A DNA stretch of 53,711 nucleotides. Origin: a virus. Below the pieces are notes generated by a model. It was given only the letters and a program-made list of their open reading frames with translations. It was not told where the DNA came from and ran no database searches. Location of the stretch: the IMG/VR virus record IMGVR_UViG_3300014050_000031, positions 1 through 53,711 of that record. One strand, written 5' to 3'. Made by a program: the position numbers and the translations under genes. Below are positions 1 through 53,711 of the stretch, piece after piece. Position 1 is the first letter of the stretch; the number at the start of each line of letters is the position of its first letter.

Positions 1-1
1 A

Positions 2-1114
2 GTGGCTTCGGGGATTCCGAGGTTGGACTACTTCGCAAGTGGTGGCGTTGTTGGCTGCCCTGCGTTGCTTGTGGAGCCGAGTGCGCAGAACATTATGGCG
101 CAGTCCGAAACTTTGAGCGTAAGCGGAAATTGGACAAGAACTAATGTGTTGGTTTCGGGCAGCGCAATCGCATCGCCTGACGGCTTGGCTTCGGGGACTT
201 TGCTTGTGGCAACATCCGGAAGTGCTGAACACAACATAACTCGAGTTGCAGCCACTACAGTTACAAGCGGAACGGCAGTTACTACAAGTTGCTTTTTTAA
301 AGCGCATGGGACAAATACTTTTGCTCAATTAGTAATTGGCAATATAGGATTTTCGCCTGCAAGTCCATTTGCAAATTTCAATCTTACGGGTAGTGGTTCA
401 GTAACGGCGGGCAATTATACATCCGCATTCATTCAAAATTACGGCAATGGATGGTATCGTTGTGGCTTTACAACAACAGCAGCAGCCAATGGAACTCCTG
501 CAATTACTATTTGCCCAATCCTTGCAAGTGGAACTGGAAGAGCGACGACTTTTACAGGCGATGGCGTTAATGGCGTTTACGCTTGGGGCGCACAACTCGA
601 AACAGGCTCCGTCGCCACCTCCTACATACCAACTACGACTGGTAGCGTAACAAGAAACGCAGATTTAATCAACCTTACTGGTGCTACGGATTATATCGGG
701 CAGACTGAGGGTACTTTGTATGCTGAATTCACTTGGACAGGAAAAAATGGTGTTTTTAGAATTGACGATGGGACAAATAACAATACTATTGCGCTTGATT
801 ACATTAATGATACTTCACAAAGATTTAGAATTAGTGGGTCAGGCGCAGCGTTTGTCAATATAGCCACAACCAACTTTTTGTTAAATACAACCTATAAAGT
901 TGCTTGTGCATACAAATCAACCGATTCAACAATGTATGTCAATGGCGCACCGATTGCAAGTTCCAATGGCTCCTTTACATTTAATGGAACATTGAGTAGA
1001 ATTTTGCTTAGTGAGTCGGTTTCACTTGGTGTACCCGTTATGAAATTATCTTCCTTCGCTGTCTACAACAAAAGATTACCGAACGACCAACTTCAAGCGC
1101 TAACTACTTTATAA
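2..1114 (+). CDS. Phage tail fibre / receptor-binding protein, 5' truncated
   Basis: The reading frame is open at the left edge and its first codon is GTG, so the true start lies outside the window; 370 residues are visible. Near the visible start is a PRLDY motif followed about ten residues later by ALLVEPSAQN. This pairing is common in phage fibre and surface-binding proteins, usually just before a carbohydrate-binding or concanavalin-like domain. The middle is Gly/Ser/Thr rich and beta-like. The last 130 residues look like a LamG/concanavalin-type sandwich and end in a typical YNKRLPNDQLQAL tail. It lies directly before the lysis genes. Host recognition at the virion surface is inferred. 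Confidence 0.75.
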   Translation: MASGIPRLDYFASGGVVGCPALLVEPSAQNIMAQSETLSVSGNWTRTNVLVSGSAIASPDGLASGTLLVATSGSAEHNITRVAATTVTSGTAVTTSCFFKAHGTNTFAQLVIGNIGFSPASPFANFNLTGSGSVTAGNYTSAFIQNYGNGWYRCGFTTTAAANGTPAITICPILASGTGRATTFTGDGVNGVYAWGAQLETGSVATSYIPTTTGSVTRNADLINLTGATDYIGQTEGTLYAEFTWTGKNGVFRIDDGTNNNTIALDYINDTSQRFRISGSGAAFVNIATTNFLLNTTYKVACAYKSTDSTMYVNGAPIASSNGSFTFNGTLSRILLSESVSLGVPVMKLSSFAVYNKRLPNDQLQALTTL

Positions 1115-1126
1115 AACAAACACAAA

Positions 1127-1399
1127 ATGGACTTCCCGATTTCAGAGTCAATAACCGCAGTCATTGCAGGAGTCATTGGATGGCTCACCGGTGGTAAAAT
1201 CCAAAAGGAATCTGCCGAGATACAGAACGCCAAAGCAGTTCTTGCGATGTGGCAGGAAACAGCAGAAGCCCAAAAGCTTGAGATAGAGGCAATGAGGAGA
1301 GAAATACAAGCGCTACGCGAGAAACTTGACGAAATGGAAACCCATGTCCGAAAGATTGAGTCAGAAAACATTGAGTTGAAAAGATTGCTCAACAAATGA
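1127..1399 (+). CDS. Small membrane protein, holin-like
   Basis: This 90-residue protein has one hydrophobic segment near the N-terminus (about residues 9-22), then a long charged coiled coil to the C-terminus with many Glu, Lys and Arg. The gene overlaps the endolysin start by four bases (ATGA), so the two are translationally coupled. A small membrane protein directly before an endolysin is usually a holin or another lysis accessory. The single membrane segment plus coiled coil would also fit an i-spanin-like protein. Role inferred from position. Confidence 0.65.
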   Translation: MDFPISESITAVIAGVIGWLTGGKIQKESAEIQNAKAVLAMWQETAEAQKLEIEAMRREIQALREKLDEMETHVRKIESENIELKRLLNK

Positions 1400-1986
1400 A
1401 CCTAGACGACCTAAGCATACCCGACAAGGTAAAAGCCGAACTTTGGCATGTAATGTCCAAGTTCGGCATCAATACACCCGATCGATTAGCGCACTTCCTC
1501 GGGCAATGCCACCACGAAAGCGGTGGATTTAAGTTCACCACGGAGAACACGAACTATTCCGAGGTAGGGCTGAAGAAACACTTCAACAAGTACTTCAAGG
1601 ACAAAGACATCTCCAAGTACGCCCGTAAACCCGAGAAAATCGCCAATCTCGTGTACGGCAATCGTATGGGGAATGGCGATGAAGCCTCCGGAGATGGATT
1701 CCGATTCAGAGGTCGTGGCTACATACATCTGACCGGGAAGAACAACTACAGAGCCTTTGACAAGTTCGTGGACGATGACATCGTCCTTAATCCCGACCTG
1801 GTAGCAACCAAGTACCCCCTGCTCTCAGCAGCCTGGTTTTGGGATGTCAACGACTTAAACGAGATTTGTGACAAGGGGGTGAATAAGTCCACTATCTTTG
1901 CTGTGACAAAGAAGGTCAATAATGGAATCAAGGGGCTGGAGGAACGGTCTATTTTGACCACGAGGTACAAGATCGAGTTATCCTGA
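1396..1986 (+). CDS. Endolysin, glycoside hydrolase family 19 (chitinase/lysozyme-like)
   Basis: The 196-residue protein has the features of phage GH19 lysins. LAHFLGQCHHESGGF carries the catalytic glutamate (HES, about residue 42), a second acidic stretch TTENTNYSE follows, and the signature FRGRGYIHLTGKNNY starts at about residue 103, followed by the AAWFW region. The enzyme would cleave peptidoglycan glycan strands at the end of infection. No signal peptide is visible, so it would need the upstream holin-like protein to reach the wall. The start is fixed by the ATGA overlap with that gene. Length is normal for single-domain phage GH19 enzymes. Confidence 0.9.
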   Translation: MNLDDLSIPDKVKAELWHVMSKFGINTPDRLAHFLGQCHHESGGFKFTTENTNYSEVGLKKHFNKYFKDKDISKYARKPEKIANLVYGNRMGNGDEASGDGFRFRGRGYIHLTGKNNYRAFDKFVDDDIVLNPDLVATKYPLLSAAWFWDVNDLNEICDKGVNKSTIFAVTKKVNNGIKGLEERSILTTRYKIELS

Positions 1987-2038
1987 CGGGAACTTGACCG
2001 AGCCTATTTTGGTTATTGTATTGACTAAACGCCAAACT

Positions 2039-2215
2039 ATGTTTAACGAAGATGACGACCTGTTGCCCGAAGAGCTAGACCTCATTGAGCAAGAGGATGA
2101 CGATGATGATGATTTTGATGCCATTGACAAGGAGTGGTTCGAGCAGCTTGAGAATATGAAGGTTCCTTCTTGCAACATGGACGATCCGGACGAGTGTTTA
2201 AATTGCGGCTCATGA
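2039..2215 (+). CDS. Small acidic hypothetical protein
   Basis: This is a 58-residue, very acidic protein with Asp/Glu runs in the first half and a Cys-rich end (CNMDDPDECLNCGS). The frame can be extended upstream to a TTG at 1994, but the ATG at 2039 is preferred because the composition changes sharply there and the upstream residues look like untranslated sequence. It overlaps the next gene by ATGA. No family is recognised. The three C-terminal cysteines could bind a metal. Confidence 0.6.
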   Translation: MFNEDDDLLPEELDLIEQEDDDDDDFDAIDKEWFEQLENMKVPSCNMDDPDECLNCGS

Positions 2216-2508
2216 AACGTGTCGATAAAGCTCAAATGCCTTGCAATAAGCCAAGGCCATCCACCAAGCCAGGTAAGAAGCGTATGGTCAAAGGGTGTGA
2301 AGGCGGTAAGGAGAAACTGATTCACTACGGAGCCGAAGGATACGGCCACAATTATAGCGATGCAGCTCGTAAGTCATTCCGGGCAAGGCATAGCTGTGAT
2401 ACAGCAACAAGCAAGGTAACGGCTCGTCATTGGGCCTGTAAAGACCTTTGGGCAGGACCCGGAGGCAGTAAAAAGGCATCACCTAAAAACAGAAAGGGAA
2501 AGTACTAA
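2212..2508 (+). CDS. Small basic conserved phage protein
   Basis: The 98-residue basic protein contains EGGKEKLIHYG, then SDAARKSFRARHSCDTA, then WACKDLWAGPGGS. This combination recurs in small proteins of many environmental podoviruses and other aquatic phages, with no assigned function. The ATG at 2212 overlaps the previous stop (ATGA), which makes it preferable to the upstream in-frame ATG at 2170. The stop overlaps the next start (TAATG). The high Lys/Arg content suggests nucleic acid binding or a virion-associated role, which is inference. Confidence 0.75.
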   Translation: MKRVDKAQMPCNKPRPSTKPGKKRMVKGCEGGKEKLIHYGAEGYGHNYSDAARKSFRARHSCDTATSKVTARHWACKDLWAGPGGSKKASPKNRKGKY

Positions 2509-2789
2509 TGAAATGTTCCTCATCCTGTAAATGTTCCTCCTGCTCCAAGAAGGGCAGGTCAGCACGTTACTATGCAGCCAATCCCGAATCAAGGGAGAAG
2601 AAGAAGGAATACGACACCAAGTACCACTCCACCCCGGAGCGTGTCAAGTACCGCACGGAGTTGAATCGCAAGAACCGGGAGATGGGTAGCAAGAAGGGCG
2701 ATGGCAAGGACGTTTCCCACACCAAGAAGGGTGGATTCGTTCTGGAATCAGCTTCCAAGAACCGGGCTAGAAACCGAGGGAAGAAATGA
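2508..2789 (+). CDS. Small basic conserved phage protein with Cys-rich N-terminus
   Basis: This 93-residue, very basic protein opens with a cysteine cluster (CSSSCKCSSC) that could bind a metal. The core GRSARYYAANPESREKKKEY and the late KDVSHTKKGG/NRARNRG motifs belong to a family I remember from aquatic phages and large DNA viruses, without known function. It is coupled to both neighbours (TAATG before, ATGA after). It may be a packaged basic protein or a DNA-binding protein; the sequence does not decide. Confidence 0.75.
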   Translation: MKCSSSCKCSSCSKKGRSARYYAANPESREKKKEYDTKYHSTPERVKYRTELNRKNREMGSKKGDGKDVSHTKKGGFVLESASKNRARNRGKK

Positions 2790-3124
2790 AAGACGCATGC
2801 TACAACAAGGTAAAAGCACAGTACGATGTATTTCCATCCGCTAGGGCAAGTCAGGCTATTGCCAAATGCCGTAAAGGTTCGGGCAATGTCCGTAAGACCG
2901 AGAAGGGCACAAGTTTGAAGAGATGGGAGAAAGAGAACTGGGTAGACCAAAAGACAGGCCGAGCCTGTGGAGCTGGTGGGAAGAACGAGTACTGCCGTCC
3001 AACCAAGAAGGTGTCCGAGAAAACCCCCAAAACGACTTCAGAGATCAGCCGCTCTACGCTCCAAAAGAAGATTGCGGAGAAGGAACGCGTCGGAATGGGC
3101 AAGAGAGTTAAGTCAATCAAATAG
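2786..3124 (+). CDS. Small basic protein, DUF5872-like
   Basis: The 112-residue basic protein reads DACYNKVKAQYDVFPSARAS, then LKRWEKENWVDQKTG, then EYCRPTKKVSEKTP. These blocks match my memory of a DUF5872-type family shared by phages and giant viruses; no biochemical role is known. The start overlaps the previous stop by four bases. It is the third of three coupled small basic proteins, which suggests they act together, perhaps in the virion. Confidence 0.75.
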   Translation: MKDACYNKVKAQYDVFPSARASQAIAKCRKGSGNVRKTEKGTSLKRWEKENWVDQKTGRACGAGGKNEYCRPTKKVSEKTPKTTSEISRSTLQKKIAEKERVGMGKRVKSIK

Positions 3125-3126
3125 AT

Positions 3127-4545
3127 ATGCTTTACGATCCATTCAGGTTCTATGATACACCGCCTCCTGCTCCAACATACTTTGGGGGGACATTGCCTAC
3201 CGTTAATGTCAGGCCTTCCTATCCGGGCGACTATGTTGCAAATCGTGTAAGACAGGGTGGTGGTAGGTTTTTCAACACACTTGGATCGTTCCTTGGCCAA
3301 CCGCAAAGAGATGCCGTTGAGTTAGTGACGGGGGTTGAACAAACGCCTTCCGAAGCTATGGGTATTGAAAACCCATACGGAGCATTTGCGGTTGATGCTA
3401 TTCTTGACCCGCTAAATGTCGGCCCGACATTTCTTGCTAGGAATATGTTGAGAAATCCGTTTAGGGTTTTTAACTCTTATGGCAGAAACCAGGTTCCATT
3501 AAACAGCATTGGGGTGGCATCCGACGTACCAGCATCGTATGGAAAAGCTAATTACTCGCCAGAAGAATTGCGGGAGGCTATTGAAATGGCTAATAGAGAT
3601 TTGAAAGCCTTTGGAGAGTCGCCATATAATATAGAGAAAGTAAGGGCAATTAGGGAAGAGGAACTTCGTAAACACTTAAACAGCAGGAGTTATAAGTCAT
3701 TCATTGATAATTACAGAAACAGTAGCGCTATACCTGTTAAAAATCTTGTTTCTTTTCTTAGGAGTCAGGAGAAGTTGTATGTGCCAATGAATCTCTATCC
3801 GTTTAATGGCCCGCTAATTGTTGATGATGCCAAAAAGTTTGCTGATAGATTTTATTCTCAAAAAATGACGTCCCCAAACATTCAAGTCATGAGCACTACA
3901 CATCCGTATGCTGTCGCTAATGAAGATGTTTCAGGCGTGTATTTCCCTGGCAAAAAAAGAGTTAGTCTTTTCCCAAAAAATGAAAGAATTTATGACCCTA
4001 AAAATAGATTAGGTGGCGATGAGGCATATGTTGTTGATAAACGGTCAAAATCACTACAAGATTTGTACTTAACAATGATACATGAGGGAACGCACGGAAG
4101 AGCTTTTAGATTAGGAGTTACCGATACTGAGAGAAAAATATTGTACGACGCATGGAAAGATATTATTGGTGACGATGCGATTAAACTTTCAAAATCTAAT
4201 CCAATGGGTAAACAACCTCTTAAAGGCAAACCCCGATGGTGGAGTGTAAAAGATGGTCCTAGGATACCACAATTTGAAACAGAGGCGCTTCAGGGTGAGT
4301 TAAGGATGCTTTTAAATGATAAAGATGGAAGCAGGATTTACAGCGAAAAGGATATACCGGAAATAAAGAAGGCTATCAAAAGACTTGCGAGTAAGGGAAT
4401 GGTGTATTTGAGCGATATTAAAAAATCCCCGGAAATCATTGAAAAAATAGATTTAAAGCCATTAATTAAGTCTTTGAATAAAATAGGGTTTGCAACAACG
4501 GCCCCATACGTTGCCACTAAATTACCGGACAATAATAAAGAATAA
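3127..4545 (+). CDS. Hypothetical protein with HExxH metallopeptidase-like motif
   Basis: This 472-residue protein has a Pro/Tyr-rich N-terminus, and the middle is mostly charged and helical. At residues 319-323 it has HEGTH, which fits the zinc-binding HExxH pattern, within LTMIHEGTHGRAFRLG, the sort of helix expected in such enzymes. A third ligand is not obvious; E and D residues follow in the next 80 positions. It lies between the small basic proteins and the second membrane-protein gene, two bases after the previous stop. It could be a virion-borne or lysis-stage peptidase, or only a structural relative. The motif is seen; the activity is inferred. Confidence 0.6.
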   Translation: MLYDPFRFYDTPPPAPTYFGGTLPTVNVRPSYPGDYVANRVRQGGGRFFNTLGSFLGQPQRDAVELVTGVEQTPSEAMGIENPYGAFAVDAILDPLNVGPTFLARNMLRNPFRVFNSYGRNQVPLNSIGVASDVPASYGKANYSPEELREAIEMANRDLKAFGESPYNIEKVRAIREEELRKHLNSRSYKSFIDNYRNSSAIPVKNLVSFLRSQEKLYVPMNLYPFNGPLIVDDAKKFADRFYSQKMTSPNIQVMSTTHPYAVANEDVSGVYFPGKKRVSLFPKNERIYDPKNRLGGDEAYVVDKRSKSLQDLYLTMIHEGTHGRAFRLGVTDTERKILYDAWKDIIGDDAIKLSKSNPMGKQPLKGKPRWWSVKDGPRIPQFETEALQGELRMLLNDKDGSRIYSEKDIPEIKKAIKRLASKGMVYLSDIKKSPEIIEKIDLKPLIKSLNKIGFATTAPYVATKLPDNNKE

Positions 4546-4550
4546 CTAGT

Positions 4551-4715
4551 ATGCCACTCAAGAAAGCAAGAGGAACCAGCAAGAAGGCCATGAACAAGGC
4601 CGTATCTGCAAACATCCAGGAACTAACACGGGCTAACCGGGAGAAACCTGCCGGCAAGAAACGAAGCGAAAAACAAATCGATGCTATCGCATACTCCGCA
4701 GCAAGAAAGAAATGA
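4551..4715 (+). CDS. Small basic conserved phage protein, 54 aa
   Basis: This is a short Lys/Arg-rich protein starting MPLKKARGTSKKAMNKAVSA and ending in DAIAYSAARKK. The MPLKK start, the central ANIQEL and the AIAYSAARKK end are typical of a widespread family of tiny phage proteins found near structural or packaging genes; function unknown. It begins five bases after the HExxH gene and overlaps the next gene (ATGA at 4712-4715), which supports it as a real coupled gene. Confidence 0.75.
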   Translation: MPLKKARGTSKKAMNKAVSANIQELTRANREKPAGKKRSEKQIDAIAYSAARKK

Positions 4716-5329
4716 CCATAGACGAAAACGCCAAACACTACCTGGTCCACGGATTGTGGATCGTTGTCCTCCTTTTTAGCCTTCAGACCTGCATGCAGGA
4801 GAGAGAAAGGAGAAAGGAAAAAGAAGCTTTTATTGAGGCCATTCAAGACAGCGTAGTACACTACAAGAAGATTGGGGACGAGGTGTATGCTCAGAACGCT
4901 CTACGGAGCCTCACAATCAACGAACTCAAGGCAAGTAATGTCAAGGGTAAGGCAGAGATAAAGAAGCTCTCTAAGAGGCTCTCTGAGGCTCTGGCATTTG
5001 TTGACGTTATGGTGGTCCATGATACGGTCCGATCGGTGATTACCCAAAGAGATACCGTTCTTGGTTCGTTCACCTACCAGGACTCCTGTTTGGCCCTAGC
5101 GGTAGAGGGAGACAGCATTGCCTATAAGATGGCGCCATTAAGCCTTCAGTTGATTCAGCATCGCGATGGGGACTTGGTTATTGCATCCGCCAAGGTGGAC
5201 GGGTGCGGGGTTGTGACCAAGATATCCGGATTCTCCGTGGTACAGCCCAAGAAGAAGTGGTACGAGCACCCGGTGCTTGTAGGAGTTCTTGGCTTTACCG
5301 CAGGAGTTCTTGCTATTTCAAGACCTTAA
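4712..5329 (+). CDS. Membrane protein with coiled coil, spanin-like
   Basis: This 205-residue protein has a hydrophobic segment near the N-terminus (about residues 11-26, WIVVLLFSLQTC), a long charged coiled coil (about 27-85), a beta-rich middle with HDTV and RDTV repeats, and a second hydrophobic segment at the C-terminus (VLVGVLGFTAGVLAI). Proteins of this plan are common near the lysis genes of Bacteroidota phages and prophages, where they are usually unnamed or called spanin- or holin-associated. It is the last gene of the left plus-strand block. Its 3' end overlaps a convergent gene by 17 bases. Confidence 0.65.
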   Translation: MTIDENAKHYLVHGLWIVVLLFSLQTCMQERERRKEKEAFIEAIQDSVVHYKKIGDEVYAQNALRSLTINELKASNVKGKAEIKKLSKRLSEALAFVDVMVVHDTVRSVITQRDTVLGSFTYQDSCLALAVEGDSIAYKMAPLSLQLIQHRDGDLVIASAKVDGCGVVTKISGFSVVQPKKKWYEHPVLVGVLGFTAGVLAISRP

Positions 5330-5594
5330 AGGATAGATCTACTTGTATCCCCAAGACGTGGGCTAATGCCATTACGTCTTTTTGTGACGCATAATTCTTG
5401 TTGCCTTTTTCAAAATAGGGTGTGCTCATGTACTTTTGTATCCTTTGGTAATCAAGTTCATTTTCAGAGCATACTTTTAACAAAGAGGATTGCTTTCTCT
5501 TTATTTGTAACTTGATTAGTTGCCTCAATCGGCTGTTGCTTCTAAGAACGCAGTACTTGAAAGAACTCAGTTCAATTGGATCATCATTTGTCAT
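5313..5594 (-). CDS. Putative helix-turn-helix protein
   Basis: The 93-residue basic protein has predicted helices SSLLKVCSEN, DYQRIQKYMS and SQKDVMALAHVLGI, which resemble the helix-turn-helix core and trailing helix of XRE/Cro-type regulators. The start overlaps the stop of the 3001-aa gene by 11 bases, so it is probably co-transcribed as the last gene of the late block. It could regulate late or early genes. The match is by eye only and moderate. Confidence 0.55.
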   Translation of the reverse strand: MTNDDPIELSSFKYCVLRSNSRLRQLIKLQIKRKQSSLLKVCSENELDYQRIQKYMSTPYFEKGNKNYASQKDVMALAHVLGIQVDLSFKVLK

Positions 5595-8500
5595 CCAAGA
5601 GGTTTCTTACTTTTTCTATTTCTGACTCAGAAAGAATGTCGTTTCCTACATTTGCGCTGTCTAACCTAATAATATAATTAGATCTTTCTTTAAGGTCATT
5701 GATGGAGTTTATTTTTTTGGCTATAGCTTTTACTTTTGACTCACTTGATAGCCTAGCGAAATCCAAGAACTCATCGGGTACCTGGCCTGTAAAATATCCC
5801 TTATTAAAGCTCTTTATTAAACCTTCATACTGATCTTGAGTCATAGAGTATTCTCTAGCCGCATATTCGGTGTATCGCTTAACCTTGTCTAAAGATTTGT
5901 CTCTTTCGGCACCAGTCTGTCTAGCAGCCCTAAAGCCCAAGTCCTTCATCATAGAGTTTAACTCTTTTATGTTTGACTTTTGGATCTCATCCTTTTCAAT
6001 TTTTGTTTTAGGCTCAATTTTGCCCTTCAGTACCTGCTCTTGGTAGTGCTTCTCCGACCAAGACTTGTTAAATATGTCTGTAGCCCTAAGCATTCTTTCC
6101 ATAGCATTGTAATCCCTTGTGGCCGCTTCTGCAAATTGGTCAAAAATCTCAAAGAGTCTAGCTAATGGTATGCCTGTCAATGCCGATCCAGCATTAGCAA
6201 TTCCTCGCAATATTTCGCCTTCATCAAATGACTCAAAGGCATCACCAATCTGACGAAACTTTACTGAAAGGCCAGGAGCGCCTGAAGATATGTAATCAGA
6301 TAGTTTTTCGGCAGCCATATTAAATTTCTCCCTAGCTGATGCCTCATCGTATTTCTCTTGATCAAACGAGTCCGTAATAAATGGTTTTATTCCAACAGTA
6401 AACATTAGGTTTCCTGGGACGCCAAAGCCTGAGAAAAACCCGCTCAACAACTCCGTGTAATACTTTGACTCTGACTCTTTTTGTCTTTTTGATTTCTTTA
6501 AGTCTTTGTCTTCATCGTCATCGCCAAAGCCAAGTGCCCCATAAACCAACTCGGGAGTTCTTGAAACAAGCGTGAATAAGGCCGTACTTATGAGTCCAAA
6601 TTGCAGCATAATGTAGGCATGTCTTGCTGGATCCCCTATGCCTTTTGATAACAATTGTGCAGAAAGGATTGCACCTCTCATCATCTGTTGGCTAGCCGTC
6701 TGGTAACTCATAAGAAGTCTTAAAAGAGGATTTCTTTGAGCATTACTAATCAGCATGTTGTTCCCTGATTGTTGCGACGCGTTCGTTGCCTTATAAAGTT
6801 CAAAGCTAGCATCATTTTGAGCCGCTATTCTTGCGCTGCTTTCATCCATCGTCTTTATGTATTCCTTATACCTTTCGTTCTTGATAGAATCATAAAGAGG
6901 TCCTCCACCGATAGCAATTGACAAAAAGTCAAAAACCGCCGTTGGAGTGTATCCTATTTTGAGCATTTTGTCAACTAATGAGAAAATGTCAATTTGCCCA
7001 TCTTTCGTCCTTCTCTCTAGTTCTCTTGCGTCAATGCTGAATATTCTACCTCCGAATCTCTCCTTGACCCACGACATACTTTGGATTTCTTTTATCGTAG
7101 AAATCCAATTCATTGATTTAACTGAACTGAAATATTTACCAATACTGGGGGCTAATGGGGCAAAATTCAGCAAGGCAATAGGCTGGAAAAGAGCGGCCCT
7201 TGTGTTAAACCACATCTGACCTAATACGGATCTGTTCACCCAATTAGCAACTCCTTCGCCAATAATCTTTGCTTCTATCTTTGAACTCTTATTTGTGACG
7301 ACTCTTTGTACATTTGACTTTATTGAATTGGCGCCGGCTTCTCCATATTTATTTTTTATCAATGTCATCTGCTCTTTGCCAAACATAGCCTTAGCATTAT
7401 TCAACAGGGGCATTCTGGTGACCATGTCAATCATTCCATCCATGTAGTTGTTATACTTGTACGCTACATTTGAGAAAATAATTTGCCCTCCATCTCCCCT
7501 TGAGATAACATTGTTTGACATTACCGACATCACTCCGTCCTTATTTGGTGAACTAAGAACATCAATAGATTCATCAATCATTGCATCATCGCCGACTATT
7601 GACAGCGGAGAATACGGTATAGACTGAGGTATGTTGTTTGAATAAACCTTATTAAGGATTTCTATAGCCCTTGCGTTTTCTTCGGCATTCTTTGAGAAAG
7701 AAGAGTTCTTATCGTATTGTTTAGGATCAAATGAAATCGTGCTATATCCGTAATTTGTTAAGGTGGGCAATATCTGTTCATTTAGGAAATCTTGGTATGC
7801 CTGAGTGATTTCGCTTACAGCCCTCATTAATCCTTCATCATTTAACACATAGTCAATGATGCTATCTATATCTTCCTTGTTGTAGTTGACGAGCCCTTCT
7901 CCACCTGCCCTAACTAGAGCATCCGGATCCCTAAGCATCATAAATGTGTCTATTATTTGCCCAATAGTCAGCCCATCTTCACTCGTTCCTTCTGCATACA
8001 CATCTCCTATCCTTAGGACAATTGACTTTATCTTTTTGGAAATATCAATGTTAAAGCCGGCATTCTTTAGTTTTTCGGATATTTTATCAAATCTGCCGAT
8101 TTGTTGCTTTAATTCATCTCTGTTGAAATCGGCTTTCCAAATTAAGTCAATAAAGTTTTTCTCAAAGAAATCGTAAGATTCATCGTTGTTGGAAAATACG
8201 GCAACTATATTCCTTGTGTCAAAAAAATGATCAAACTTCAGTTTACTTGCAAATTTTCCAAATCTTCCTAAAAGACTTTTGTTTCGCAAGGTATTCCGAT
8301 TTGTGTCTATGGCGATTACGGAGTACGAATTGCTTTCAAAAAAGTCTTTCCATTCAGATATGTTTTTCCTATCTACCTCTTGAATCTGTCCACTTTCGTT
8401 ATCAATAATATAAAAGGTAACACCCGGTCTTTTTGACTTCTCTTCGGCCGACTTGTAATCATTGACCTTTTCCGATGTCCCCAAAGAATTTGATATAGCT

Positions 8501-11500
8501 ATTATTGATTGTTCCTTTAAGGACTTATTGTGGTTACTCAATATCTTGTTTGTAGCAGACTGAGATCTAGTGCCAGACTTAAATATTGAGTTTATCTCGT
8601 TGTATAGTGCCTTTAATTCCTTGCCGTCCATTTGGCTTAGGCTTTCGTCATTAAAGATTTCAGAATAAAGCTTCAACTCAGATATTGACTCATTCGTGAG
8701 TTTTGCCTTTGCCAATATACCCGATTTTCCTTTTGACCAACTGGATGGATTTAGCTTAAGTTTTATTTTTTCAATGATGCTATTCCTAGCTTCTTCAACA
8801 TCTTTGGCTAATAGTTTTTCCTTTTGAGTCAAAGCTTTCTCAAGTTTCTTTTCAAGTCCTTGAGCCTTTTTATACAAATTAGGATACTTATCTATTATGG
8901 CCAAGTTGAATTCGTCTTTGAAAAACCTACTCGCGTACTTAGAAAATTGCGGTCCGTTTTCTGCAAAGTACGGCTTAATCATTCCTAGAGCCGTGCTAGC
9001 CCTCGTGACTCCATTGTCAATTAATGCAGAAATCAACTCTCCAACGTCTTCGGTGAACTTTTTGAATCTTTCTGCATCCTGCTCAGGCAGATTTGCTATA
9101 CCGAGCCCTCTGCTTTCGCCTCCTTTAACCCAATTGGAAAAAGACTTTGCTGCTTTTTGAGCGGAAGATTTTACGCTTTTTGCCTGCGTATCCGGCTGAG
9201 TTGTAGGCTTTTCTTGCGCCTTCTCAACAGCTGATGTCATTTCAGACCTAAGGCGAGTAACCCTTTCTGTTTTCGGAGTTGGAGATTCATCAAAGAGAGG
9301 AATGCCTGCTTCTACTTGAGCTTTAACCTCTGGGGTTATGTCTATGGAGTATTGGGCTGTTCCATCAATGAGCGATTTTGCATGCTCATTTGCCTCTGCT
9401 TTTGTGTCAAATATGGTTTCAGAAAGATCTCCATTTAGGTCTTGGACGACATGCCACCCATAAACGGGCTCAAAAGCATTCCCATTGCGAAAACCGCTAT
9501 ATTTGACAACTCGTATACTAGAATCATCATACTTGTTAATTCTAATAGTGCCAACATCCTGCTTAACCAAACTCTTTGCTACATTTCCTACTATGCCTAA
9601 ACTGCCTTCTGTTGGTGAACCGTAAAAGGCCTTCATGCCCTTGCCTCCGACCGCTAAATCATCACCTTCTAATCTTTTGGGATTATTCTCTGTTGGAGAA
9701 GACGTGTCTAATATTATTTTATCGGCTATTTCTTTCCCAAAATAATCATTAAGTTCTTTTTCCGTTAATTCAGATGGCTTTATAAATTCTTGAGGTTTTT
9801 TAAAGCCTAATGTTACACCATAAGTACCATTATCATTTTTCCAATAGTCAAGGTAATTCAAAGCCTTCTTTAAATTATACCTGTCATTCTGCTGCTCTCC
9901 TGTTGTCCAAGCAATTTTGTCTGCGCCTTGCTTTACGGCTTCCTTGAGCGCAATTTTTAGTCCTAATTTAGTCCAAGCATTGGTGTCAGTAACGAAAGGG
10001 GCGGCTGGAATTCCTGCAAAAGAATTATTAGTAACAATGTCTATTGCATCTTTTTCGTTTACAGCATAAACATCTCCTCTTATAAGCCTATCACCTTCAA
10101 AAACATCATATCTATTAGTTCCTCCCCCTTGATATTTTGCAATAATATTAGTTGGTTTTGGCTTTGCAAATCCTTCCTTCTTCCCTTTCTGCCCCCAATC
10201 GCTCTGAATCTCTTCCAAGAAGAGCACCTTGTTTCCATCAGCGTCAACTCGTGTGTTCATACGAAGGTGAACGAGGATGTTGGAATCTTCCGGGAAGTGG
10301 AGGGATTTGAATTGTTTGCCACCTTCACCACTTTGTATCATTCTTTCATTAACGTCTCTAACCCTTTGTTCTCTACTTTCGTATCCGTTAGGGAACTCTG
10401 TCCTTAATTGGCTAAAAGGTATTCCGTATAAATCCATAGATGTGTCATCTAAAGAAGAAGATTTACTCGGCAACATAACCAATACCTCTTGATAGTTTTC
10501 TTTTTCGCCTTCAAGTTGGAGAGTGGGGTCTTTGGAGTATCTAGTCTTTTGCTCGTTAGATTTTGCTTCATCTAATTTATCTATTTCTCTTTGATAAAAA
10601 TCAGCCGCATCATAATCTTCGTTTTCAAGGGCTTCCCTTTGCTGTTGCAATAACCTTAATGCATCGTCATAATAACTTTTCAATTCATTGCCCATCACTC
10701 TCACCTTAACCTCAACTCGGTTTTTCTTCATCCAATCAAGGATTTCTCTTTTGGAAACCTGCTCATCGGGCTTCTTTGACGCTAACCATCCGCCTAGTCC
10801 GGTGTAAGTCACCTCATCACCCTTGCCTAATGCGTTTATCCACTTAGTCGCACTTTGCTTCTCCTGGAGAGTGTCCAAGACTTTTCTTTCAACAACTGAA
10901 TAAAAGCCATCAATGATTTCCAATGCCTCTGGCAATGGCTCAATAGAAACTCTAGATCTAATCCGATCTTGTGTAATGTTGAGAGCGTCTTCAAGGTATT
11001 GCGAAACTTTGCCCTTACCCCAGTCTCCTTGTATTTGACTTGAGATGTAATCGGATGCAGCCTTGACCGCTTGTGCAATCGTTTGTCCTGCGTCAATAGC
11101 CAAGATGGCTGTGTCAATGGCCGTGTTCCATACTGCTTTTGTGATGGGTACAACACCGAAGGTCAAGTCAATATTCGCTTTACCACCGGGCTTTGCCTTT
11201 AACGATTTGAGTGTTTCTTTAAGCTTTTCATTAGCATCTGCGGAAACAGGTGCTGCTTGTGATGCAGGTGTTTGCTCTAAAGCAGCTAGTTCTGCATCAA
11301 GCTCTGCTATTGCTTTTTCCTGTGCCTCTTTTTCCTTTAAAAGCTCTTTACCTTCTTTAGTTGTTCCGTCTATATTAATTGGAAATAATCTATCTAAGCC
11401 TCTTTTTCTTATTTCTTCCTCTCTTTTTTCAGCTTTATCCTGGGCAGTCTTCTTCTTTTTTGCGGTAGGAGAGGCCTGAGCCTCTCCCTCTACCGCCGGA

Positions 11501-14500
11501 GTTACTTGCCCTTCTTGGCGCCCTTCTTCTTGAGGAAGGCGGGAAGAGGCTTCTCCTTCATCACCTCTTTCTTGGGTGACATTGGTTTCTTGCCGTACAT
11601 CTTGTTCGGTTTGAGGTTGAACTCCGGCAGCTTCGGGTGCCGTTCCCGTTTCCCCGAGATTAGGGAAAATCTTTTTCACTTGTTCCACAGGAACAACGCG
11701 CTGTATTGTTCGTATAAAAGCGCCTTCAGGTACTGTGCCTATTTGCCTTTGAGATTCTGCAATAGCAATATCCAACGCTAAATCATTCCAGCCCATTGTT
11801 TCGCCCTGAGTAGACTTTGCTCCGGGAACGAAAGTGTTGTCAAGCTGTATCTCTTCGCCGGTTTTAGCATCACGCAATACGACGCCCATAAACCTTCCGG
11901 CATCGTCAAATACCGAAGACACATACTCCATATTTGAAAACGGAGTGCTCTTTGATTCTTCTTCCGAAACGACTTGTCGACTTTCTGGAGAAGAAAGTAA
12001 CTTACCGCTAAAAGATTTTGGCGCTAATTGATATACTAGACCGCTTCTTGATTGGGTAATTGGGACTCTTCTGAGGACGACAATTCGTTTTTCTCCTGTT
12101 TTGGGGTCTGTGATTGTTGCTCCGTGGAACCTTTCTGCTGAGATTTTTTGCGGTAGCCCTGGTTTAGCAGCTCTGACAACACCTTTAACCTCGATTCCTT
12201 GTCCAGCTTGTTCAGTAATAGTAGTTGTTGCGAATTCATAGTTTAGTAGGTTGTCAATTTGTGACTCAATTAAATCGGAAAGGTTTTGCCTTTCTGCTTC
12301 AGAAAGGTTTTCGGACTCTAAGATACGGCTTTGTTCGTCAATCATCTGCTCGGCTACAGCCTCAATCTCAGCCATATCAATTTCTTCGGCATTGGTCATT
12401 CGCTGCACTAAGGGTGCAATGATGGGTTCAATCCTTTCAGAAACGGCGTTTAAGACATTTTGGTCTGATTCCGGTATCTGTAGCTCAATAGTCGGAAAGG
12501 CTTCTTCAGGAGCTTCTGTGACTGCTGGACGAGACATTTCCGCCTCGCTAAATATAGACGAAATCTCTTGGTTTATTTTGTCTATCTTGGCGGTATTCCT
12601 CTCACGTATTGCTTGAGGTGTATTCTTGTCCATCTTTGAGTTGATTGACTCAATTTCAAGCATTTTATCGGCAATCTTCCTAGCAGAAACATCATCAATG
12701 TCTTCTGGTATTTGACTGTATATGTTGCCAATCAAGGAAAGCCTATCAACATTCTTTTTGTACTGAGAGTCTTTGAACTTATCCTTGTTTTGCTCAAACA
12801 AATCAAGAGTCACTTCAACCTTGTTGTTTCTTGCCACATTATGGAACAAGTCTTCTTTAAGCCTTGATCCCGAATAAGCAAAGCCCACACCTCCCAATGG
12901 AGCCACGGCAACAAGCGTATTTACGGCTATACCAGCATAATCCTCAAGGCTCTTCTCTTCAAATTGGGGTTGTCCTTTTAATTCAGGGAACTGATTTGTG
13001 ATGGATGCATTAATGGACTCTTGAACGCCCTGGTCTAATAGCTCTTCTGCTACCTCAACCCCCGACGTTAGCGAGAAAGCCTTTAAGCCTTGAATTCCGG
13101 CCTTTATGGCGAAATCAAGACTTTTCCCTGAAGCCAATGACCTCATAGCTGCTTGAGAAAACGCCTTGCTCATTCCCATCTTGAAAAACCTGTTTATAGG
13201 AATAGCATTCTCAATAAGACCGGTCTTGGCCGCTCCTATTGCGGAAAAGATAGCCCTTGTCTGTGGGTCTATCTTTGCGCCAGCCTGCAACGCAGCCTGA
13301 TCCATTTCTGCGGCTATTTCGTCGTAGGCTAGTGCCGCTGTTCCAATTGAACCAATCGCTAGTTTGCCTAACCGTCCATAAGGAGTCATAACTGCGGCAA
13401 TAGAGGGGATCATGTTTAACCCCTGCTCAAAAACAAAACCTAAAGTGTTTGCAGACAACAACCCTCCTTCAACGAATTGACCAGCCTTGGCGTCATAGGG
13501 GGTTTTAAAAAGCGCAAGTCGCGGATCCTTGGTTGCCAATAGGTTGTCCATTAGGGATGACTTCATCTTATCCGCAATATCTGTTGCACCTAGTGCTCCG
13601 GCAAAATCGGCAAGAAGGTATCCGCCACCTCCAACAAGCCTTGAAGCAGCTAAGGATGCTTTCCCGAAGAAGTTAGCTTCATCCAGCTCTTTTGCCTGCT
13701 GTAGAACTCTTTCATTAATTTCCGCTAATCGCCCTTGCGCCTCTGGTATTCCATACTTTTTGACAGACTGCTCGTAGCCTGCATAACTTCTTTCAAAGTC
13801 GCCAAATTTTGCGTCAAAATCAGCCTGCAACCGATTAGCAAGTTCAGCGTGTTGGTTGTACTCATCTTGAAGATCCATAGCGCCGTACCAATTGGCCTTG
13901 CTAATTGCGGAATTGATATTGTCAATGGCAGCGTTTCTTTCATTTGCAAACTCGGGGTTTGATAAAGAGGCTTTTATGTCATCAAAAGAAAGAGGAGCGT
14001 CCGGATAATTCTCATTATAGTCATCAGCGGCATAGCCTTCGCTAACACGTATTGTATTTGCTAGCCTCATCCCTTCGCCGAAATCGGACTCGGATCCGAC
14101 ACCTCCTTCTTTGGCTATACTCTTGAAATAGTCCTCAATTGACTTGGAGTCCTTTATGTTTCTTGACTCTATCGTGTTTGAAAACTTTGTTGGAAGTATT
14201 TCTACGCCTCTCCCAATAACTGGTTCGCTGTCAACTTGAACAAACGGACTCTCTAGGCTTGACTCATCAATTTCGGGTCTTGCTGGTTGAACCATTTCCC
14301 CTCCTTGAAAACCAAACTGCTGAGGAATAAACGGAACTTCAACTCCGCCTCTTTCTCGCTGAAAAGCGACCCTTGTCCTTGGCAATGGAGGAGCAGACTT
14401 TAAGTCCTCCATTAAATTTCCTGTCCTTTTTGTCGGAGGAGATTCTACATTAAACTCTATTAAATCTGCTTTATCCGGATTGTCATTAACCCAGTTTTGG

Positions 14501-14589
14501 GCTAGCGTTAAGTCGTCCAAATTGGCGACATCATTTCCAAAATCCTGCCGTAATGCAGCAGCGAGTTCTTTGTATTTTATTTTTGGCAC
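5584..14589 (-). CDS. Giant 3001-aa virion cargo / polyvalent protein
   Basis: This is the largest gene here, a sixth of the window. Visible parts: hydrophobic, Gly/Ala-rich helices at about residues 306-332 and 380-440; a Glu/Gln/Lys-rich linker at about 985-1115; a domain at about 1390-1620 with EEIQSDWGQKGKKEG (near 1458) and IAWTTGEQQNDRYNL (near 1558), motifs that recur in giant phage polyvalent and ejected proteins; and a C-terminal region at about 2600-2700 with RNPLLRLLMSYQTASQQMM and two hydrophobic stretches, again typical of such giants. I see no polymerase or nuclease active site. It starts with GTG right after the stop of the 413-aa gene. It probably travels in the capsid and enters the host with the DNA. 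Confidence 0.8.
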   Translation of the reverse strand: MPKIKYKELAAALRQDFGNDVANLDDLTLAQNWVNDNPDKADLIEFNVESPPTKRTGNLMEDLKSAPPLPRTRVAFQRERGGVEVPFIPQQFGFQGGEMVQPARPEIDESSLESPFVQVDSEPVIGRGVEILPTKFSNTIESRNIKDSKSIEDYFKSIAKEGGVGSESDFGEGMRLANTIRVSEGYAADDYNENYPDAPLSFDDIKASLSNPEFANERNAAIDNINSAISKANWYGAMDLQDEYNQHAELANRLQADFDAKFGDFERSYAGYEQSVKKYGIPEAQGRLAEINERVLQQAKELDEANFFGKASLAASRLVGGGGYLLADFAGALGATDIADKMKSSLMDNLLATKDPRLALFKTPYDAKAGQFVEGGLLSANTLGFVFEQGLNMIPSIAAVMTPYGRLGKLAIGSIGTAALAYDEIAAEMDQAALQAGAKIDPQTRAIFSAIGAAKTGLIENAIPINRFFKMGMSKAFSQAAMRSLASGKSLDFAIKAGIQGLKAFSLTSGVEVAEELLDQGVQESINASITNQFPELKGQPQFEEKSLEDYAGIAVNTLVAVAPLGGVGFAYSGSRLKEDLFHNVARNNKVEVTLDLFEQNKDKFKDSQYKKNVDRLSLIGNIYSQIPEDIDDVSARKIADKMLEIESINSKMDKNTPQAIRERNTAKIDKINQEISSIFSEAEMSRPAVTEAPEEAFPTIELQIPESDQNVLNAVSERIEPIIAPLVQRMTNAEEIDMAEIEAVAEQMIDEQSRILESENLSEAERQNLSDLIESQIDNLLNYEFATTTITEQAGQGIEVKGVVRAAKPGLPQKISAERFHGATITDPKTGEKRIVVLRRVPITQSRSGLVYQLAPKSFSGKLLSSPESRQVVSEEESKSTPFSNMEYVSSVFDDAGRFMGVVLRDAKTGEEIQLDNTFVPGAKSTQGETMGWNDLALDIAIAESQRQIGTVPEGAFIRTIQRVVPVEQVKKIFPNLGETGTAPEAAGVQPQTEQDVRQETNVTQERGDEGEASSRLPQEEGRQEGQVTPAVEGEAQASPTAKKKKTAQDKAEKREEEIRKRGLDRLFPINIDGTTKEGKELLKEKEAQEKAIAELDAELAALEQTPASQAAPVSADANEKLKETLKSLKAKPGGKANIDLTFGVVPITKAVWNTAIDTAILAIDAGQTIAQAVKAASDYISSQIQGDWGKGKVSQYLEDALNITQDRIRSRVSIEPLPEALEIIDGFYSVVERKVLDTLQEKQSATKWINALGKGDEVTYTGLGGWLASKKPDEQVSKREILDWMKKNRVEVKVRVMGNELKSYYDDALRLLQQQREALENEDYDAADFYQREIDKLDEAKSNEQKTRYSKDPTLQLEGEKENYQEVLVMLPSKSSSLDDTSMDLYGIPFSQLRTEFPNGYESREQRVRDVNERMIQSGEGGKQFKSLHFPEDSNILVHLRMNTRVDADGNKVLFLEEIQSDWGQKGKKEGFAKPKPTNIIAKYQGGGTNRYDVFEGDRLIRGDVYAVNEKDAIDIVTNNSFAGIPAAPFVTDTNAWTKLGLKIALKEAVKQGADKIAWTTGEQQNDRYNLKKALNYLDYWKNDNGTYGVTLGFKKPQEFIKPSELTEKELNDYFGKEIADKIILDTSSPTENNPKRLEGDDLAVGGKGMKAFYGSPTEGSLGIVGNVAKSLVKQDVGTIRINKYDDSSIRVVKYSGFRNGNAFEPVYGWHVVQDLNGDLSETIFDTKAEANEHAKSLIDGTAQYSIDITPEVKAQVEAGIPLFDESPTPKTERVTRLRSEMTSAVEKAQEKPTTQPDTQAKSVKSSAQKAAKSFSNWVKGGESRGLGIANLPEQDAERFKKFTEDVGELISALIDNGVTRASTALGMIKPYFAENGPQFSKYASRFFKDEFNLAIIDKYPNLYKKAQGLEKKLEKALTQKEKLLAKDVEEARNSIIEKIKLKLNPSSWSKGKSGILAKAKLTNESISELKLYSEIFNDESLSQMDGKELKALYNEINSIFKSGTRSQSATNKILSNHNKSLKEQSIIAISNSLGTSEKVNDYKSAEEKSKRPGVTFYIIDNESGQIQEVDRKNISEWKDFFESNSYSVIAIDTNRNTLRNKSLLGRFGKFASKLKFDHFFDTRNIVAVFSNNDESYDFFEKNFIDLIWKADFNRDELKQQIGRFDKISEKLKNAGFNIDISKKIKSIVLRIGDVYAEGTSEDGLTIGQIIDTFMMLRDPDALVRAGGEGLVNYNKEDIDSIIDYVLNDEGLMRAVSEITQAYQDFLNEQILPTLTNYGYSTISFDPKQYDKNSSFSKNAEENARAIEILNKVYSNNIPQSIPYSPLSIVGDDAMIDESIDVLSSPNKDGVMSVMSNNVISRGDGGQIIFSNVAYKYNNYMDGMIDMVTRMPLLNNAKAMFGKEQMTLIKNKYGEAGANSIKSNVQRVVTNKSSKIEAKIIGEGVANWVNRSVLGQMWFNTRAALFQPIALLNFAPLAPSIGKYFSSVKSMNWISTIKEIQSMSWVKERFGGRIFSIDARELERRTKDGQIDIFSLVDKMLKIGYTPTAVFDFLSIAIGGGPLYDSIKNERYKEYIKTMDESSARIAAQNDASFELYKATNASQQSGNNMLISNAQRNPLLRLLMSYQTASQQMMRGAILSAQLLSKGIGDPARHAYIMLQFGLISTALFTLVSRTPELVYGALGFGDDDEDKDLKKSKRQKESESKYYTELLSGFFSGFGVPGNLMFTVGIKPFITDSFDQEKYDEASAREKFNMAAEKLSDYISSGAPGLSVKFRQIGDAFESFDEGEILRGIANAGSALTGIPLARLFEIFDQFAEAATRDYNAMERMLRATDIFNKSWSEKHYQEQVLKGKIEPKTKIEKDEIQKSNIKELNSMMKDLGFRAARQTGAERDKSLDKVKRYTEYAAREYSMTQDQYEGLIKSFNKGYFTGQVPDEFLDFARLSSESKVKAIAKKINSINDLKERSNYIIRLDSANVGNDILSESEIEKVRNLLDDK

Positions 14590-14590
14590 C

Positions 14591-15832
14591 TTATTTTGTT
14601 TTACTAGAAGACCTCTTGATTAGTTCATCTACTGCAGTTCCTTTTTGGACTTGCCTTTTAGTAGGAGCCAAATTTGCTCCTTTGCTAAGAAGTAGTTGCC
14701 TAGCCCTATTCTCCTCAAGAACGACATATGCCTCTGTTTCTAAGACCTGGCCTGCAGCATCTCTTTGAGCGATTGTTGCCGGCGCCTTATTCTCAACCCA
14801 ACCAACGCCAACTGGAGCTCTGCCGACAACCTTCTTTCCAACAGCATCTTCTGGTGTTAAAATAGGCACTTTCTTCCCGTCCTTTAAATAATATGGGTAG
14901 GTTCTTACCTCGTTAATAGTTGGCTTGCCGATTAATATTTCGCCATTTACCCCAACAACAGGATTCACTAGCCCTTCCATTTGAGTAGGGGCTGATAACA
15001 TTGCATCTCCAGTAGGAATCATTAGAGGAGTTGTTGTTCCGGTTGGCTGTTTAGTGTTAAGAATTATTCTTTCACCGCTTAATACGCCTTCATAGAATTC
15101 AATAAGCGGAGAAATGTATTGTAAGGCATCCGGGTTGTCCATGTATTTTTGGTACACCTTTTTTGCCTTTTCTAGCTGAGTCCTAGTGACTGTCTTTAAT
15201 TCGTTCAAGCCGGCCGTATCTCCTCGATCAATTCTTTGATTTGATTGAGACAAAATGTAATCTCTTGTTTTTTCAAAGATATCTCCGCCCAAATCTGTCC
15301 GGATTTTTTCCTCAAGTTTTTTACGCTTACGATCTTCCTCTTGTTCTTTTAAACCACCCATTTGCATATTGTAAAGATCCTCCTGCATTTTTTGGTCCTG
15401 AATCCTTCTTTGTTCAGCCTGTTGATTTTGCGCATAGACCTTTTGGGCAGCACCCGATTGAATGTCCCTAGCCTTTTGCTGAAGCGATTGCGTCATCTTT
15501 CGAAACTCTTGGTTTAACGCAAAACTTTCAGGCGACGTCATGTCAACTTTACTTGGGTCAATACCAAGTTGAGCCGCCTTGTTGACAAATTGGTTCAATT
15601 CATCAATGCCTGCGTAAAACTGCTGTCTTACGGCATCTTCGGCCGTTGCCATCACATTGGGGTCTAGACCAAATTGCGACTCGGAAACCATGTCCATGGG
15701 TTGCTGCATGGCACCACGAGAAAGTGGGTTTGCCGTAGCGGCATTGACGCCCTGGTTCATTCTAAACACAGGCACTTGAAATCCAAACCCAGCGGTTTGC
15801 CGAGAGTTATTTGGGGTTAGTTCAACAGGCAT
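14591..15832 (-). CDS. Putative internal virion protein, coiled coil
   Basis: This 413-residue protein has a Gln/Asn-rich N-terminus, a long Gln/Glu/Arg coiled coil at about residues 125-185 (RRIQDQKMQEDLYNMQ), and a Lys/Arg-rich end. It sits between two other presumed ejection proteins and one base before the giant gene. The composition and placement after the tail-hub gene resemble internal proteins of T7- and P22-like phages. No sequence family is recognised, so the role is from context. Confidence 0.65.
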   Translation of the reverse strand: MPVELTPNNSRQTAGFGFQVPVFRMNQGVNAATANPLSRGAMQQPMDMVSESQFGLDPNVMATAEDAVRQQFYAGIDELNQFVNKAAQLGIDPSKVDMTSPESFALNQEFRKMTQSLQQKARDIQSGAAQKVYAQNQQAEQRRIQDQKMQEDLYNMQMGGLKEQEEDRKRKKLEEKIRTDLGGDIFEKTRDYILSQSNQRIDRGDTAGLNELKTVTRTQLEKAKKVYQKYMDNPDALQYISPLIEFYEGVLSGERIILNTKQPTGTTTPLMIPTGDAMLSAPTQMEGLVNPVVGVNGEILIGKPTINEVRTYPYYLKDGKKVPILTPEDAVGKKVVGRAPVGVGWVENKAPATIAQRDAAGQVLETEAYVVLEENRARQLLLSKGANLAPTKRQVQKGTAVDELIKRSSSKTK

Positions 15833-15865
15833 ATACCTTTGTTTTTTTATCTATTATTGGCGTCA

Positions 15866-16750
15866 TTATCTTTTTATACGCGAAGGCATTCTAGGCCCGA
15901 ATACGGGGACCCTCTCTGGAGATCCATACATATAGTCTGGAAATAATCTGGAATAGTAAAACTCTCCTCCCATTGGCACTCCAAACCCTCCCATCATCTC
16001 GGGTACATAGGAATACCCTGAGCTATCGGGAGTTGATAATGCATTTCGCTCGGCCTCTTCAGCCATCGCAACTGCATCGCTTTTTTCTTTCTCCGACATT
16101 TTCTTCCATGACTTATAATTGTTAATTGAAGCCATGTAATTCGGAATATCTCCGAGTATTGCGCCAAGTGATGCCCCAATATTAGAGCGCTGTTGACTGA
16201 CGTCTCCTTGCAATCCGGCTCTTTGATTCACGAAATCTTCCATAGCGAGTTGATAGACCCTCAAATTTTGATCTCTTTCTTGGGCTAACTCTTGATTACG
16301 CATGTTGACTAGCTGATCTAACTCGGCTCTGTTCCTTTGTTGAGTAGCCATGTCGCTCAAAAGTCCTCTACGCTGCTGGTCAGCAATGTTTGAACTGACG
16401 CCCTGCATGTAGGCCAATCCAGCACCACCACCCAAGTTCGCGGCAATCTGTCTTCCACGTTCAAACTGCCTTCCCGCTTGCTCATCGGCCATCCGTTGGT
16501 AACCCATTCTTGGCTGGTCAACCAATTGTTGTTGTTGAGCTATTCTTTGCGACAAAATTGGATTTGCCCTAAATTGAGGCAAAGTAGGGGCTTGCAACGA
16601 ATTGAGTTTCTCTTGGGCCCTACGACGAGCCCTATTAGACACCAATGCAGAAAGAATATTTCCTGCTATCGGAGCCCCAACCGAAAACAATGGATTTACA
16701 CCCATTCTTGACTTTAAGTTTTGTGCTAATAATTGATTAATGTCGCTCAT
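15866..16750 (-). CDS. Putative internal / ejection protein
   Basis: This 294-residue protein is rich in Gln, Arg and Ala. It has a short hydrophobic N-terminal stretch (NPLFSVGAPIAGNILSALVS), a long helical Gln/Arg-rich middle and a Gly/Met/Tyr/Pro-rich end. Such proteins are common in podovirus tail cassettes, where they are packaged and injected. It is two bases from the preceding 138-aa gene. Function is by context only. Confidence 0.65.
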   Translation of the reverse strand: MSDINQLLAQNLKSRMGVNPLFSVGAPIAGNILSALVSNRARRRAQEKLNSLQAPTLPQFRANPILSQRIAQQQQLVDQPRMGYQRMADEQAGRQFERGRQIAANLGGGAGLAYMQGVSSNIADQQRRGLLSDMATQQRNRAELDQLVNMRNQELAQERDQNLRVYQLAMEDFVNQRAGLQGDVSQQRSNIGASLGAILGDIPNYMASINNYKSWKKMSEKEKSDAVAMAEEAERNALSTPDSSGYSYVPEMMGGFGVPMGGEFYYSRLFPDYMYGSPERVPVFGPRMPSRIKR

Positions 16751-16752
16751 CT

Positions 16753-17169
16753 TTATACAAATTTAAGGTATTCAGCCCTATTAGGCATAACATTTTTCCG
16801 CATATTTTGGATTTCGTTAAGGTAAGCATCTTGCCTTACCTGCGCCATAGCGTCTGAAATAGCCTTGTTTCTGTCGGCCATTTCGCTAGCGTACATCGCG
16901 TCGTAGCTCTCTTCAGCGTTCTGCTCCGCCTCCCTTGCAGCTCCGCCTCCAAATAAGCCTGCAGCAGCTCCACCAAGAGCGCCTCCGACGCTTGCCCCCA
17001 AAGTAGGCATGCCGACCAAAGACCCGGCAATGGCTCCCAATCCGGTGCCAATAGCCTGGGCCCACGGAGCAACCTTGGCCTGTTGCTCTTCTTTGGCTTT
17101 GCCTGCCATCTCCCGGACATAGTCTGTCCGGCTTGGCATCATGACGGGGTTGTATAAGCTTGGATCCAT
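16753..17169 (-). CDS. Small Gly/Ala-rich internal protein
   Basis: The 138-residue protein has a central Gly/Ala segment at about residues 41-75 (TGLGAIAGSLVGMPTLGASV) like the glycine-zipper membrane segments seen in phage ejection proteins. Charged helices flank it on both sides. The start overlaps the stop of the 1605-aa gene by one base (TAATG), so the two are coupled. A membrane-inserting role during DNA entry is plausible but unproven. Confidence 0.65.
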   Translation of the reverse strand: MDPSLYNPVMMPSRTDYVREMAGKAKEEQQAKVAPWAQAIGTGLGAIAGSLVGMPTLGASVGGALGGAAAGLFGGGAAREAEQNAEESYDAMYASEMADRNKAISDAMAQVRQDAYLNEIQNMRKNVMPNRAEYLKFV

Positions 17170-20100
17170 TATCTGAAGACCTTTCTGAATTGATTGACTG
17201 CTGACCGAAGGTTTATGGCACTACCGGTATTGTTGAAGAACAGCTTTATGACATGGTAAGCACCAACAAGTCTTTTGTCGGATGTACCACGAATGATGTT
17301 TGCTGTAACCATTCCAAGACGGCTTACAATGTTGCTCGTTTGATTGCCCGTAGTGTCAGAGGCCAATGTTGATGTGTCGTTGTAAACCGTGACATTGTAC
17401 TGACTAAACAAGGATTGACTATTAATACCAACAATGTCTAGGACTTTTGGTTCATTTACATCTTTGTTAAAGACATATTCAATCTCAGCAGAAACTGCGT
17501 TTAGATGGTTGCCCGTAAGAAGGTTGAGGTAATCATTACCGCCTTTCCATTGGTTAATATGCAAGTCAAGCATATTATGGGCCTGGCTTCCGCTATGGGA
17601 TTGAAGCATGTATGTGCTTCCGTTCAAGTCAAAGATATAAAGCGGCCTGTTGCCGTACTTGCCTCCGTGTCCATTACCGTTCAAATCCCAATCCAAGTTG
17701 GACACAAAAGCGTCTAGCTTGGCGTTGTAAGTCATCCATACATTGACATCTTTATTTTCGTAGTTGTCTGCATCTCTTAAAAAGCCAATAATGTATAGGT
17801 TCTTGTCAACGCGATCGTAGGACATCTCAATGGAGTTCTCAAGCCATGGTACATTCGTCTTTGAGAACTTGGTCCTAAACTCCTCTTCCATCCTTGCAAG
17901 CGTAACAATCTTGGCTCCATCGGAGATGTTCACCAGAACACCTCGCTTGGTGTCCAAAACATAAACGCCGCTTTCCGTTGGAATCATGCAACGAATAAGC
18001 TCTACGCCATAGTTCGTTGTGAGGTATCTTGGAGGTGAGTTCTCGCTAATGTAGGTTCCACCCTGTACGGTCAACACCTCGTTGTCCTGAAGCGTCGTGA
18101 GTGACTTGTTGACATACAGTAAGGATACGGCATCGTCTTGACCAATGATAGGCTCTCCATCGTTAAGAAGAGCAATCTTGGTGACTTTGCCATAGCGCTC
18201 ATCCATGTCAAAGTAATTCAAAGCTCTAAACCTTGAGAAACCATCAACGCCTAAGTCTGCGGAACGGACATCCGAATAGATGAGTCTTGCTGGATAATTG
18301 TTGGAGATTTGAACAAGTCTGTTTTCCGAGAAGAAAGACTTGGGGAAGTTCTCAATGGAATAACCGAAGTTGTAGTTGTAGAAAGCATCAGCCTGATAAT
18401 GACCAACGGTTCCGGGTGTTGCTACGGTCAAATTGTAGTAAGGGAATCGATCTCTATCTGAATTGTAAAAAGCATTGGCCTCTCCTTCCGTGTACATTTC
18501 AATGTATTCGGGACTTGTTTTTGTTCCAGTCTTAAATACTTTTGTGCTCGTTGAATTGCAGTTGCCTTGAACATCAGCCAAAAGTCCGTATGTTCCACTT
18601 GATGTTGGCACATAATACGAAGGTACATTGTACTCATCGTTAACCTTATAGCGATACTTTGATATAAAGCAGTCGCCTCCCCACACCTCAAGAACAACCC
18701 TTTGACTGGTTCCAGTAATCGCCGAATATGCTCCCGTGTGGAAATATTCTTGTATTCGGTTTGGGTCTCCATACCTTGAATCCTGCTTGCCCTCTCTTAT
18801 GTTGGCAACATACAGCGCCTGCTGAATGTCCGTTGAAGGGCTTGAGTATTGGTTAAAAGGATTATCTCCGCCAACATAAGAAAACTCTACGCCACAATCA
18901 ACATTTTCTACTGGAGCCGCGGCTTTACCAGAAACAATTGTTGGATAAGATGGTATTGCATTGGCGTTGAATGCCGGAAGTTGAGACCCAAGCCAAGTTA
19001 CATTCATTAATGGATTTCCATAGATAAGTCCATTTCTGAGTTGCTTTGTTCCGCCTGTTGGGTTGTACGTGTTTAAGTACTGAGAAAAAGCAACGCTCGC
19101 AAAAGTATTAACTCTTCCAGTATTAGTCGTGTCTCTTGGAATATACCCAAATTGTCCCGCGCTCAATGGACAGTAATTGGCCGTAATTAGATACAGCGGG
19201 TCGTCAAGAAATTGGTTTAATGAAATCGCCAAAGATCTTTGCGCCTCAATATTAGAGTTCCAAAGGGCGGTATTTGTAGAGGACATGTCAATAGACGCGT
19301 TTCTTTGCTGACTTGTCAAATCGGTTCCTGCTAATAAATAATTGACGATGCTTCTTGCCGCAGTAATTGTTGACCCAGGAGAAGAGGCTTGCTCTGATGA
19401 CCTTAAAAGTATTTTTGATTGCCCCTTCGTTATTGGTATAATTAGTTCTGTTGTTGACAAGGAGCTTAAATTCATCATTGTCCTTGTGTAATACCCATAA
19501 GGCAATCCTGTACTTGCAAGGCTTCCGGTTACATCCGCGTATTTTTGCTGACCAATGTATGATGCAGTCTGTATCCCATTTACTTGAAGAAACGACTCTT
19601 GTATTTTTCTGTTGTACGTATCAACATAGGTGCCTCCGGTGCCGGCTGAACTTTGCGTACGCATATTGATATAATTGTTCGGGTACCAATGCAATTTGTG
19701 GTCCAAACAAGAATAAACCCTTGCCTCAACGTATCCGGTTGGATACGATATAGACATTCCCCCAGATGTAACGGTTGACGTAGTTGTCGTTGGGGTTAGG
19801 GACGACAATGTGAATCCACAAACATCAACAATGTCTAAATTCAATGATATTAGCTCTGGAGTTGGTATCAATGGCGTACCCTCGGAGTTGTAGACGTAGT
19901 CAACTGATGGGGCAAAACATTTCTTCCACATCATTCTGTTCTCAGGAATGCTATTTATACTCTTGTACGCAGGAAGTTGGTATGATGGACCTCCAAACAC
20001 AGACAAGAACTCCATGCTTCTTGCCGCGCCCATTTTTAAAGACTTTGGTCCCAAATAGTCAAGTTCTCCAACTCCATTGGTTACGGTGTAGTCGTTTGAA

Positions 20101-21986
20101 GTACCATTGGGATCTCTGCCGGGCGTTGTTACTCCAACATACATTGATGCCGGAACAATGGGAGTTTGATAAACAATATCTCTATCTCGATCCATCCTAA
20201 CAATAGCCATACCTTTCGCCCACGATGGATGTCCCGAAACGTCAATTCCAAGCCCCAATGCTTGAGGTAGGTCTTTGGGCTCAATGCCGGCTAGTAGGGA
20301 GTAAGTCCCATATTCAAGTGTTCCAAACGTTCCAGTTGTTATTGGGCTAAATACGCCGATATGCTCTCTTTTGGGGAACTTCCACGAAAATTGATCTGAT
20401 GAATGGCTGTAAGCATTACCCTTTAATGGGATAAGGCTTGCCGTTCCAGACGTTCCTGTAAAAGACGGATAAGGCGCAAGCAATGTGGCAGGACAAAGAA
20501 TCCTCAATGTAGTTGTTGGAACTGCGACGATTTCGGATTCAAAGCTCAAGGTCGTTGATCCAATGGTCATCGTACACGAAACCGACTCTCCTTGTACATA
20601 TCCGGTTGTGCCACTTGGCCATGTTGACCCTCTTGTTATTTCTATTATATTCTTGTTGTAATCTATGCCTCCAACAGCAATTGTTCCGCTTGTTGAAACT
20701 CCAGTTTTGGGTACGCTCTTTGTGAATGAAGAAAAATCAATCGGCTTGACTGGCGACCAGTTACCGTATTCGTCGTGGTATGTTATACCAAAGCGGTAAA
20801 CCTCGTCTCTGAAGTATCCCCTGTACTTGTTGGTATTGATTGGGTCTTCGTAATCAATTGCTCTGCGAATTGTCCTGGCCTCTATAACCTTTGCCTCTCC
20901 ATCTCCTATTCTTCGGTCAAAGTACTTAATGTTTCCGGCAAGAAGACGATTGTCTTTCTCTACAAGGGTCTTGACGGTTTCTACCGGAGCGTCAGGCGCC
21001 GTGATTTCGTCAATATCTAATTCATATTCCGACTCGGTGCCTTTGTAGGTCCCTGTTACTGTCCCGCTACCACTTGCAACCGTGTTTGATATTTCGCTTA
21101 CATAAGCAACCAATTGCTTCACGTAAGTTCCATCGTTGTTCTTGACGACCGCAATTTCTATTTTATCATAGCTACCAGAAGCCTCTGTGCTGGCTATTGG
21201 TATAGAGTAATTAATTGACCTACTAGTCTGTTGCCCAACAGGTCCTCCATAGTAATTGATCGATGTACCGCTCGTGTACGCAAGAGGTATAGCCGGGACA
21301 GGGTTTGTAAAGGTTGACCATTTCGTTGTCGCCAACGGATTGGTTTTCTTTAGCCTGTAAGCAAGCTGATATGTTCCGGCCAACAACGATCCATCATTAC
21401 CAACAGAGGTAATTGACATGTTCATAGCTGAACTTGCCTTGGATATGAGGTCCAATGAAGATGCGGATGCATAAGGCCACAAGGAGTTATCCATGTCAAT
21501 CTTACGGATTGTGTTGTTGAAATCCGTAAAGTAAACAGACTTATTTTCCCTGTCTTCCGTAAAGAACGAGTCAATGCTTCCGGTTGCCTGGAAGTTTAGA
21601 CCCGCAGTATCGGCGCATATTTCATAAATGGCTCCATCGGCGTATGTTGAGTTTTGTGCAAAAAAGTAAATTGCGCCATTGGACGATGACCCAGAGTCCT
21701 CGTCAACATAGCAATACACCACAAATCCATCCTCAAATTCAGTTCCAATTTTAGCCCTAGCCACCGTATAGCCAAGGATGTTGATGTTTCCGACCGTATA
21801 ACCATTTGAAAGCTCTTGCTTTTGCAAAAGCATGGAAGACCTAATTTGGTTGATGATCATCTGCTCACCTGCACCGGTAAGCTCCATGTTTAACGCATCC
21901 CTGTAGGTCCCTTCTGGCTGATAGGCCGGAGAGAAATCCTTGTTTATCCCCTTGAAAAAGGCTTGTCCTTCCTTTTTAATCTCCAT
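17169..21986 (-). CDS. Large tail hub / stabilisation (muzzle-like) protein
   Basis: This 1605-residue protein opens with FFKGINKDFSPAYQPEGTYR and DALNMEL. This 'few-dozen-residue preface about sparse data points and a made object' pattern is what I remember at the N-terminus of the tail stabilisation or muzzle proteins of crAss-like and related Bacteroidota phages. The rest is long, Ser/Thr/Gly/Tyr-rich and beta-like, with no coiled coil. It follows two ring-type adaptors and precedes the internal proteins, as in those phages. It would form the distal part of the short tail. Start and stop are coupled to the neighbours by one-base overlaps (TAATG). Confidence 0.75.
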   Translation of the reverse strand: MEIKKEGQAFFKGINKDFSPAYQPEGTYRDALNMELTGAGEQMIINQIRSSMLLQKQELSNGYTVGNINILGYTVARAKIGTEFEDGFVVYCYVDEDSGSSSNGAIYFFAQNSTYADGAIYEICADTAGLNFQATGSIDSFFTEDRENKSVYFTDFNNTIRKIDMDNSLWPYASASSLDLISKASSAMNMSITSVGNDGSLLAGTYQLAYRLKKTNPLATTKWSTFTNPVPAIPLAYTSGTSINYYGGPVGQQTSRSINYSIPIASTEASGSYDKIEIAVVKNNDGTYVKQLVAYVSEISNTVASGSGTVTGTYKGTESEYELDIDEITAPDAPVETVKTLVEKDNRLLAGNIKYFDRRIGDGEAKVIEARTIRRAIDYEDPINTNKYRGYFRDEVYRFGITYHDEYGNWSPVKPIDFSSFTKSVPKTGVSTSGTIAVGGIDYNKNIIEITRGSTWPSGTTGYVQGESVSCTMTIGSTTLSFESEIVAVPTTTLRILCPATLLAPYPSFTGTSGTASLIPLKGNAYSHSSDQFSWKFPKREHIGVFSPITTGTFGTLEYGTYSLLAGIEPKDLPQALGLGIDVSGHPSWAKGMAIVRMDRDRDIVYQTPIVPASMYVGVTTPGRDPNGTSNDYTVTNGVGELDYLGPKSLKMGAARSMEFLSVFGGPSYQLPAYKSINSIPENRMMWKKCFAPSVDYVYNSEGTPLIPTPELISLNLDIVDVCGFTLSSLTPTTTTSTVTSGGMSISYPTGYVEARVYSCLDHKLHWYPNNYINMRTQSSAGTGGTYVDTYNRKIQESFLQVNGIQTASYIGQQKYADVTGSLASTGLPYGYYTRTMMNLSSLSTTELIIPITKGQSKILLRSSEQASSPGSTITAARSIVNYLLAGTDLTSQQRNASIDMSSTNTALWNSNIEAQRSLAISLNQFLDDPLYLITANYCPLSAGQFGYIPRDTTNTGRVNTFASVAFSQYLNTYNPTGGTKQLRNGLIYGNPLMNVTWLGSQLPAFNANAIPSYPTIVSGKAAAPVENVDCGVEFSYVGGDNPFNQYSSPSTDIQQALYVANIREGKQDSRYGDPNRIQEYFHTGAYSAITGTSQRVVLEVWGGDCFISKYRYKVNDEYNVPSYYVPTSSGTYGLLADVQGNCNSTSTKVFKTGTKTSPEYIEMYTEGEANAFYNSDRDRFPYYNLTVATPGTVGHYQADAFYNYNFGYSIENFPKSFFSENRLVQISNNYPARLIYSDVRSADLGVDGFSRFRALNYFDMDERYGKVTKIALLNDGEPIIGQDDAVSLLYVNKSLTTLQDNEVLTVQGGTYISENSPPRYLTTNYGVELIRCMIPTESGVYVLDTKRGVLVNISDGAKIVTLARMEEEFRTKFSKTNVPWLENSIEMSYDRVDKNLYIIGFLRDADNYENKDVNVWMTYNAKLDAFVSNLDWDLNGNGHGGKYGNRPLYIFDLNGSTYMLQSHSGSQAHNMLDLHINQWKGGNDYLNLLTGNHLNAVSAEIEYVFNKDVNEPKVLDIVGINSQSLFSQYNVTVYNDTSTLASDTTGNQTSNIVSRLGMVTANIIRGTSDKRLVGAYHVIKLFFNNTGSAINLRSAVNQFRKVFR

Positions 21987-22681
21987 TAATTAGGCGTTTT
22001 GGGTGTACGCATTAATCTCTTTTGGTTTGGCAGCATCGTAAGCCAAGTAGCAATAGCCGCTTCAATCTCTGGCTTCTGAGGCTGATTACGCTTAGACATA
22101 GCGTCTGCCTTCAGGGTTACCCATTGTTGGTACAAAACCTGAATCTCACTCATTGGGATTTCGTTCCGCTTGCGGTAACGCTCTCTCTTCACGAACATGT
22201 ATTCGATGTAAGCGACAATAGCCCTCAAATAATACTCCGGAATCAATGGAACGCCACTAGAGTCTACCGGCATGCCGTAGTACCGGATAATCACCTGGTC
22301 GTAGGAATTGCCACGAATCGTCGTGCTAAACACGAGGTCCGAACCCTGCTTGCTTACCACATAGTCCTTGTCGTAAGTCGTTTGGTCGTCATCCGGAACC
22401 GAAGACCAATAGTTGGAGTCAAACATGGGGTAAGCCACATTACCCGCCGTGCTGTTCTTAACGGCAATAGAGTCGATGTAAACGCAGCCCGTTGGTATGG
22501 GGAAGGTATTGCCTGTTGTGATGGTTCCAGTCGACGTGGTGAGGCTGATGGTCGTCAAGCCGATATCCCGCAGACCCTGGAAAGCCCATTCGTAGAAGAT
22601 GACCCTGTAACGGTCATTCTCCATGCCCAAGGCAATCATCGCGTTGCTGATGACCTGATCGATTGTTACGGTATTAATCAT
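21986..22681 (-). CDS. Ring / head-to-tail adaptor protein
   Basis: This 231-residue protein has helical N-terminal features (VISNAMIALGMENDRYRVIF, then EWAFQGLRDIG), a beta-rich centre (FPIPTGCVYIDSIAVKN) and a helical, basic C-terminus (YIEYMFVKRERYRKRNE). This is the plan of T7 gp11/P22 gp4-type tail tubular adaptors and of ring proteins in crAss-like phages. It overlaps the preceding adaptor gene by four bases and the 1605-aa gene by one. Assignment is by layout and style. Confidence 0.7.
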   Translation of the reverse strand: MINTVTIDQVISNAMIALGMENDRYRVIFYEWAFQGLRDIGLTTISLTTSTGTITTGNTFPIPTGCVYIDSIAVKNSTAGNVAYPMFDSNYWSSVPDDDQTTYDKDYVVSKQGSDLVFSTTIRGNSYDQVIIRYYGMPVDSSGVPLIPEYYLRAIVAYIEYMFVKRERYRKRNEIPMSEIQVLYQQWVTLKADAMSKRNQPQKPEIEAAIATWLTMLPNQKRLMRTPKTPN

Positions 22682-23412
22682 TGCTCTTTGGCTTGTTCTA
22701 GGTTAGTTCCATCGTAAAGTTCCTTTTCCCTTATCGATATACCGGCAAGTTGAAGAGACCGGAACAGCAGCTCGTTGTGGAACATGGCGTCAATCTCGGG
22801 ATTAACAACAGGTGATATGCTTATGGCTCTTGGGAATACAACCACCTCAACCAGGTAGGAACTCCCAGATACAGGTGCTGCAGGAAAGAACTCAATCCGT
22901 CCTTGGCTCGTTGTTCCGGTTGTTCCGGACGCAAAAGAAGAAATGGTGTAAATCGCAGACCTACCCGTGTTATTGGTAAAGGAATTGAACGTCCTAAGGT
23001 TCCCATAAACCCTTGATGCTGCATTGATGGTCCTAACCCTCTTGGCGCTGTTGTAAGTCGTTGTAGAGCCTGTGGATGCTTGCACGAGGAAATCTATGAC
23101 CTTGTATACCGTGCCTGACACCAAGGCGGTGTTTATTTGGTTAAAGGTTATGTTCGTGGTCCCGGACGCAATACCCGTAACCGTAGCGGTCCTTACCAAA
23201 GTACCGATGCCTTGTTGAAAAGCATCTTCCCGGCTGAAGTCAAAAATGTCGACATCCTTGCGGTCCTGCTTCTTGGTCGGGAAGATAATCTCGTCAATAA
23301 TGCTCAATTGAGCCGTATTAAAGAAATCGGCTTTTTCTGATGCAGTAAAGTAGGGAGAACCCACCTTATCGCAAATCAAATCAAACCTTGAGCTTAGTTC
23401 TGCTGTCGTCAT
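22678..23412 (-). CDS. Ring / head completion adaptor protein
   Basis: This 244-residue protein starts with helices containing FDLICDKVGSPYFTASEKAD, a pattern I associate with ring proteins below the portal in Bacteroidota podoviruses. A beta-rich Ser/Thr centre and a final helix (NPEIDAMFHNELLFRSLQLA) follow. It overlaps the next adaptor gene by four bases. It starts downstream of a strong terminator, so it may need its own promoter or read-through. Confidence 0.7.
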   Translation of the reverse strand: MTTAELSSRFDLICDKVGSPYFTASEKADFFNTAQLSIIDEIIFPTKKQDRKDVDIFDFSREDAFQQGIGTLVRTATVTGIASGTTNITFNQINTALVSGTVYKVIDFLVQASTGSTTTYNSAKRVRTINAASRVYGNLRTFNSFTNNTGRSAIYTISSFASGTTGTTSQGRIEFFPAAPVSGSSYLVEVVVFPRAISISPVVNPEIDAMFHNELLFRSLQLAGISIREKELYDGTNLEQAKEQ

Positions 23413-23460
23413 TTTATACCTCTATCTTTCATTTAACAAACAATCCAACACACGGGTTCA

Positions 23461-23487
23461 AAAGAAAAGGGAGCCGAAGCTCCCTTA
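23461..23487 (-). terminator. Intrinsic terminator after the collagen-like gene
   Basis: Read on the minus strand, an 8-bp perfect stem (AAGGGAGC / GCTCCCTT) closes a TTCG tetraloop and is followed by TTTTCTTTT. This is a textbook Rho-independent terminator, 20 bases after the stop of the collagen-like gene and before the ring-protein gene. Confidence 0.9.
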
Positions 23488-23507
23488 ACAAACCAACTGA
23501 AAGTCTT

Positions 23508-24083
23508 CTACTTATCAGTCCATTCTAGGTCGTCGTTTTCTCCAACAGTCAGCACTTGGCCGGTTGTGCCTACGGCCAAGTTCTTCCACACAGACCCGTC
23601 CCAATACTTAATGTCGCCCTTGGCATCTCCATTGCTGAACCCAGGACCCGCGGGGCCTGTTGCGCCTTGTGGACCCTGTGGCCCAACATCTCCAGGAGGC
23701 CCCAATTCTCCGGGGAATCCCTGTATGCCTTGCGGACCAGTTGGCCCTTGTGGCCCTTGTGGACCTGCTGGGCCTGTGCTTCCGGATGCTCCGGCTGGAC
23801 CGGCAGGTCCTGTTGCGCCATTGCTGCCAACAACTCTGCCAGCATTGACTAGTCGGCCGCTGACAAATCGCAGAATCAAATCGTTTTGCTCAATATAGGC
23901 CGTCTCTATTTCATCAAGCTGCACTTGCGGAACAGGAACTTGTGACGCCTGAGTAGCCAAAAACGCGGACACTCTATCGGACGAAGATCCGATATTTGCG
24001 GCTATTTCAACAGGACTAGCATCTGGGTGCCTTTCTCGGTACCTCAAGATGCGTAGTTCTGTATCTGTAAATGTTGACGGCAT
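23508..24083 (-). CDS. Collagen-like virion protein
   Basis: The 191-residue protein has three parts. Residues 1-75 are helical, with a possible helix-turn-helix-like stretch ([19 protein letters not shown]). Residues 86-148 are 21 uninterrupted Gly-X-Y triplets rich in Gly-Pro-Ala and Gly-Pro-Gln, which predict a collagen triple helix. The last 40 residues form a [10 protein letters not shown] and [11 protein letters not shown] beta tip like those ending many phage fibres. It is probably a trimeric head or tail fibre. It lies between a head protein and the ring proteins and has its own terminator. Confidence 0.85.
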
Positions 24084-24095
24084 TACTTGTGCCCC

Positions 24096-24899
24096 TTATT
24101 GAGTTTTCCTGTTCCTGGCGTACTTGTTGATATCAGCCATCGTGATCTCTGGCTCTTTTTGCGCAGGCTCCGGGGCAACGTTTGGGGCAGGCTTCTCGGC
24201 CTTCGCCTCCCTGTCGGATTCCAAGAATCCAAGACGGCTCTCAATCATCTCAAGGACTTCCTTCTCATTTACAATTTTCCCAATGGTTGAATCTTCGTCA
24301 ACACCCAAGGTGTAGCTACCAAAGCGATATACGCCATCGTTTGTTGTGATAACTCCTCGCCCAATGGCGGTTCGGACCAAGTGACGCATTCGGGCCTCAC
24401 GATTAGGAATTGCGTAAATCTTTAGGAACTGTTTTGGATTGCGCTCTGCGTAAGTCAAAACGTTTTCAAATGCGATGATTTCATCTTCCTCATCGTAGAA
24501 CATTCCACATAGCGATGCAACCTCAAGAAGCCTTCTTCCTTTCAGTTCAGAGGCTAATGTGATTGCCTTTGCATTTAGGAGTTTGTCATCAATACGTAAC
24601 TTTGACTCAACTTCTGGCTGTAGCCTTTTGAATAAAGCGTTTCCATTAAACCATGGAGATTCCGGGTTGTTTGGATGATTTGTCAAAAAATCAAGCAATT
24701 CTTTGTTTGACTTATGTACGACCATAGGCTCGTCCGCATTCAAGTGAAACCGCTTATAACGAATTCTGCCATCAGGCAAAATTGTTTCCGTTAACCTATG
24801 GACTACTCCGTCTAAGGTCCTGTACTCGGAAAAGTGAAAAGTACTACCATTGCGAGGTTGCAAAAGAAAGAACTCAAAATCGCTTTGTTTAACTGGCAT
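24096..24899 (-). CDS. Hypothetical head-module protein
   Basis: This 267-residue protein has an N-terminal beta-like half (FEFFLLQPRNGSTFHFSEYR) and a mostly helical second half, ending in a Glu/Pro/Lys linker and a short basic tail. In related Bacteroidota phages a protein of this size lies next to the capsid gene, and I take this to be its counterpart. It starts 102 bases after the capsid stop, beyond a terminator, so it may have its own promoter. Function unknown. Confidence 0.65.
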   Translation of the reverse strand: MPVKQSDFEFFLLQPRNGSTFHFSEYRTLDGVVHRLTETILPDGRIRYKRFHLNADEPMVVHKSNKELLDFLTNHPNNPESPWFNGNALFKRLQPEVESKLRIDDKLLNAKAITLASELKGRRLLEVASLCGMFYDEEDEIIAFENVLTYAERNPKQFLKIYAIPNREARMRHLVRTAIGRGVITTNDGVYRFGSYTLGVDEDSTIGKIVNEKEVLEMIESRLGFLESDREAKAEKPAPNVAPEPAQKEPEITMADINKYARNRKTQ

Positions 24900-24945
24900 T
24901 TTTTAAAATTTATGACACTATAACACATAAAATTTTGTTCAGTTC

Positions 24946-24980
24946 CAAAACAAAAGCCCCCGCCTTGTGGGCGAGGGCTT
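24946..24980 (-). terminator. Intrinsic terminator after the major capsid gene
   Basis: On the minus strand, an 11-bp stem (AAGCCCTCGCC / GGCGGGGGCTT, one G-T pair) with a five-base loop is followed by TTGTTTT. It lies 22 bases after the capsid stop, where a terminator would raise or insulate capsid expression. Confidence 0.9.
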
Positions 24981-25001
24981 CGTTACCTCCGATAAGAGGG
25001 G

Positions 25002-26375
25002 TTACGCTGCGTACAACAAACCGTGGTTGTTGGCTGCGCGCAATTCAACACCGATGGAAGAGTAGAAGTCTACTGTGAATCCATCTTTACCGTTAGAACG
25101 AGCGGCTCCGGCACCGGCTTCTGGAGAGGTGATACCTTCCTGGACGGTACGGCGGAACTCAAGGCTTTGGCCCAACAGGTCTTGCTTATAGCGCAAGTTG
25201 ATGAGCGGGTTGCCACGATCGTCGGTACCCATGTTCAAGAACAACATGGCTTTATCCCAGTTGATGCCGGAAGTGGCAGGAGCAGGGAACAGGGCCTCGT
25301 TGGCAAATGGGTAGTACAAAACGAAGTTCAAGATCTTGTCCATGAACTTGTACTTGGTGATGTTCAAACCGGTCATGATACCATCGCCGGAGAACACACC
25401 AAAGCTGATGCCACCGTTCAAGGTGTAGTCGCGGAGTGCGAACTGGGCGTCGGCATAGGCAGAGCTACCGCAAAGGACGGTGAACTCATTTCCGCTGCTG
25501 TTCAGGCACATCAAGCGAACTTGCTCGGCTAAGTCAGTCTCGGCAATAGCTGAAGAGTAGGTCCCTACAACACCGTTAGTGATCACACGCTGCAAGATAC
25601 CGTTACCGCCAAGGCGGCCAGACATTACGTTACCGGTTGTAGCTGATCCGTTTGACTTTGCGGCCAAGATGTACATCTCGCGGTCCATAGCCATCTCTTG
25701 CATGGTTTCCATCTCGTTGATGTAGTAGTAAGACCACTCGCTGTCAGACTTCTTTACGTACTTGAGGTTAGATCCTTGAGTTGTAGAACAAACCACAGAA
25801 CGACGAAGGATGCCTAGGTACTCGCTGACCTGGTTTTCTTGCCATACACGACCGGATGGGCTGTCTGAATATTCGGCCTGTAAATTGTACAAGTGAGCAA
25901 ATTTCATCCCGACCGAAACAGTTGACCCAAAGTTTGCTCCAAGAGCGTCAATGCCAAGAGTTCCGGATGAAGTTGAGCCAGTGGCGCCAGTAGTTGCCGT
26001 TACAACCGCGTAAGCATCGTTTTCAAAACGAATAACATCGCCGACTAAAAATGTGGCCTGAATGCCTGCTCCACCCGCAAACGAAACTCTTCCAGTTGGG
26101 TCCGTGCTTGTGGTAGCTGTTACCGCAGATACAGCGACTGATTGACGGAACTTGCCTTTTTCAAACCAGTTGAAAACGTCGTTACCGACAACAGGGTTCT
26201 TACGGCCGATACGGCTCAAAAGGGTTGTGATGGTGTACTGAGGAAAGCGATAGGTGATGTAGTCGCTGAAATCGGGTTTTTGGATTCCGCCAAAAACGTA
26301 GGTGCTATCCACACTACCAGTTCTGATGGTATTGGGAGCAGCATTGTTTGGATTGACTGTATTAATGTAAGCCAT
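25002..26375 (-). CDS. Major capsid protein, HK97-like
   Basis: This 457-residue protein follows the scaffold gene and precedes a strong terminator, the usual place and arrangement for the major capsid gene. An N-terminal arm leads into mixed alpha/beta segments: GRKNPVVGNDVFNWFEKGKF, the helix YINEMETMQEMAMDREMYIL that resembles the long spine helix, and a late domain with TVDFYSSIGVELRAANN. The insertion of about 60 small residues near 85-150 could be a surface domain. The closest style is that of crAss-like capsid proteins. The leader before the ATG is A/T-rich without Shine-Dalgarno. Confidence 0.85.
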   Translation of the reverse strand: MAYINTVNPNNAAPNTIRTGSVDSTYVFGGIQKPDFSDYITYRFPQYTITTLLSRIGRKNPVVGNDVFNWFEKGKFRQSVAVSAVTATTSTDPTGRVSFAGGAGIQATFLVGDVIRFENDAYAVVTATTGATGSTSSGTLGIDALGANFGSTVSVGMKFAHLYNLQAEYSDSPSGRVWQENQVSEYLGILRRSVVCSTTQGSNLKYVKKSDSEWSYYYINEMETMQEMAMDREMYILAAKSNGSATTGNVMSGRLGGNGILQRVITNGVVGTYSSAIAETDLAEQVRLMCLNSSGNEFTVLCGSSAYADAQFALRDYTLNGGISFGVFSGDGIMTGLNITKYKFMDKILNFVLYYPFANEALFPAPATSGINWDKAMLFLNMGTDDRGNPLINLRYKQDLLGQSLEFRRTVQEGITSPEAGAGAARSNGKDGFTVDFYSSIGVELRAANNHGLLYAA

Positions 26376-26393
26376 TTTTTTGTTTGTTTAAGT

Positions 26394-27530
26394 TTAGAAC
26401 AAAGGTTTTTCACCCTTTCTCAACCTTTCAACTTCGGATTCAACAGTAGACAAAGCCTTTCGTGGAGTAGCCTCGGCGATATTTGTTGCCTTCGGTCTCT
26501 CTACGTTGGACAGATTTTGAATCACAGCGGCTTTTCCTGAATTCTTGGCGCTACGGGTAGCGTACTCAAGTACCTTGTCGAACATTTCCAATTTGTAGGC
26601 GCTTTGCACCATCTTTTGGAAATCCGGTTCTCCATTAGGTTTCAGGAAGTGCTTGATCTGGAACTCAGTCGCTTTAGCCTTATCGTTGTAAGTGGTGAGC
26701 ATCTTTTGAATGCTTGCCCGGTCTTGGTCTTTGATCTTGACCCTGTCCACCTTTTCGATGCTATTGATTGCCTTGCGAAGGTTATCATCGTAAACACGCT
26801 GATGTTCTTGCGCTTGTAAAGCAACCTGTTGCTTCTGAACTTCCTGCTGCAACTTCAAGTCCTTTCGTATCCTCTTCGCATTAAGGCGAATTTGGGTCTC
26901 GTCAAGGGAGGCAATGTACTCATCAAGTTCCTCCTTTGTATCAAAGTCGGATTTAAGCTCATACGACAAAAGGTCCACATCTGGAACTGAGTCGTAATCA
27001 AGAGTAGACAAGCCTAAATAACTCAGCCAGTCTCCTCCCTGCTTCATGATCTCATTCGCCTCTCGAATCATATCACTGGCGAATACGGTCTTGGCGGATT
27101 CTTTCGTTTCCTCCAACTCCTGTTTTAGGCTCTTGAACTTTTCTACAAAATCTTGGGAGGTGTTAACTCCCTCAAGTCCAAGGTCCGCAAACTCGTTTTT
27201 GTACTTTGTTACGAAATCATCCGCAGCAGGTACTTCAACGCCTTCGTCCAAATCAATGTCGAAATTGAGGTCCGTGTTAGGGTTCTCATCTGCATTAACA
27301 TTTTCTGCACTCGTTTCGTTTGCAGGATCATCAACATCTGCCTCTTCCCCCAAGTCTTGGGCAGTTTCTGCCGGAGCTTCGGGAGTTTGTGCCACAGGCT
27401 GTTGAGGCACTTCTGGCTGACCGTTAAGGGCGTTTAGTGCCGCTTGTTCGTTCTCATCGCCTATGGGCGAATGAGATTCCGCCTCGCCCGTCAGTTTCTG
27501 AAGGGCTAGCAAATCTAAATCTTCTGACAT
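26394..27530 (-). CDS. Capsid scaffolding protein
   Basis: This 378-residue protein has an acidic, Pro/Gln/Glu-rich N-terminal third, a central coiled coil (about 115-150), an Arg/Lys/Gln-rich helix (about 215-255) and a basic C-terminal tail (about 340-378). This is the classic composition of phage scaffolds, which organise coat subunits and then leave. It lies between portal and capsid genes, two bases from the portal stop. No protease motif is visible. Confidence 0.8.
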   Translation of the reverse strand: MSEDLDLLALQKLTGEAESHSPIGDENEQAALNALNGQPEVPQQPVAQTPEAPAETAQDLGEEADVDDPANETSAENVNADENPNTDLNFDIDLDEGVEVPAADDFVTKYKNEFADLGLEGVNTSQDFVEKFKSLKQELEETKESAKTVFASDMIREANEIMKQGGDWLSYLGLSTLDYDSVPDVDLLSYELKSDFDTKEELDEYIASLDETQIRLNAKRIRKDLKLQQEVQKQQVALQAQEHQRVYDDNLRKAINSIEKVDRVKIKDQDRASIQKMLTTYNDKAKATEFQIKHFLKPNGEPDFQKMVQSAYKLEMFDKVLEYATRSAKNSGKAAVIQNLSNVERPKATNIAEATPRKALSTVESEVERLRKGEKPLF

Positions 27531-27532
27531 GT

Positions 27533-29758
27533 TTATTGGGTTTTTTGTTCTTTTAATGCCTCAATGATGAGGTTAAAGTTCTGTTCCTGCTCTTTTTTGA
27601 GCATATCAAGTTGAGTCTGTTGTTCCATCGTGCGATTCTTTAACTCCTCCCTTAACATTTGGAGTTGTCCTTTGTTCTCGGAACGAGCCCTGTCAACTTG
27701 AATTTGTTTCTCAGTATCTCCAATGATTTGCTGTTGAGCCATCTGTTGTTGCATCATCATTTGCTGTTCTTGCGATTGTTCCGCTTGAGATGCTTTTCGG
27801 TCCTGGAGTGCAAGGAACTTCTTGACGCCTTCTTTTGTGTCTGGATTGAATAAAAGAACCATAGCCTCAGAAATGCTTAGGCTGTTGGCCTGTACAGCGG
27901 AACTAACAAGTTGCTCAAACTTCGGTCTATTGTTCATAATATCATCGGAGTTAACCTTGATAAAAATACCATAATCCTGAAGAGGTACATCTTCGTCAAT
28001 CTCCATAATGTCAACACCGATTTCTGATACGATTGGCTCATACTGCTCCTTTAAGAATGGGAAAATGGTCTTGATGTAGTTTGCGTACTTCTGTAACAAC
28101 TCGTTCTCAAATATTTCAAAAGCCTTGTTCAACGGCTGTGTAATCAGGCTGCTCTGCATAACGGCCATTTGGCTTACACCCACAAGGGCATCGCCTTTCT
28201 GGAAGCCTTGACGAGCATCATTGATTCCGGAAATCTTGTCAATCTCCATGTCGATGTACGATGCCAGGTTCAAATACAGATTAATGGAATTCGAAATACC
28301 CGTGTCAATGCTTGGGAATGGGTTACCGTTAGGTGGCACCGCTTCCTGTCCGCTACTCGTAAACGCAATACCGGAGGTCTTCAGGTAGTACATCACGTCC
28401 TGCAACTGCAGGTTGTCCGGCTTGTAGCGAAGGTCGTAGACAAAACCCTTACGGCCGGCCGTGGACATCTCCTGCTGCACGGTATACATAATTAGGTCCT
28501 TAAACTCCTGCAAGGCAGACATCTCCTCGACCTTGGATACCGTCCTAAAGTTGGTGTACTGAGGGGAGATAATCGTGTAGCTGTACTCGGCTTTCACCGG
28601 GTTGTCAACGCTGTCCCTAACGATGTTGTTCATCTCGCCCCACTCTTTTACGACGCTTGACCCCACAAGGGTTGCCTTGCGGATCGTCTCAATATTCCTC
28701 GTCTCAATGCGTCCACCGTGCTCTTTCTCCTTCTCTGTCAACTTAGGCTTTTCGTCTTTCCCAAGGATCTTGACGTGCTCACCTCCGTATTGGTCTACGG
28801 TTACCTTGGCTCTTACCTGGCGGATGTCTCTCCACTCTGCGTAAAACACCAAGCACATGAATTGGTTGTTTACGGTTATGTAAGGCAATAAGAAGTTCGT
28901 GCCGTTCTGCGAATAACCGCCCCATAGCCAAGAACCTTGGTCGTATCTTATCTTGTTCAACTCCTCAAGCGTCAATCCATAGGTGTCGCAGACTTCCGTA
29001 ACCGGAGCGTAGCGCCACTCGCCAATGAATGCCGAGGTGCTAAAGCTGTCATCAAAGACATAAGGATCCACGATGACATAGCGTGGGTCTACACGGCGGA
29101 TGTGTGGCTTTCCGTACTTGAGTTCGTGCTTGCCAATAGCCCTGCCGGTAATGAGGATGTCCCTCCAAAAGGCAAGCCTTGTTTGGACATACTTGTCTCT
29201 TTCAATCTCGTAGCGCAAAATGGAGTCCATCGTGCGCTCAATGGGCTCCTTGTAGGAAGAGCGCATGTAGAGGTCTAATTCTTCTTCAGAGTACGGAATA
29301 AAATCCGGCTCCTTCATCTCAATAAGTTCGCCTGTCGGATCAATCTTTGGAATGACAGACATCATGATTTTCTGGGCAATGATGGAAGACTTCTTCTTCA
29401 TCTTGCGGGATACGGCCTCACGATTCAGCGTCTTGCACGATACATCCAGCTTCTGAATAGCCACCTCTCCTTCCAAGAGGTTGATTTTGTTGCGAATCTT
29501 GTTGAAGTTAATCCAAAGCGCGGGGAGGCTCCGTCCGTTGTAATCCTTCTGCAGGAAGTCAAACTTCTTGGAAAGGTCGTAGTCCCCGTTGTAGAAGTTC
29601 ATGGACCGGTCCATAGCCGTGTAAAGGTTGGGAATGTAACCGTTCGCCACCGTCTGCCCAAGAATAGCCAAGATGGCTTGCTTGTGATAATCCTCCCCCT
29701 TCTGCGAGTCTTGGACCCACATATTGGGGAAAGTTGTTTGTATTGCGGTAGCGCTCAT
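27533..29758 (-). CDS. Portal protein
   Basis: This 741-residue protein is directly coupled to the large terminase gene by a four-base overlap. The region with RNKINLLEGEVAIQKLDVSC and the following helical blocks match the portal proteins of large Bacteroidota podoviruses by style. At the C-terminus (about 640-741) is a Gln/Met-rich coiled coil (QSQEQQMMMQQQMAQQQ), like the barrel or crown helices at the portal top. It forms the dodecameric ring for DNA packaging. Size fits this group (700-850). Confidence 0.85.
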   Translation of the reverse strand: MSATAIQTTFPNMWVQDSQKGEDYHKQAILAILGQTVANGYIPNLYTAMDRSMNFYNGDYDLSKKFDFLQKDYNGRSLPALWINFNKIRNKINLLEGEVAIQKLDVSCKTLNREAVSRKMKKKSSIIAQKIMMSVIPKIDPTGELIEMKEPDFIPYSEEELDLYMRSSYKEPIERTMDSILRYEIERDKYVQTRLAFWRDILITGRAIGKHELKYGKPHIRRVDPRYVIVDPYVFDDSFSTSAFIGEWRYAPVTEVCDTYGLTLEELNKIRYDQGSWLWGGYSQNGTNFLLPYITVNNQFMCLVFYAEWRDIRQVRAKVTVDQYGGEHVKILGKDEKPKLTEKEKEHGGRIETRNIETIRKATLVGSSVVKEWGEMNNIVRDSVDNPVKAEYSYTIISPQYTNFRTVSKVEEMSALQEFKDLIMYTVQQEMSTAGRKGFVYDLRYKPDNLQLQDVMYYLKTSGIAFTSSGQEAVPPNGNPFPSIDTGISNSINLYLNLASYIDMEIDKISGINDARQGFQKGDALVGVSQMAVMQSSLITQPLNKAFEIFENELLQKYANYIKTIFPFLKEQYEPIVSEIGVDIMEIDEDVPLQDYGIFIKVNSDDIMNNRPKFEQLVSSAVQANSLSISEAMVLLFNPDTKEGVKKFLALQDRKASQAEQSQEQQMMMQQQMAQQQIIGDTEKQIQVDRARSENKGQLQMLREELKNRTMEQQTQLDMLKKEQEQNFNLIIEALKEQKTQ

Positions 29759-31641
29759 TTACGTTGTAGTTTTCCCTCCTTACTGAAAACATAGTCAAAT
29801 CCCTTAAATAGGTCATTGCTTGTCTCTTTTCTTAACAAACGACTTTTGGCTACCGTTCGTAAATTAATCAAGGTAAGGCCCCAAGCATCCACGCGGTCGT
29901 ACTTTTTCTTTTTGTTGTCCGGGTTGTAATTCGCTAAATCCGACAGCAAATCAGAGTATTGGTAGTGCTCAATGTTGGATGTTAGGTCATCGTCAATAAC
30001 GCCAATCATCTGATCCTTAACCATTTCGTCCATGTAAACACCGTATTCAACGACATTCCCCGGTCTGGCTAATTTGCCAATCTTAGGCGGCTTTTTCGCC
30101 AAAAACTTCGTCAAGTCTCGATCTTGGAAGTAAGATATCATCCGGGCCCTGTTTCTTTCAATCAACACCGTGCAGGTGTTCTTCTTGCTGTAGTACTCCA
30201 CCGCTAGGGCGCATTGCTCGTAGGCTTCGTTCATGTCCTTAGGCTTGGCCGTGTACTGCAATACCGCTCCACCGCTGTGCGTTTCCTCCTCCCCCAAGTG
30301 CAGTCCCTTCGCGATGAAGAACGACAGGTCCGAGCCAATGCCCTCCTTCTTGGCGCCATCCGTCGGGTCACACCCGGCGGCATACTGAACATCGTCAGAG
30401 GGTTCCTCCAACATGATGACGTCCCCGTCTTCCTTGGGGATGAATACCACCTTGTCGTTGGATTTACGGAACAGACCTCTCTTCATCTTGGGTGGATGGG
30501 TGTCCAAGTGCGCAATCCGGTTGTTAATCAACTCTACGTCAAACGGCGAATCGCCCACCTGGATGAACATTTCTTCGACCTCCAAGGGATACTGAACAAT
30601 GAAGTCGTAATACCGCTTCATGGACTGCTTACGCTTCTTCTCGCGCTCACTAAGGATGTATTTCAGCCCCTCAATGACGTTCTCGTTGCCCAGCTCGTTG
30701 TCAATCATAAAACCACTCCAGCCGGCAGCAAAGTAGCGAATAAGGTTATAGCCCTCCGCGTTGTACCAAAATTCCTTGAAGTCATCGCCATTCTCTGCTG
30801 CATCTCCCGCCGTACCGGCAAGGATTGGAACGCCCTTCCGGGTGATACCGTCATCCGCTGCTAAAGCCGGCTCCGTGTAGGACCAGTTCTGCTTGAGCTG
30901 CCCTGGGTCCCACTTGCCGGGCTCCTCGTACACCACCATGCGCATACCAGATCCTTCAAAAGAAGTCGGCTCAGGGGAACGACCAAAGATGACCGAGTTA
31001 AGACCCACCTTCTTGATGTTGCCTTCCTTGTCGCGAATCTTCTTGGCGAACTCTAGGCGCGATGCCGAGTTGCCGGCCATGGATGTAGCGCGCAGGAAAG
31101 ACGGCAGGTTGTTGTAACCGGTCTTCAGTACGTCGCTCATAAACTTCTTCATGTCCTCCTCGGACTTGGATGTGAAACCAATCTCCGAATAGGGATTATG
31201 GATCGCCGTGCAGTACATCGCGTTGGCAAGGCTGTAGGACTTGCCCCAACGGCGCCGTCCACCAAGGATGACGCCACTACCGGTATTGTCCGGGTAGAGG
31301 CTTGACTCGCCGTACAGGCAAGACTCAATAAGGTTGAAGAACTCCGCGTTGCACCTGCGAAACTCCGGGGAGATGAGGCCCCCGTTCTTGGACTTCATCT
31401 TCCAAAAGTAGGTGTACATGTACGTCATCCCACAGATGCCATCATGCCCAAATCTCGTCCTGCGTATCTGCTCGTTCTCCCACTTAGACTGCTCGGTCCG
31501 ACTAGAAAATGATGGAATGATCATCTTCTTAGGCTTGTAAGTGGACATCTGTATCTGTCCAATCTTGTCCAAGTAGTATCTGACCCTCTCGTTGATATCA
31601 AAGGCGCTGTTGAAAAGGTAATCAACCAGGCTTTGCTTCAT
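29755..31641 (-). CDS. terL: Terminase large subunit
   Basis: This 628-residue packaging motor has an ATPase Walker A-like motif GGRRRWGKS at residues 127-135 and a Walker B-like hydrophobic strand VVYEE at 236-240. The C-terminal nuclease half has GCDPTDG (Asp424) and a strand VLIERN (Glu494), in the places expected for the RNase H-like metal ligands. It drives ATP-powered DNA entry and cuts the concatemer. It is coupled to the small subunit gene upstream and the portal gene downstream by four-base overlaps. Confidence 0.93.
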   Translation of the reverse strand: MKQSLVDYLFNSAFDINERVRYYLDKIGQIQMSTYKPKKMIIPSFSSRTEQSKWENEQIRRTRFGHDGICGMTYMYTYFWKMKSKNGGLISPEFRRCNAEFFNLIESCLYGESSLYPDNTGSGVILGGRRRWGKSYSLANAMYCTAIHNPYSEIGFTSKSEEDMKKFMSDVLKTGYNNLPSFLRATSMAGNSASRLEFAKKIRDKEGNIKKVGLNSVIFGRSPEPTSFEGSGMRMVVYEEPGKWDPGQLKQNWSYTEPALAADDGITRKGVPILAGTAGDAAENGDDFKEFWYNAEGYNLIRYFAAGWSGFMIDNELGNENVIEGLKYILSEREKKRKQSMKRYYDFIVQYPLEVEEMFIQVGDSPFDVELINNRIAHLDTHPPKMKRGLFRKSNDKVVFIPKEDGDVIMLEEPSDDVQYAAGCDPTDGAKKEGIGSDLSFFIAKGLHLGEEETHSGGAVLQYTAKPKDMNEAYEQCALAVEYYSKKNTCTVLIERNRARMISYFQDRDLTKFLAKKPPKIGKLARPGNVVEYGVYMDEMVKDQMIGVIDDDLTSNIEHYQYSDLLSDLANYNPDNKKKKYDRVDAWGLTLINLRTVAKSRLLRKETSNDLFKGFDYVFSKEGKLQRK

Positions 31642-32120
31642 GCGTAAAAGCTATCAATGGCGGACATCTCGTCCTCGGCAGAAGAATCCTTCTGCATGTC
31701 CATGTTCATCTCCGTATTGATCATAATCTCAATGGCCTTGCGTTGCTTGGTCAGGTCAATGAGCGATGCGGAAAGCTTCTTAATCTCGTCGGCCTCTAAG
31801 CCTTGGGCCCCTTTGAGCCTCTTGCGTATCTCGGACAGGGCTGCCTCCAAAGCTTCTAAAGACTCCCTCTCCGAACCAATGCCCTGCATGTCGTGGTATG
31901 CCTCAATGTACTTACCAATCTTGTCCTTGCGTACTGAAGACACGTTGAGGAGTGCTTTTTGATAACGCTCCTCGGGTGATAGGTTCTTGTAGGGTGATTT
32001 CCAATCCGCGTACAGGGCTACGAACTTGAACTCGTCCGAAGTTATGCCCTTGAACTCCGTAAGGATGGACAAATGAGGATTGTCATCAAAGACATCCTCT
32101 TGACTTATTTTAAATAGCAT
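31638..32120 (-). CDS. terS: Putative terminase small subunit
   Basis: This 160-residue protein overlaps the large terminase start by four bases. It has an acidic N-terminus, a helical middle (LSPEERYQKALLNVSSVRKD) and a long coiled coil at about 85-135, followed by an acidic end. Order, size and coiled coil fit a small terminase that recognises the packaging site, but no conserved helix-turn-helix is clear. The call is mainly positional. Confidence 0.65.
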   Translation of the reverse strand: MLFKISQEDVFDDNPHLSILTEFKGITSDEFKFVALYADWKSPYKNLSPEERYQKALLNVSSVRKDKIGKYIEAYHDMQGIGSERESLEALEAALSEIRKRLKGAQGLEADEIKKLSASLIDLTKQRKAIEIMINTEMNMDMQKDSSAEDEMSAIDSFYA

Positions 32121-32142
32121 TTAAGAAATGTTGTTTCTGTAC

Positions 32143-33444
32143 TTAGAAACTAAACTCGCGAACTGCTAATGCTAAATACGCATTTACTTTTGAAATCTGA
32201 GCGTTGACTCTTGATGATGTGTTAAATGTGACATATCTCGCTACAGTTGACGAAGACCCTTGGTTTGACGACCAAAGATCTGCACCCACAGGAATAATGC
32301 TCCGCAATCCGTATGGGTCAGTTGTTGCGTAAAGAAGAGAGTCATAAATGGCATTCAAGGCTCCTTCAGAAGGCAATGCCCAATCGGTATAGGTAACTCC
32401 GTCTACTGTTGCTGAAAAAGCCTCGGCAGATACGGATGCTCCAACGCCAGTAGCTGCTGTCGCAATTAATGATGTATTTGTTGCACTTCGGGCGATGCCA
32501 GTTGATGCAGAATTTACTGTAAGGCTAACTCCTGTTACGTTTGTTCCGGTCGGCGTACACCAAACAATCCCAGCGTCAACTATTCCTTCGTACAACGCAT
32601 AGCCCTTTCTTGCGGATGTATCAATATGGAAAACAATTCCTCCTTGCATTTTTGCGCCAATGCGAAGAATTGAGGATGGCACCGAAATGGTTGGCCAAGA
32701 CAAAATATTGATTTTGGTGTTTGACAAAATGCCGTCAGCATTGGTAAATCCAGAGCTTTGAGTTACTATGCCAAGCCCGGTTGCCGATGTTGCCGAAATC
32801 TTTACAATCGGATTGTTTGTCGCCCCGGTTGGAGACGAAACGAAAAAAGATGGAGATATTCCAATCGGCGTTCCTGTAGGGAATGCCAAAGCATATATGC
32901 CGGTGTTACTCCTAGACCCAGTTACTTGCGTTGCCGTAAGTCCGACATTACTGTATACAGAGTTGATTACCGGAGCGTTTGTGCTTGTTTGAGTTACGTT
33001 CAGACTAATATAATTGAATGGAGACTCGTTTATTTTAGAGTCACTTACGATTTGATCAATTAGCCTTTGCGTAACAAAGCTTACCGGAAAACTGCTTGGT
33101 TGATTTAGCTGAACCAAAGTCTTGTATTCGGGGGAAACCTGTACCTGACTCAAATAAGTCGTATTGACCAACACCTCTCCCTTTGACGATCCCCATGGCG
33201 CCTTGTTGCACGAGTCGGGAGTCCCAATAGATACAAACTCGCCCAATCCTTGAGACAGCTCTCCAGATTTGAATGATGCCAATGTTTGATTTGCCACCAT
33301 TAAGTCTCCATTCGTGAATACAACAGCGGTCTTTGTAGACTGCGTGGTGTACATGTATACGATTTGTGACGCATTAATCGCACAAGGAGAGTTTGGCGTA
33401 CCTTGTTCGGTTACAAAATCAAAGAAGATAAGTTTTGCACTCAT
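32143..33444 (-). CDS. Virion protein with C-terminal DUF1566 / lectin-like domain
   Basis: This 433-residue protein has a beta-like N-terminal half with many Ser/Thr/Val/Ile. The C-terminal 165 residues begin GGIVFHIDTSARKGYALYEG and continue with DWALPSEGALNAIYDSL, DLWSSNQGSSS and LALAVREF. These are the marks of the DUF1566/FISUMP family, a C-type-lectin-like fold often used for surface binding by phages and bacteria. It is probably a head or tail decoration that binds sugars. It lies one base from the 236-aa gene, directly before the terminase genes in transcription order. Confidence 0.75.
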   Translation of the reverse strand: MSAKLIFFDFVTEQGTPNSPCAINASQIVYMYTTQSTKTAVVFTNGDLMVANQTLASFKSGELSQGLGEFVSIGTPDSCNKAPWGSSKGEVLVNTTYLSQVQVSPEYKTLVQLNQPSSFPVSFVTQRLIDQIVSDSKINESPFNYISLNVTQTSTNAPVINSVYSNVGLTATQVTGSRSNTGIYALAFPTGTPIGISPSFFVSSPTGATNNPIVKISATSATGLGIVTQSSGFTNADGILSNTKINILSWPTISVPSSILRIGAKMQGGIVFHIDTSARKGYALYEGIVDAGIVWCTPTGTNVTGVSLTVNSASTGIARSATNTSLIATAATGVGASVSAEAFSATVDGVTYTDWALPSEGALNAIYDSLLYATTDPYGLRSIIPVGADLWSSNQGSSSTVARYVTFNTSSRVNAQISKVNAYLALAVREFSF

Positions 33445-34154
33445 TAGAATCCGGGAATAAGGGCTGTAAGGGCTGTGTCTGTGGCAAGAACCAGGTTGTC
33501 TGGTGTGTCAAGGTAGATTTCGGTAACCATACCGGTAACCCCTGCATTCACGTACTGTTGGTCGTTGAGGATGGTTCCTGCAGACTTCAGTTTTGAGAAG
33601 GCAAAGATGCAACCAGAAGCACCCGTAGCACTTGCATTCAAGATCCGGTTGTTGCTCATAAAGCGAACCGGGAACTCCAAGGACATCAGCTTGACGGCAT
33701 TGTTCGTTATTGCGGCAGTACGAAGTTGAGCCGGAGTTCTGTTAATGGCAAACTCAAAGCACTTGTTCTTGAATACGTACTCGACGTTGGAAGAACCAGC
33801 TGCCGTTAAGTAGGCAATGGCGATGTGCTCCAAGTTGATGATGAAAGACCCTGTAGCTGTAGAAACACCCGTGACAGGTGCATCGTACTTACCAATTCCG
33901 CTGACGGTGCTTGTTACCTGGGTGAGTGTACCCGAAGTACCCGTAAGGTTTGCATAAGACCCCGTAGTGATGGTCGCAACCCGATCGGCACCAATCTGCG
34001 CGTCGTAGAACTCTACGTACCGGCTGTTACCTCCCACTCCCCCGGCGTAAGCCCACTTAAAGTCGTCAGAAGAAATAGCCGTTTCACGAAGAGCTACCGC
34101 TGTAGCGGTTCCATTCTTGTTAATTACCTCGGTAAAGCGAATTGCACTTGCCAT
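33444..34154 (-). CDS. Putative virion structural protein
   Basis: This 236-residue protein is rich in Ala, Thr, Val and Gly with alternating hydrophobic residues, as in beta-sandwich virion proteins. The stop shares a base with the start of the lectin-like gene, so the two are coupled and may form one structure. The first gene of the late block in transcription order, preceded by a 46-base gap. No family is recognised. Confidence 0.65.
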   Translation of the reverse strand: MASAIRFTEVINKNGTATAVALRETAISSDDFKWAYAGGVGGNSRYVEFYDAQIGADRVATITTGSYANLTGTSGTLTQVTSTVSGIGKYDAPVTGVSTATGSFIINLEHIAIAYLTAAGSSNVEYVFKNKCFEFAINRTPAQLRTAAITNNAVKLMSLEFPVRFMSNNRILNASATGASGCIFAFSKLKSAGTILNDQQYVNAGVTGMVTEIYLDTPDNLVLATDTALTALIPGF

Positions 34155-34200
34155 AATTTTGTTAGTTCTGCATCATTAACAATACGGCTTTGTGCTTTGT

Positions 34201-34557
34201 TCACTCCTCGTCTTCCCCAAAGACGTCGTCCAAGTCGTGGTCAATCTCTATGATCGCCCCAACCATCGTGAGCAACTTATCGCAAAACTCCTCGTCCTCC
34301 CAATCAATCATCCCAAAAAAGCACACAAAACCCAACTCATCAAAGTTTGACACCGTGAAAATCTTGTTTTTCTCATCGTAGTCCCTGATTTCGCCAAATT
34401 GAAAAATCGTGTACCGGTCATCTTCGTGCTTTATGACCTTGTGCGTAGCACTCCGCCAATACCCGGGACCATCCGCTTCGTCGCTTATCCAGGACGTATT
34501 CACGTACTCAAAGCCGTACGGCTCTAAAACCTTTCCTTCTATTGATTCATCTTTCAT
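34201..34557 (-). CDS. Acidic hypothetical protein
   Basis: This 118-residue protein has a strongly acidic end (DHDLDDVFGEDEE) and a Trp/Tyr/Phe-rich core (GPGYWRSATHKVIKHEDDRY). It overlaps the next upstream gene by 11 bases. It resembles the small acidic proteins of unknown function that many phages carry; no family is identified. Confidence 0.6.
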   Translation of the reverse strand: MKDESIEGKVLEPYGFEYVNTSWISDEADGPGYWRSATHKVIKHEDDRYTIFQFGEIRDYDEKNKIFTVSNFDELGFVCFFGMIDWEDEEFCDKLLTMVGAIIEIDHDLDDVFGEDEE

Positions 34558-34786
34558 TGGTAAGTATTTTGTCTTTGTATTCCCCCCTTGTAGTCATCAA
34601 TTTAAAGGCTTTTTCATAAAAAGCCAAGTCTTTTGACACAAGGTCTCTGTAAAGATAATAGTTTTTCTCTATGAAATACCTTGCATGATCGTATTTTATT
34701 TCCTCAAAATCCTTCCCGGACCCATAGTAATCCTCCATCATCTCCACGATGATACCCGGATACGACATAACGATGTTCATGTTCAT
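34547..34786 (-). CDS. Small hypothetical protein
   Basis: The 79-residue protein is helical and Tyr-rich (EMMEDYYGSGKDFEEIKYDH), with no motif I recognise. It overlaps the 118-aa gene by 11 bases and lies 15 bases after the RepL-like gene, so the three form a short operon. Confidence 0.6.
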   Translation of the reverse strand: MNMNIVMSYPGIIVEMMEDYYGSGKDFEEIKYDHARYFIEKNYYLYRDLVSKDLAFYEKAFKLMTTRGEYKDKILTNER

Positions 34787-34801
34787 GCCCCTATAACCAC
34801 C

Positions 34802-35254
34802 CTAAGGCTCAATAGTTTCGTTTGATCGCACCAAAGAGACCGTGTTTGAAACCAAATACCTCCCCCTATCGCCAACAAAAGCCATGTTGTGGTTAATCAA
34901 CCACTCCTTCCCGGACTTTACCATCCAACCCTCGCTAACCAACCCTTTAACCGCCTTGTGGTACGAAGATCGATCGGGCCTCTTCCCCACAATAGGTTCC
35001 ACCCACTCACAATACCCCTGAAACTCCACCTGTACCACCCTGGAACCACTCTTCAGCCTAGTCATAACGTACATAGCCAAGGCAATCTCCGATGGCTTTA
35101 GCCTAATTAAAGCCTCCAACCCGGGAATAAACATCTTTACAAACCTCGCCCTGTCCCATGCGGACCTCCCTAAAACACTAATACGCTCATCCGAAAGGAA
35201 TTCCTCCCCCGTCTGAGTATCCACAAGCTGCCTCTTCCTTAAAAACTTTGTCAT
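34802..35254 (-). CDS. RepL-like winged-helix replication or control protein
   Basis: The 150-residue protein opens with LRKRQLVDTQTGEEF, like the 'N-terminal tag of a converted substrate' of RepL-type plasmid initiators, followed by helices RFVKMFIPGLEALIRLKPSE and a winged helix at about residues 75-113 (DRSSYHKAVKGLVSEGWMVK). The INHNMAFVGDRGRY stretch (120-133) resembles the INP-type end of RepL domains. It starts 39 bases from a cluster of CCACATTT half-sites and faces the 1.7 kb hexamer-rich region, which suits an initiator or autoregulator. It could also be a phage repressor of the same fold. Confidence 0.6.
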   Translation of the reverse strand: MTKFLRKRQLVDTQTGEEFLSDERISVLGRSAWDRARFVKMFIPGLEALIRLKPSEIALAMYVMTRLKSGSRVVQVEFQGYCEWVEPIVGKRPDRSSYHKAVKGLVSEGWMVKSGKEWLINHNMAFVGDRGRYLVSNTVSLVRSNETIEP

Positions 35255-35292
35255 ACCGCAAAATAACCCTTTTTAACCACGAATGTTCCTCT

Positions 35293-35338
35293 AAATGTGG
35301 TGATTTTGGCCACATTTTTGGTGAATTTGGCCACATTG
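35293..35338. repeat. Half-site cluster upstream of the RepL-like gene
   Basis: AAATGTGG at 35293-35300 faces CCACATTT at 35310-35317, giving an inverted repeat with a 9-base spacer. CCACATTG at 35331-35338 repeats the second half in the same direction, 21 bases further, two turns of the helix. The longer shared core is TTTGGCCACATT. This is the usual form of an iteron or autoregulatory operator for the adjacent gene. Confidence 0.65.
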
Positions 35339-36546
35339 TGAATTATATGTCAATAAAAAACGCTGTTTTTGATATCGCTAGGGCACTTTTTTAGTACCCC
35401 CCCAATTTCCCTCTATATAATAATATAGATATAGCACTCGCTATTCAAATAGGGATCTCTGTGGATGGAATTTTGGAAATTGTATGGATAGGATTTTGGG
35501 CTTTACCCCCAATTTTTCTAGTTCAGTTTCAAAAATAAAAGTCATCCCCCCCTATTCGTAACATTGAATAAACAATCCATTAGTCAATCTATTGTTACAA
35601 CAATATATTTAGTTTTGCTCTACTACATTTAGTGCATCATTTGTTACAACAATGAACACAATTAGGCAATGTTATAACAATGATTGATTTTTATCATAAA
35701 AAAAATGATGACAAAAAAACAATGATGTGTTATATAACAATGCTATTGCTCGTCTAATGATACGACAAAATTGTAATCAATGTTATAAATAATTGCTCTA
35801 ATAAATCTTTTGGAATATAAAGTGGTTATGTTATAACATATTGTTTATCATAGTATTGTTACAACACATTGTTTTTCTAATGACTAAAAATATATCAAAA
35901 CTTATTTTTATTTTTGAGCAAAAATAATGATGACTAACTCGCATTGTTATAACACATTATTTTGGTTAGCAATGTTATGAAAAAGGAAAATCAATAATCT
36001 TGGTAAGTGGTTATGTTATAACAAAACCAATGATTGCACAGGATGTCTTGTTTTGTAACACAAGTTTTATCTAATTCGTGTAACACATCGTTTATCTAAT
36101 TGTGTAACACATCTTCTTATAACACATCTCTTACCAAATCCATATTGTTTTACAAATGGTTGTGTTATAACAAAACTACTTTGTACTGAGTACAGGTGTA
36201 TTCATAACACATTGTGATTTTTCATCTCATATTTTTATTGGAAAAATAGGATTACTCATAACACATCATTTTTGTAACAAATGATTTTATGTATGTGGTT
36301 GAATTTTATGTTGTTATAACAAAACGATACACCCCACCAAAACCTCTAATGCAAAACAATGTGTTACGATACACCCAAAAATTACTAAAAGTTTTTATTA
36401 CTACACTATTCTATAACATATTACACAATTATTAGTGCTTGTAGGTAATACGGAAAAAATAAATCATTGTTGTAACAACAAATTCACTATCGTGGGCATA
36501 TAGCAAATCCAGGGTTTTGCTACATTTCATAACACATTCTACAAAA

Positions 36547-36564
36547 AGTCTACTATAGTATACC
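36547..36564. promoter_or_regulatory. 18-bp near-palindrome, copy 1
   Basis: AGTCTACTATAGTATACC differs from the consensus AGTCTACTATAGTATACT in the last base. The consensus is an inverted repeat around TATA with one mismatched pair. It lies upstream of the promoter at 36711. Confidence 0.75.
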
Positions 36565-36602
36565 TTTGTTGATAGGCAATTTTCGTAACACATTCCACAT
36601 AA

Positions 36603-36620
36603 AGTCTACTATAGTATACT
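36603..36620. promoter_or_regulatory. 18-bp near-palindrome, copy 2
   Basis: This is a perfect copy of the consensus, 56 bases after copy 1, a spacing of about five helical turns. Both are upstream of the 36711 promoter and could bind one regulator in phase. Confidence 0.8.
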
Positions 36621-36710
36621 TTTAAAATCAAAAATAGGAATCCATAACACATCTCACATCGTGTCGGTAAACTGTCAACCAAAATACCGCTTTATTGCAT
36701 TGTAGGGCTA

Positions 36711-36741
36711 TTTGTAATTTGAGGTTTCTTTTGTATCTTTG
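36711..36741 (+). promoter_or_regulatory. Bacteroidota-type promoter before the 275-aa gene
   Basis: TTTG (36711-36714), 19 bases, then TATCTTTG (36734-36741), an exact match to the Bacteroidota -33/-7 consensus TTTG and TAnnTTTG. GCTATTTGT at the -33 box is shared with the promoters at 38077 and 39850. The start of transcription would be near 36748, leaving a 220-base leader with seven hexamers before the 275-aa gene. Confidence 0.75.
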
Positions 36742-36967
36742 GATATCGTTAGTAAAGGTCGCAGTGATGCGTAATGTGTTACAACGATTCGTTCTTTGAC
36801 ATATTGAAAAAACTAAATAACACAATGTGAGTAATGTTCTCGCAAAAAAATTGTGTTATACTTTTTCGGATTGGCTTTGGGTATGCATTCCCATAACAAT
36901 GCATAAATCGGATAAGTGCAAATCCTCATAACATTGCACAAAAACATAACACAAAATATATATTGTT

Positions 36968-37795
36968 ATGAATAAGTCAGTTTTGAATGCCGTTGCTTTG
37001 TTTGTTGCTCTTCCTTCGGTTCGCAACATCGTGAAATTTTCTGATGTTAAGAAATTGCTTAGTGAATTGCGTAACATTAGACACAATCGGTTCCTAAAAT
37101 TAGTGGAATTATCTAAATTGTGTTACAATTTTCGTGTTTACTTTAATTCTGCTGAATGCAAAGAGTTAAGGAAGAAAAAGAAAATTGATGTTACGATGGA
37201 GGATGTAATCAGTGTTACATTCAATATGGGCAAAGCCTATTTTTACCGACTTGCTACAATGGGGAAATATGTTACGAACAACCCCGAAAAAGTAGGTCAA
37301 TTCATAACATTGAATGAAGCTTCGCCTACAGAATATGTTATGGATGCTACTACTTTTAACGATTTTTGTAGTGGTAAAACAAAGGACAAAAAAGAACCCG
37401 AACCAAAGGATGAAGATAATTCATCTGATGTTACGGATGCTTTAGAATCTCACGATAGGCAATTAGAACAAGAGCAAGAAGCAAGAGAGAATGAAGCCAA
37501 AGAGGTGGTGTTTAATATGTTATACAAAGGTCAAGGCATAACAATATCCAAACATAACAAAGGTGGATATGTTACCGAACTACATAACATTGAACCTACC
37601 GATTTGAAAGAGTTCTTAAAAAATGTAATTAATGTTATGCCTACAATCCTGTTGGATGCAAAAAGGCATCAGCCATTTGGTGTAACACATTACTTAGACA
37701 CAAAGTCCAAGAAGTGGATTACAGACTATGGTAACATTAAATTAACAAAACCTCAGCGTGAAATCGTAACACAAAGCATAAAAAATCACGCATAA
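36968..37795 (+). CDS. Candidate DNA-binding protein of the hexamer locus
   Basis: The 275-residue protein has no family I can name surely. The N-terminal half is basic and helical; residues 75-115 (EDVISVTFNMGKAYFYRLAT, then NPEKVGQFI) look like a helix-turn-helix of the type seen in small replication or control proteins of Bacteroidota mobile elements. Residues 135-180 are an acidic linker. The C-terminal 90 residues form a compact alpha/beta region (GITISKHNKGGYVTELHN). The coding sequence itself holds 17 RTAACA/TGTTAY hexamers, and the start codon lies inside another. A terminator follows at once. I infer it binds these sites; this is untested. Confidence 0.75.
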   Translation: MNKSVLNAVALFVALPSVRNIVKFSDVKKLLSELRNIRHNRFLKLVELSKLCYNFRVYFNSAECKELRKKKKIDVTMEDVISVTFNMGKAYFYRLATMGKYVTNNPEKVGQFITLNEASPTEYVMDATTFNDFCSGKTKDKKEPEPKDEDNSSDVTDALESHDRQLEQEQEARENEAKEVVFNMLYKGQGITISKHNKGGYVTELHNIEPTDLKEFLKNVINVMPTILLDAKRHQPFGVTHYLDTKSKKWITDYGNIKLTKPQREIVTQSIKNHA

Positions 37796-37805
37796 TGTGT
37801 TACAG

Positions 37806-37835
37806 ACCCCTTGCTTTCGCAAGGGGTTTTTTTTT
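37806..37835 (+). terminator. Intrinsic terminator after the 275-aa gene
   Basis: A perfect 9-bp stem (ACCCCTTGC / GCAAGGGGT) with a TTTC loop is followed by nine Ts. It lies 10 bases after the stop, so the 275-aa gene is a single-gene transcription unit. Confidence 0.93.
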
Positions 37836-37993
37836 GCCCATACTTTCGTAACACAAGACTAACTAATTGCCTTCATAACACATTGTTGTACGCCTGGACT
37901 TTGGTGCAAAACTCGATCGAGTACGAAAAAAAAGTCACTATCACTATCATATGCGATGCGGTGCGATGCAGCGTAACAAAACAAAACCGGGAA

Positions 37994-38011
37994 AGTCTAC
38001 TATAGTATACT
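37994..38011. promoter_or_regulatory. 18-bp near-palindrome, copy 3
   Basis: A perfect consensus copy about 65 bases upstream of the promoter at 38077, matching the position of copies 1 and 2 relative to the 36711 promoter. Confidence 0.8.
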
Positions 38012-38076
38012 TTTTGAATAAATCTCGCAAGTAGTGGCGAACCAATGCGATGCGCTCCGTTGAACAGTAAATGCTA

Positions 38077-38107
38077 TTTGTCAAATGAGATAACTTGCCT
38101 ATCTTTG
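38077..38107 (+). promoter_or_regulatory. Bacteroidota-type promoter of the early block
   Basis: TTTG (38077-38080), 19 bases, TATCTTTG (38100-38107). The sequence TAAATGCTATTTGT at and before the -33 box is the same as at 39844, so these are two members of one phage promoter class. The start near 38114 would lie 60 bases before the 86-aa gene. Confidence 0.85.
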
Positions 38108-38145
38108 TATTATTGAATGCTACACCATAGAGACGCTACCAAAAA

Positions 38146-38163
38146 AGTCTACTATAGTATACT
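38146..38163. promoter_or_regulatory. 18-bp near-palindrome, copy 4
   Basis: A perfect copy, about 32 bases after the inferred transcription start and 11 bases before the 86-aa start codon, where a bound repressor or an RNA hairpin could block expression. Confidence 0.8.
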
Positions 38164-38174
38164 ATTCATTTGGA

Positions 38175-38435
38175 ATGCCGATGCCAATACCAAGTAGGCA
38201 AAATCTAAAACATTTTTATATGTTTTACTTAGTTGATAGTCCTTACATCAAGGACAAAAGATTGGCAGAAAATTATCTGCAAAAAGGAGATACAAGGTAT
38301 CTCAAAAACAAACCGATGGCTTTGTTTGAACCAATGCCCACGATAGACCCTAAATGGGTATCATCAAGGAAAGAGCGTAGGAAACATCGCTTCAGCAATC
38401 AGACATCAGAATTCATTCGTATTTCTAAACAATAA
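38175..38435 (+). CDS. Small basic hypothetical protein, first early gene
   Basis: This 86-residue protein is rich in Lys, Arg, Pro and Met (WVSSRKERRKHRFSNQTSEF). It has no known motif. It is the first gene behind the strong promoter at 38077, with an 18-bp palindrome in its leader and another directly after its stop, so it is likely expressed early and under the same control as its neighbour. Translation could start at the ATG at 38175 or, in the same frame, at the one at 38181. Confidence 0.6.
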   Translation: MPMPIPSRQNLKHFYMFYLVDSPYIKDKRLAENYLQKGDTRYLKNKPMALFEPMPTIDPKWVSSRKERRKHRFSNQTSEFIRISKQ

Positions 38436-38436
38436 A

Positions 38437-38454
38437 AGTCTACTATAGTATACT
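38437..38454. promoter_or_regulatory. 18-bp near-palindrome, copy 5
   Basis: A perfect copy between the 86-aa stop and the 84-aa start, 24 bases before the start. No promoter of the TTTG/TAnnTTTG type is visible beside it. Confidence 0.8.
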
Positions 38455-38478
38455 AATTCACAAACTCAACTCAAAACC

Positions 38479-38733
38479 ATGTCAAACCAATCCTCCCGTC
38501 CCCTGTACCAAATCGCCGGTGAAATAGCGATGAATTGGCCCAAGCCCTATTTTGGTGCCGTACCCTACCTTGAGGCTATGCATAGCCTAAATTCATTGTC
38601 GGATAACTATTACGACGACTCCGCGGAATCCGTAGTCCGGTATTTTCTCAGCAATGCGACGACCTGGAAAGGCGAATCCGCAAGACGAATCAAGGCAGAA
38701 CTCAACTCAATGCTCAAAAGCCATGCCAATTAG
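38479..38733 (+). CDS. Conserved hypothetical protein, 84 aa
   Basis: It contains YQIAGEIAMNWPKPYFGAVP, YLEAMHSLNSLSDNYYDDSA and ATTWKGESARRIKAEL. This pattern (PYLxAM, D-Y-Y-DD, YFLxNAxTWKGExARRIKxEL) belongs to a common small family in Bacteroidota phages and genomes with no known function. Its 3' end overlaps a tiny membrane protein gene. Confidence 0.8.
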   Translation: MSNQSSRPLYQIAGEIAMNWPKPYFGAVPYLEAMHSLNSLSDNYYDDSAESVVRYFLSNATTWKGESARRIKAELNSMLKSHAN

Positions 38734-38830
38734 AGAAATCCTAAAGACCTTGTTTGTTGCCGCACTCGGCATCCTTGGTCTGTATGCATTAACGCGAGCA
38801 TTCCTATTCCTTACAACCCTTTATCCCTAA
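38723..38830 (+). CDS. Tiny single-span membrane protein, 35 aa
   Basis: The frame encodes MPIREILKTLFVAALGILGL followed by 15 more residues: a short charged N-terminus, then a nearly continuous hydrophobic stretch. It overlaps the 84-aa stop by 11 bases and ends four bases before the next start, so it fits the tight packing of this operon. Membrane placement is inferred. Confidence 0.5.
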   Translation: MPIREILKTLFVAALGILGLYALTRAFLFLTTLYP

Positions 38831-38834
38831 AATC

Positions 38835-39014
38835 ATGACCGAATTGTATCGACGCAGACAAATCAACAAGGCCGCTAAATTGCTCAACGAGGGCAATATC
38901 GAAGGCTTCAAAATATTGGAAGAACTTATTGAAAAGGAAGAGAACAAAATTACCGCTATGTTCCTTGAAAGATTAACCGAGGAACTGAAGCTTCAAATCC
39001 CCACAAAGCCATGA
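38835..39014 (+). CDS. Small helical hypothetical protein, 59 aa
   Basis: The protein begins MTELYRRRQINKAAKLLNEG and is amphipathic and helical throughout, with many Glu, Lys and Leu. It overlaps the next gene by ATGA. No family is recognised. Confidence 0.65.
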   Translation: MTELYRRRQINKAAKLLNEGNIEGFKILEELIEKEENKITAMFLERLTEELKLQIPTKP

Positions 39015-39328
39015 GCCTAAACAAAACAAGAGAGGAGATGATGGCCATATTGGCCGAATCCCTGCAGACCGAGGACCCGAACGAAAGGATATTCATACGA
39101 ACGGTGGATGAATTCTATGGGAACCAAGTCCCGGTATCGGAGAAAGGAGGCATATGGACTTCCGGTGAAAGCGGATATACCTACAAGGGCAGAACCGCAT
39201 TCAATTACTACAACGAATCCCCGCAATACCAATCCGGCGTATACAAACCACTTGCAAACATGCTTGAAAAGCACGGTTGGTATGCCGAATGGTACGACCC
39301 AGGAACAATCTTTATCTTTGAAATCTAA
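39011..39328 (+). CDS. Hypothetical protein, 105 aa
   Basis: The protein has a helical acidic N-terminus and an aromatic-rich C-terminal half (GYTYKGRTAFNYYNESPQYQ, then EKHGWYAEWYDPGTIFIFEI). The compact alternating end suggests a small folded domain. Coupled to the 59-aa gene by a four-base overlap. No family is recognised. Confidence 0.7.
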   Translation: MSLNKTREEMMAILAESLQTEDPNERIFIRTVDEFYGNQVPVSEKGGIWTSGESGYTYKGRTAFNYYNESPQYQSGVYKPLANMLEKHGWYAEWYDPGTIFIFEI

Positions 39329-39340
39329 CCAAAACAAACC

Positions 39341-39370
39341 AAACTCCGGGATGGGAGATATACCAAACAA
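39341..39370 (+). repeat. 30-bp leader element, copy A
   Basis: It shares 27 of 30 bases with 42006-42035; the central shared core is GGGAGATATACC. Both copies end eight or nine bases before a start codon (here the 154-aa gene). The function is unknown; a shared translation leader or RNA element is possible. Confidence 0.7.
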
Positions 39371-39378
39371 AATCTGCT

Positions 39379-39843
39379 ATGGGACTAGACATGTATCTAT
39401 CCAAGAAAACCTATGTCCAAAATTGGAGCCATATGGCTCCCAAAGAGAGGCATAGTGTAACCGTCAAGCGTGGTGGCGTAGATGTACCACACATCAAGCC
39501 CGAACGGGTATCCTACATCGTGGAGGAAATCCACTCGTGGCGTAAAGCAAACCAAATCCACCGGTGGTTTGTAGAAAACGTCCAAGGCGGAATGGACAAC
39601 TGCGAGGAGTATTTTGTGTCAAGGGACAACCTCAAAGAGCTATTACAGGAATGCAGGAGAGCCCTTGAAAACAAAGAATCGGCATCCGACATACTACCAA
39701 CAGCGGAGGGATTCTTCTTTGGGTCAACAGATTACGACGAGTTCTACCTCCAAGACATCAAAGAAACCGCAGAAATGTTGGAGAAACTCTTTGAAGAGGA
39801 ACCCGAAAACGAATGCGACTTCTATTATCAATCATCCTGGTAA
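39379..39843 (+). CDS. Conserved phage protein (MGLDMYL family), 154 aa
   Basis: The MGLDMYLSKKTYV start, the central HSWRKANQIHRWFVENVQGG and the later EGFFFGSTDYDEFYLQDI are the hallmarks of a very common phage and Bacteroidota protein of unknown function. The HRWF/NC/EYFV and FFFGSTDYDE blocks are well kept here, so it is probably functional. It starts nine bases after the 30-bp leader element. Confidence 0.85.
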   Translation: MGLDMYLSKKTYVQNWSHMAPKERHSVTVKRGGVDVPHIKPERVSYIVEEIHSWRKANQIHRWFVENVQGGMDNCEEYFVSRDNLKELLQECRRALENKESASDILPTAEGFFFGSTDYDEFYLQDIKETAEMLEKLFEEEPENECDFYYQSSW

Positions 39844-39849
39844 ATGCTA

Positions 39850-39880
39850 TTTGTACAATGAGACATAAGCGGTACCTTTG
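39850..39880 (+). promoter_or_regulatory. Bacteroidota-type promoter before the 81-aa gene
   Basis: TTTG (39850-39853), 19 bases, TACCTTTG (39873-39880). It shares TAAATGCTATTTGT with the 38077 promoter and begins on the stop codon of the 154-aa gene. An 18-bp near-palindrome follows at 39908. Confidence 0.85.
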
Positions 39881-39907
39881 TATTAATGAATTCAACAACA
39901 AATAAAA

Positions 39908-39925
39908 AGTCTACTATAGTGTACT
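39908..39925. promoter_or_regulatory. 18-bp near-palindrome, copy 6
   Basis: AGTCTACTATAGTGTACT, one base from the consensus. It lies about 28 bases after the promoter's -7 box and 37 bases before the 81-aa start, like copy 4 at its promoter. Confidence 0.75.
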
Positions 39926-39962
39926 TTTTCAATTCAAACATCATACACTCAACCCCATCAAT

Positions 39963-40208
39963 ATGTTAGAAATCAGCAAAGAATTCCAAGATTTTATCGA
40001 AGTTAGAGTGATCATCCGTTTCTGCATTAATGTGAACGGCCATGAAATCTCGGGCAAATACACGAATGAGGACATCCCTGCATTCAATTGTTCATCGGTA
40101 GAATTTGACGACCCCAAATTTATGTACGAATCCGGAACATTCACCTCCGAAGAAGTGGATGAAATCCAAGAATGGATAGAACACAATATCGAACTCCCTA
40201 GAATTTAA
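39963..40208 (+). CDS. Small acidic hypothetical protein, 81 aa
   Basis: A beta-like core with SGKYTNEDIPAFNCSSVEFD and an acidic helical end. First gene behind the promoter at 39850. No family is recognised. Confidence 0.65.
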   Translation: MLEISKEFQDFIEVRVIIRFCINVNGHEISGKYTNEDIPAFNCSSVEFDDPKFMYESGTFTSEEVDEIQEWIEHNIELPRI

Positions 40209-40232
40209 CCATCAACCCTAAACCCAAATCAA

Positions 40233-40760
40233 ATGCAAAAAATTCAGTTAGGTAGCAGCGTGGCCGTATCCGACCCATGCTACGAGAAGGCAGAGAAAAC
40301 ATTCGATAATGTGTTATCAGGGAACTATGTTCCTTTTGTGCGTAGCTTATTACTCAAAAATTGGGGCAACCGAATCGGAGCGTTGGTGTGCGTACATGAA
40401 TCATTCGTCAACGATGAGTTGACATGGGAGGAAAGGGGCGCAATCGGCGTGGACTCAGGCCAAGCGGGAATCTTCTCCTTGGAGACCTACCAAAAAGACG
40501 AGGCCGTAGTTGGCCTAACGCCTTACGATTTCAAGGGCGGTCATCCCGACATGGAAGATTTTTGGTATCGAGTATGTTGCAACATAACCAGTGGAGAACG
40601 ATCATGGGGCACTTACGACAAGGGTGTTGTGAGTTCGTCGGGCTTAGGCGATGGATGCTACGATGTGTATGTGGCCAAGCACGGAGAAAAAATTGTAGGC
40701 ATCTACATTGACTTTGGTATTTACGAAGACCCCGACTTTCATTTTTACTTATGCGCCTGA
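40233..40760 (+). CDS. DUF4241-like protein, 175 aa
   Basis: The motifs VAVSDPCYEK at the start, GVDSGQAGIFS in the middle, and GVVSSSGLGDGCYDVYVAK near the end match the DUF4241-like family common in bacteria and phages (SDPCY, DSGQ, SSGxGDGxY). Its role is not known. All three blocks are intact, so it is likely functional. Confidence 0.8.
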   Translation: MQKIQLGSSVAVSDPCYEKAEKTFDNVLSGNYVPFVRSLLLKNWGNRIGALVCVHESFVNDELTWEERGAIGVDSGQAGIFSLETYQKDEAVVGLTPYDFKGGHPDMEDFWYRVCCNITSGERSWGTYDKGVVSSSGLGDGCYDVYVAKHGEKIVGIYIDFGIYEDPDFHFYLCA

Positions 40761-40797
40761 ACACCCTCTTTTTTCCTTTCCACCTAAACCCATCAAT

Positions 40798-41244
40798 ATG
40801 AAAACAACCTATGTAAAATCCCGCCAAATCACCTGTGTATCCGAGCCTTCAGTCTTTGAGAAGGTAAAGATAACAAGCCCAGACGCTGCCGAAAGATTCG
40901 CCCGACAATTCTACCACGAGGACATTGAACTCTACGAGTCCATGTTCATCATGATGCTGAATCGTGCCGGCATGGTCACATCCTACGCCAAGATATCCCA
41001 AGGTGGAACATCCGGAACGGTGGCAGACCCAAAGATCATCGCCAAGTACGCGGTGGATGACCTATGTGCTAGCGTAATCCTCGTGCACAACCACCCATCA
41101 GGAAACAGAGAACCCTCGCAAGAGGACAAAGACTTGACGAAGAAAGTGAAGCAAGGACTAGCAATGCTTGACATCAAACTGCACGACCACATCATCCTAA
41201 CCACAAGCGGATACACATCCCTTGCAAACGAAGGACTAATCTAA
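40798..41244 (+). CDS. RadC-like JAB/MPN-domain protein
   Basis: This 148-residue protein has the JAB metalloprotease-type motif HNHPSGNREPSQED: His97, His99, Ser101 and Asp110 fit HxHPSGxxxPSxxD, with Glu44 or Glu47 as the upstream acid. RadC proteins are common on mobile elements and phages; the old DNA-repair role is doubtful and the true substrate is unknown. The reading frame extends 90 bases upstream but the ATG at 40798 is preferred because the earlier residues look like noise from the previous gene's end. Confidence 0.9.
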   Translation: MKTTYVKSRQITCVSEPSVFEKVKITSPDAAERFARQFYHEDIELYESMFIMMLNRAGMVTSYAKISQGGTSGTVADPKIIAKYAVDDLCASVILVHNHPSGNREPSQEDKDLTKKVKQGLAMLDIKLHDHIILTTSGYTSLANEGLI

Positions 41245-41278
41245 CCCAAACCCTAAACCCTATAAACTCAAGTAACCT

Positions 41279-42007
41279 ATGCCAAAAGTAGTATATGTGG
41301 ATGGCGGCAACCTGTTTGTCGTATCCAAGTCTCCGTCTTCCAACAAGAAGATCACCGGCTCCAATGCGGACATCGTGCAGACCTACACCTTCAGCCTTGA
41401 GCAGTACCGGCTAGCCAATTCGGGGATGAAGTTCACAATGAAGGAGTTCTTTGCCCTGGACTCATCGTGTTGCCTTGACTGCCCATTCTCAGGCAACCAA
41501 CGGGCCAAAGACAAATCCCTCAAGCAGGGATGCTATACCCACAAGTTCATGCAATACACGGGATTCCTATCCATGCTACGCCACATCAAACCACAAGATG
41601 TAACCCTCTTGGATGACGATAAGCGTAGACGCATTGTAAGCCTCTGTGACGCATCGTATGTCCGCTTTGGTACCTATGGTGAGCCAAGCCTTATGGATGC
41701 AACCTTGGTCTCCCAAATGGCCCGTGTGGCAAAGGTATGGACAGGCTACACCCACCAATGGGCCAAGCCGTGGGCCAAAGAGTACGGCTCTTGGTTTATG
41801 GCATCCGTGCACACCGAGTCGGAGGTCGACCTGGCAGAGCAGTTGGATTACCGATCGTTCCTATCCAAGGGAGCGGATGACCCTGTATCTGGGGTCGTAT
41901 GTCCTGCATCCAAGGAGGCGGGATACAAATCAACCTGTGACAAATGTGGCCTATGCTCCGGCACGATGGGCAAGGGCAAGAAGAATGTAACAATCAACCT
42001 ACACTAA
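41279..42007 (+). CDS. Cysteine-rich conserved phage protein, 242 aa
   Basis: Two cysteine clusters stand out: SCCLDCPFSGN with a later Cys (about residues 63-86), and CPASKEAGYKSTCDKCGLCS (about 209-228). Between them are FGTYGEPS and VWTGYTHQW. The combination is typical of a widely distributed phage protein family, often near other accessory genes; function unknown. The clusters could hold zinc or an iron-sulfur centre, which is inference. Confidence 0.8.
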   Translation: MPKVVYVDGGNLFVVSKSPSSNKKITGSNADIVQTYTFSLEQYRLANSGMKFTMKEFFALDSSCCLDCPFSGNQRAKDKSLKQGCYTHKFMQYTGFLSMLRHIKPQDVTLLDDDKRRRIVSLCDASYVRFGTYGEPSLMDATLVSQMARVAKVWTGYTHQWAKPWAKEYGSWFMASVHTESEVDLAEQLDYRSFLSKGADDPVSGVVCPASKEAGYKSTCDKCGLCSGTMGKGKKNVTINLH

Positions 42008-42035
42008 ACTCTGGGACGGGAGATATACCGAACAA
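42006..42035 (+). repeat. 30-bp leader element, copy B
   Basis: It matches 39341-39370 at 27 of 30 positions, with the same GGGAGATATACC core, and ends seven bases before the YubB-like start codon. It begins within the last codons of the previous gene. Confidence 0.7.
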
Positions 42036-42042
42036 CTTTTAT

Positions 42043-42639
42043 ATGCCAAATTGGTGCTCAAACTTTCTAGTCGTATCGGGAGGTACGCCAGAAAACCTCA
42101 GCTTAATTGCTGAAAAATTCTCAGACCCATCCAACAACAGGGTCTTTGAGTCACTCATCGGTAGGGATCCTAAATTCGATGAGAAGGATTGGTACAACCA
42201 CAATTGTGCTACCTATGGCACAAAGTGGGACATCAATGGTGACGAATACATCCTCAATCCGACTGACGATTTGGGTGGATTCTCTGTGAGTTTTGACACG
42301 GCTTGGAGTCCTGCGACTCCGTTCGCCCTTGCCTTGTCCAAGAAGTACGGCGTTGATGTGCGGCTTGAGTACGAGGAGTGTGGATGTGACTTTGCCGGTT
42401 GGATGACTGCATCATCGGGAGAACTTGGCGAAGATGTGCAGATGGATTACCACGAAGGCAAGTATGCCATGGATTCCGATCGCTATATGGAGTGCGAAGC
42501 AGAATCTCTCATAGAGTGGGCCATCAATGACGAACTTACCGAGCAGGAGTTCATTGATAAGCACTTGCACTTTATGAGCGAGAGAGACAGAGAGAATATC
42601 CTACAAGACTTCAGAGACTTACAAAAAACTAACCCTTAA
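42043..42639 (+). CDS. YubB ferredoxin-like (DUF1281/Api92-like) protein
   Basis: The start MPNWCSNFLVVSGG is the signature of the YubB ferredoxin-like family (plasmid YubB, phage Api92). The rest has DTAWSPATPFALALSKKYGV and the CGCDFAGWMTASSG block found in those proteins. 198 residues, with an acidic helical C-terminus. The frame is open upstream, but the ATG at 42043 gives the family's start exactly. Function is unknown. Confidence 0.88.
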   Translation: MPNWCSNFLVVSGGTPENLSLIAEKFSDPSNNRVFESLIGRDPKFDEKDWYNHNCATYGTKWDINGDEYILNPTDDLGGFSVSFDTAWSPATPFALALSKKYGVDVRLEYEECGCDFAGWMTASSGELGEDVQMDYHEGKYAMDSDRYMECEAESLIEWAINDELTEQEFIDKHLHFMSERDRENILQDFRDLQKTNP

Positions 42640-42651
42640 ACTAAATCAATT

Positions 42652-42894
42652 ATGAAAAAGAATCTCTATTCAGCACTACCCGATCACGTTAGGGATGAAC
42701 TTAATCGGTCAGAACAATGGCCCGAAGCAAAAAAAAACATTGTAAGTCATTGCAAAGAAGCAAAATCTCTTGATGAGTTGACTCTTAATCAAATCAAGCG
42801 CCTTGTCTTGTTTGGATTCAGGGAAGTTACAAAAGAACAAATAGAACTACAGAGTGCATTATCTTTAATCTCACAAAAACTACAAACACTATGA
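42652..42894 (+). CDS. Hypothetical protein, 80 aa
   Basis: A helical, charged protein (EAKKNIVSHCKEAKSLDELT, then FGFREVTKEQIELQSALSLI). No motif is recognised. It overlaps the next gene by ATGA. Confidence 0.65.
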   Translation: MKKNLYSALPDHVRDELNRSEQWPEAKKNIVSHCKEAKSLDELTLNQIKRLVLFGFREVTKEQIELQSALSLISQKLQTL

Positions 42895-43085
42895 AAACCT
42901 TAGACTACAACAAGATATCCGACATTGAATTTGACGGTATCGACACCGAAGACTATCCCGATTTCTGCGATGCGTTCATCATAAGTGCAAACTACGATGG
43001 CGAACCAATGACCAAAGAACAATTGGAGGAGGTCAACGAGGATGGCAGTTTTGTGTACGAATCCCTTATGAAACACTTATATTAA
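42891..43085 (+). CDS. Small acidic hypothetical protein, 64 aa
   Basis: Acidic with NKISDIEFDGIDTEDYPDFC and a FIISANYDGEPMT stretch; this resembles short acidic proteins (D-x-x-D-Y-P-D-x-x-D-A) that recur in phages, possibly DNA mimics or antagonists. The mimic idea is inference only. Confidence 0.7.
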   Translation: MKTLDYNKISDIEFDGIDTEDYPDFCDAFIISANYDGEPMTKEQLEEVNEDGSFVYESLMKHLY

Positions 43086-43104
43086 CCCTTAAATCAAAAC
43101 AATT

Positions 43105-43773
43105 ATGCTAACAAAAACCCAACAGGAACTTGTAGATGGAATCATCGGCGAGTTCAACAACATCAACGCGAAGGACGCATCCAAGAAAACGGATGGACGA
43201 TTCACCCTTGCGAGTGTACGCAAATGCGAACATGACAAGGAGGAGTTTATTCGCAACATGAACCTCCATAACTCTGCCATGCTTTCTTTATTCCGAGAGA
43301 AAGTGTTGTCCGATATCAAGGAGTTCACCGAAGAGTTCGGGTCGGTCATTGATGTGAAACTTTGCATGGAATACGCAGATCCCGACATGAGTAACCACCA
43401 AATGTTGCTTGAACTAAAGGACAATTGGATGGACAAAGAGCATCGTCATTCTTCCGGTACAACTAAAGCCAAGCAAATAAAGGCGTACTTTGTTTCCAAG
43501 ACAAAGACCCAAAAGGCGGAGTGCCATCAATCAAGGTTTGAGAAAATAAACGTTGGCTCGGCAATATTCTTCACGGCATTCATCACGCCAAAAGCCGATT
43601 GGGCAAGCATAGCTTTAGAGGATGGCTCCTATTATCGTATGCTAAAGATTAGCGGCATTCAATACTCGTTGTACGATTGGCTATGCGACGAACATTATCC
43701 CTCCTATTCATCGCTTGATGAAATGTTGCAGAATTCTAAAAAATTTCAGAGTCAAATCGTTCGTATATCCTAA
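43105..43773 (+). CDS. Hypothetical protein, 222 aa
   Basis: A charged, mostly helical N-terminal half (TKTQQELVDGIIGEFNNINA) and a mixed C-terminal half with Trp, Tyr and Phe (AIFFTAFITPKADWASIALE). It is one of the larger early genes. No family is recognised. Confidence 0.7.
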   Translation: MLTKTQQELVDGIIGEFNNINAKDASKKTDGRFTLASVRKCEHDKEEFIRNMNLHNSAMLSLFREKVLSDIKEFTEEFGSVIDVKLCMEYADPDMSNHQMLLELKDNWMDKEHRHSSGTTKAKQIKAYFVSKTKTQKAECHQSRFEKINVGSAIFFTAFITPKADWASIALEDGSYYRMLKISGIQYSLYDWLCDEHYPSYSSLDEMLQNSKKFQSQIVRIS

Positions 43774-43792
43774 TTAAACACCACTAAAAGTT

Positions 43793-44044
43793 ATGTCTAA
43801 ACAATCTTTAACTAAAATACACGTCAATCAGCACCACATACGCTCCAATAAAGTAAACGGAACTGACTTACCGGTCATAACCGTTAAGCAGGGTAGAAAG
43901 AACACGTACTGCAACGAGGTTGAGATACTTGGCCCAAGTAGGGTCGTGTATTCCGGATCGGGCTGTGACACCAAGGCGTTACTGTTGTGTGGTGCCAGGG
44001 TTGTCATAGAAACAAGCTCACCAATTAACATAATTAAACCTTAA
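43793..44044 (+). CDS. Conserved small phage protein, 83 aa
   Basis: The motifs IHVNQHHIRSNKVNGTDLPV, EVEILGPSRVVYS and LLCGARVVIET are those of a small family shared by very different phages and some bacteria (HVNQHxIRxN, GPSxVVY, CGAxVxIET). Function is unknown. All conserved blocks are present. Confidence 0.85.
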   Translation: MSKQSLTKIHVNQHHIRSNKVNGTDLPVITVKQGRKNTYCNEVEILGPSRVVYSGSGCDTKALLLCGARVVIETSSPINIIKP

Positions 44045-44057
44045 ACCAAACCTAACA

Positions 44058-44369
44058 ATGAAAGACATCACCAAAATCGTTCACATTCAACTCTTTTCCC
44101 CTGCCAGGGAGGAGATGACCCTACTGACCAACCTGGTAGAAGGCTCCATCAAGCACATCCTTTATTCGGGACACTCATCGTACGGCACCAAGTTGCCTCT
44201 CAACATGCTTGGACTACCGACCGGCATGCATCTGCCCGTTGACAAGTTGTACGATGACGAAACTCTCCACGAGTTTGCACAAAGAATCGTACAGATGATT
44301 GAGGAGGACTCGCATATGACAATCTACAAAGTAGTAGACAACAACGTCAAGTTTCACTCATTTGAGTAG
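44058..44369 (+). CDS. Hypothetical protein, 103 aa
   Basis: A helical protein with a Leu/Gly/Pro-rich middle (GTKLPLNMLGLPTGMHLPVD) and an acidic helix near the end. No family is recognised. Confidence 0.65.
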   Translation: MKDITKIVHIQLFSPAREEMTLLTNLVEGSIKHILYSGHSSYGTKLPLNMLGLPTGMHLPVDKLYDDETLHEFAQRIVQMIEEDSHMTIYKVVDNNVKFHSFE

Positions 44370-44400
44370 TTGCAAATGTGGATTTTATTCCTTAACTTAG
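44370..44400 (+). promoter_or_regulatory. Possible promoter before the DUF551-like gene
   Basis: TTG (44370-44372), 20 bases, TAACTTAG (44393-44400). The -7 box differs from TAnnTTTG in one base. It lies directly after a gene and 18 bases before the next start. Weaker than the three main promoters. Confidence 0.4.
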
Positions 44401-44418
44401 AACCTTTAAATATCAATT

Positions 44419-44610
44419 ATGAGCGACGAAACAAAATGGATTAAATGTTCCGATCGGATGCCCGAGCAAGACACTCCGGTGCTGATTTACACAACCGATA
44501 TGTATCAAGCAATGGCTTGGCTATCGAACAACCGTTGGTACTACGAACACCAAACTTGGTTCCTCTCCGAAGTGAGCCACTGGATGCCCCTACCCCCTAA
44601 CCCTTTTTAA
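44419..44610 (+). CDS. DUF551-like small protein
   Basis: The 63-residue protein has WIKCSDRMPEQDTPVLIYTT at the start and HWMPLPPNP at the end, the bracketing motifs of the DUF551 family (WIxCSxRxP...HWMPLPxxP), common on phages and prophages. No biochemical role is known. Its last codons lie in the first copy of a 44-bp direct repeat. Confidence 0.85.
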   Translation: MSDETKWIKCSDRMPEQDTPVLIYTTDMYQAMAWLSNNRWYYEHQTWFLSEVSHWMPLPPNPF

Positions 44611-44627
44611 CCCAATCAAAATGAAAA
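44584..44627 (+). repeat. 44-bp direct repeat, left copy
   Basis: It matches 44826-44869 at 43 of 44 positions. It spans the last eight codons of the DUF551-like gene, the linker and the next start codon. The right copy reads the same bases in another frame. Confidence 0.9.
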
Positions 44628-44842
44628 CACCAAGCGAACTAAGAGACTATTTTGCAGCAAAAGCCCTTGAAGGGAGATTTTCAAACGATTCATTGTATCG
44701 CTCAATATTTATGAATGCAGGTCATGACACAAGAGACAAAGAAAAAGACACTTATGAGGACTATATAGCCCAACAGTGCTATAAAATGGCAGACGCTATG
44801 ATGAAAGAGCGAAAGATTCTATTGAATGCCCCTACCCCCTAA
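44621..44842 (+). CDS. Hypothetical protein between direct repeats, 73 aa
   Basis: Starts MKTPSELRDYFAAKALEGRF and is helical and charged, with an DYIAQQCYKMADAMMKERKI segment. The gene is exactly bracketed by the two copies of a 44-bp repeat, so it looks like a cassette that was inserted or can be lost by recombination. No family is recognised. Confidence 0.7.
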   Translation: MKTPSELRDYFAAKALEGRFSNDSLYRSIFMNAGHDTRDKEKDTYEDYIAQQCYKMADAMMKERKILLNAPTP

Positions 44843-44869
44843 CCCTTTTTAACCCAAACAAAATGAAAA
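44826..44869 (+). repeat. 44-bp direct repeat, right copy
   Basis: Matches the left copy at 44584-44627 with one difference. Here the repeat covers the end of the 73-aa gene, read in a different frame from the left copy, and the start of the 134-aa gene. Confidence 0.9.
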
Positions 44870-45267
44870 AAGATTTTATCCCCTACGAACAAGCCCTTGC
44901 ACTCAAAGAGCTTGGGTTTGATGAACCTTGTTTTGGTGGTTATTATTCAAATCAAGACAATGTAAATCTTTGGTTTTTCAAGGAGGCAAAAAATTCAGAT
45001 AGGGATGAAAGAGTAAGAGAAGGATTTGCAACAGCACCAACCTACTCACAAGCATTTAGATGGTTTAGAGAGAAGCATAACATACTTGCAACAGTGTACT
45101 CTAACGCATCAGGTTATCTGTATGAATGGAGCGACAATGTAGGCGGTACTCATAGAGGTTGGTCTGATTATGAAGGACCTAATGACGGCGGAGTATGGGA
45201 TACCTACGAAGAAGCAGAACTTGCCTGCCTTAAAAAACTAATTGAACTTTTAACCCAAACAAAATGA
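44863..45267 (+). CDS. Conserved hypothetical protein, 134 aa
   Basis: The start has EQALALKELGFDEPCFGGY, the centre APTYSQAFRWFREKHNI and the end TYEEAELACLKKLIELL. This layout (ALALKELGFxExC, P-S-QAFxWFREKH, EAExACLxKLIEL) is a frequent Bacteroidota phage and prophage family with unknown function. It overlaps the next gene by four bases. Confidence 0.85.
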   Translation: MKKDFIPYEQALALKELGFDEPCFGGYYSNQDNVNLWFFKEAKNSDRDERVREGFATAPTYSQAFRWFREKHNILATVYSNASGYLYEWSDNVGGTHRGWSDYEGPNDGGVWDTYEEAELACLKKLIELLTQTK

Positions 45268-45605
45268 AATACAAAATCTTTCATCACCGCGACAACAGTT
45301 ATGACATCATCACGGAGGACGGAGGCGTAGCTGCGTTCTACCACAATGACGAGTGCTTTGTCACGCACTATTATCAGAGAAGCCTCAGCGAGTGCAACCC
45401 TGCGAACTACGTGTGGGACGAACTATCCGAGGGCAAAATCTACATCAAGGATTGGGAGGGTGACCCGAAGGTCAGCGAGGTAATCATGGACGCATTAGAG
45501 TGGCTTGTGTTTCCCGCACCCGCAGAAGGATGGGAACTCGATCAAAGTATTTGGAATGAGTTTTTTCCAACAACTGAAGTATTCAATCAAGCCTTAACTA
45601 TTTAA
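45264..45605 (+). CDS. Hypothetical protein, 113 aa
   Basis: An acidic protein with several Trp and Tyr (NYVWDELSEGKIYIKDWEGD). Beta-like N-terminus and helical C-terminus. The ATG overlaps the previous stop. No family is recognised. Confidence 0.7.
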   Translation: MKYKIFHHRDNSYDIITEDGGVAAFYHNDECFVTHYYQRSLSECNPANYVWDELSEGKIYIKDWEGDPKVSEVIMDALEWLVFPAPAEGWELDQSIWNEFFPTTEVFNQALTI

Positions 45606-45615
45606 CCCAAACAAA

Positions 45616-45804
45616 ATGAACAACGAACTTTTAAAAGCAACCATTCATGTACTCAGATGCCTCAAGACAGACGCTGAAATGGCTCTGAGTGGCGATTGGG
45701 ATACTACAACTCAGGAAGGTATTGACGAGGGCTTTGAGGCTCAGATATCTTTAATTGAACCGCTCATTGACAAACTAACAAGAGAACTAAACGCTAAACC
45801 ATGA
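45616..45804 (+). CDS. Small helical hypothetical protein, 62 aa
   Basis: Two charged helices (NNELLKATIHVLRCLKTDAE and an acidic second half). It starts within the stereotyped linker AACCCAAACAAAATGAA and overlaps the next gene by four bases. No family is recognised. Confidence 0.65.
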   Translation: MNNELLKATIHVLRCLKTDAEMALSGDWDTTTQEGIDEGFEAQISLIEPLIDKLTRELNAKP

Positions 45805-46046
45805 AAGACGGACAAACAATCGGCCAATGGCTGAACTGGGACTTTAAGGCCAATGGAGGCCTTGATATTAAAGACAAGAATGGTAATGTTGTCTACTTTG
45901 AAAATTCAGATGGATATTGGGGTAAGAGTGAATTTGATTCGCAAGGTAATCGGATATACTTTGAGAATTCAGACGGTCTTATTAACCACATCCGCACTCC
46001 CGAAATCATTGAACACAACGGACGTAAATACCAACTAATACCCTAA
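45801..46046 (+). CDS. Small repeat protein (YFENSDG), 81 aa
   Basis: Two copies of a short unit are present: KNGNVVYFENSDGYWGK and SQGNRIYFENSDGLINH, 20 residues apart. This resembles the YD/RHS-type strand repeats (GNxxYxENSxG) found singly in many phage and bacterial proteins. The N-terminal 20 residues include a Trp-rich IGQWLNWDF. Function unknown. Confidence 0.7.
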   Translation: MKDGQTIGQWLNWDFKANGGLDIKDKNGNVVYFENSDGYWGKSEFDSQGNRIYFENSDGLINHIRTPEIIEHNGRKYQLIP

Positions 46047-46088
46047 CCATCCCCAAGCACTTTTGTTTAACCAATAAACCAACAGACA

Positions 46089-46313
46089 ATGAATAACGAA
46101 ACACAAAACAAATTCTTCGCAATCAATTGGTCTCAGTACGGCCAAGCGAGTAACAAGTCCGAGATGTGCGACACCTTTGTGTCGGCCTTTATGGACTGCG
46201 AACACACGCACGAGTTCGGTGCAGAGGCTCAGTCCTGGAAGGAATACTCCGAGGTCGTTGAGATAAACCCTGCCGGTGACGTCGTCAACTCCACCTATTT
46301 TGTAACCCTTTAA
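46089..46313 (+). CDS. Hypothetical protein, 74 aa
   Basis: Starts NNETQNKFFAINWSQYGQAS, with a Cys/His/Glu pattern in the middle (CDTFVSAFMDCEHTHEFGAE). No family is recognised. Confidence 0.65.
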   Translation: MNNETQNKFFAINWSQYGQASNKSEMCDTFVSAFMDCEHTHEFGAEAQSWKEYSEVVEINPAGDVVNSTYFVTL

Positions 46314-46324
46314 ACAAAGAAACC

Positions 46325-46522
46325 ATGTCAAAGTACCCAACAGGATCACACGCTACTTCGCTAATTGAATTTCAAAGAGAAAGAATAAGATGTATGGAAA
46401 AAAGAATAATAGAGTTGGAAAAAGAGAATGACTCACTCAAAAGGGAGCGGTCTAAGCCCAATGCCGTATCAGCAAATGCTATTGGTGCAATGGCGAAAAG
46501 TGACTATATTTGTATACATTAA
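46325..46522 (+). CDS. Small coiled-coil protein, 65 aa
   Basis: A clear coiled coil from residue 14 to 44 (CMEKRIIELEKENDSLKRER), then a short Ala/Asn tail. A promoter for the next gene lies in its 3' end. No family is recognised. Confidence 0.6.
   Translation: MSKYPTGSHATSLIEFQRERIRCMEKRIIELEKENDSLKRERSKPNAVSANAIGAMAKSDYICIH
46482..46512 (+). promoter_or_regulatory. Probable promoter before the 96-aa gene
   Basis: TTG (46482-46484), 20 bases, TATATTTG (46505-46512). The preceding AAATGCTATT matches the motif shared by the 38077 and 39850 promoters. It lies inside the end of the 65-aa coiled-coil gene. Confidence 0.6.
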
Positions 46523-46531
46523 AACATAGCT

Positions 46532-46822
46532 ATGCAACACCCATTTTATGCAGACAAACAATACAAGGTTTGGATTAGAATCCGATTCTTTATTGAGGCC
46601 GACAGCCAAGAGGAAGCCAACCAAAAAGCGATTGATGCCCTTAGCGGACCATCGTCAAAACTTTCTGGTAAAAAGGAAGAGTATCTTCACCTTACCCTTG
46701 AGCAATTGTTTCCTGAACCACCATTCCCAAGGCCAACCATTGAGCTGTATACGCACGAAGATGAGTTGATTTACGACAACCTTTTAGACTCAATAAACAT
46801 AACCGACATTCAAAAAACATAA
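46532..46822 (+). CDS. Hypothetical protein, 96 aa
   Basis: Contains KVWIRIRFFIEADSQEEANQ, a beta strand followed by a helix, and a Pro-rich middle (EQLFPEPPFPRPTIELYTH). The second half is acidic. First gene behind the TATATTTG promoter. No family is recognised. Confidence 0.65.
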   Translation: MQHPFYADKQYKVWIRIRFFIEADSQEEANQKAIDALSGPSSKLSGKKEEYLHLTLEQLFPEPPFPRPTIELYTHEDELIYDNLLDSINITDIQKT

Positions 46823-46827
46823 GGACA

Positions 46828-47148
46828 ATGAAAGTATACCTATCAAATGGATTTAAGGTTAATGGAGGATTCGTGGTAAAAACAAGAGGACCATCCAAGT
46901 GGGGGTATCCGGTTCTGAATTACTGCTCGATCCATGCTATAACCGACTTACAAGGAACCAAGTTTAACTGTGTCATAATTGAGCCATTTGGCAATGAGTC
47001 AATTGTCACTTGGGGTAATCACTTCGCGTCAATAACGGATGCCGAAAGATATGCTAAGTCTAGAGGCGCTAAAGAAATGTACAGCGTTTCATCAAGAGAA
47101 TGGATTCCGGTTTCATTGTTTAAGAGGATTCTAAAAATGATTCTATAA
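46828..47148 (+). CDS. Hypothetical protein, 106 aa
   Basis: A beta-like N-terminal half (GGFVVKTRGPSKWGYPVLNY) and a basic helical C-terminal end (SLFKRILKMIL). The stop overlaps the next start by one base (TAATG). No family is recognised. Confidence 0.65.
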   Translation: MKVYLSNGFKVNGGFVVKTRGPSKWGYPVLNYCSIHAITDLQGTKFNCVIIEPFGNESIVTWGNHFASITDAERYAKSRGAKEMYSVSSREWIPVSLFKRILKMIL

Positions 47149-47498
47149 TGGCCAAGAAAATAAAGTCACCAAGAGCGAAGGGTAACACCTACGAATTGTC
47201 CATCAAAAACGATCACATTGATTTAGGCTTTAAGGATGTATTTACATCAAGGAATGAATCAAAGAGAATGGACGACGCCGGCGTTGACCTTGTTGGATTG
47301 CCATATCACATCCAATGCAAAGCCGTTGAGAGATTGTCCCCAGGTGTTCATCAAGTAATATCCAATATGCCGAGGGATAAGATTAGAACCGTATTCCACA
47401 AAAGAAACAGACTTGGATCGGTTGTCTGCCTAGAAAAGGATGATTGGTACAAAATATTGACCCACCTTGTTAAAACAAAATTCTTTAAGAATGAATAA
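47148..47498 (+). CDS. PD-(D/E)XK nuclease, Holliday-junction resolvase-like
   Basis: This 116-residue protein fits the nuclease layout: Glu16 in the first helix (GNTYELSIKNDHIDLGF), then SRNESKRMDDAGVD with Asp47, then Gln56-x-Lys58 (HIQCKAV). These match the E, D and QxK of small Holliday-junction resolvases and DNA-repair nucleases. The basic ends suit DNA binding. In a phage without a visible terminase-associated resolvase, a role in branched-DNA resolution before packaging is likely. The start overlaps the preceding stop by one base. Confidence 0.8.
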   Translation: MAKKIKSPRAKGNTYELSIKNDHIDLGFKDVFTSRNESKRMDDAGVDLVGLPYHIQCKAVERLSPGVHQVISNMPRDKIRTVFHKRNRLGSVVCLEKDDWYKILTHLVKTKFFKNE

Positions 47499-47709
47499 AG
47501 ACAACAACACACTTTCAGTTGACGTCCAATGGGATGGACTTCAATTTGATATCGTGATAAAAAAGTCAGAGAGTATGACTATCTACGGAATGCAAAAGTG
47601 TGGCTTTCAAATCTTAGAAGCCAAGGTTAATGGCTCGCCATTATCAATTGAAGACATACCGGATGGTGTAACTGAATTACTTTTAGATCAATTCGTTTCC
47701 GACAATTAA
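47491..47709 (+). CDS. Hypothetical protein, 72 aa
   Basis: Beta-like, with DVQWDGLQFDIVIKKSESMT. The ATG at 47491 overlaps the end of the nuclease gene by eight bases and is preferred to the upstream in-frame start at 47467. No family is recognised. Confidence 0.6.
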   Translation: MNKDNNTLSVDVQWDGLQFDIVIKKSESMTIYGMQKCGFQILEAKVNGSPLSIEDIPDGVTELLLDQFVSDN

Positions 47710-47722
47710 ACCAAACAAAATA

Positions 47723-47878
47723 ATGAAGCAACCCAAAGACATAATTGACTCGATTATAGAGGTGGCCTCTAAATCAGGCAAGCCTATTAACGCCGTAAAA
47801 AGATACTTAATGATTAAGTATAAGATGTGCGTTGAAGAATCTGTTTTATTTTCAAGACTTAAAAGAATTAAGAAATGA
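47723..47878 (+). CDS. Small basic hypothetical protein, 51 aa
   Basis: MKQPKDIIDSIIEVASKSGK then AVKRYLMIKYKMCVEESVLF and a basic end. Its helical layout suggests a small DNA-binding or regulatory fold. It starts behind the AACAAAATA linker and overlaps the next gene (ATGA). Confidence 0.6.
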   Translation: MKQPKDIIDSIIEVASKSGKPINAVKRYLMIKYKMCVEESVLFSRLKRIKK

Positions 47879-48156
47879 ATGATGGCTCAAGAGGTTACCA
47901 CGATAATATGTACAAGTATTTAGTTTCATCAAAAAAGGAGGGATCCATTAGGAGGAGGATGTATGTCAAGGATGGAGTTATGCTTGAATGCGAGAAAGAA
48001 ATCGTCAACCTAATCAAGAATCCTGACGCATTGGAAACAGACGTATGGGATTGTACATTTAGGTACAATGGGCAAGAGGTTAAAAAGCCTTTGAGATTTG
48101 ATGATATGTGTTTGAGATTTTTTAATTTGTCAATAAAGCACAAGAAGAAAGATTAA
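47875..48156 (+). CDS. Small basic hypothetical protein, 93 aa
   Basis: Lys/Arg-rich with VSSKKEGSIRRRMYVKDGVM and a beta-like WDCTFRYNGQEVKKPLRFDD. No family is recognised. Coupled to the 51-aa gene. Confidence 0.65.
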   Translation: MNDGSRGYHDNMYKYLVSSKKEGSIRRRMYVKDGVMLECEKEIVNLIKNPDALETDVWDCTFRYNGQEVKKPLRFDDMCLRFFNLSIKHKKKD

Positions 48157-48195
48157 TGATTATATTTGCACAACTAAACCCCAAAATCCAAAAAA

Positions 48196-48471
48196 ATGAA
48201 AGCACAAAAAACATTTGCTGATGGCTTTAAAGTAAGGGCCAAAATCATCAACACGAAGTCTGTCTTCAGCGTGAACATCCAAGCAGACAAGTTCTCTGAG
48301 TTTCTAAAGAAACACAAGAACGAGAAAGGTTATGTGACCATTGACTGCTGGGAACTTGATCAGCCGGACAAGTACGGACACACCCACAATGCCTCACTTA
48401 ATGAATGGACTCCAACCAAAAAGTCGGTTCCATCTCACGAAGAAAGCGCTGATGATGACCTGCCATTCTAA
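48196..48471 (+). CDS. Small protein with SSB-type acidic tip, 91 aa
   Basis: The C-terminus EESADDDLPF is like the acidic DDDIPF tip by which single-stranded DNA-binding proteins recruit partners. The body has FADGFKVRAKIINTKSVFSV, FLKKHKNEKGYVTIDCWEL and a LNEWTPTKK end, like the small phage proteins with FLKxxK-GYVxID and NxWxPxK motifs. It may be a short single-strand-binding or partner protein. A strong terminator follows. Confidence 0.7.
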   Translation: MKAQKTFADGFKVRAKIINTKSVFSVNIQADKFSEFLKKHKNEKGYVTIDCWELDQPDKYGHTHNASLNEWTPTKKSVPSHEESADDDLPF

Positions 48472-48492
48472 AGTCGGGATTACTTTTATACT

Positions 48493-48525
48493 AAACGGGG
48501 AGGCATTATCTCCCCGTTTTAATTT
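48493..48525 (+). terminator. Intrinsic terminator after the SSB-like gene
   Basis: A 10-bp perfect stem (AAACGGGGAG / CTCCCCGTTT) closes a seven-base loop and is followed by TAATTT. It ends the early operon before the methyltransferase gene. Confidence 0.9.
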
Positions 48526-48555
48526 AAGGGGAAATTTAACCAAACAACCAAATAG

Positions 48556-50286
48556 ATGAAATACGGATCAGTTTGCTCAGGCATTGAAGCGGCCTCGGTC
48601 GCTTGGCACAACCTCGGGTGGGAGCCGCAATGGTTCTCAGAGATTGAACAATTCCCTTCGGATGTGCTGAAACACCGGTTCCCAACGGTTCCTAACTTGG
48701 GAGATATGACAACCATTAACCAAAACCCAATCGCAGATGAACGACCAATTGACCTTCTCGTGGGGGGAACTCCCTGCCAATCCTTCTCCGTCGCAGGACT
48801 TCGCAAAGGTCTTGCTGACCCACGAGGGAACCTCATGCTTACCTTTCTTTCAATCGCTGATAAACTCCGTCCCAAGTGGATCGTCTGGGAAAATGTCCCC
48901 GGTGTATTGTCGTCCAACGGAGGAAAAGATTTTGGCACCTTCCTCGGGGCGTTGGGCGAACTCGGGTATGGGTTCGCATACAGAGTTCTTGACGCTCAAC
49001 ACTTCGGAGTCGCCCAAAGACGCAGAAGGGTGTTTGTTGTCGGATGGCTTGGAGACTGGAGAGCTGCCGCAGCGGTTCTATTTGAGCGAGAAAGCCTGCA
49101 AGGGAATCCTAAACCGAGCAGAAAAAAGAGGGAAGAAGTTACCACCGATGCTCAAGGAAGCGTTGGAGAGGCAAGTAGTTGGTGGGATGGAAGCCAAGTC
49201 GCAGGAACCTTAACCAAGCAGAATGCGAATGGCGCACAACGGATGCCGGACAAGGATAATTTTGGAGCCATACTTCAGCCAACCATCATTGACCGAGTTG
49301 CCCAACCGATACCAGTACTTGCCGGGCAACACCCAAATAAGGAAGTCGGCATTGATGTATGCCCGACACTACCAGCAGCAATGGGAATGGGTGGAGGTCA
49401 CACTCCATTAGTCCCTCATCCCGTTGCCCAACCGATAGCATTTCAGTCGGTGGATTATGGAGGAGATGCAACGGTGGAAAAAAGTCCTACATTGAGGGCG
49501 CACGACCCAATGGCAGTTGCCCAACCGATAGGAATAAATGGAAATATAGCAGGAACTATTGACGCAAATTATTTCAAGGGATGTGGCTCTGCTAATTTTG
49601 GGGAAAGAGATGTTGTTGCCCAACCGATAGCCTTTGAACCAGGTAAGATGCAAAGGCTTGGGTATGGGTGTTCGGATAATGGCACATCCCCAACATTAAG
49701 GTCAGAGCCTGGCGATAATCAATTAGCCGTTGCCCAACCGATAGCCGTGGACACCTACAATTACACCACCAACGACCACACCACGCAAACCATTCGCTCA
49801 CAATCAGACACCGAGCATATTGGAGCCGTGTTGCAACCCATTGCCGTGGATGTTTACAATCAATCCATTGATGGGCAAACAAGTGCGACAATCACCGAAG
49901 CGGTTGGAGGAACAAATACTTCGGGGCCAAAAGTTATGCAACCGATACCAATTAATACAATGACAATGCTTGGAAGGCCGTCTGATGATAAAAATCCACG
50001 TATGGGACTTGGAATTGGAAATCCGGGAGAGCCACAAAACACGCTTACAAAAACGCACAGTCACGCAGTTGCTACCGGTATGGCCATCCGAAGGCTGACC
50101 CCCAAGGAATGCGAACGCTTGCAGGGATTCCCGGATGATTGGACAAAGATTCCATACCGAAACAAGGAAGCCGACCAATGCCCCGATGGGCCAAGGTACA
50201 AGGCTTGCGGTAACTCAATGGCAGTACCGGTGATGCGGTGGATTGGTCAGCGCATTCAACTAATAGAAAAAATGATGAACAAATAA
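48556..50286 (+). CDS. DNA (cytosine-5) methyltransferase with repeat-rich target region
   Basis: This 576-residue protein has the C5 methyltransferase motifs: I (GSVCSGIEAASVAW, residues 4-17), IV with catalytic Cys74 (GGTPCQSFSVAG), VI (Glu112-Asn113-Val114), VIII (Gln154, RRRR) and, after a long insert, IX/X (RRLTPKECERLQGFP and GNSMAVP near the end). The insert of about 250 residues between VIII and IX is the target-recognition region and holds seven VAQPI-like units. It would methylate cytosine in host or phage DNA, often to evade restriction. No restriction partner is seen nearby. It starts behind a terminator, so it has its own promoter. Confidence 0.93.
   Translation: MKYGSVCSGIEAASVAWHNLGWEPQWFSEIEQFPSDVLKHRFPTVPNLGDMTTINQNPIADERPIDLLVGGTPCQSFSVAGLRKGLADPRGNLMLTFLSIADKLRPKWIVWENVPGVLSSNGGKDFGTFLGALGELGYGFAYRVLDAQHFGVAQRRRRVFVVGWLGDWRAAAAVLFERESLQGNPKPSRKKREEVTTDAQGSVGEASSWWDGSQVAGTLTKQNANGAQRMPDKDNFGAILQPTIIDRVAQPIPVLAGQHPNKEVGIDVCPTLPAAMGMGGGHTPLVPHPVAQPIAFQSVDYGGDATVEKSPTLRAHDPMAVAQPIGINGNIAGTIDANYFKGCGSANFGERDVVAQPIAFEPGKMQRLGYGCSDNGTSPTLRSEPGDNQLAVAQPIAVDTYNYTTNDHTTQTIRSQSDTEHIGAVLQPIAVDVYNQSIDGQTSATITEAVGGTNTSGPKVMQPIPINTMTMLGRPSDDKNPRMGLGIGNPGEPQNTLTKTHSHAVATGMAIRRLTPKECERLQGFPDDWTKIPYRNKEADQCPDGPRYKACGNSMAVPVMRWIGQRIQLIEKMMNK
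49297..49743 (+). repeat. Five in-frame copies of a 15-base repeat in the methyltransferase
   Basis: GTTGCCCAACCGATA occurs at 49297, 49423, 49516, 49615 and 49729, with gaps of 126, 93, 99 and 114 bases, all multiples of three. Each encodes VAQPI. Two diverged copies follow (near 49829 and 49934). The units between them vary in sequence. Confidence 0.9.
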
Positions 50287-50291
50287 GTAAT

Positions 50292-50726
50292 ATGCCACGA
50301 TACGAAGAACTTATAGACAAAGTAAAGAAAGCCGTATGCGAAGAGTACGGATGCGATTCCGAAGTAATGAGTGCTAAGTCCGGAAGGAAGAGGTGCAATG
50401 TAGAACCCAGGCACATGGCAATGCATCTATGCCGGAAACATTTGGCAATTAGCTACAAGAAGATAGCCGAGGAGTTTGGCTTATCGGATCACGTTTCCGC
50501 TATGCATGCCCATGATACCATTTCGAGTTTAAGCGAAGTCAATAATAGAATATCCAAGACGATTATCAAGATAGAGTCTGCTCTGCTTCCAGGGCTTTCC
50601 TCCCACAAGCGCGTTGTGTACTACACCTTCTTTGATGGTAGAGTCTGCCATGGTCTTTACAAGGACGAGCAGTCCGTTGTCGATCAGCCAATCGGTCGTA
50701 CAATCCCCATCATCGTGCATCGCTAG
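50292..50726 (+). CDS. DnaA domain IV-like DNA-binding protein
   Basis: The 144-residue protein has the DnaA DNA-binding domain in its first 80 residues: SGRKRCNVEPRHMAMHLCRK (basic loop and helix), SYKKIAEEFG, and the signature DHVSAMHAHDTI, matching the D-H-S/T-T-V-x-H-A-x-x-x-I of DnaA domain IV. It lacks any ATPase domain. It might bind DnaA boxes to help or block host initiation. The last 45 residues are unrelated. The ATG at 50292 is preferred to the upstream frame start at 50238, which lies inside the methyltransferase gene. Confidence 0.8.
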   Translation: MPRYEELIDKVKKAVCEEYGCDSEVMSAKSGRKRCNVEPRHMAMHLCRKHLAISYKKIAEEFGLSDHVSAMHAHDTISSLSEVNNRISKTIIKIESALLPGLSSHKRVVYYTFFDGRVCHGLYKDEQSVVDQPIGRTIPIIVHR

Positions 50727-50773
50727 TGCAACCCTCAATTCGTTGATTTTGTTAACCAATCAGACAACATCCT

Positions 50774-51346
50774 ATGCAAAAAGTAATCATCATAAAGAAG
50801 GGCCATAACTGGCCGTTGAATGACCCCATGATCCCTACAATGGGGACCATATGGAAGCGTTCCTTTGTTTTCACGCAAAGTTGCTTGTACCCCACTGAGG
50901 GGTACATCTATGGAATCAACAAGCTTTGGGGGATATCCGGTATGCCGTACCACAAACGGAACTCTGTCCGCGTCTGTTGGCTACCGACGGAGGATGGCAA
51001 GTCCATCCAGCTCTACGCCACTTCGTATGTGAATGGCGTTCGGGAGATAAGAAAGTCCACTATCGTAAAGCCGGGGGATGTGGTTGATTGTTTGATTTCA
51101 AACCAAGGTAACAACGCTTCGGTTTGCATAAACGGCATTTGTACCACGTTTAAGGTCCGGATTCCCTTTGTGACCTACATGCTGAAGGTTTACTTTGGAG
51201 GCATTCCTGCTTCCCCTCAGGACATCTATATCTTACGGGTTTCCAAGCCCCAACGGACTTTCTCTTTCAAAGACCTCTTGACCCGTGTCAAGGCTTTCCT
51301 TGGTGTTGGCAACCCTTCCATGGAGGAGTTGTTGAGAACCACATAG
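50774..51346 (+). CDS. Conserved Bacteroidota phage protein, 190 aa
   Basis: This beta-rich protein has TQSCLYPTEGYIYGINKLWG and MPYHKRNSVRVCWLPTEDGK. I remember the 'CxYxxxxxxxxxINKLxGxSxxxHHxNSxRxGW' pattern from a widespread Bacteroidota phage and mobile element family; function unknown. The C-terminal 40 residues are basic (FSFKDLLTRVKAFLG) and overlap a gene on the other strand by 121 bases. Confidence 0.75.
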   Translation: MQKVIIIKKGHNWPLNDPMIPTMGTIWKRSFVFTQSCLYPTEGYIYGINKLWGISGMPYHKRNSVRVCWLPTEDGKSIQLYATSYVNGVREIRKSTIVKPGDVVDCLISNQGNNASVCINGICTTFKVRIPFVTYMLKVYFGGIPASPQDIYILRVSKPQRTFSFKDLLTRVKAFLGVGNPSMEELLRTT

Positions 51347-51516
51347 AGCCTACCATCGTGCTTGACATAGTCAATCCGATCGGTCGATATGAGCCTTCTG
51401 ACTTGGTTGTAGTTCATAATGGCTGCAAATTGGTCCTTGTAGATGGTTATGTAGTCTTTTATGGACACCAACGGGTAGGATGCCTTTTGGCATAGTTCAA
51501 GGCTCAATCTTGCCAT
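51226..51516 (-). CDS. Putative small DNA-binding protein, 96 aa
   Basis: The 96-residue protein has KDYITIYKDQFAAIMNYNQV then RRLISTDRIDYVKHDGRLYV, like the winged helix of MerR/excisionase-type proteins. It overlaps the MazG-like gene at its start by 20 bases, so they form a small minus-strand operon. Its C-terminal 40 residues are coded on the opposite strand of the 190-aa gene's end. It could be a regulator or excisionase; the match is moderate. Confidence 0.55.
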   Translation of the reverse strand: MARLSLELCQKASYPLVSIKDYITIYKDQFAAIMNYNQVRRLISTDRIDYVKHDGRLYVVLNNSSMEGLPTPRKALTRVKRSLKEKVRWGLETRKI

Positions 51517-51748
51517 CCATTTCCATGATTACACGCTTGAGGTATACTGACAGGTCCAAAGCTTCTTCAAGGGCATGCTGTAGCCATTCCCGGACCGATA
51601 GGTCGGTCCGTGTCATGGTTTTGCCGTACTTCTTGAATCCAACTTGGCTCCTCTTCCTGATCTCTTCAATCACGGATTCTTCCACAGAAAAATCCGGATT
51701 TAGGCTATAAACGACATTTGCCTTCCCATAAGTAGTATCTTGTTCCAT
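51497..51748 (-). CDS. MazG-like / phage nucleotide pyrophosphohydrolase-related protein
   Basis: The 83-residue protein contains EESVIEEIRKRSQVGFKKYG, TMTRTDLSVREWLQ and HALEEALDLSVYLKRVIMEM. This last helix with the E-EE-LD pattern is the core of MazG-like/DUF550-type phage proteins, which may act on nucleotides. The true start is at 51748 (MEQDTTYG); an upstream ATG at 51844 would add residues that overlap the divergent gene. It lies on the minus strand within a plus-strand block, 20 bases from a divergent start. Confidence 0.8.
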   Translation of the reverse strand: MEQDTTYGKANVVYSLNPDFSVEESVIEEIRKRSQVGFKKYGKTMTRTDLSVREWLQHALEEALDLSVYLKRVIMEMDGKIEP

Positions 51749-51768
51749 AAACCAATTAACTCCCCTAG

Positions 51769-51999
51769 ATGCGAATAGTTCACATGATCCCCCTTGATGA
51801 CATAAGCGAAAACCACTCAATTTGCAAATGTTCGTGCTCTCCACTTATTAAAACCGACTTCGTAGACGGACAGATGGAGACAAAAGTTATTCACAAATAC
51901 AAGGACGGAAAACCATACATAAAGTCCGTTTGTGCGGATGTTGGGGTAAAAACACCCAATTTTAGGTATGCCAATATTGTGTATAAAAAGATTTTTTAA
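51769..51999 (+). CDS. Conserved small phage protein (HMIPLDD), 76 aa
   Basis: MRIVHMIPLDDISENHSICK, then CKCSCSP. This HxIPxxDxxxH...CxCxP pattern recurs in small phage proteins and may bind a metal. The start is only 20 bases from the divergent MazG-like start, so the promoters overlap. Function unknown. Confidence 0.75.
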   Translation: MRIVHMIPLDDISENHSICKCSCSPLIKTDFVDGQMETKVIHKYKDGKPYIKSVCADVGVKTPNFRYANIVYKKIF

Positions 52000-52243
52000 A
52001 CCTTACTCGGGAAATATGGTGTACAAAAACGAAAAACACGGTTATAGATTTGCAGAAAATATAGGAGAGTTCAGTTCTGCTGTGTCTGATTGCCAAAAAC
52101 AGCCAAACTTGCACCACCCCAGTGCTTGGATCGGGCAAATTAGGTCCCTCAGCAAACGCCTTCGGAACCCCTTTATTGGTTTCGTGATCCGCCTCCGGAG
52201 ATACGTGGTTGATGGCATTCAATTTAAAATTCTAAACCAATAA
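51968..52243 (+). CDS. Uncertain gene region, opposing frames
   Basis: Two frames are open here: a plus-strand 91-residue frame whose more likely start is MVYKNEKHGYRF at 52016, and a minus-strand frame (52222 to 51962) starting MNAINHVSPEADHETNKGV. The first 30 residues of the plus frame and the first 45 of the minus frame each look gene-like; their far ends look less so. I cannot tell which is real, or whether both are short genes or relics. It sits directly before the 106-aa gene. Confidence 0.35.
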   Translation: MPILCIKRFFKPYSGNMVYKNEKHGYRFAENIGEFSSAVSDCQKQPNLHHPSAWIGQIRSLSKRLRNPFIGFVIRLRRYVVDGIQFKILNQ

Positions 52244-52281
52244 GGGGGCGGATTCAACTTGATGATAACTATATTTGCAAC

Positions 52282-52602
52282 ATGGAAAAGATAGAAAACA
52301 ACGTTATGTTCAACACTCCTGGTACGAGTCCCATGTACGAGATGCTGTTGTTTATTCACCATTGGGGCGAGGATTTCCCGACGAAGAACATGAGGGATTC
52401 ATTCGTTAAGAAGGCTCAGATCTTGTTGATGAGAGAGTCTAGGGCCATTCATGCCGCCTTTGAGGCCGGCATGAAGGCTTCAGTTCCTAATCCGGAATAC
52501 TACAAAGAGTCGTTCAAGTCAAATAGAATGTCAATTCTTGACATAGAAGAAGAGAAAGAGTATAGGGATGAACTGTTCATTGGTCTAAATCCGGAGGAAT
52601 AA
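52282..52602 (+). CDS. Hypothetical protein, 106 aa
   Basis: Helical, with GTSPMYEMLLFIHHWGEDFP and KKAQILLMRESRAIHAAFEA, ending in an acidic tail. TATATTTG occurs just before the start codon, too close for a usual leader. No family is recognised. Confidence 0.65.
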   Translation: MEKIENNVMFNTPGTSPMYEMLLFIHHWGEDFPTKNMRDSFVKKAQILLMRESRAIHAAFEAGMKASVPNPEYYKESFKSNRMSILDIEEEKEYRDELFIGLNPEE

Positions 52603-52613
52603 TTTTTTTTTAA

Positions 52614-52643
52614 AAAGCATACAATGTTGGTTGTCAATGCTTT
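52614..52643. terminator. Hairpin after the 106-aa gene
   Basis: AAAGCAT and ATGCTTT pair around an inner ACAA/TTGT stem with a small bulge. On the plus strand, a T-run lies before rather than after it; on the minus strand it is followed by TTTTTAAAAAAAAA. A weak terminator or an RNA structure in the leader of the next gene are both possible. Confidence 0.4.
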
Positions 52644-52676
52644 ATATTTACACATTCATTAACTAAACCAAAAAAA

Positions 52677-52967
52677 ATGACACACACAAGAGAACAAATC
52701 AATCAACTGAAGAATTGGAATGTTGAAATCATATTCTTTAACCGTGGATGTGTGGTAAAGGTAGGATGCAAGTCATTTGCATTTGAAAGCATTGAACAGG
52801 CAATGGCAGAAATTGTGGCATACACCAAAGACCCGATTGGAGTTGGCAAGAAGTATGCGCCAGAGGAGTTTGTTGAACCCCAAGAAGCATGCGTTCCCGA
52901 ATCAGCACCAACCCCTCCAAGATGGCCCATGGAGCCACCTATTGGAGCCACCTATTGCTGTCCATAG
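52677..52967 (+). CDS. Hypothetical protein, 96 aa
   Basis: The first 60 residues form a strand-helix unit (NVEIIFFNRGCVVKVGCKSF, then ESIEQAMAEIVAYT). The tail is Pro/Glu-rich with PPRWPMEPPIGATYCCP and may be disordered. No family is recognised. Confidence 0.65.
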   Translation: MTHTREQINQLKNWNVEIIFFNRGCVVKVGCKSFAFESIEQAMAEIVAYTKDPIGVGKKYAPEEFVEPQEACVPESAPTPPRWPMEPPIGATYCCP

Positions 52968-52983
52968 ATAAGGAAAAGAGAAC

Positions 52984-53119
52984 AGTCAGGTGGTGTAATT
53001 GGTAACGCTATAAGTGAGGCCATTGGTAACGCTACGGTGTCGTCTGTATAGAAAAAATGACCTATAAAAGAATACAGGAGGTCCCACCAAATTTACAGGT
53101 TCGAGTCCTGTCCTGACTA
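52984..53119 (+). tRNA. tRNA-like element with long insertion and duplicated D-arm
   Basis: The 5' AGTCAGG (52984-52990) pairs perfectly with 3' CCTGACT (53112-53118). A D-arm GTGT-AATTGGTA-ACGC follows at 52993-53008, and a perfect T-arm ACAGG-TTCGAGT-CCTGT lies at 53095-53111. Between D-arm and T-arm are 86 bases instead of about 22. They include a second D-loop-like ATTGGTAACGCTA (53022-53034, first copy 52998-53010) and stems TACGG/CTGTA (53033-53048) and CTGTAT/ATACAG (53044 and 53072). The anticodon cannot be assigned; GTC in the TGTCGT loop is one candidate. No CCA is encoded. It may be a tRNA with an intron, a broken tRNA, or a tRNA mimic. Confidence 0.6.
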
Positions 53120-53120
53120 C
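53101..53120 (+). repeat. Direct repeat of tRNA 3' end, copy 1
   Basis: TCGAGTCCTGTCCTGACTAC, the T-loop and acceptor end of the tRNA-like element, recurs with one change at 53355-53374. This is the form of attachment-site duplications made when a cassette integrates at a tRNA. Confidence 0.85.
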
Positions 53121-53147
53121 AAATCAAATCAACTAAAAACAAAACAA

Positions 53148-53354
53148 ATGAAAAACAAAGTTTTGCACCAAACAGTTATTACAACTGAATCACAAAACGT
53201 AAGCATTTATCCAACAGAAGATTTTGACGGCATCATAGTTGAAACAAAAGAGTTGGATGATAAAACATCAAATGGTATGTTGTATCTTAACAAAGATGAA
53301 ATGGAACTGTTGATTCAGAAAATGGTGGAAATGATGAATTATGTAAAAAGTTAA
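53148..53354 (+). CDS. Hypothetical protein between tRNA-end repeats, 68 aa
   Basis: A beta-like acidic N-terminal half (YPTEDFDGIIVETKELDD) and a helical end (NKDEMELLIQKMVEMMNYVK). The gene is exactly enclosed by the two copies of the 20-base tRNA 3' end, as a cargo gene would be. No family is recognised. Confidence 0.65.
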   Translation: MKNKVLHQTVITTESQNVSIYPTEDFDGIIVETKELDDKTSNGMLYLNKDEMELLIQKMVEMMNYVKS

Positions 53355-53374
53355 TCGAATCCTGTCCTGACTAC
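53355..53374 (+). repeat. Direct repeat of tRNA 3' end, copy 2
   Basis: TCGAATCCTGTCCTGACTAC, 19 of 20 bases identical to 53101-53120, 254 bases downstream. It begins at once after the stop of the 68-aa gene. Confidence 0.85.
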
Positions 53375-53395
53375 TAAAAAAATAAAGCGGAAGAT

Positions 53396-53473
53396 ATGCT
53401 AATTGTACTTATAGTATTCGCAATGTATTTGTTTATGATGTGGATGATAAACAAACAAATTAAAAATCAATAA
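53396..53473 (+). CDS. Tiny hydrophobic peptide, 25 aa
   Basis: MLIVLIVFAMYLFMMWMINK plus five residues: one membrane-spanning stretch with a short basic end. It could be a small membrane peptide. Its size makes the call uncertain, but the frame is clean and followed closely by the next gene. Confidence 0.4.
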   Translation: MLIVLIVFAMYLFMMWMINKQIKNQ

Positions 53474-53483
53474 TCTGGACACT

Positions 53484-53702
53484 ATGAACGAATTCAAACA
53501 ATACCGAAGAAAGCAAATTGCGGAGCTTCGGCTTTTTCAGGAAGGCGAACAATTACCCGAAAGCGTATCAATATCGCAAGCCGATAGGGATAATGGAAGC
53601 CCCAAGGTTGGGGACATGATTGCCCGAAACCCCAAGAACCATGACGACCAATGGCTCGTCGCAAAGCAGTACTTTGAAGACAATTTTGAGCCATGCGAAT
53701 GA
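53484..53702 (+). CDS. Conserved phage protein (GDMIARNPKNHDDQWL), 72 aa
   Basis: YRRKQIAELRLFQEGEQLPE, SVSISQADRDNGSPKVGDMI and ARNPKNHDDQWLVAKQYFED are the strongly kept blocks of a very common small phage protein of unknown function. It is complete and ends nine bases before the right edge. Confidence 0.88.
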   Translation: MNEFKQYRRKQIAELRLFQEGEQLPESVSISQADRDNGSPKVGDMIARNPKNHDDQWLVAKQYFEDNFEPCE

Positions 53703-53711
53703 TGTTTCTCT

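Follow-up and report, generated by a model that had tools for sequence, protein, structure and literature searches.

Genes and features around the hexamer array

The window (the whole 53.7-kb virus record analysed here) contains a 2.4-kb stretch crowded with the hexamer RTAACA/TGTTAY, which fills the leader of a gene for a 275-aa protein, here called the companion, continues through its coding sequence and ends beyond it. On the other side of the leader is a divergently oriented gene for a small RepL-like protein. The features referred to below are:

34802-35254, minus strand: gene for a RepL-like winged-helix protein of 150 aa, divergent neighbour of the array (assigned from plasmid similarity and a structural model)
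35295-35337, no strand assigned: pair of GTGG/CCAC-type dyads immediately 5′ of the start codon of the RepL-like gene (sequence comparison)
35558-37978, no strand assigned: array of 61 RTAACA/TGTTAY hexamers (counts and shuffles), conserved in records L001-L005 and L124
35558-36969, no strand assigned: intergenic part of the array, 40 hexamers with dyads, GC 0.31-0.34, hexamer columns conserved
35569-35582, plus strand: box TAAACAATCCATTA on the RepL side of the array, at its edge; every lineage that spans this site keeps it
36548-36619, no strand assigned: two copies (36548 and 36604) of the near-palindrome GTCTACTATAGTATAC, also found near other early promoters
36711-36741, plus strand: promoter of Bacteroidota type (TTTG-N19-TATCTTTG) for the 275-aa gene, within the longest hexamer-free gap (36650-36776)
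36968-37795, plus strand: gene for the 275-aa protein (an A-type companion, see below; predicted helix-turn-helix at residues 77-104), with 17 in-gene hexamers
37796-37978, no strand assigned: last 4 hexamers of the array, downstream of the gene and surrounding a terminator-like hairpin (sequence)

The structural genes of the window occupy 5.6-35 kb of its minus strand. The virus is a freshwater one with Bacteroidota-type bacterial hosts and looks distantly related to crAssphage: its TerL shares 20-25% identity with the TerL proteins of many Crassvirales, and there are PHROG matches for terminase and portal. A 3001-aa protein, considered as a possible equivalent of the giant virion RNA polymerase of Crassvirales, has no PHROG match. 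The p-crAssphage genome has two repL copies, and the mode of replication, including how crAss-like phages start it, is stated to be unknown (PMC10136315). The window also encodes a cytosine-C5 DNA methyltransferase of 576 aa (48556-50286), whose counterpart in G002, a 61.8-kb record, has 456 aa.

The 275-aa protein has a predicted helix-turn-helix (helices at residues 77-85 and 89-104), and the longest stretch that stays invariant between family members 37% identical is its recognition-type helix, KAYFYRLATMG. Across lineages the companion proteins (275-314 aa) have a similar layout, with a helical N-terminal half, the predicted helix-turn-helix, a charged linker and a C-terminal domain. They fall into an A type (the window, L124, and L136) and a B type (L106, L118, L127, and L131), between which homology is not claimed, since a profile-profile comparison gives only a weak co-linear hit (probability 2%) and no confident alignment. 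Neither the 275-aa protein nor the ~290-aa proteins of more distant relatives found anything above noise in Pfam, PHROGs, NCBIfam, or PDB-sequence searches, or any match by tblastn in phage and plasmid collections; a sub-threshold HTH_3 match occurs in a B-type counterpart, and the HTH_3 family search returned nothing over its cut-off. The model of the 275-aa protein, which is only partly confident, gave no usable fold match (best Foldseek E 0.5; best VIA-align Z 3.8, a value not to be trusted for a helical model).

Sequence comparison and modelling both mark the RepL-like protein as related to the plasmid RepL initiators. This is a relation rather than family membership, because PF05732 finds no phage protein directly: a profile search of the phage records gave no hit to the RepL-like proteins at the curated cut-off. 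A member of the family aligns along 88-90% of its length, at 22-30% identity, with proteins from small plasmids, of which one is annotated RepL, and 3 of 4 plasmid homologues tested match PF05732 themselves, just below the cut-off. Residues 36-129 of the window's model match winged helices (best Z 8.4), headed by origin-recognition-complex (Orc-type) and Fur/Zur-type folds. The protein shares with the PF05732 RepL initiators and crAssphage repL a small winged-helix form, and it resembles plasmid RepL-type proteins weakly along its whole length; it differs in falling below the family thresholds. A scan of bacterial genomes found no relative of it, and a tree of the RepL-like proteins did not resolve the branches that matter. 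The GTGG/CCAC dyads at its start codon are, from their sequence, possible autoregulatory operators of its gene.

Hexamer density and conservation

The sequence-only reading from which this work began had noticed some 60 hexamers around and inside one gene, about 40 of them in the gene-free region, 17 in the coding sequence and four downstream. The exact count is 61, and the split agrees to the number: 40 start 5′ of the 275-aa gene (the last, at 36964, overlaps the start codon), 17 lie wholly within the 828-bp coding sequence, and 4 lie 3′ of it. The in-gene copies, which had been described as lying on both strands and in different frames, do occur on both strands and occupy all three frames. 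The remaining 51.3 kb of the window holds 35 hexamers, or 0.68 per kb vs. 25.2 per kb in the array, a 37-fold difference; this whole-window count had been set beforehand as a check, and nothing like the array's density recurs elsewhere. The abrupt ends reported earlier are also there, with no hexamer between 34.5 kb and 35558 or between 37978 and about 40 kb. The gene-free part contains dyads, as had been said, several of them overlapping (TGTTATAACA) and one TGTTATATAACA. The spacing of sites in the window is irregular, with a median of about 40 bp. In an unbiased scan of all 6-mers, ATAACA, GTGTTA, ATGTTA, and GTAACA rank at the top in the window; an Rfam search found no match in the array region.

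The earlier expectation that composition would yield only a few copies agrees with dinucleotide shuffles of the array stretch, which give a mean of 8.1 and a maximum of 19 (1000 shuffles) vs. the 61 observed. Synonymous-codon shuffles of the 275-aa gene give 7.7 ± 2.0, with a maximum of 14 (2000 shuffles), vs. 17 observed. Because the exact counts, both kinds of shuffle and the 6-mer scan agree, the observation is confirmed. Chance, base composition or codon bias could draw on the AT-richness of the region (the window is nowhere richer in AT than at the array, GC 0.31-0.36 vs. 0.35-0.53 elsewhere) and on the roughly 8 in-gene copies that synonymous shuffling alone already yields, but is refuted, its probability practically nil, by counts above every shuffle and by the hexamer-specific conservation described next; moreover the peak is 10-12 hexamers per 2.4 kb in crAss001 and in the scanned half of phi14:2, both of which are richer in AT.

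The array is kept in five records (L001-L005) with protein identities of 94-95%. The hexamers are under selection beyond protein coding: when the window is aligned with four of these five records, 4 of 226 hexamer columns between genes are variable, compared with 138 of 1189 other columns, and within the 275-aa gene variation affects 1 of 34 third codon positions in hexamers vs. 95 of 242 outside them (Fisher p = 4e-6). The suggestion that codon choice has been bent to keep the hexamers is thus borne out, with an in-gene count exceeding every synonymous shuffle and third positions protected.

Presence of the repeats beside homologous genes in relatives, likewise checked, holds at all homologous loci covering the place. 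The record L124 encodes a 37%-identical homologue of the 275-aa protein and a terminase 79% identical to the window's; it has 16 in-gene hexamers, vs. 5.6 ± 1.7 in its own codon shuffles, and about 30 more outside the gene. Just 5 of the window's 17 in-gene sites share an alignment column with an L124 site. Since few positions are shared yet the number is similar, the sites turn over, and it is the density itself that is held.

A cassette shared across lineages

In all lineages covering the place, of which about five are independent and all are metagenomic, the array lies between the RepL-like gene and the divergent companion gene. The RepL-like proteins (143-159 aa) are 42-57% identical to the window's in all lineages sharing the hexamer word, and the extended site consensus over all of them is about RTAACACAAnATACAC, often as a dyad TGTTATAACA or TGTTATATAACA. 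In more distant relatives the same word forms a short array of 8-21 sites between genes, next to a helix-turn-helix-type gene for a ~290-aa protein that cannot be aligned. With an A-type companion the array is long (45 or more sites) and runs through the gene; with a B-type companion it has 21 or fewer sites, 0-1 of them in the gene. Site spacing is lineage-specific, with medians of 49 bp in L124 and 36 bp in L106. Each of the five records checked has the box TAAACAATCCATTA once, and a scan of 2.9 million viral contigs for this box followed by TGTTA found dense hexamers (six or more in the 500 bases following the box) confined to this clade.

The array is inherited together with the cassette. 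In L106 and L116, TerL is 98-99% identical to the window's, and terminase trees group these contigs with the window; their DNA similarity to it ends at 34518, before the RepL-like gene. Beyond this point the RepL-like protein is about 44% identical to the window's, the array is different, and the companion gene of L106 is B-type. From sequence, the region looks to have been exchanged as a unit, in contigs that take in only the near one of its two breakpoints.

Other repeats occur at these loci. L127 and L118 have a palindrome, ATAATGCATTAT, upstream of and just inside the B-type companion start (about 5240 and 5405 in L127), and GTCCA/TGGAC dyads in the companion leader; both could be operators of another regulator. 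Conserved inverted repeats (GTCAGC..GCTGAC, GTGCCTTTTAAGGCAC, AAACGCTGTTTTTGATAGCG) lie between the RepL-like gene and the array at 2380-2900 of L124 and at the equivalent places in L127, L131, and L118, and are mostly missing from the window's shorter spacer. Around the early promoters of the window there are six copies of GTCTACTATAGTATAC (36548, 36604, 37995, 38147, 38438, and 39909; one mismatched), near three Bacteroidota-type promoters (36711, 38077, and 39850), with five exact copies kept in G002. This near-palindrome is probably separate from the hexamer array, and its placement suggests that it is probably an operator or promoter element of an early-gene regulator.

Replication, partition and other readings

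The array stretch very probably serves a DNA-binding protein as its landing place. Its kind is known, a protein-binding word array beside an initiator-type gene; its length, its passage through a gene and terminator and its constraint on codons are untypical. The reading put first, at a probability of about 0.4, takes it as the cis-acting site of a plasmid-type (RepL) replication or maintenance cassette of this crAss-like clade, with the 275-aa protein coating the hexamers. The cassette would have three parts, always in the same order: a gene for the winged-helix RepL-like initiator, the hexamers and the box at their edge, and the divergent gene for the helix-turn-helix-type protein. This protein would be produced early from the host-type promoter at 36711-36741 and would bind the hexamers singly or as dyads, covering the AT-rich leader with a long nucleoprotein array that could mark and open an origin, or set how often the RepL-like protein starts replication, the phage DnaB-type helicase being loaded next. 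In the lineage of the window and in L124 the array would have spread across the gene and beyond its terminator, and the companion protein is therefore proposed to coat its own gene too.

The word, its extended consensus and its placement between the RepL-like and companion genes are common to all lineages, in favour of this reading. The selection on the hexamers and their density, the RepL relation of the neighbour, the AT-richness of the array and the different initiator and array beside a near-identical TerL in L106 and L116 speak for it as well. It is also favoured by G002, whose DnaB-type helicase is 79% identical to the one in G001 (a 71-kb record) and among whose larger ORFs no other initiator was found; judging by gene order, G002 should lack only about 3 kb of its genome. 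G002 has, in addition, a sigma-factor-like gene (L225, 10626-11216) and genes of the Erf annealing and exonuclease VIII types.

Several findings weigh on the other side. GC skew, uninformative here, has neither an extreme nor a switch at the array, whether in the window or in G001 and G002; PF05732 misses the phage proteins; the different palindrome ATAATGCATTAT stands at the companion start in L127 and L118; and G001 has another initiator candidate. This last is a replisome-organizer/primosomal-type gene (L221, 3885-4589) with 11-bp-spaced TTGAA repeats inside it at 4194-4273, of which tblastn finds no counterpart in the window or G002. From its sequence it is a lambda-O-like origin candidate and could be the lytic origin; with a second origin candidate present, the hexamer cassette of G001 may be a second replicon.

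Iteron plasmid origins (RepA, RepE, and pi) offer the nearest comparison. They too have a repeated short word beside an initiator-type gene, an AT-rich leader, a mixture of single sites and dyads, and cassette-like inheritance, and the first two of these marks are both found at the array. The iterons are few, however, and classically spaced at roughly 20 bp, whereas the phage has 61 sites in 2.4 kb, with the wider median spacing of 36-49 bp; its array crosses the companion gene and terminator, and its initiator-type gene is RepL-like rather than RepA-type. The passage through a gene has its own precedents, in that the origins of lambda O and P1 repL lie inside the gene, lambda having four clustered iterons in the middle of O. 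As there, the coding sequence of the gene in question contains binding-type sites. Unlike lambda O, the phage has 17 sites scattered through the gene and 44 outside it, reaching 1.4 kb upstream, and the 275-aa protein has no O-like fold and no O- or DnaD-like sequence family match, so that it does not resemble a lambda-O-type replisome organizer. The remark that partition and iteron arrays rarely extend through a gene accordingly stands for some 60 spaced sites over 2.4 kb, and not for in-gene origins as such.

Taken together, its sequence and its predicted structure suggest that the 275-aa protein is probably the hexamer binder. The sequence-only reading had it binding its own gene and leader: selected binding-type sites are indeed tied to both, but the identity of the binder is less secure, since in other lineages the same word adjoins an unalignable protein, and the RepL-like winged helix, which that reading does not mention, is a second DNA-binding-type protein at the array and the better conserved of the two. 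A somewhat unlikely alternative keeps the site and its function and makes the hexamers iterons for the RepL-like protein, leaving the 275-aa protein as a regulator or accessory. The constancy of the hexamer, across companion types that cannot be aligned and RepL-like proteins that are conserved, fits such a binder equally well; so do L127 and L131, which have near-identical RepL-like proteins and 30%-identical companions and share the word and both array edges. The RepL-like gene has, however, its own, different dyads (GTGG/CCAC) at its start, array size tracks companion type, and the extension of the array covers the companion gene, not repL. Array variants in L127, L131, and L118 were also considered for deciding the binder, and followed neither protein cleanly.

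As a further possibility, here judged unlikely, the array might be a centromere-like partition or cohesion site, with the 275-aa protein coating about 2.4 kb and so keeping or clustering a plasmid-like phage genome. The sopC site of the F plasmid, with 43-bp repeats coated by SopB, is the obvious parallel: as in F sopC and other ParB centromeres, there are many dyad-containing sites as well as single ones, some 40-50 bp apart, with the potential for a large nucleoprotein complex, and the wide and regular spacing in L124 (49 bp) and L106 (36 bp) recalls it. Selection on density, not exact position, would suit such a site, as would the integrase family search, which found none over cut-off, and the ParA/ParG operon near a RepL-like homologue in two plasmids. 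Against it, no ParA-type ATPase was found in the window, G001 or G002 (records that may be incomplete), the 275-aa protein has no ParB match in sequence or in the fold of its partly confident model, and the sites in the window are irregular and run into coding sequence. Crassvirales are, besides, considered strictly lytic (PMC10136315).

A role in transcription, as a silencing or early/late switch nucleoprotein between divergent gene blocks that would also autoregulate the 275-aa gene, is rather improbable. The array does lie at the junction of the minus-strand structural and plus-strand early blocks, and the promoter of the 275-aa gene falls in its largest hexamer-free gap, with a similar gap over the promoter region of L124; by itself, though, the window's gap falls short of significance (random placement gives p about 0.1). 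The sites far exceed regulatory need, most being 0.1-1.2 kb from any promoter and many within coding sequence, and it is a different element, GTCTACTATAGTATAC, that clusters at the early promoters. A packaging (pac) recognition site is very unlikely: the terminase large subunit gene is about 4 kb away and some pac sites do lie within genes, but in L106 and L116 the array and its neighbour differ beside a nearly unchanged terminase, so that the array does not track the packaging enzyme.

Of the functions first proposed, replication start or partition still lead, with the plasmid-type replication or maintenance site preferred here. A stronger version, which we would lean against, is that a DNA-binding protein of the phage lines its gene, together with the leader and the terminator, by means of some 60 selected, codon-constraining sites, the extended nucleoprotein filament serving as origin and/or centromere of a plasmid-like genome in a crAss relative. 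A search of the open-access literature found no description of such an array, nor of such an organisation in phages or plasmids; the array is real, selected and, apparently, so far undescribed.

Its in-gene part is a clear case of one stretch of DNA serving two codes, with turnover of sites at constant density. In this clade, moreover, the initiator-type gene, the DNA-binding-type companion and a defined site sit together in one compact locus, which makes the start of crAss-like replication testable by ordinary plasmid and binding assays.
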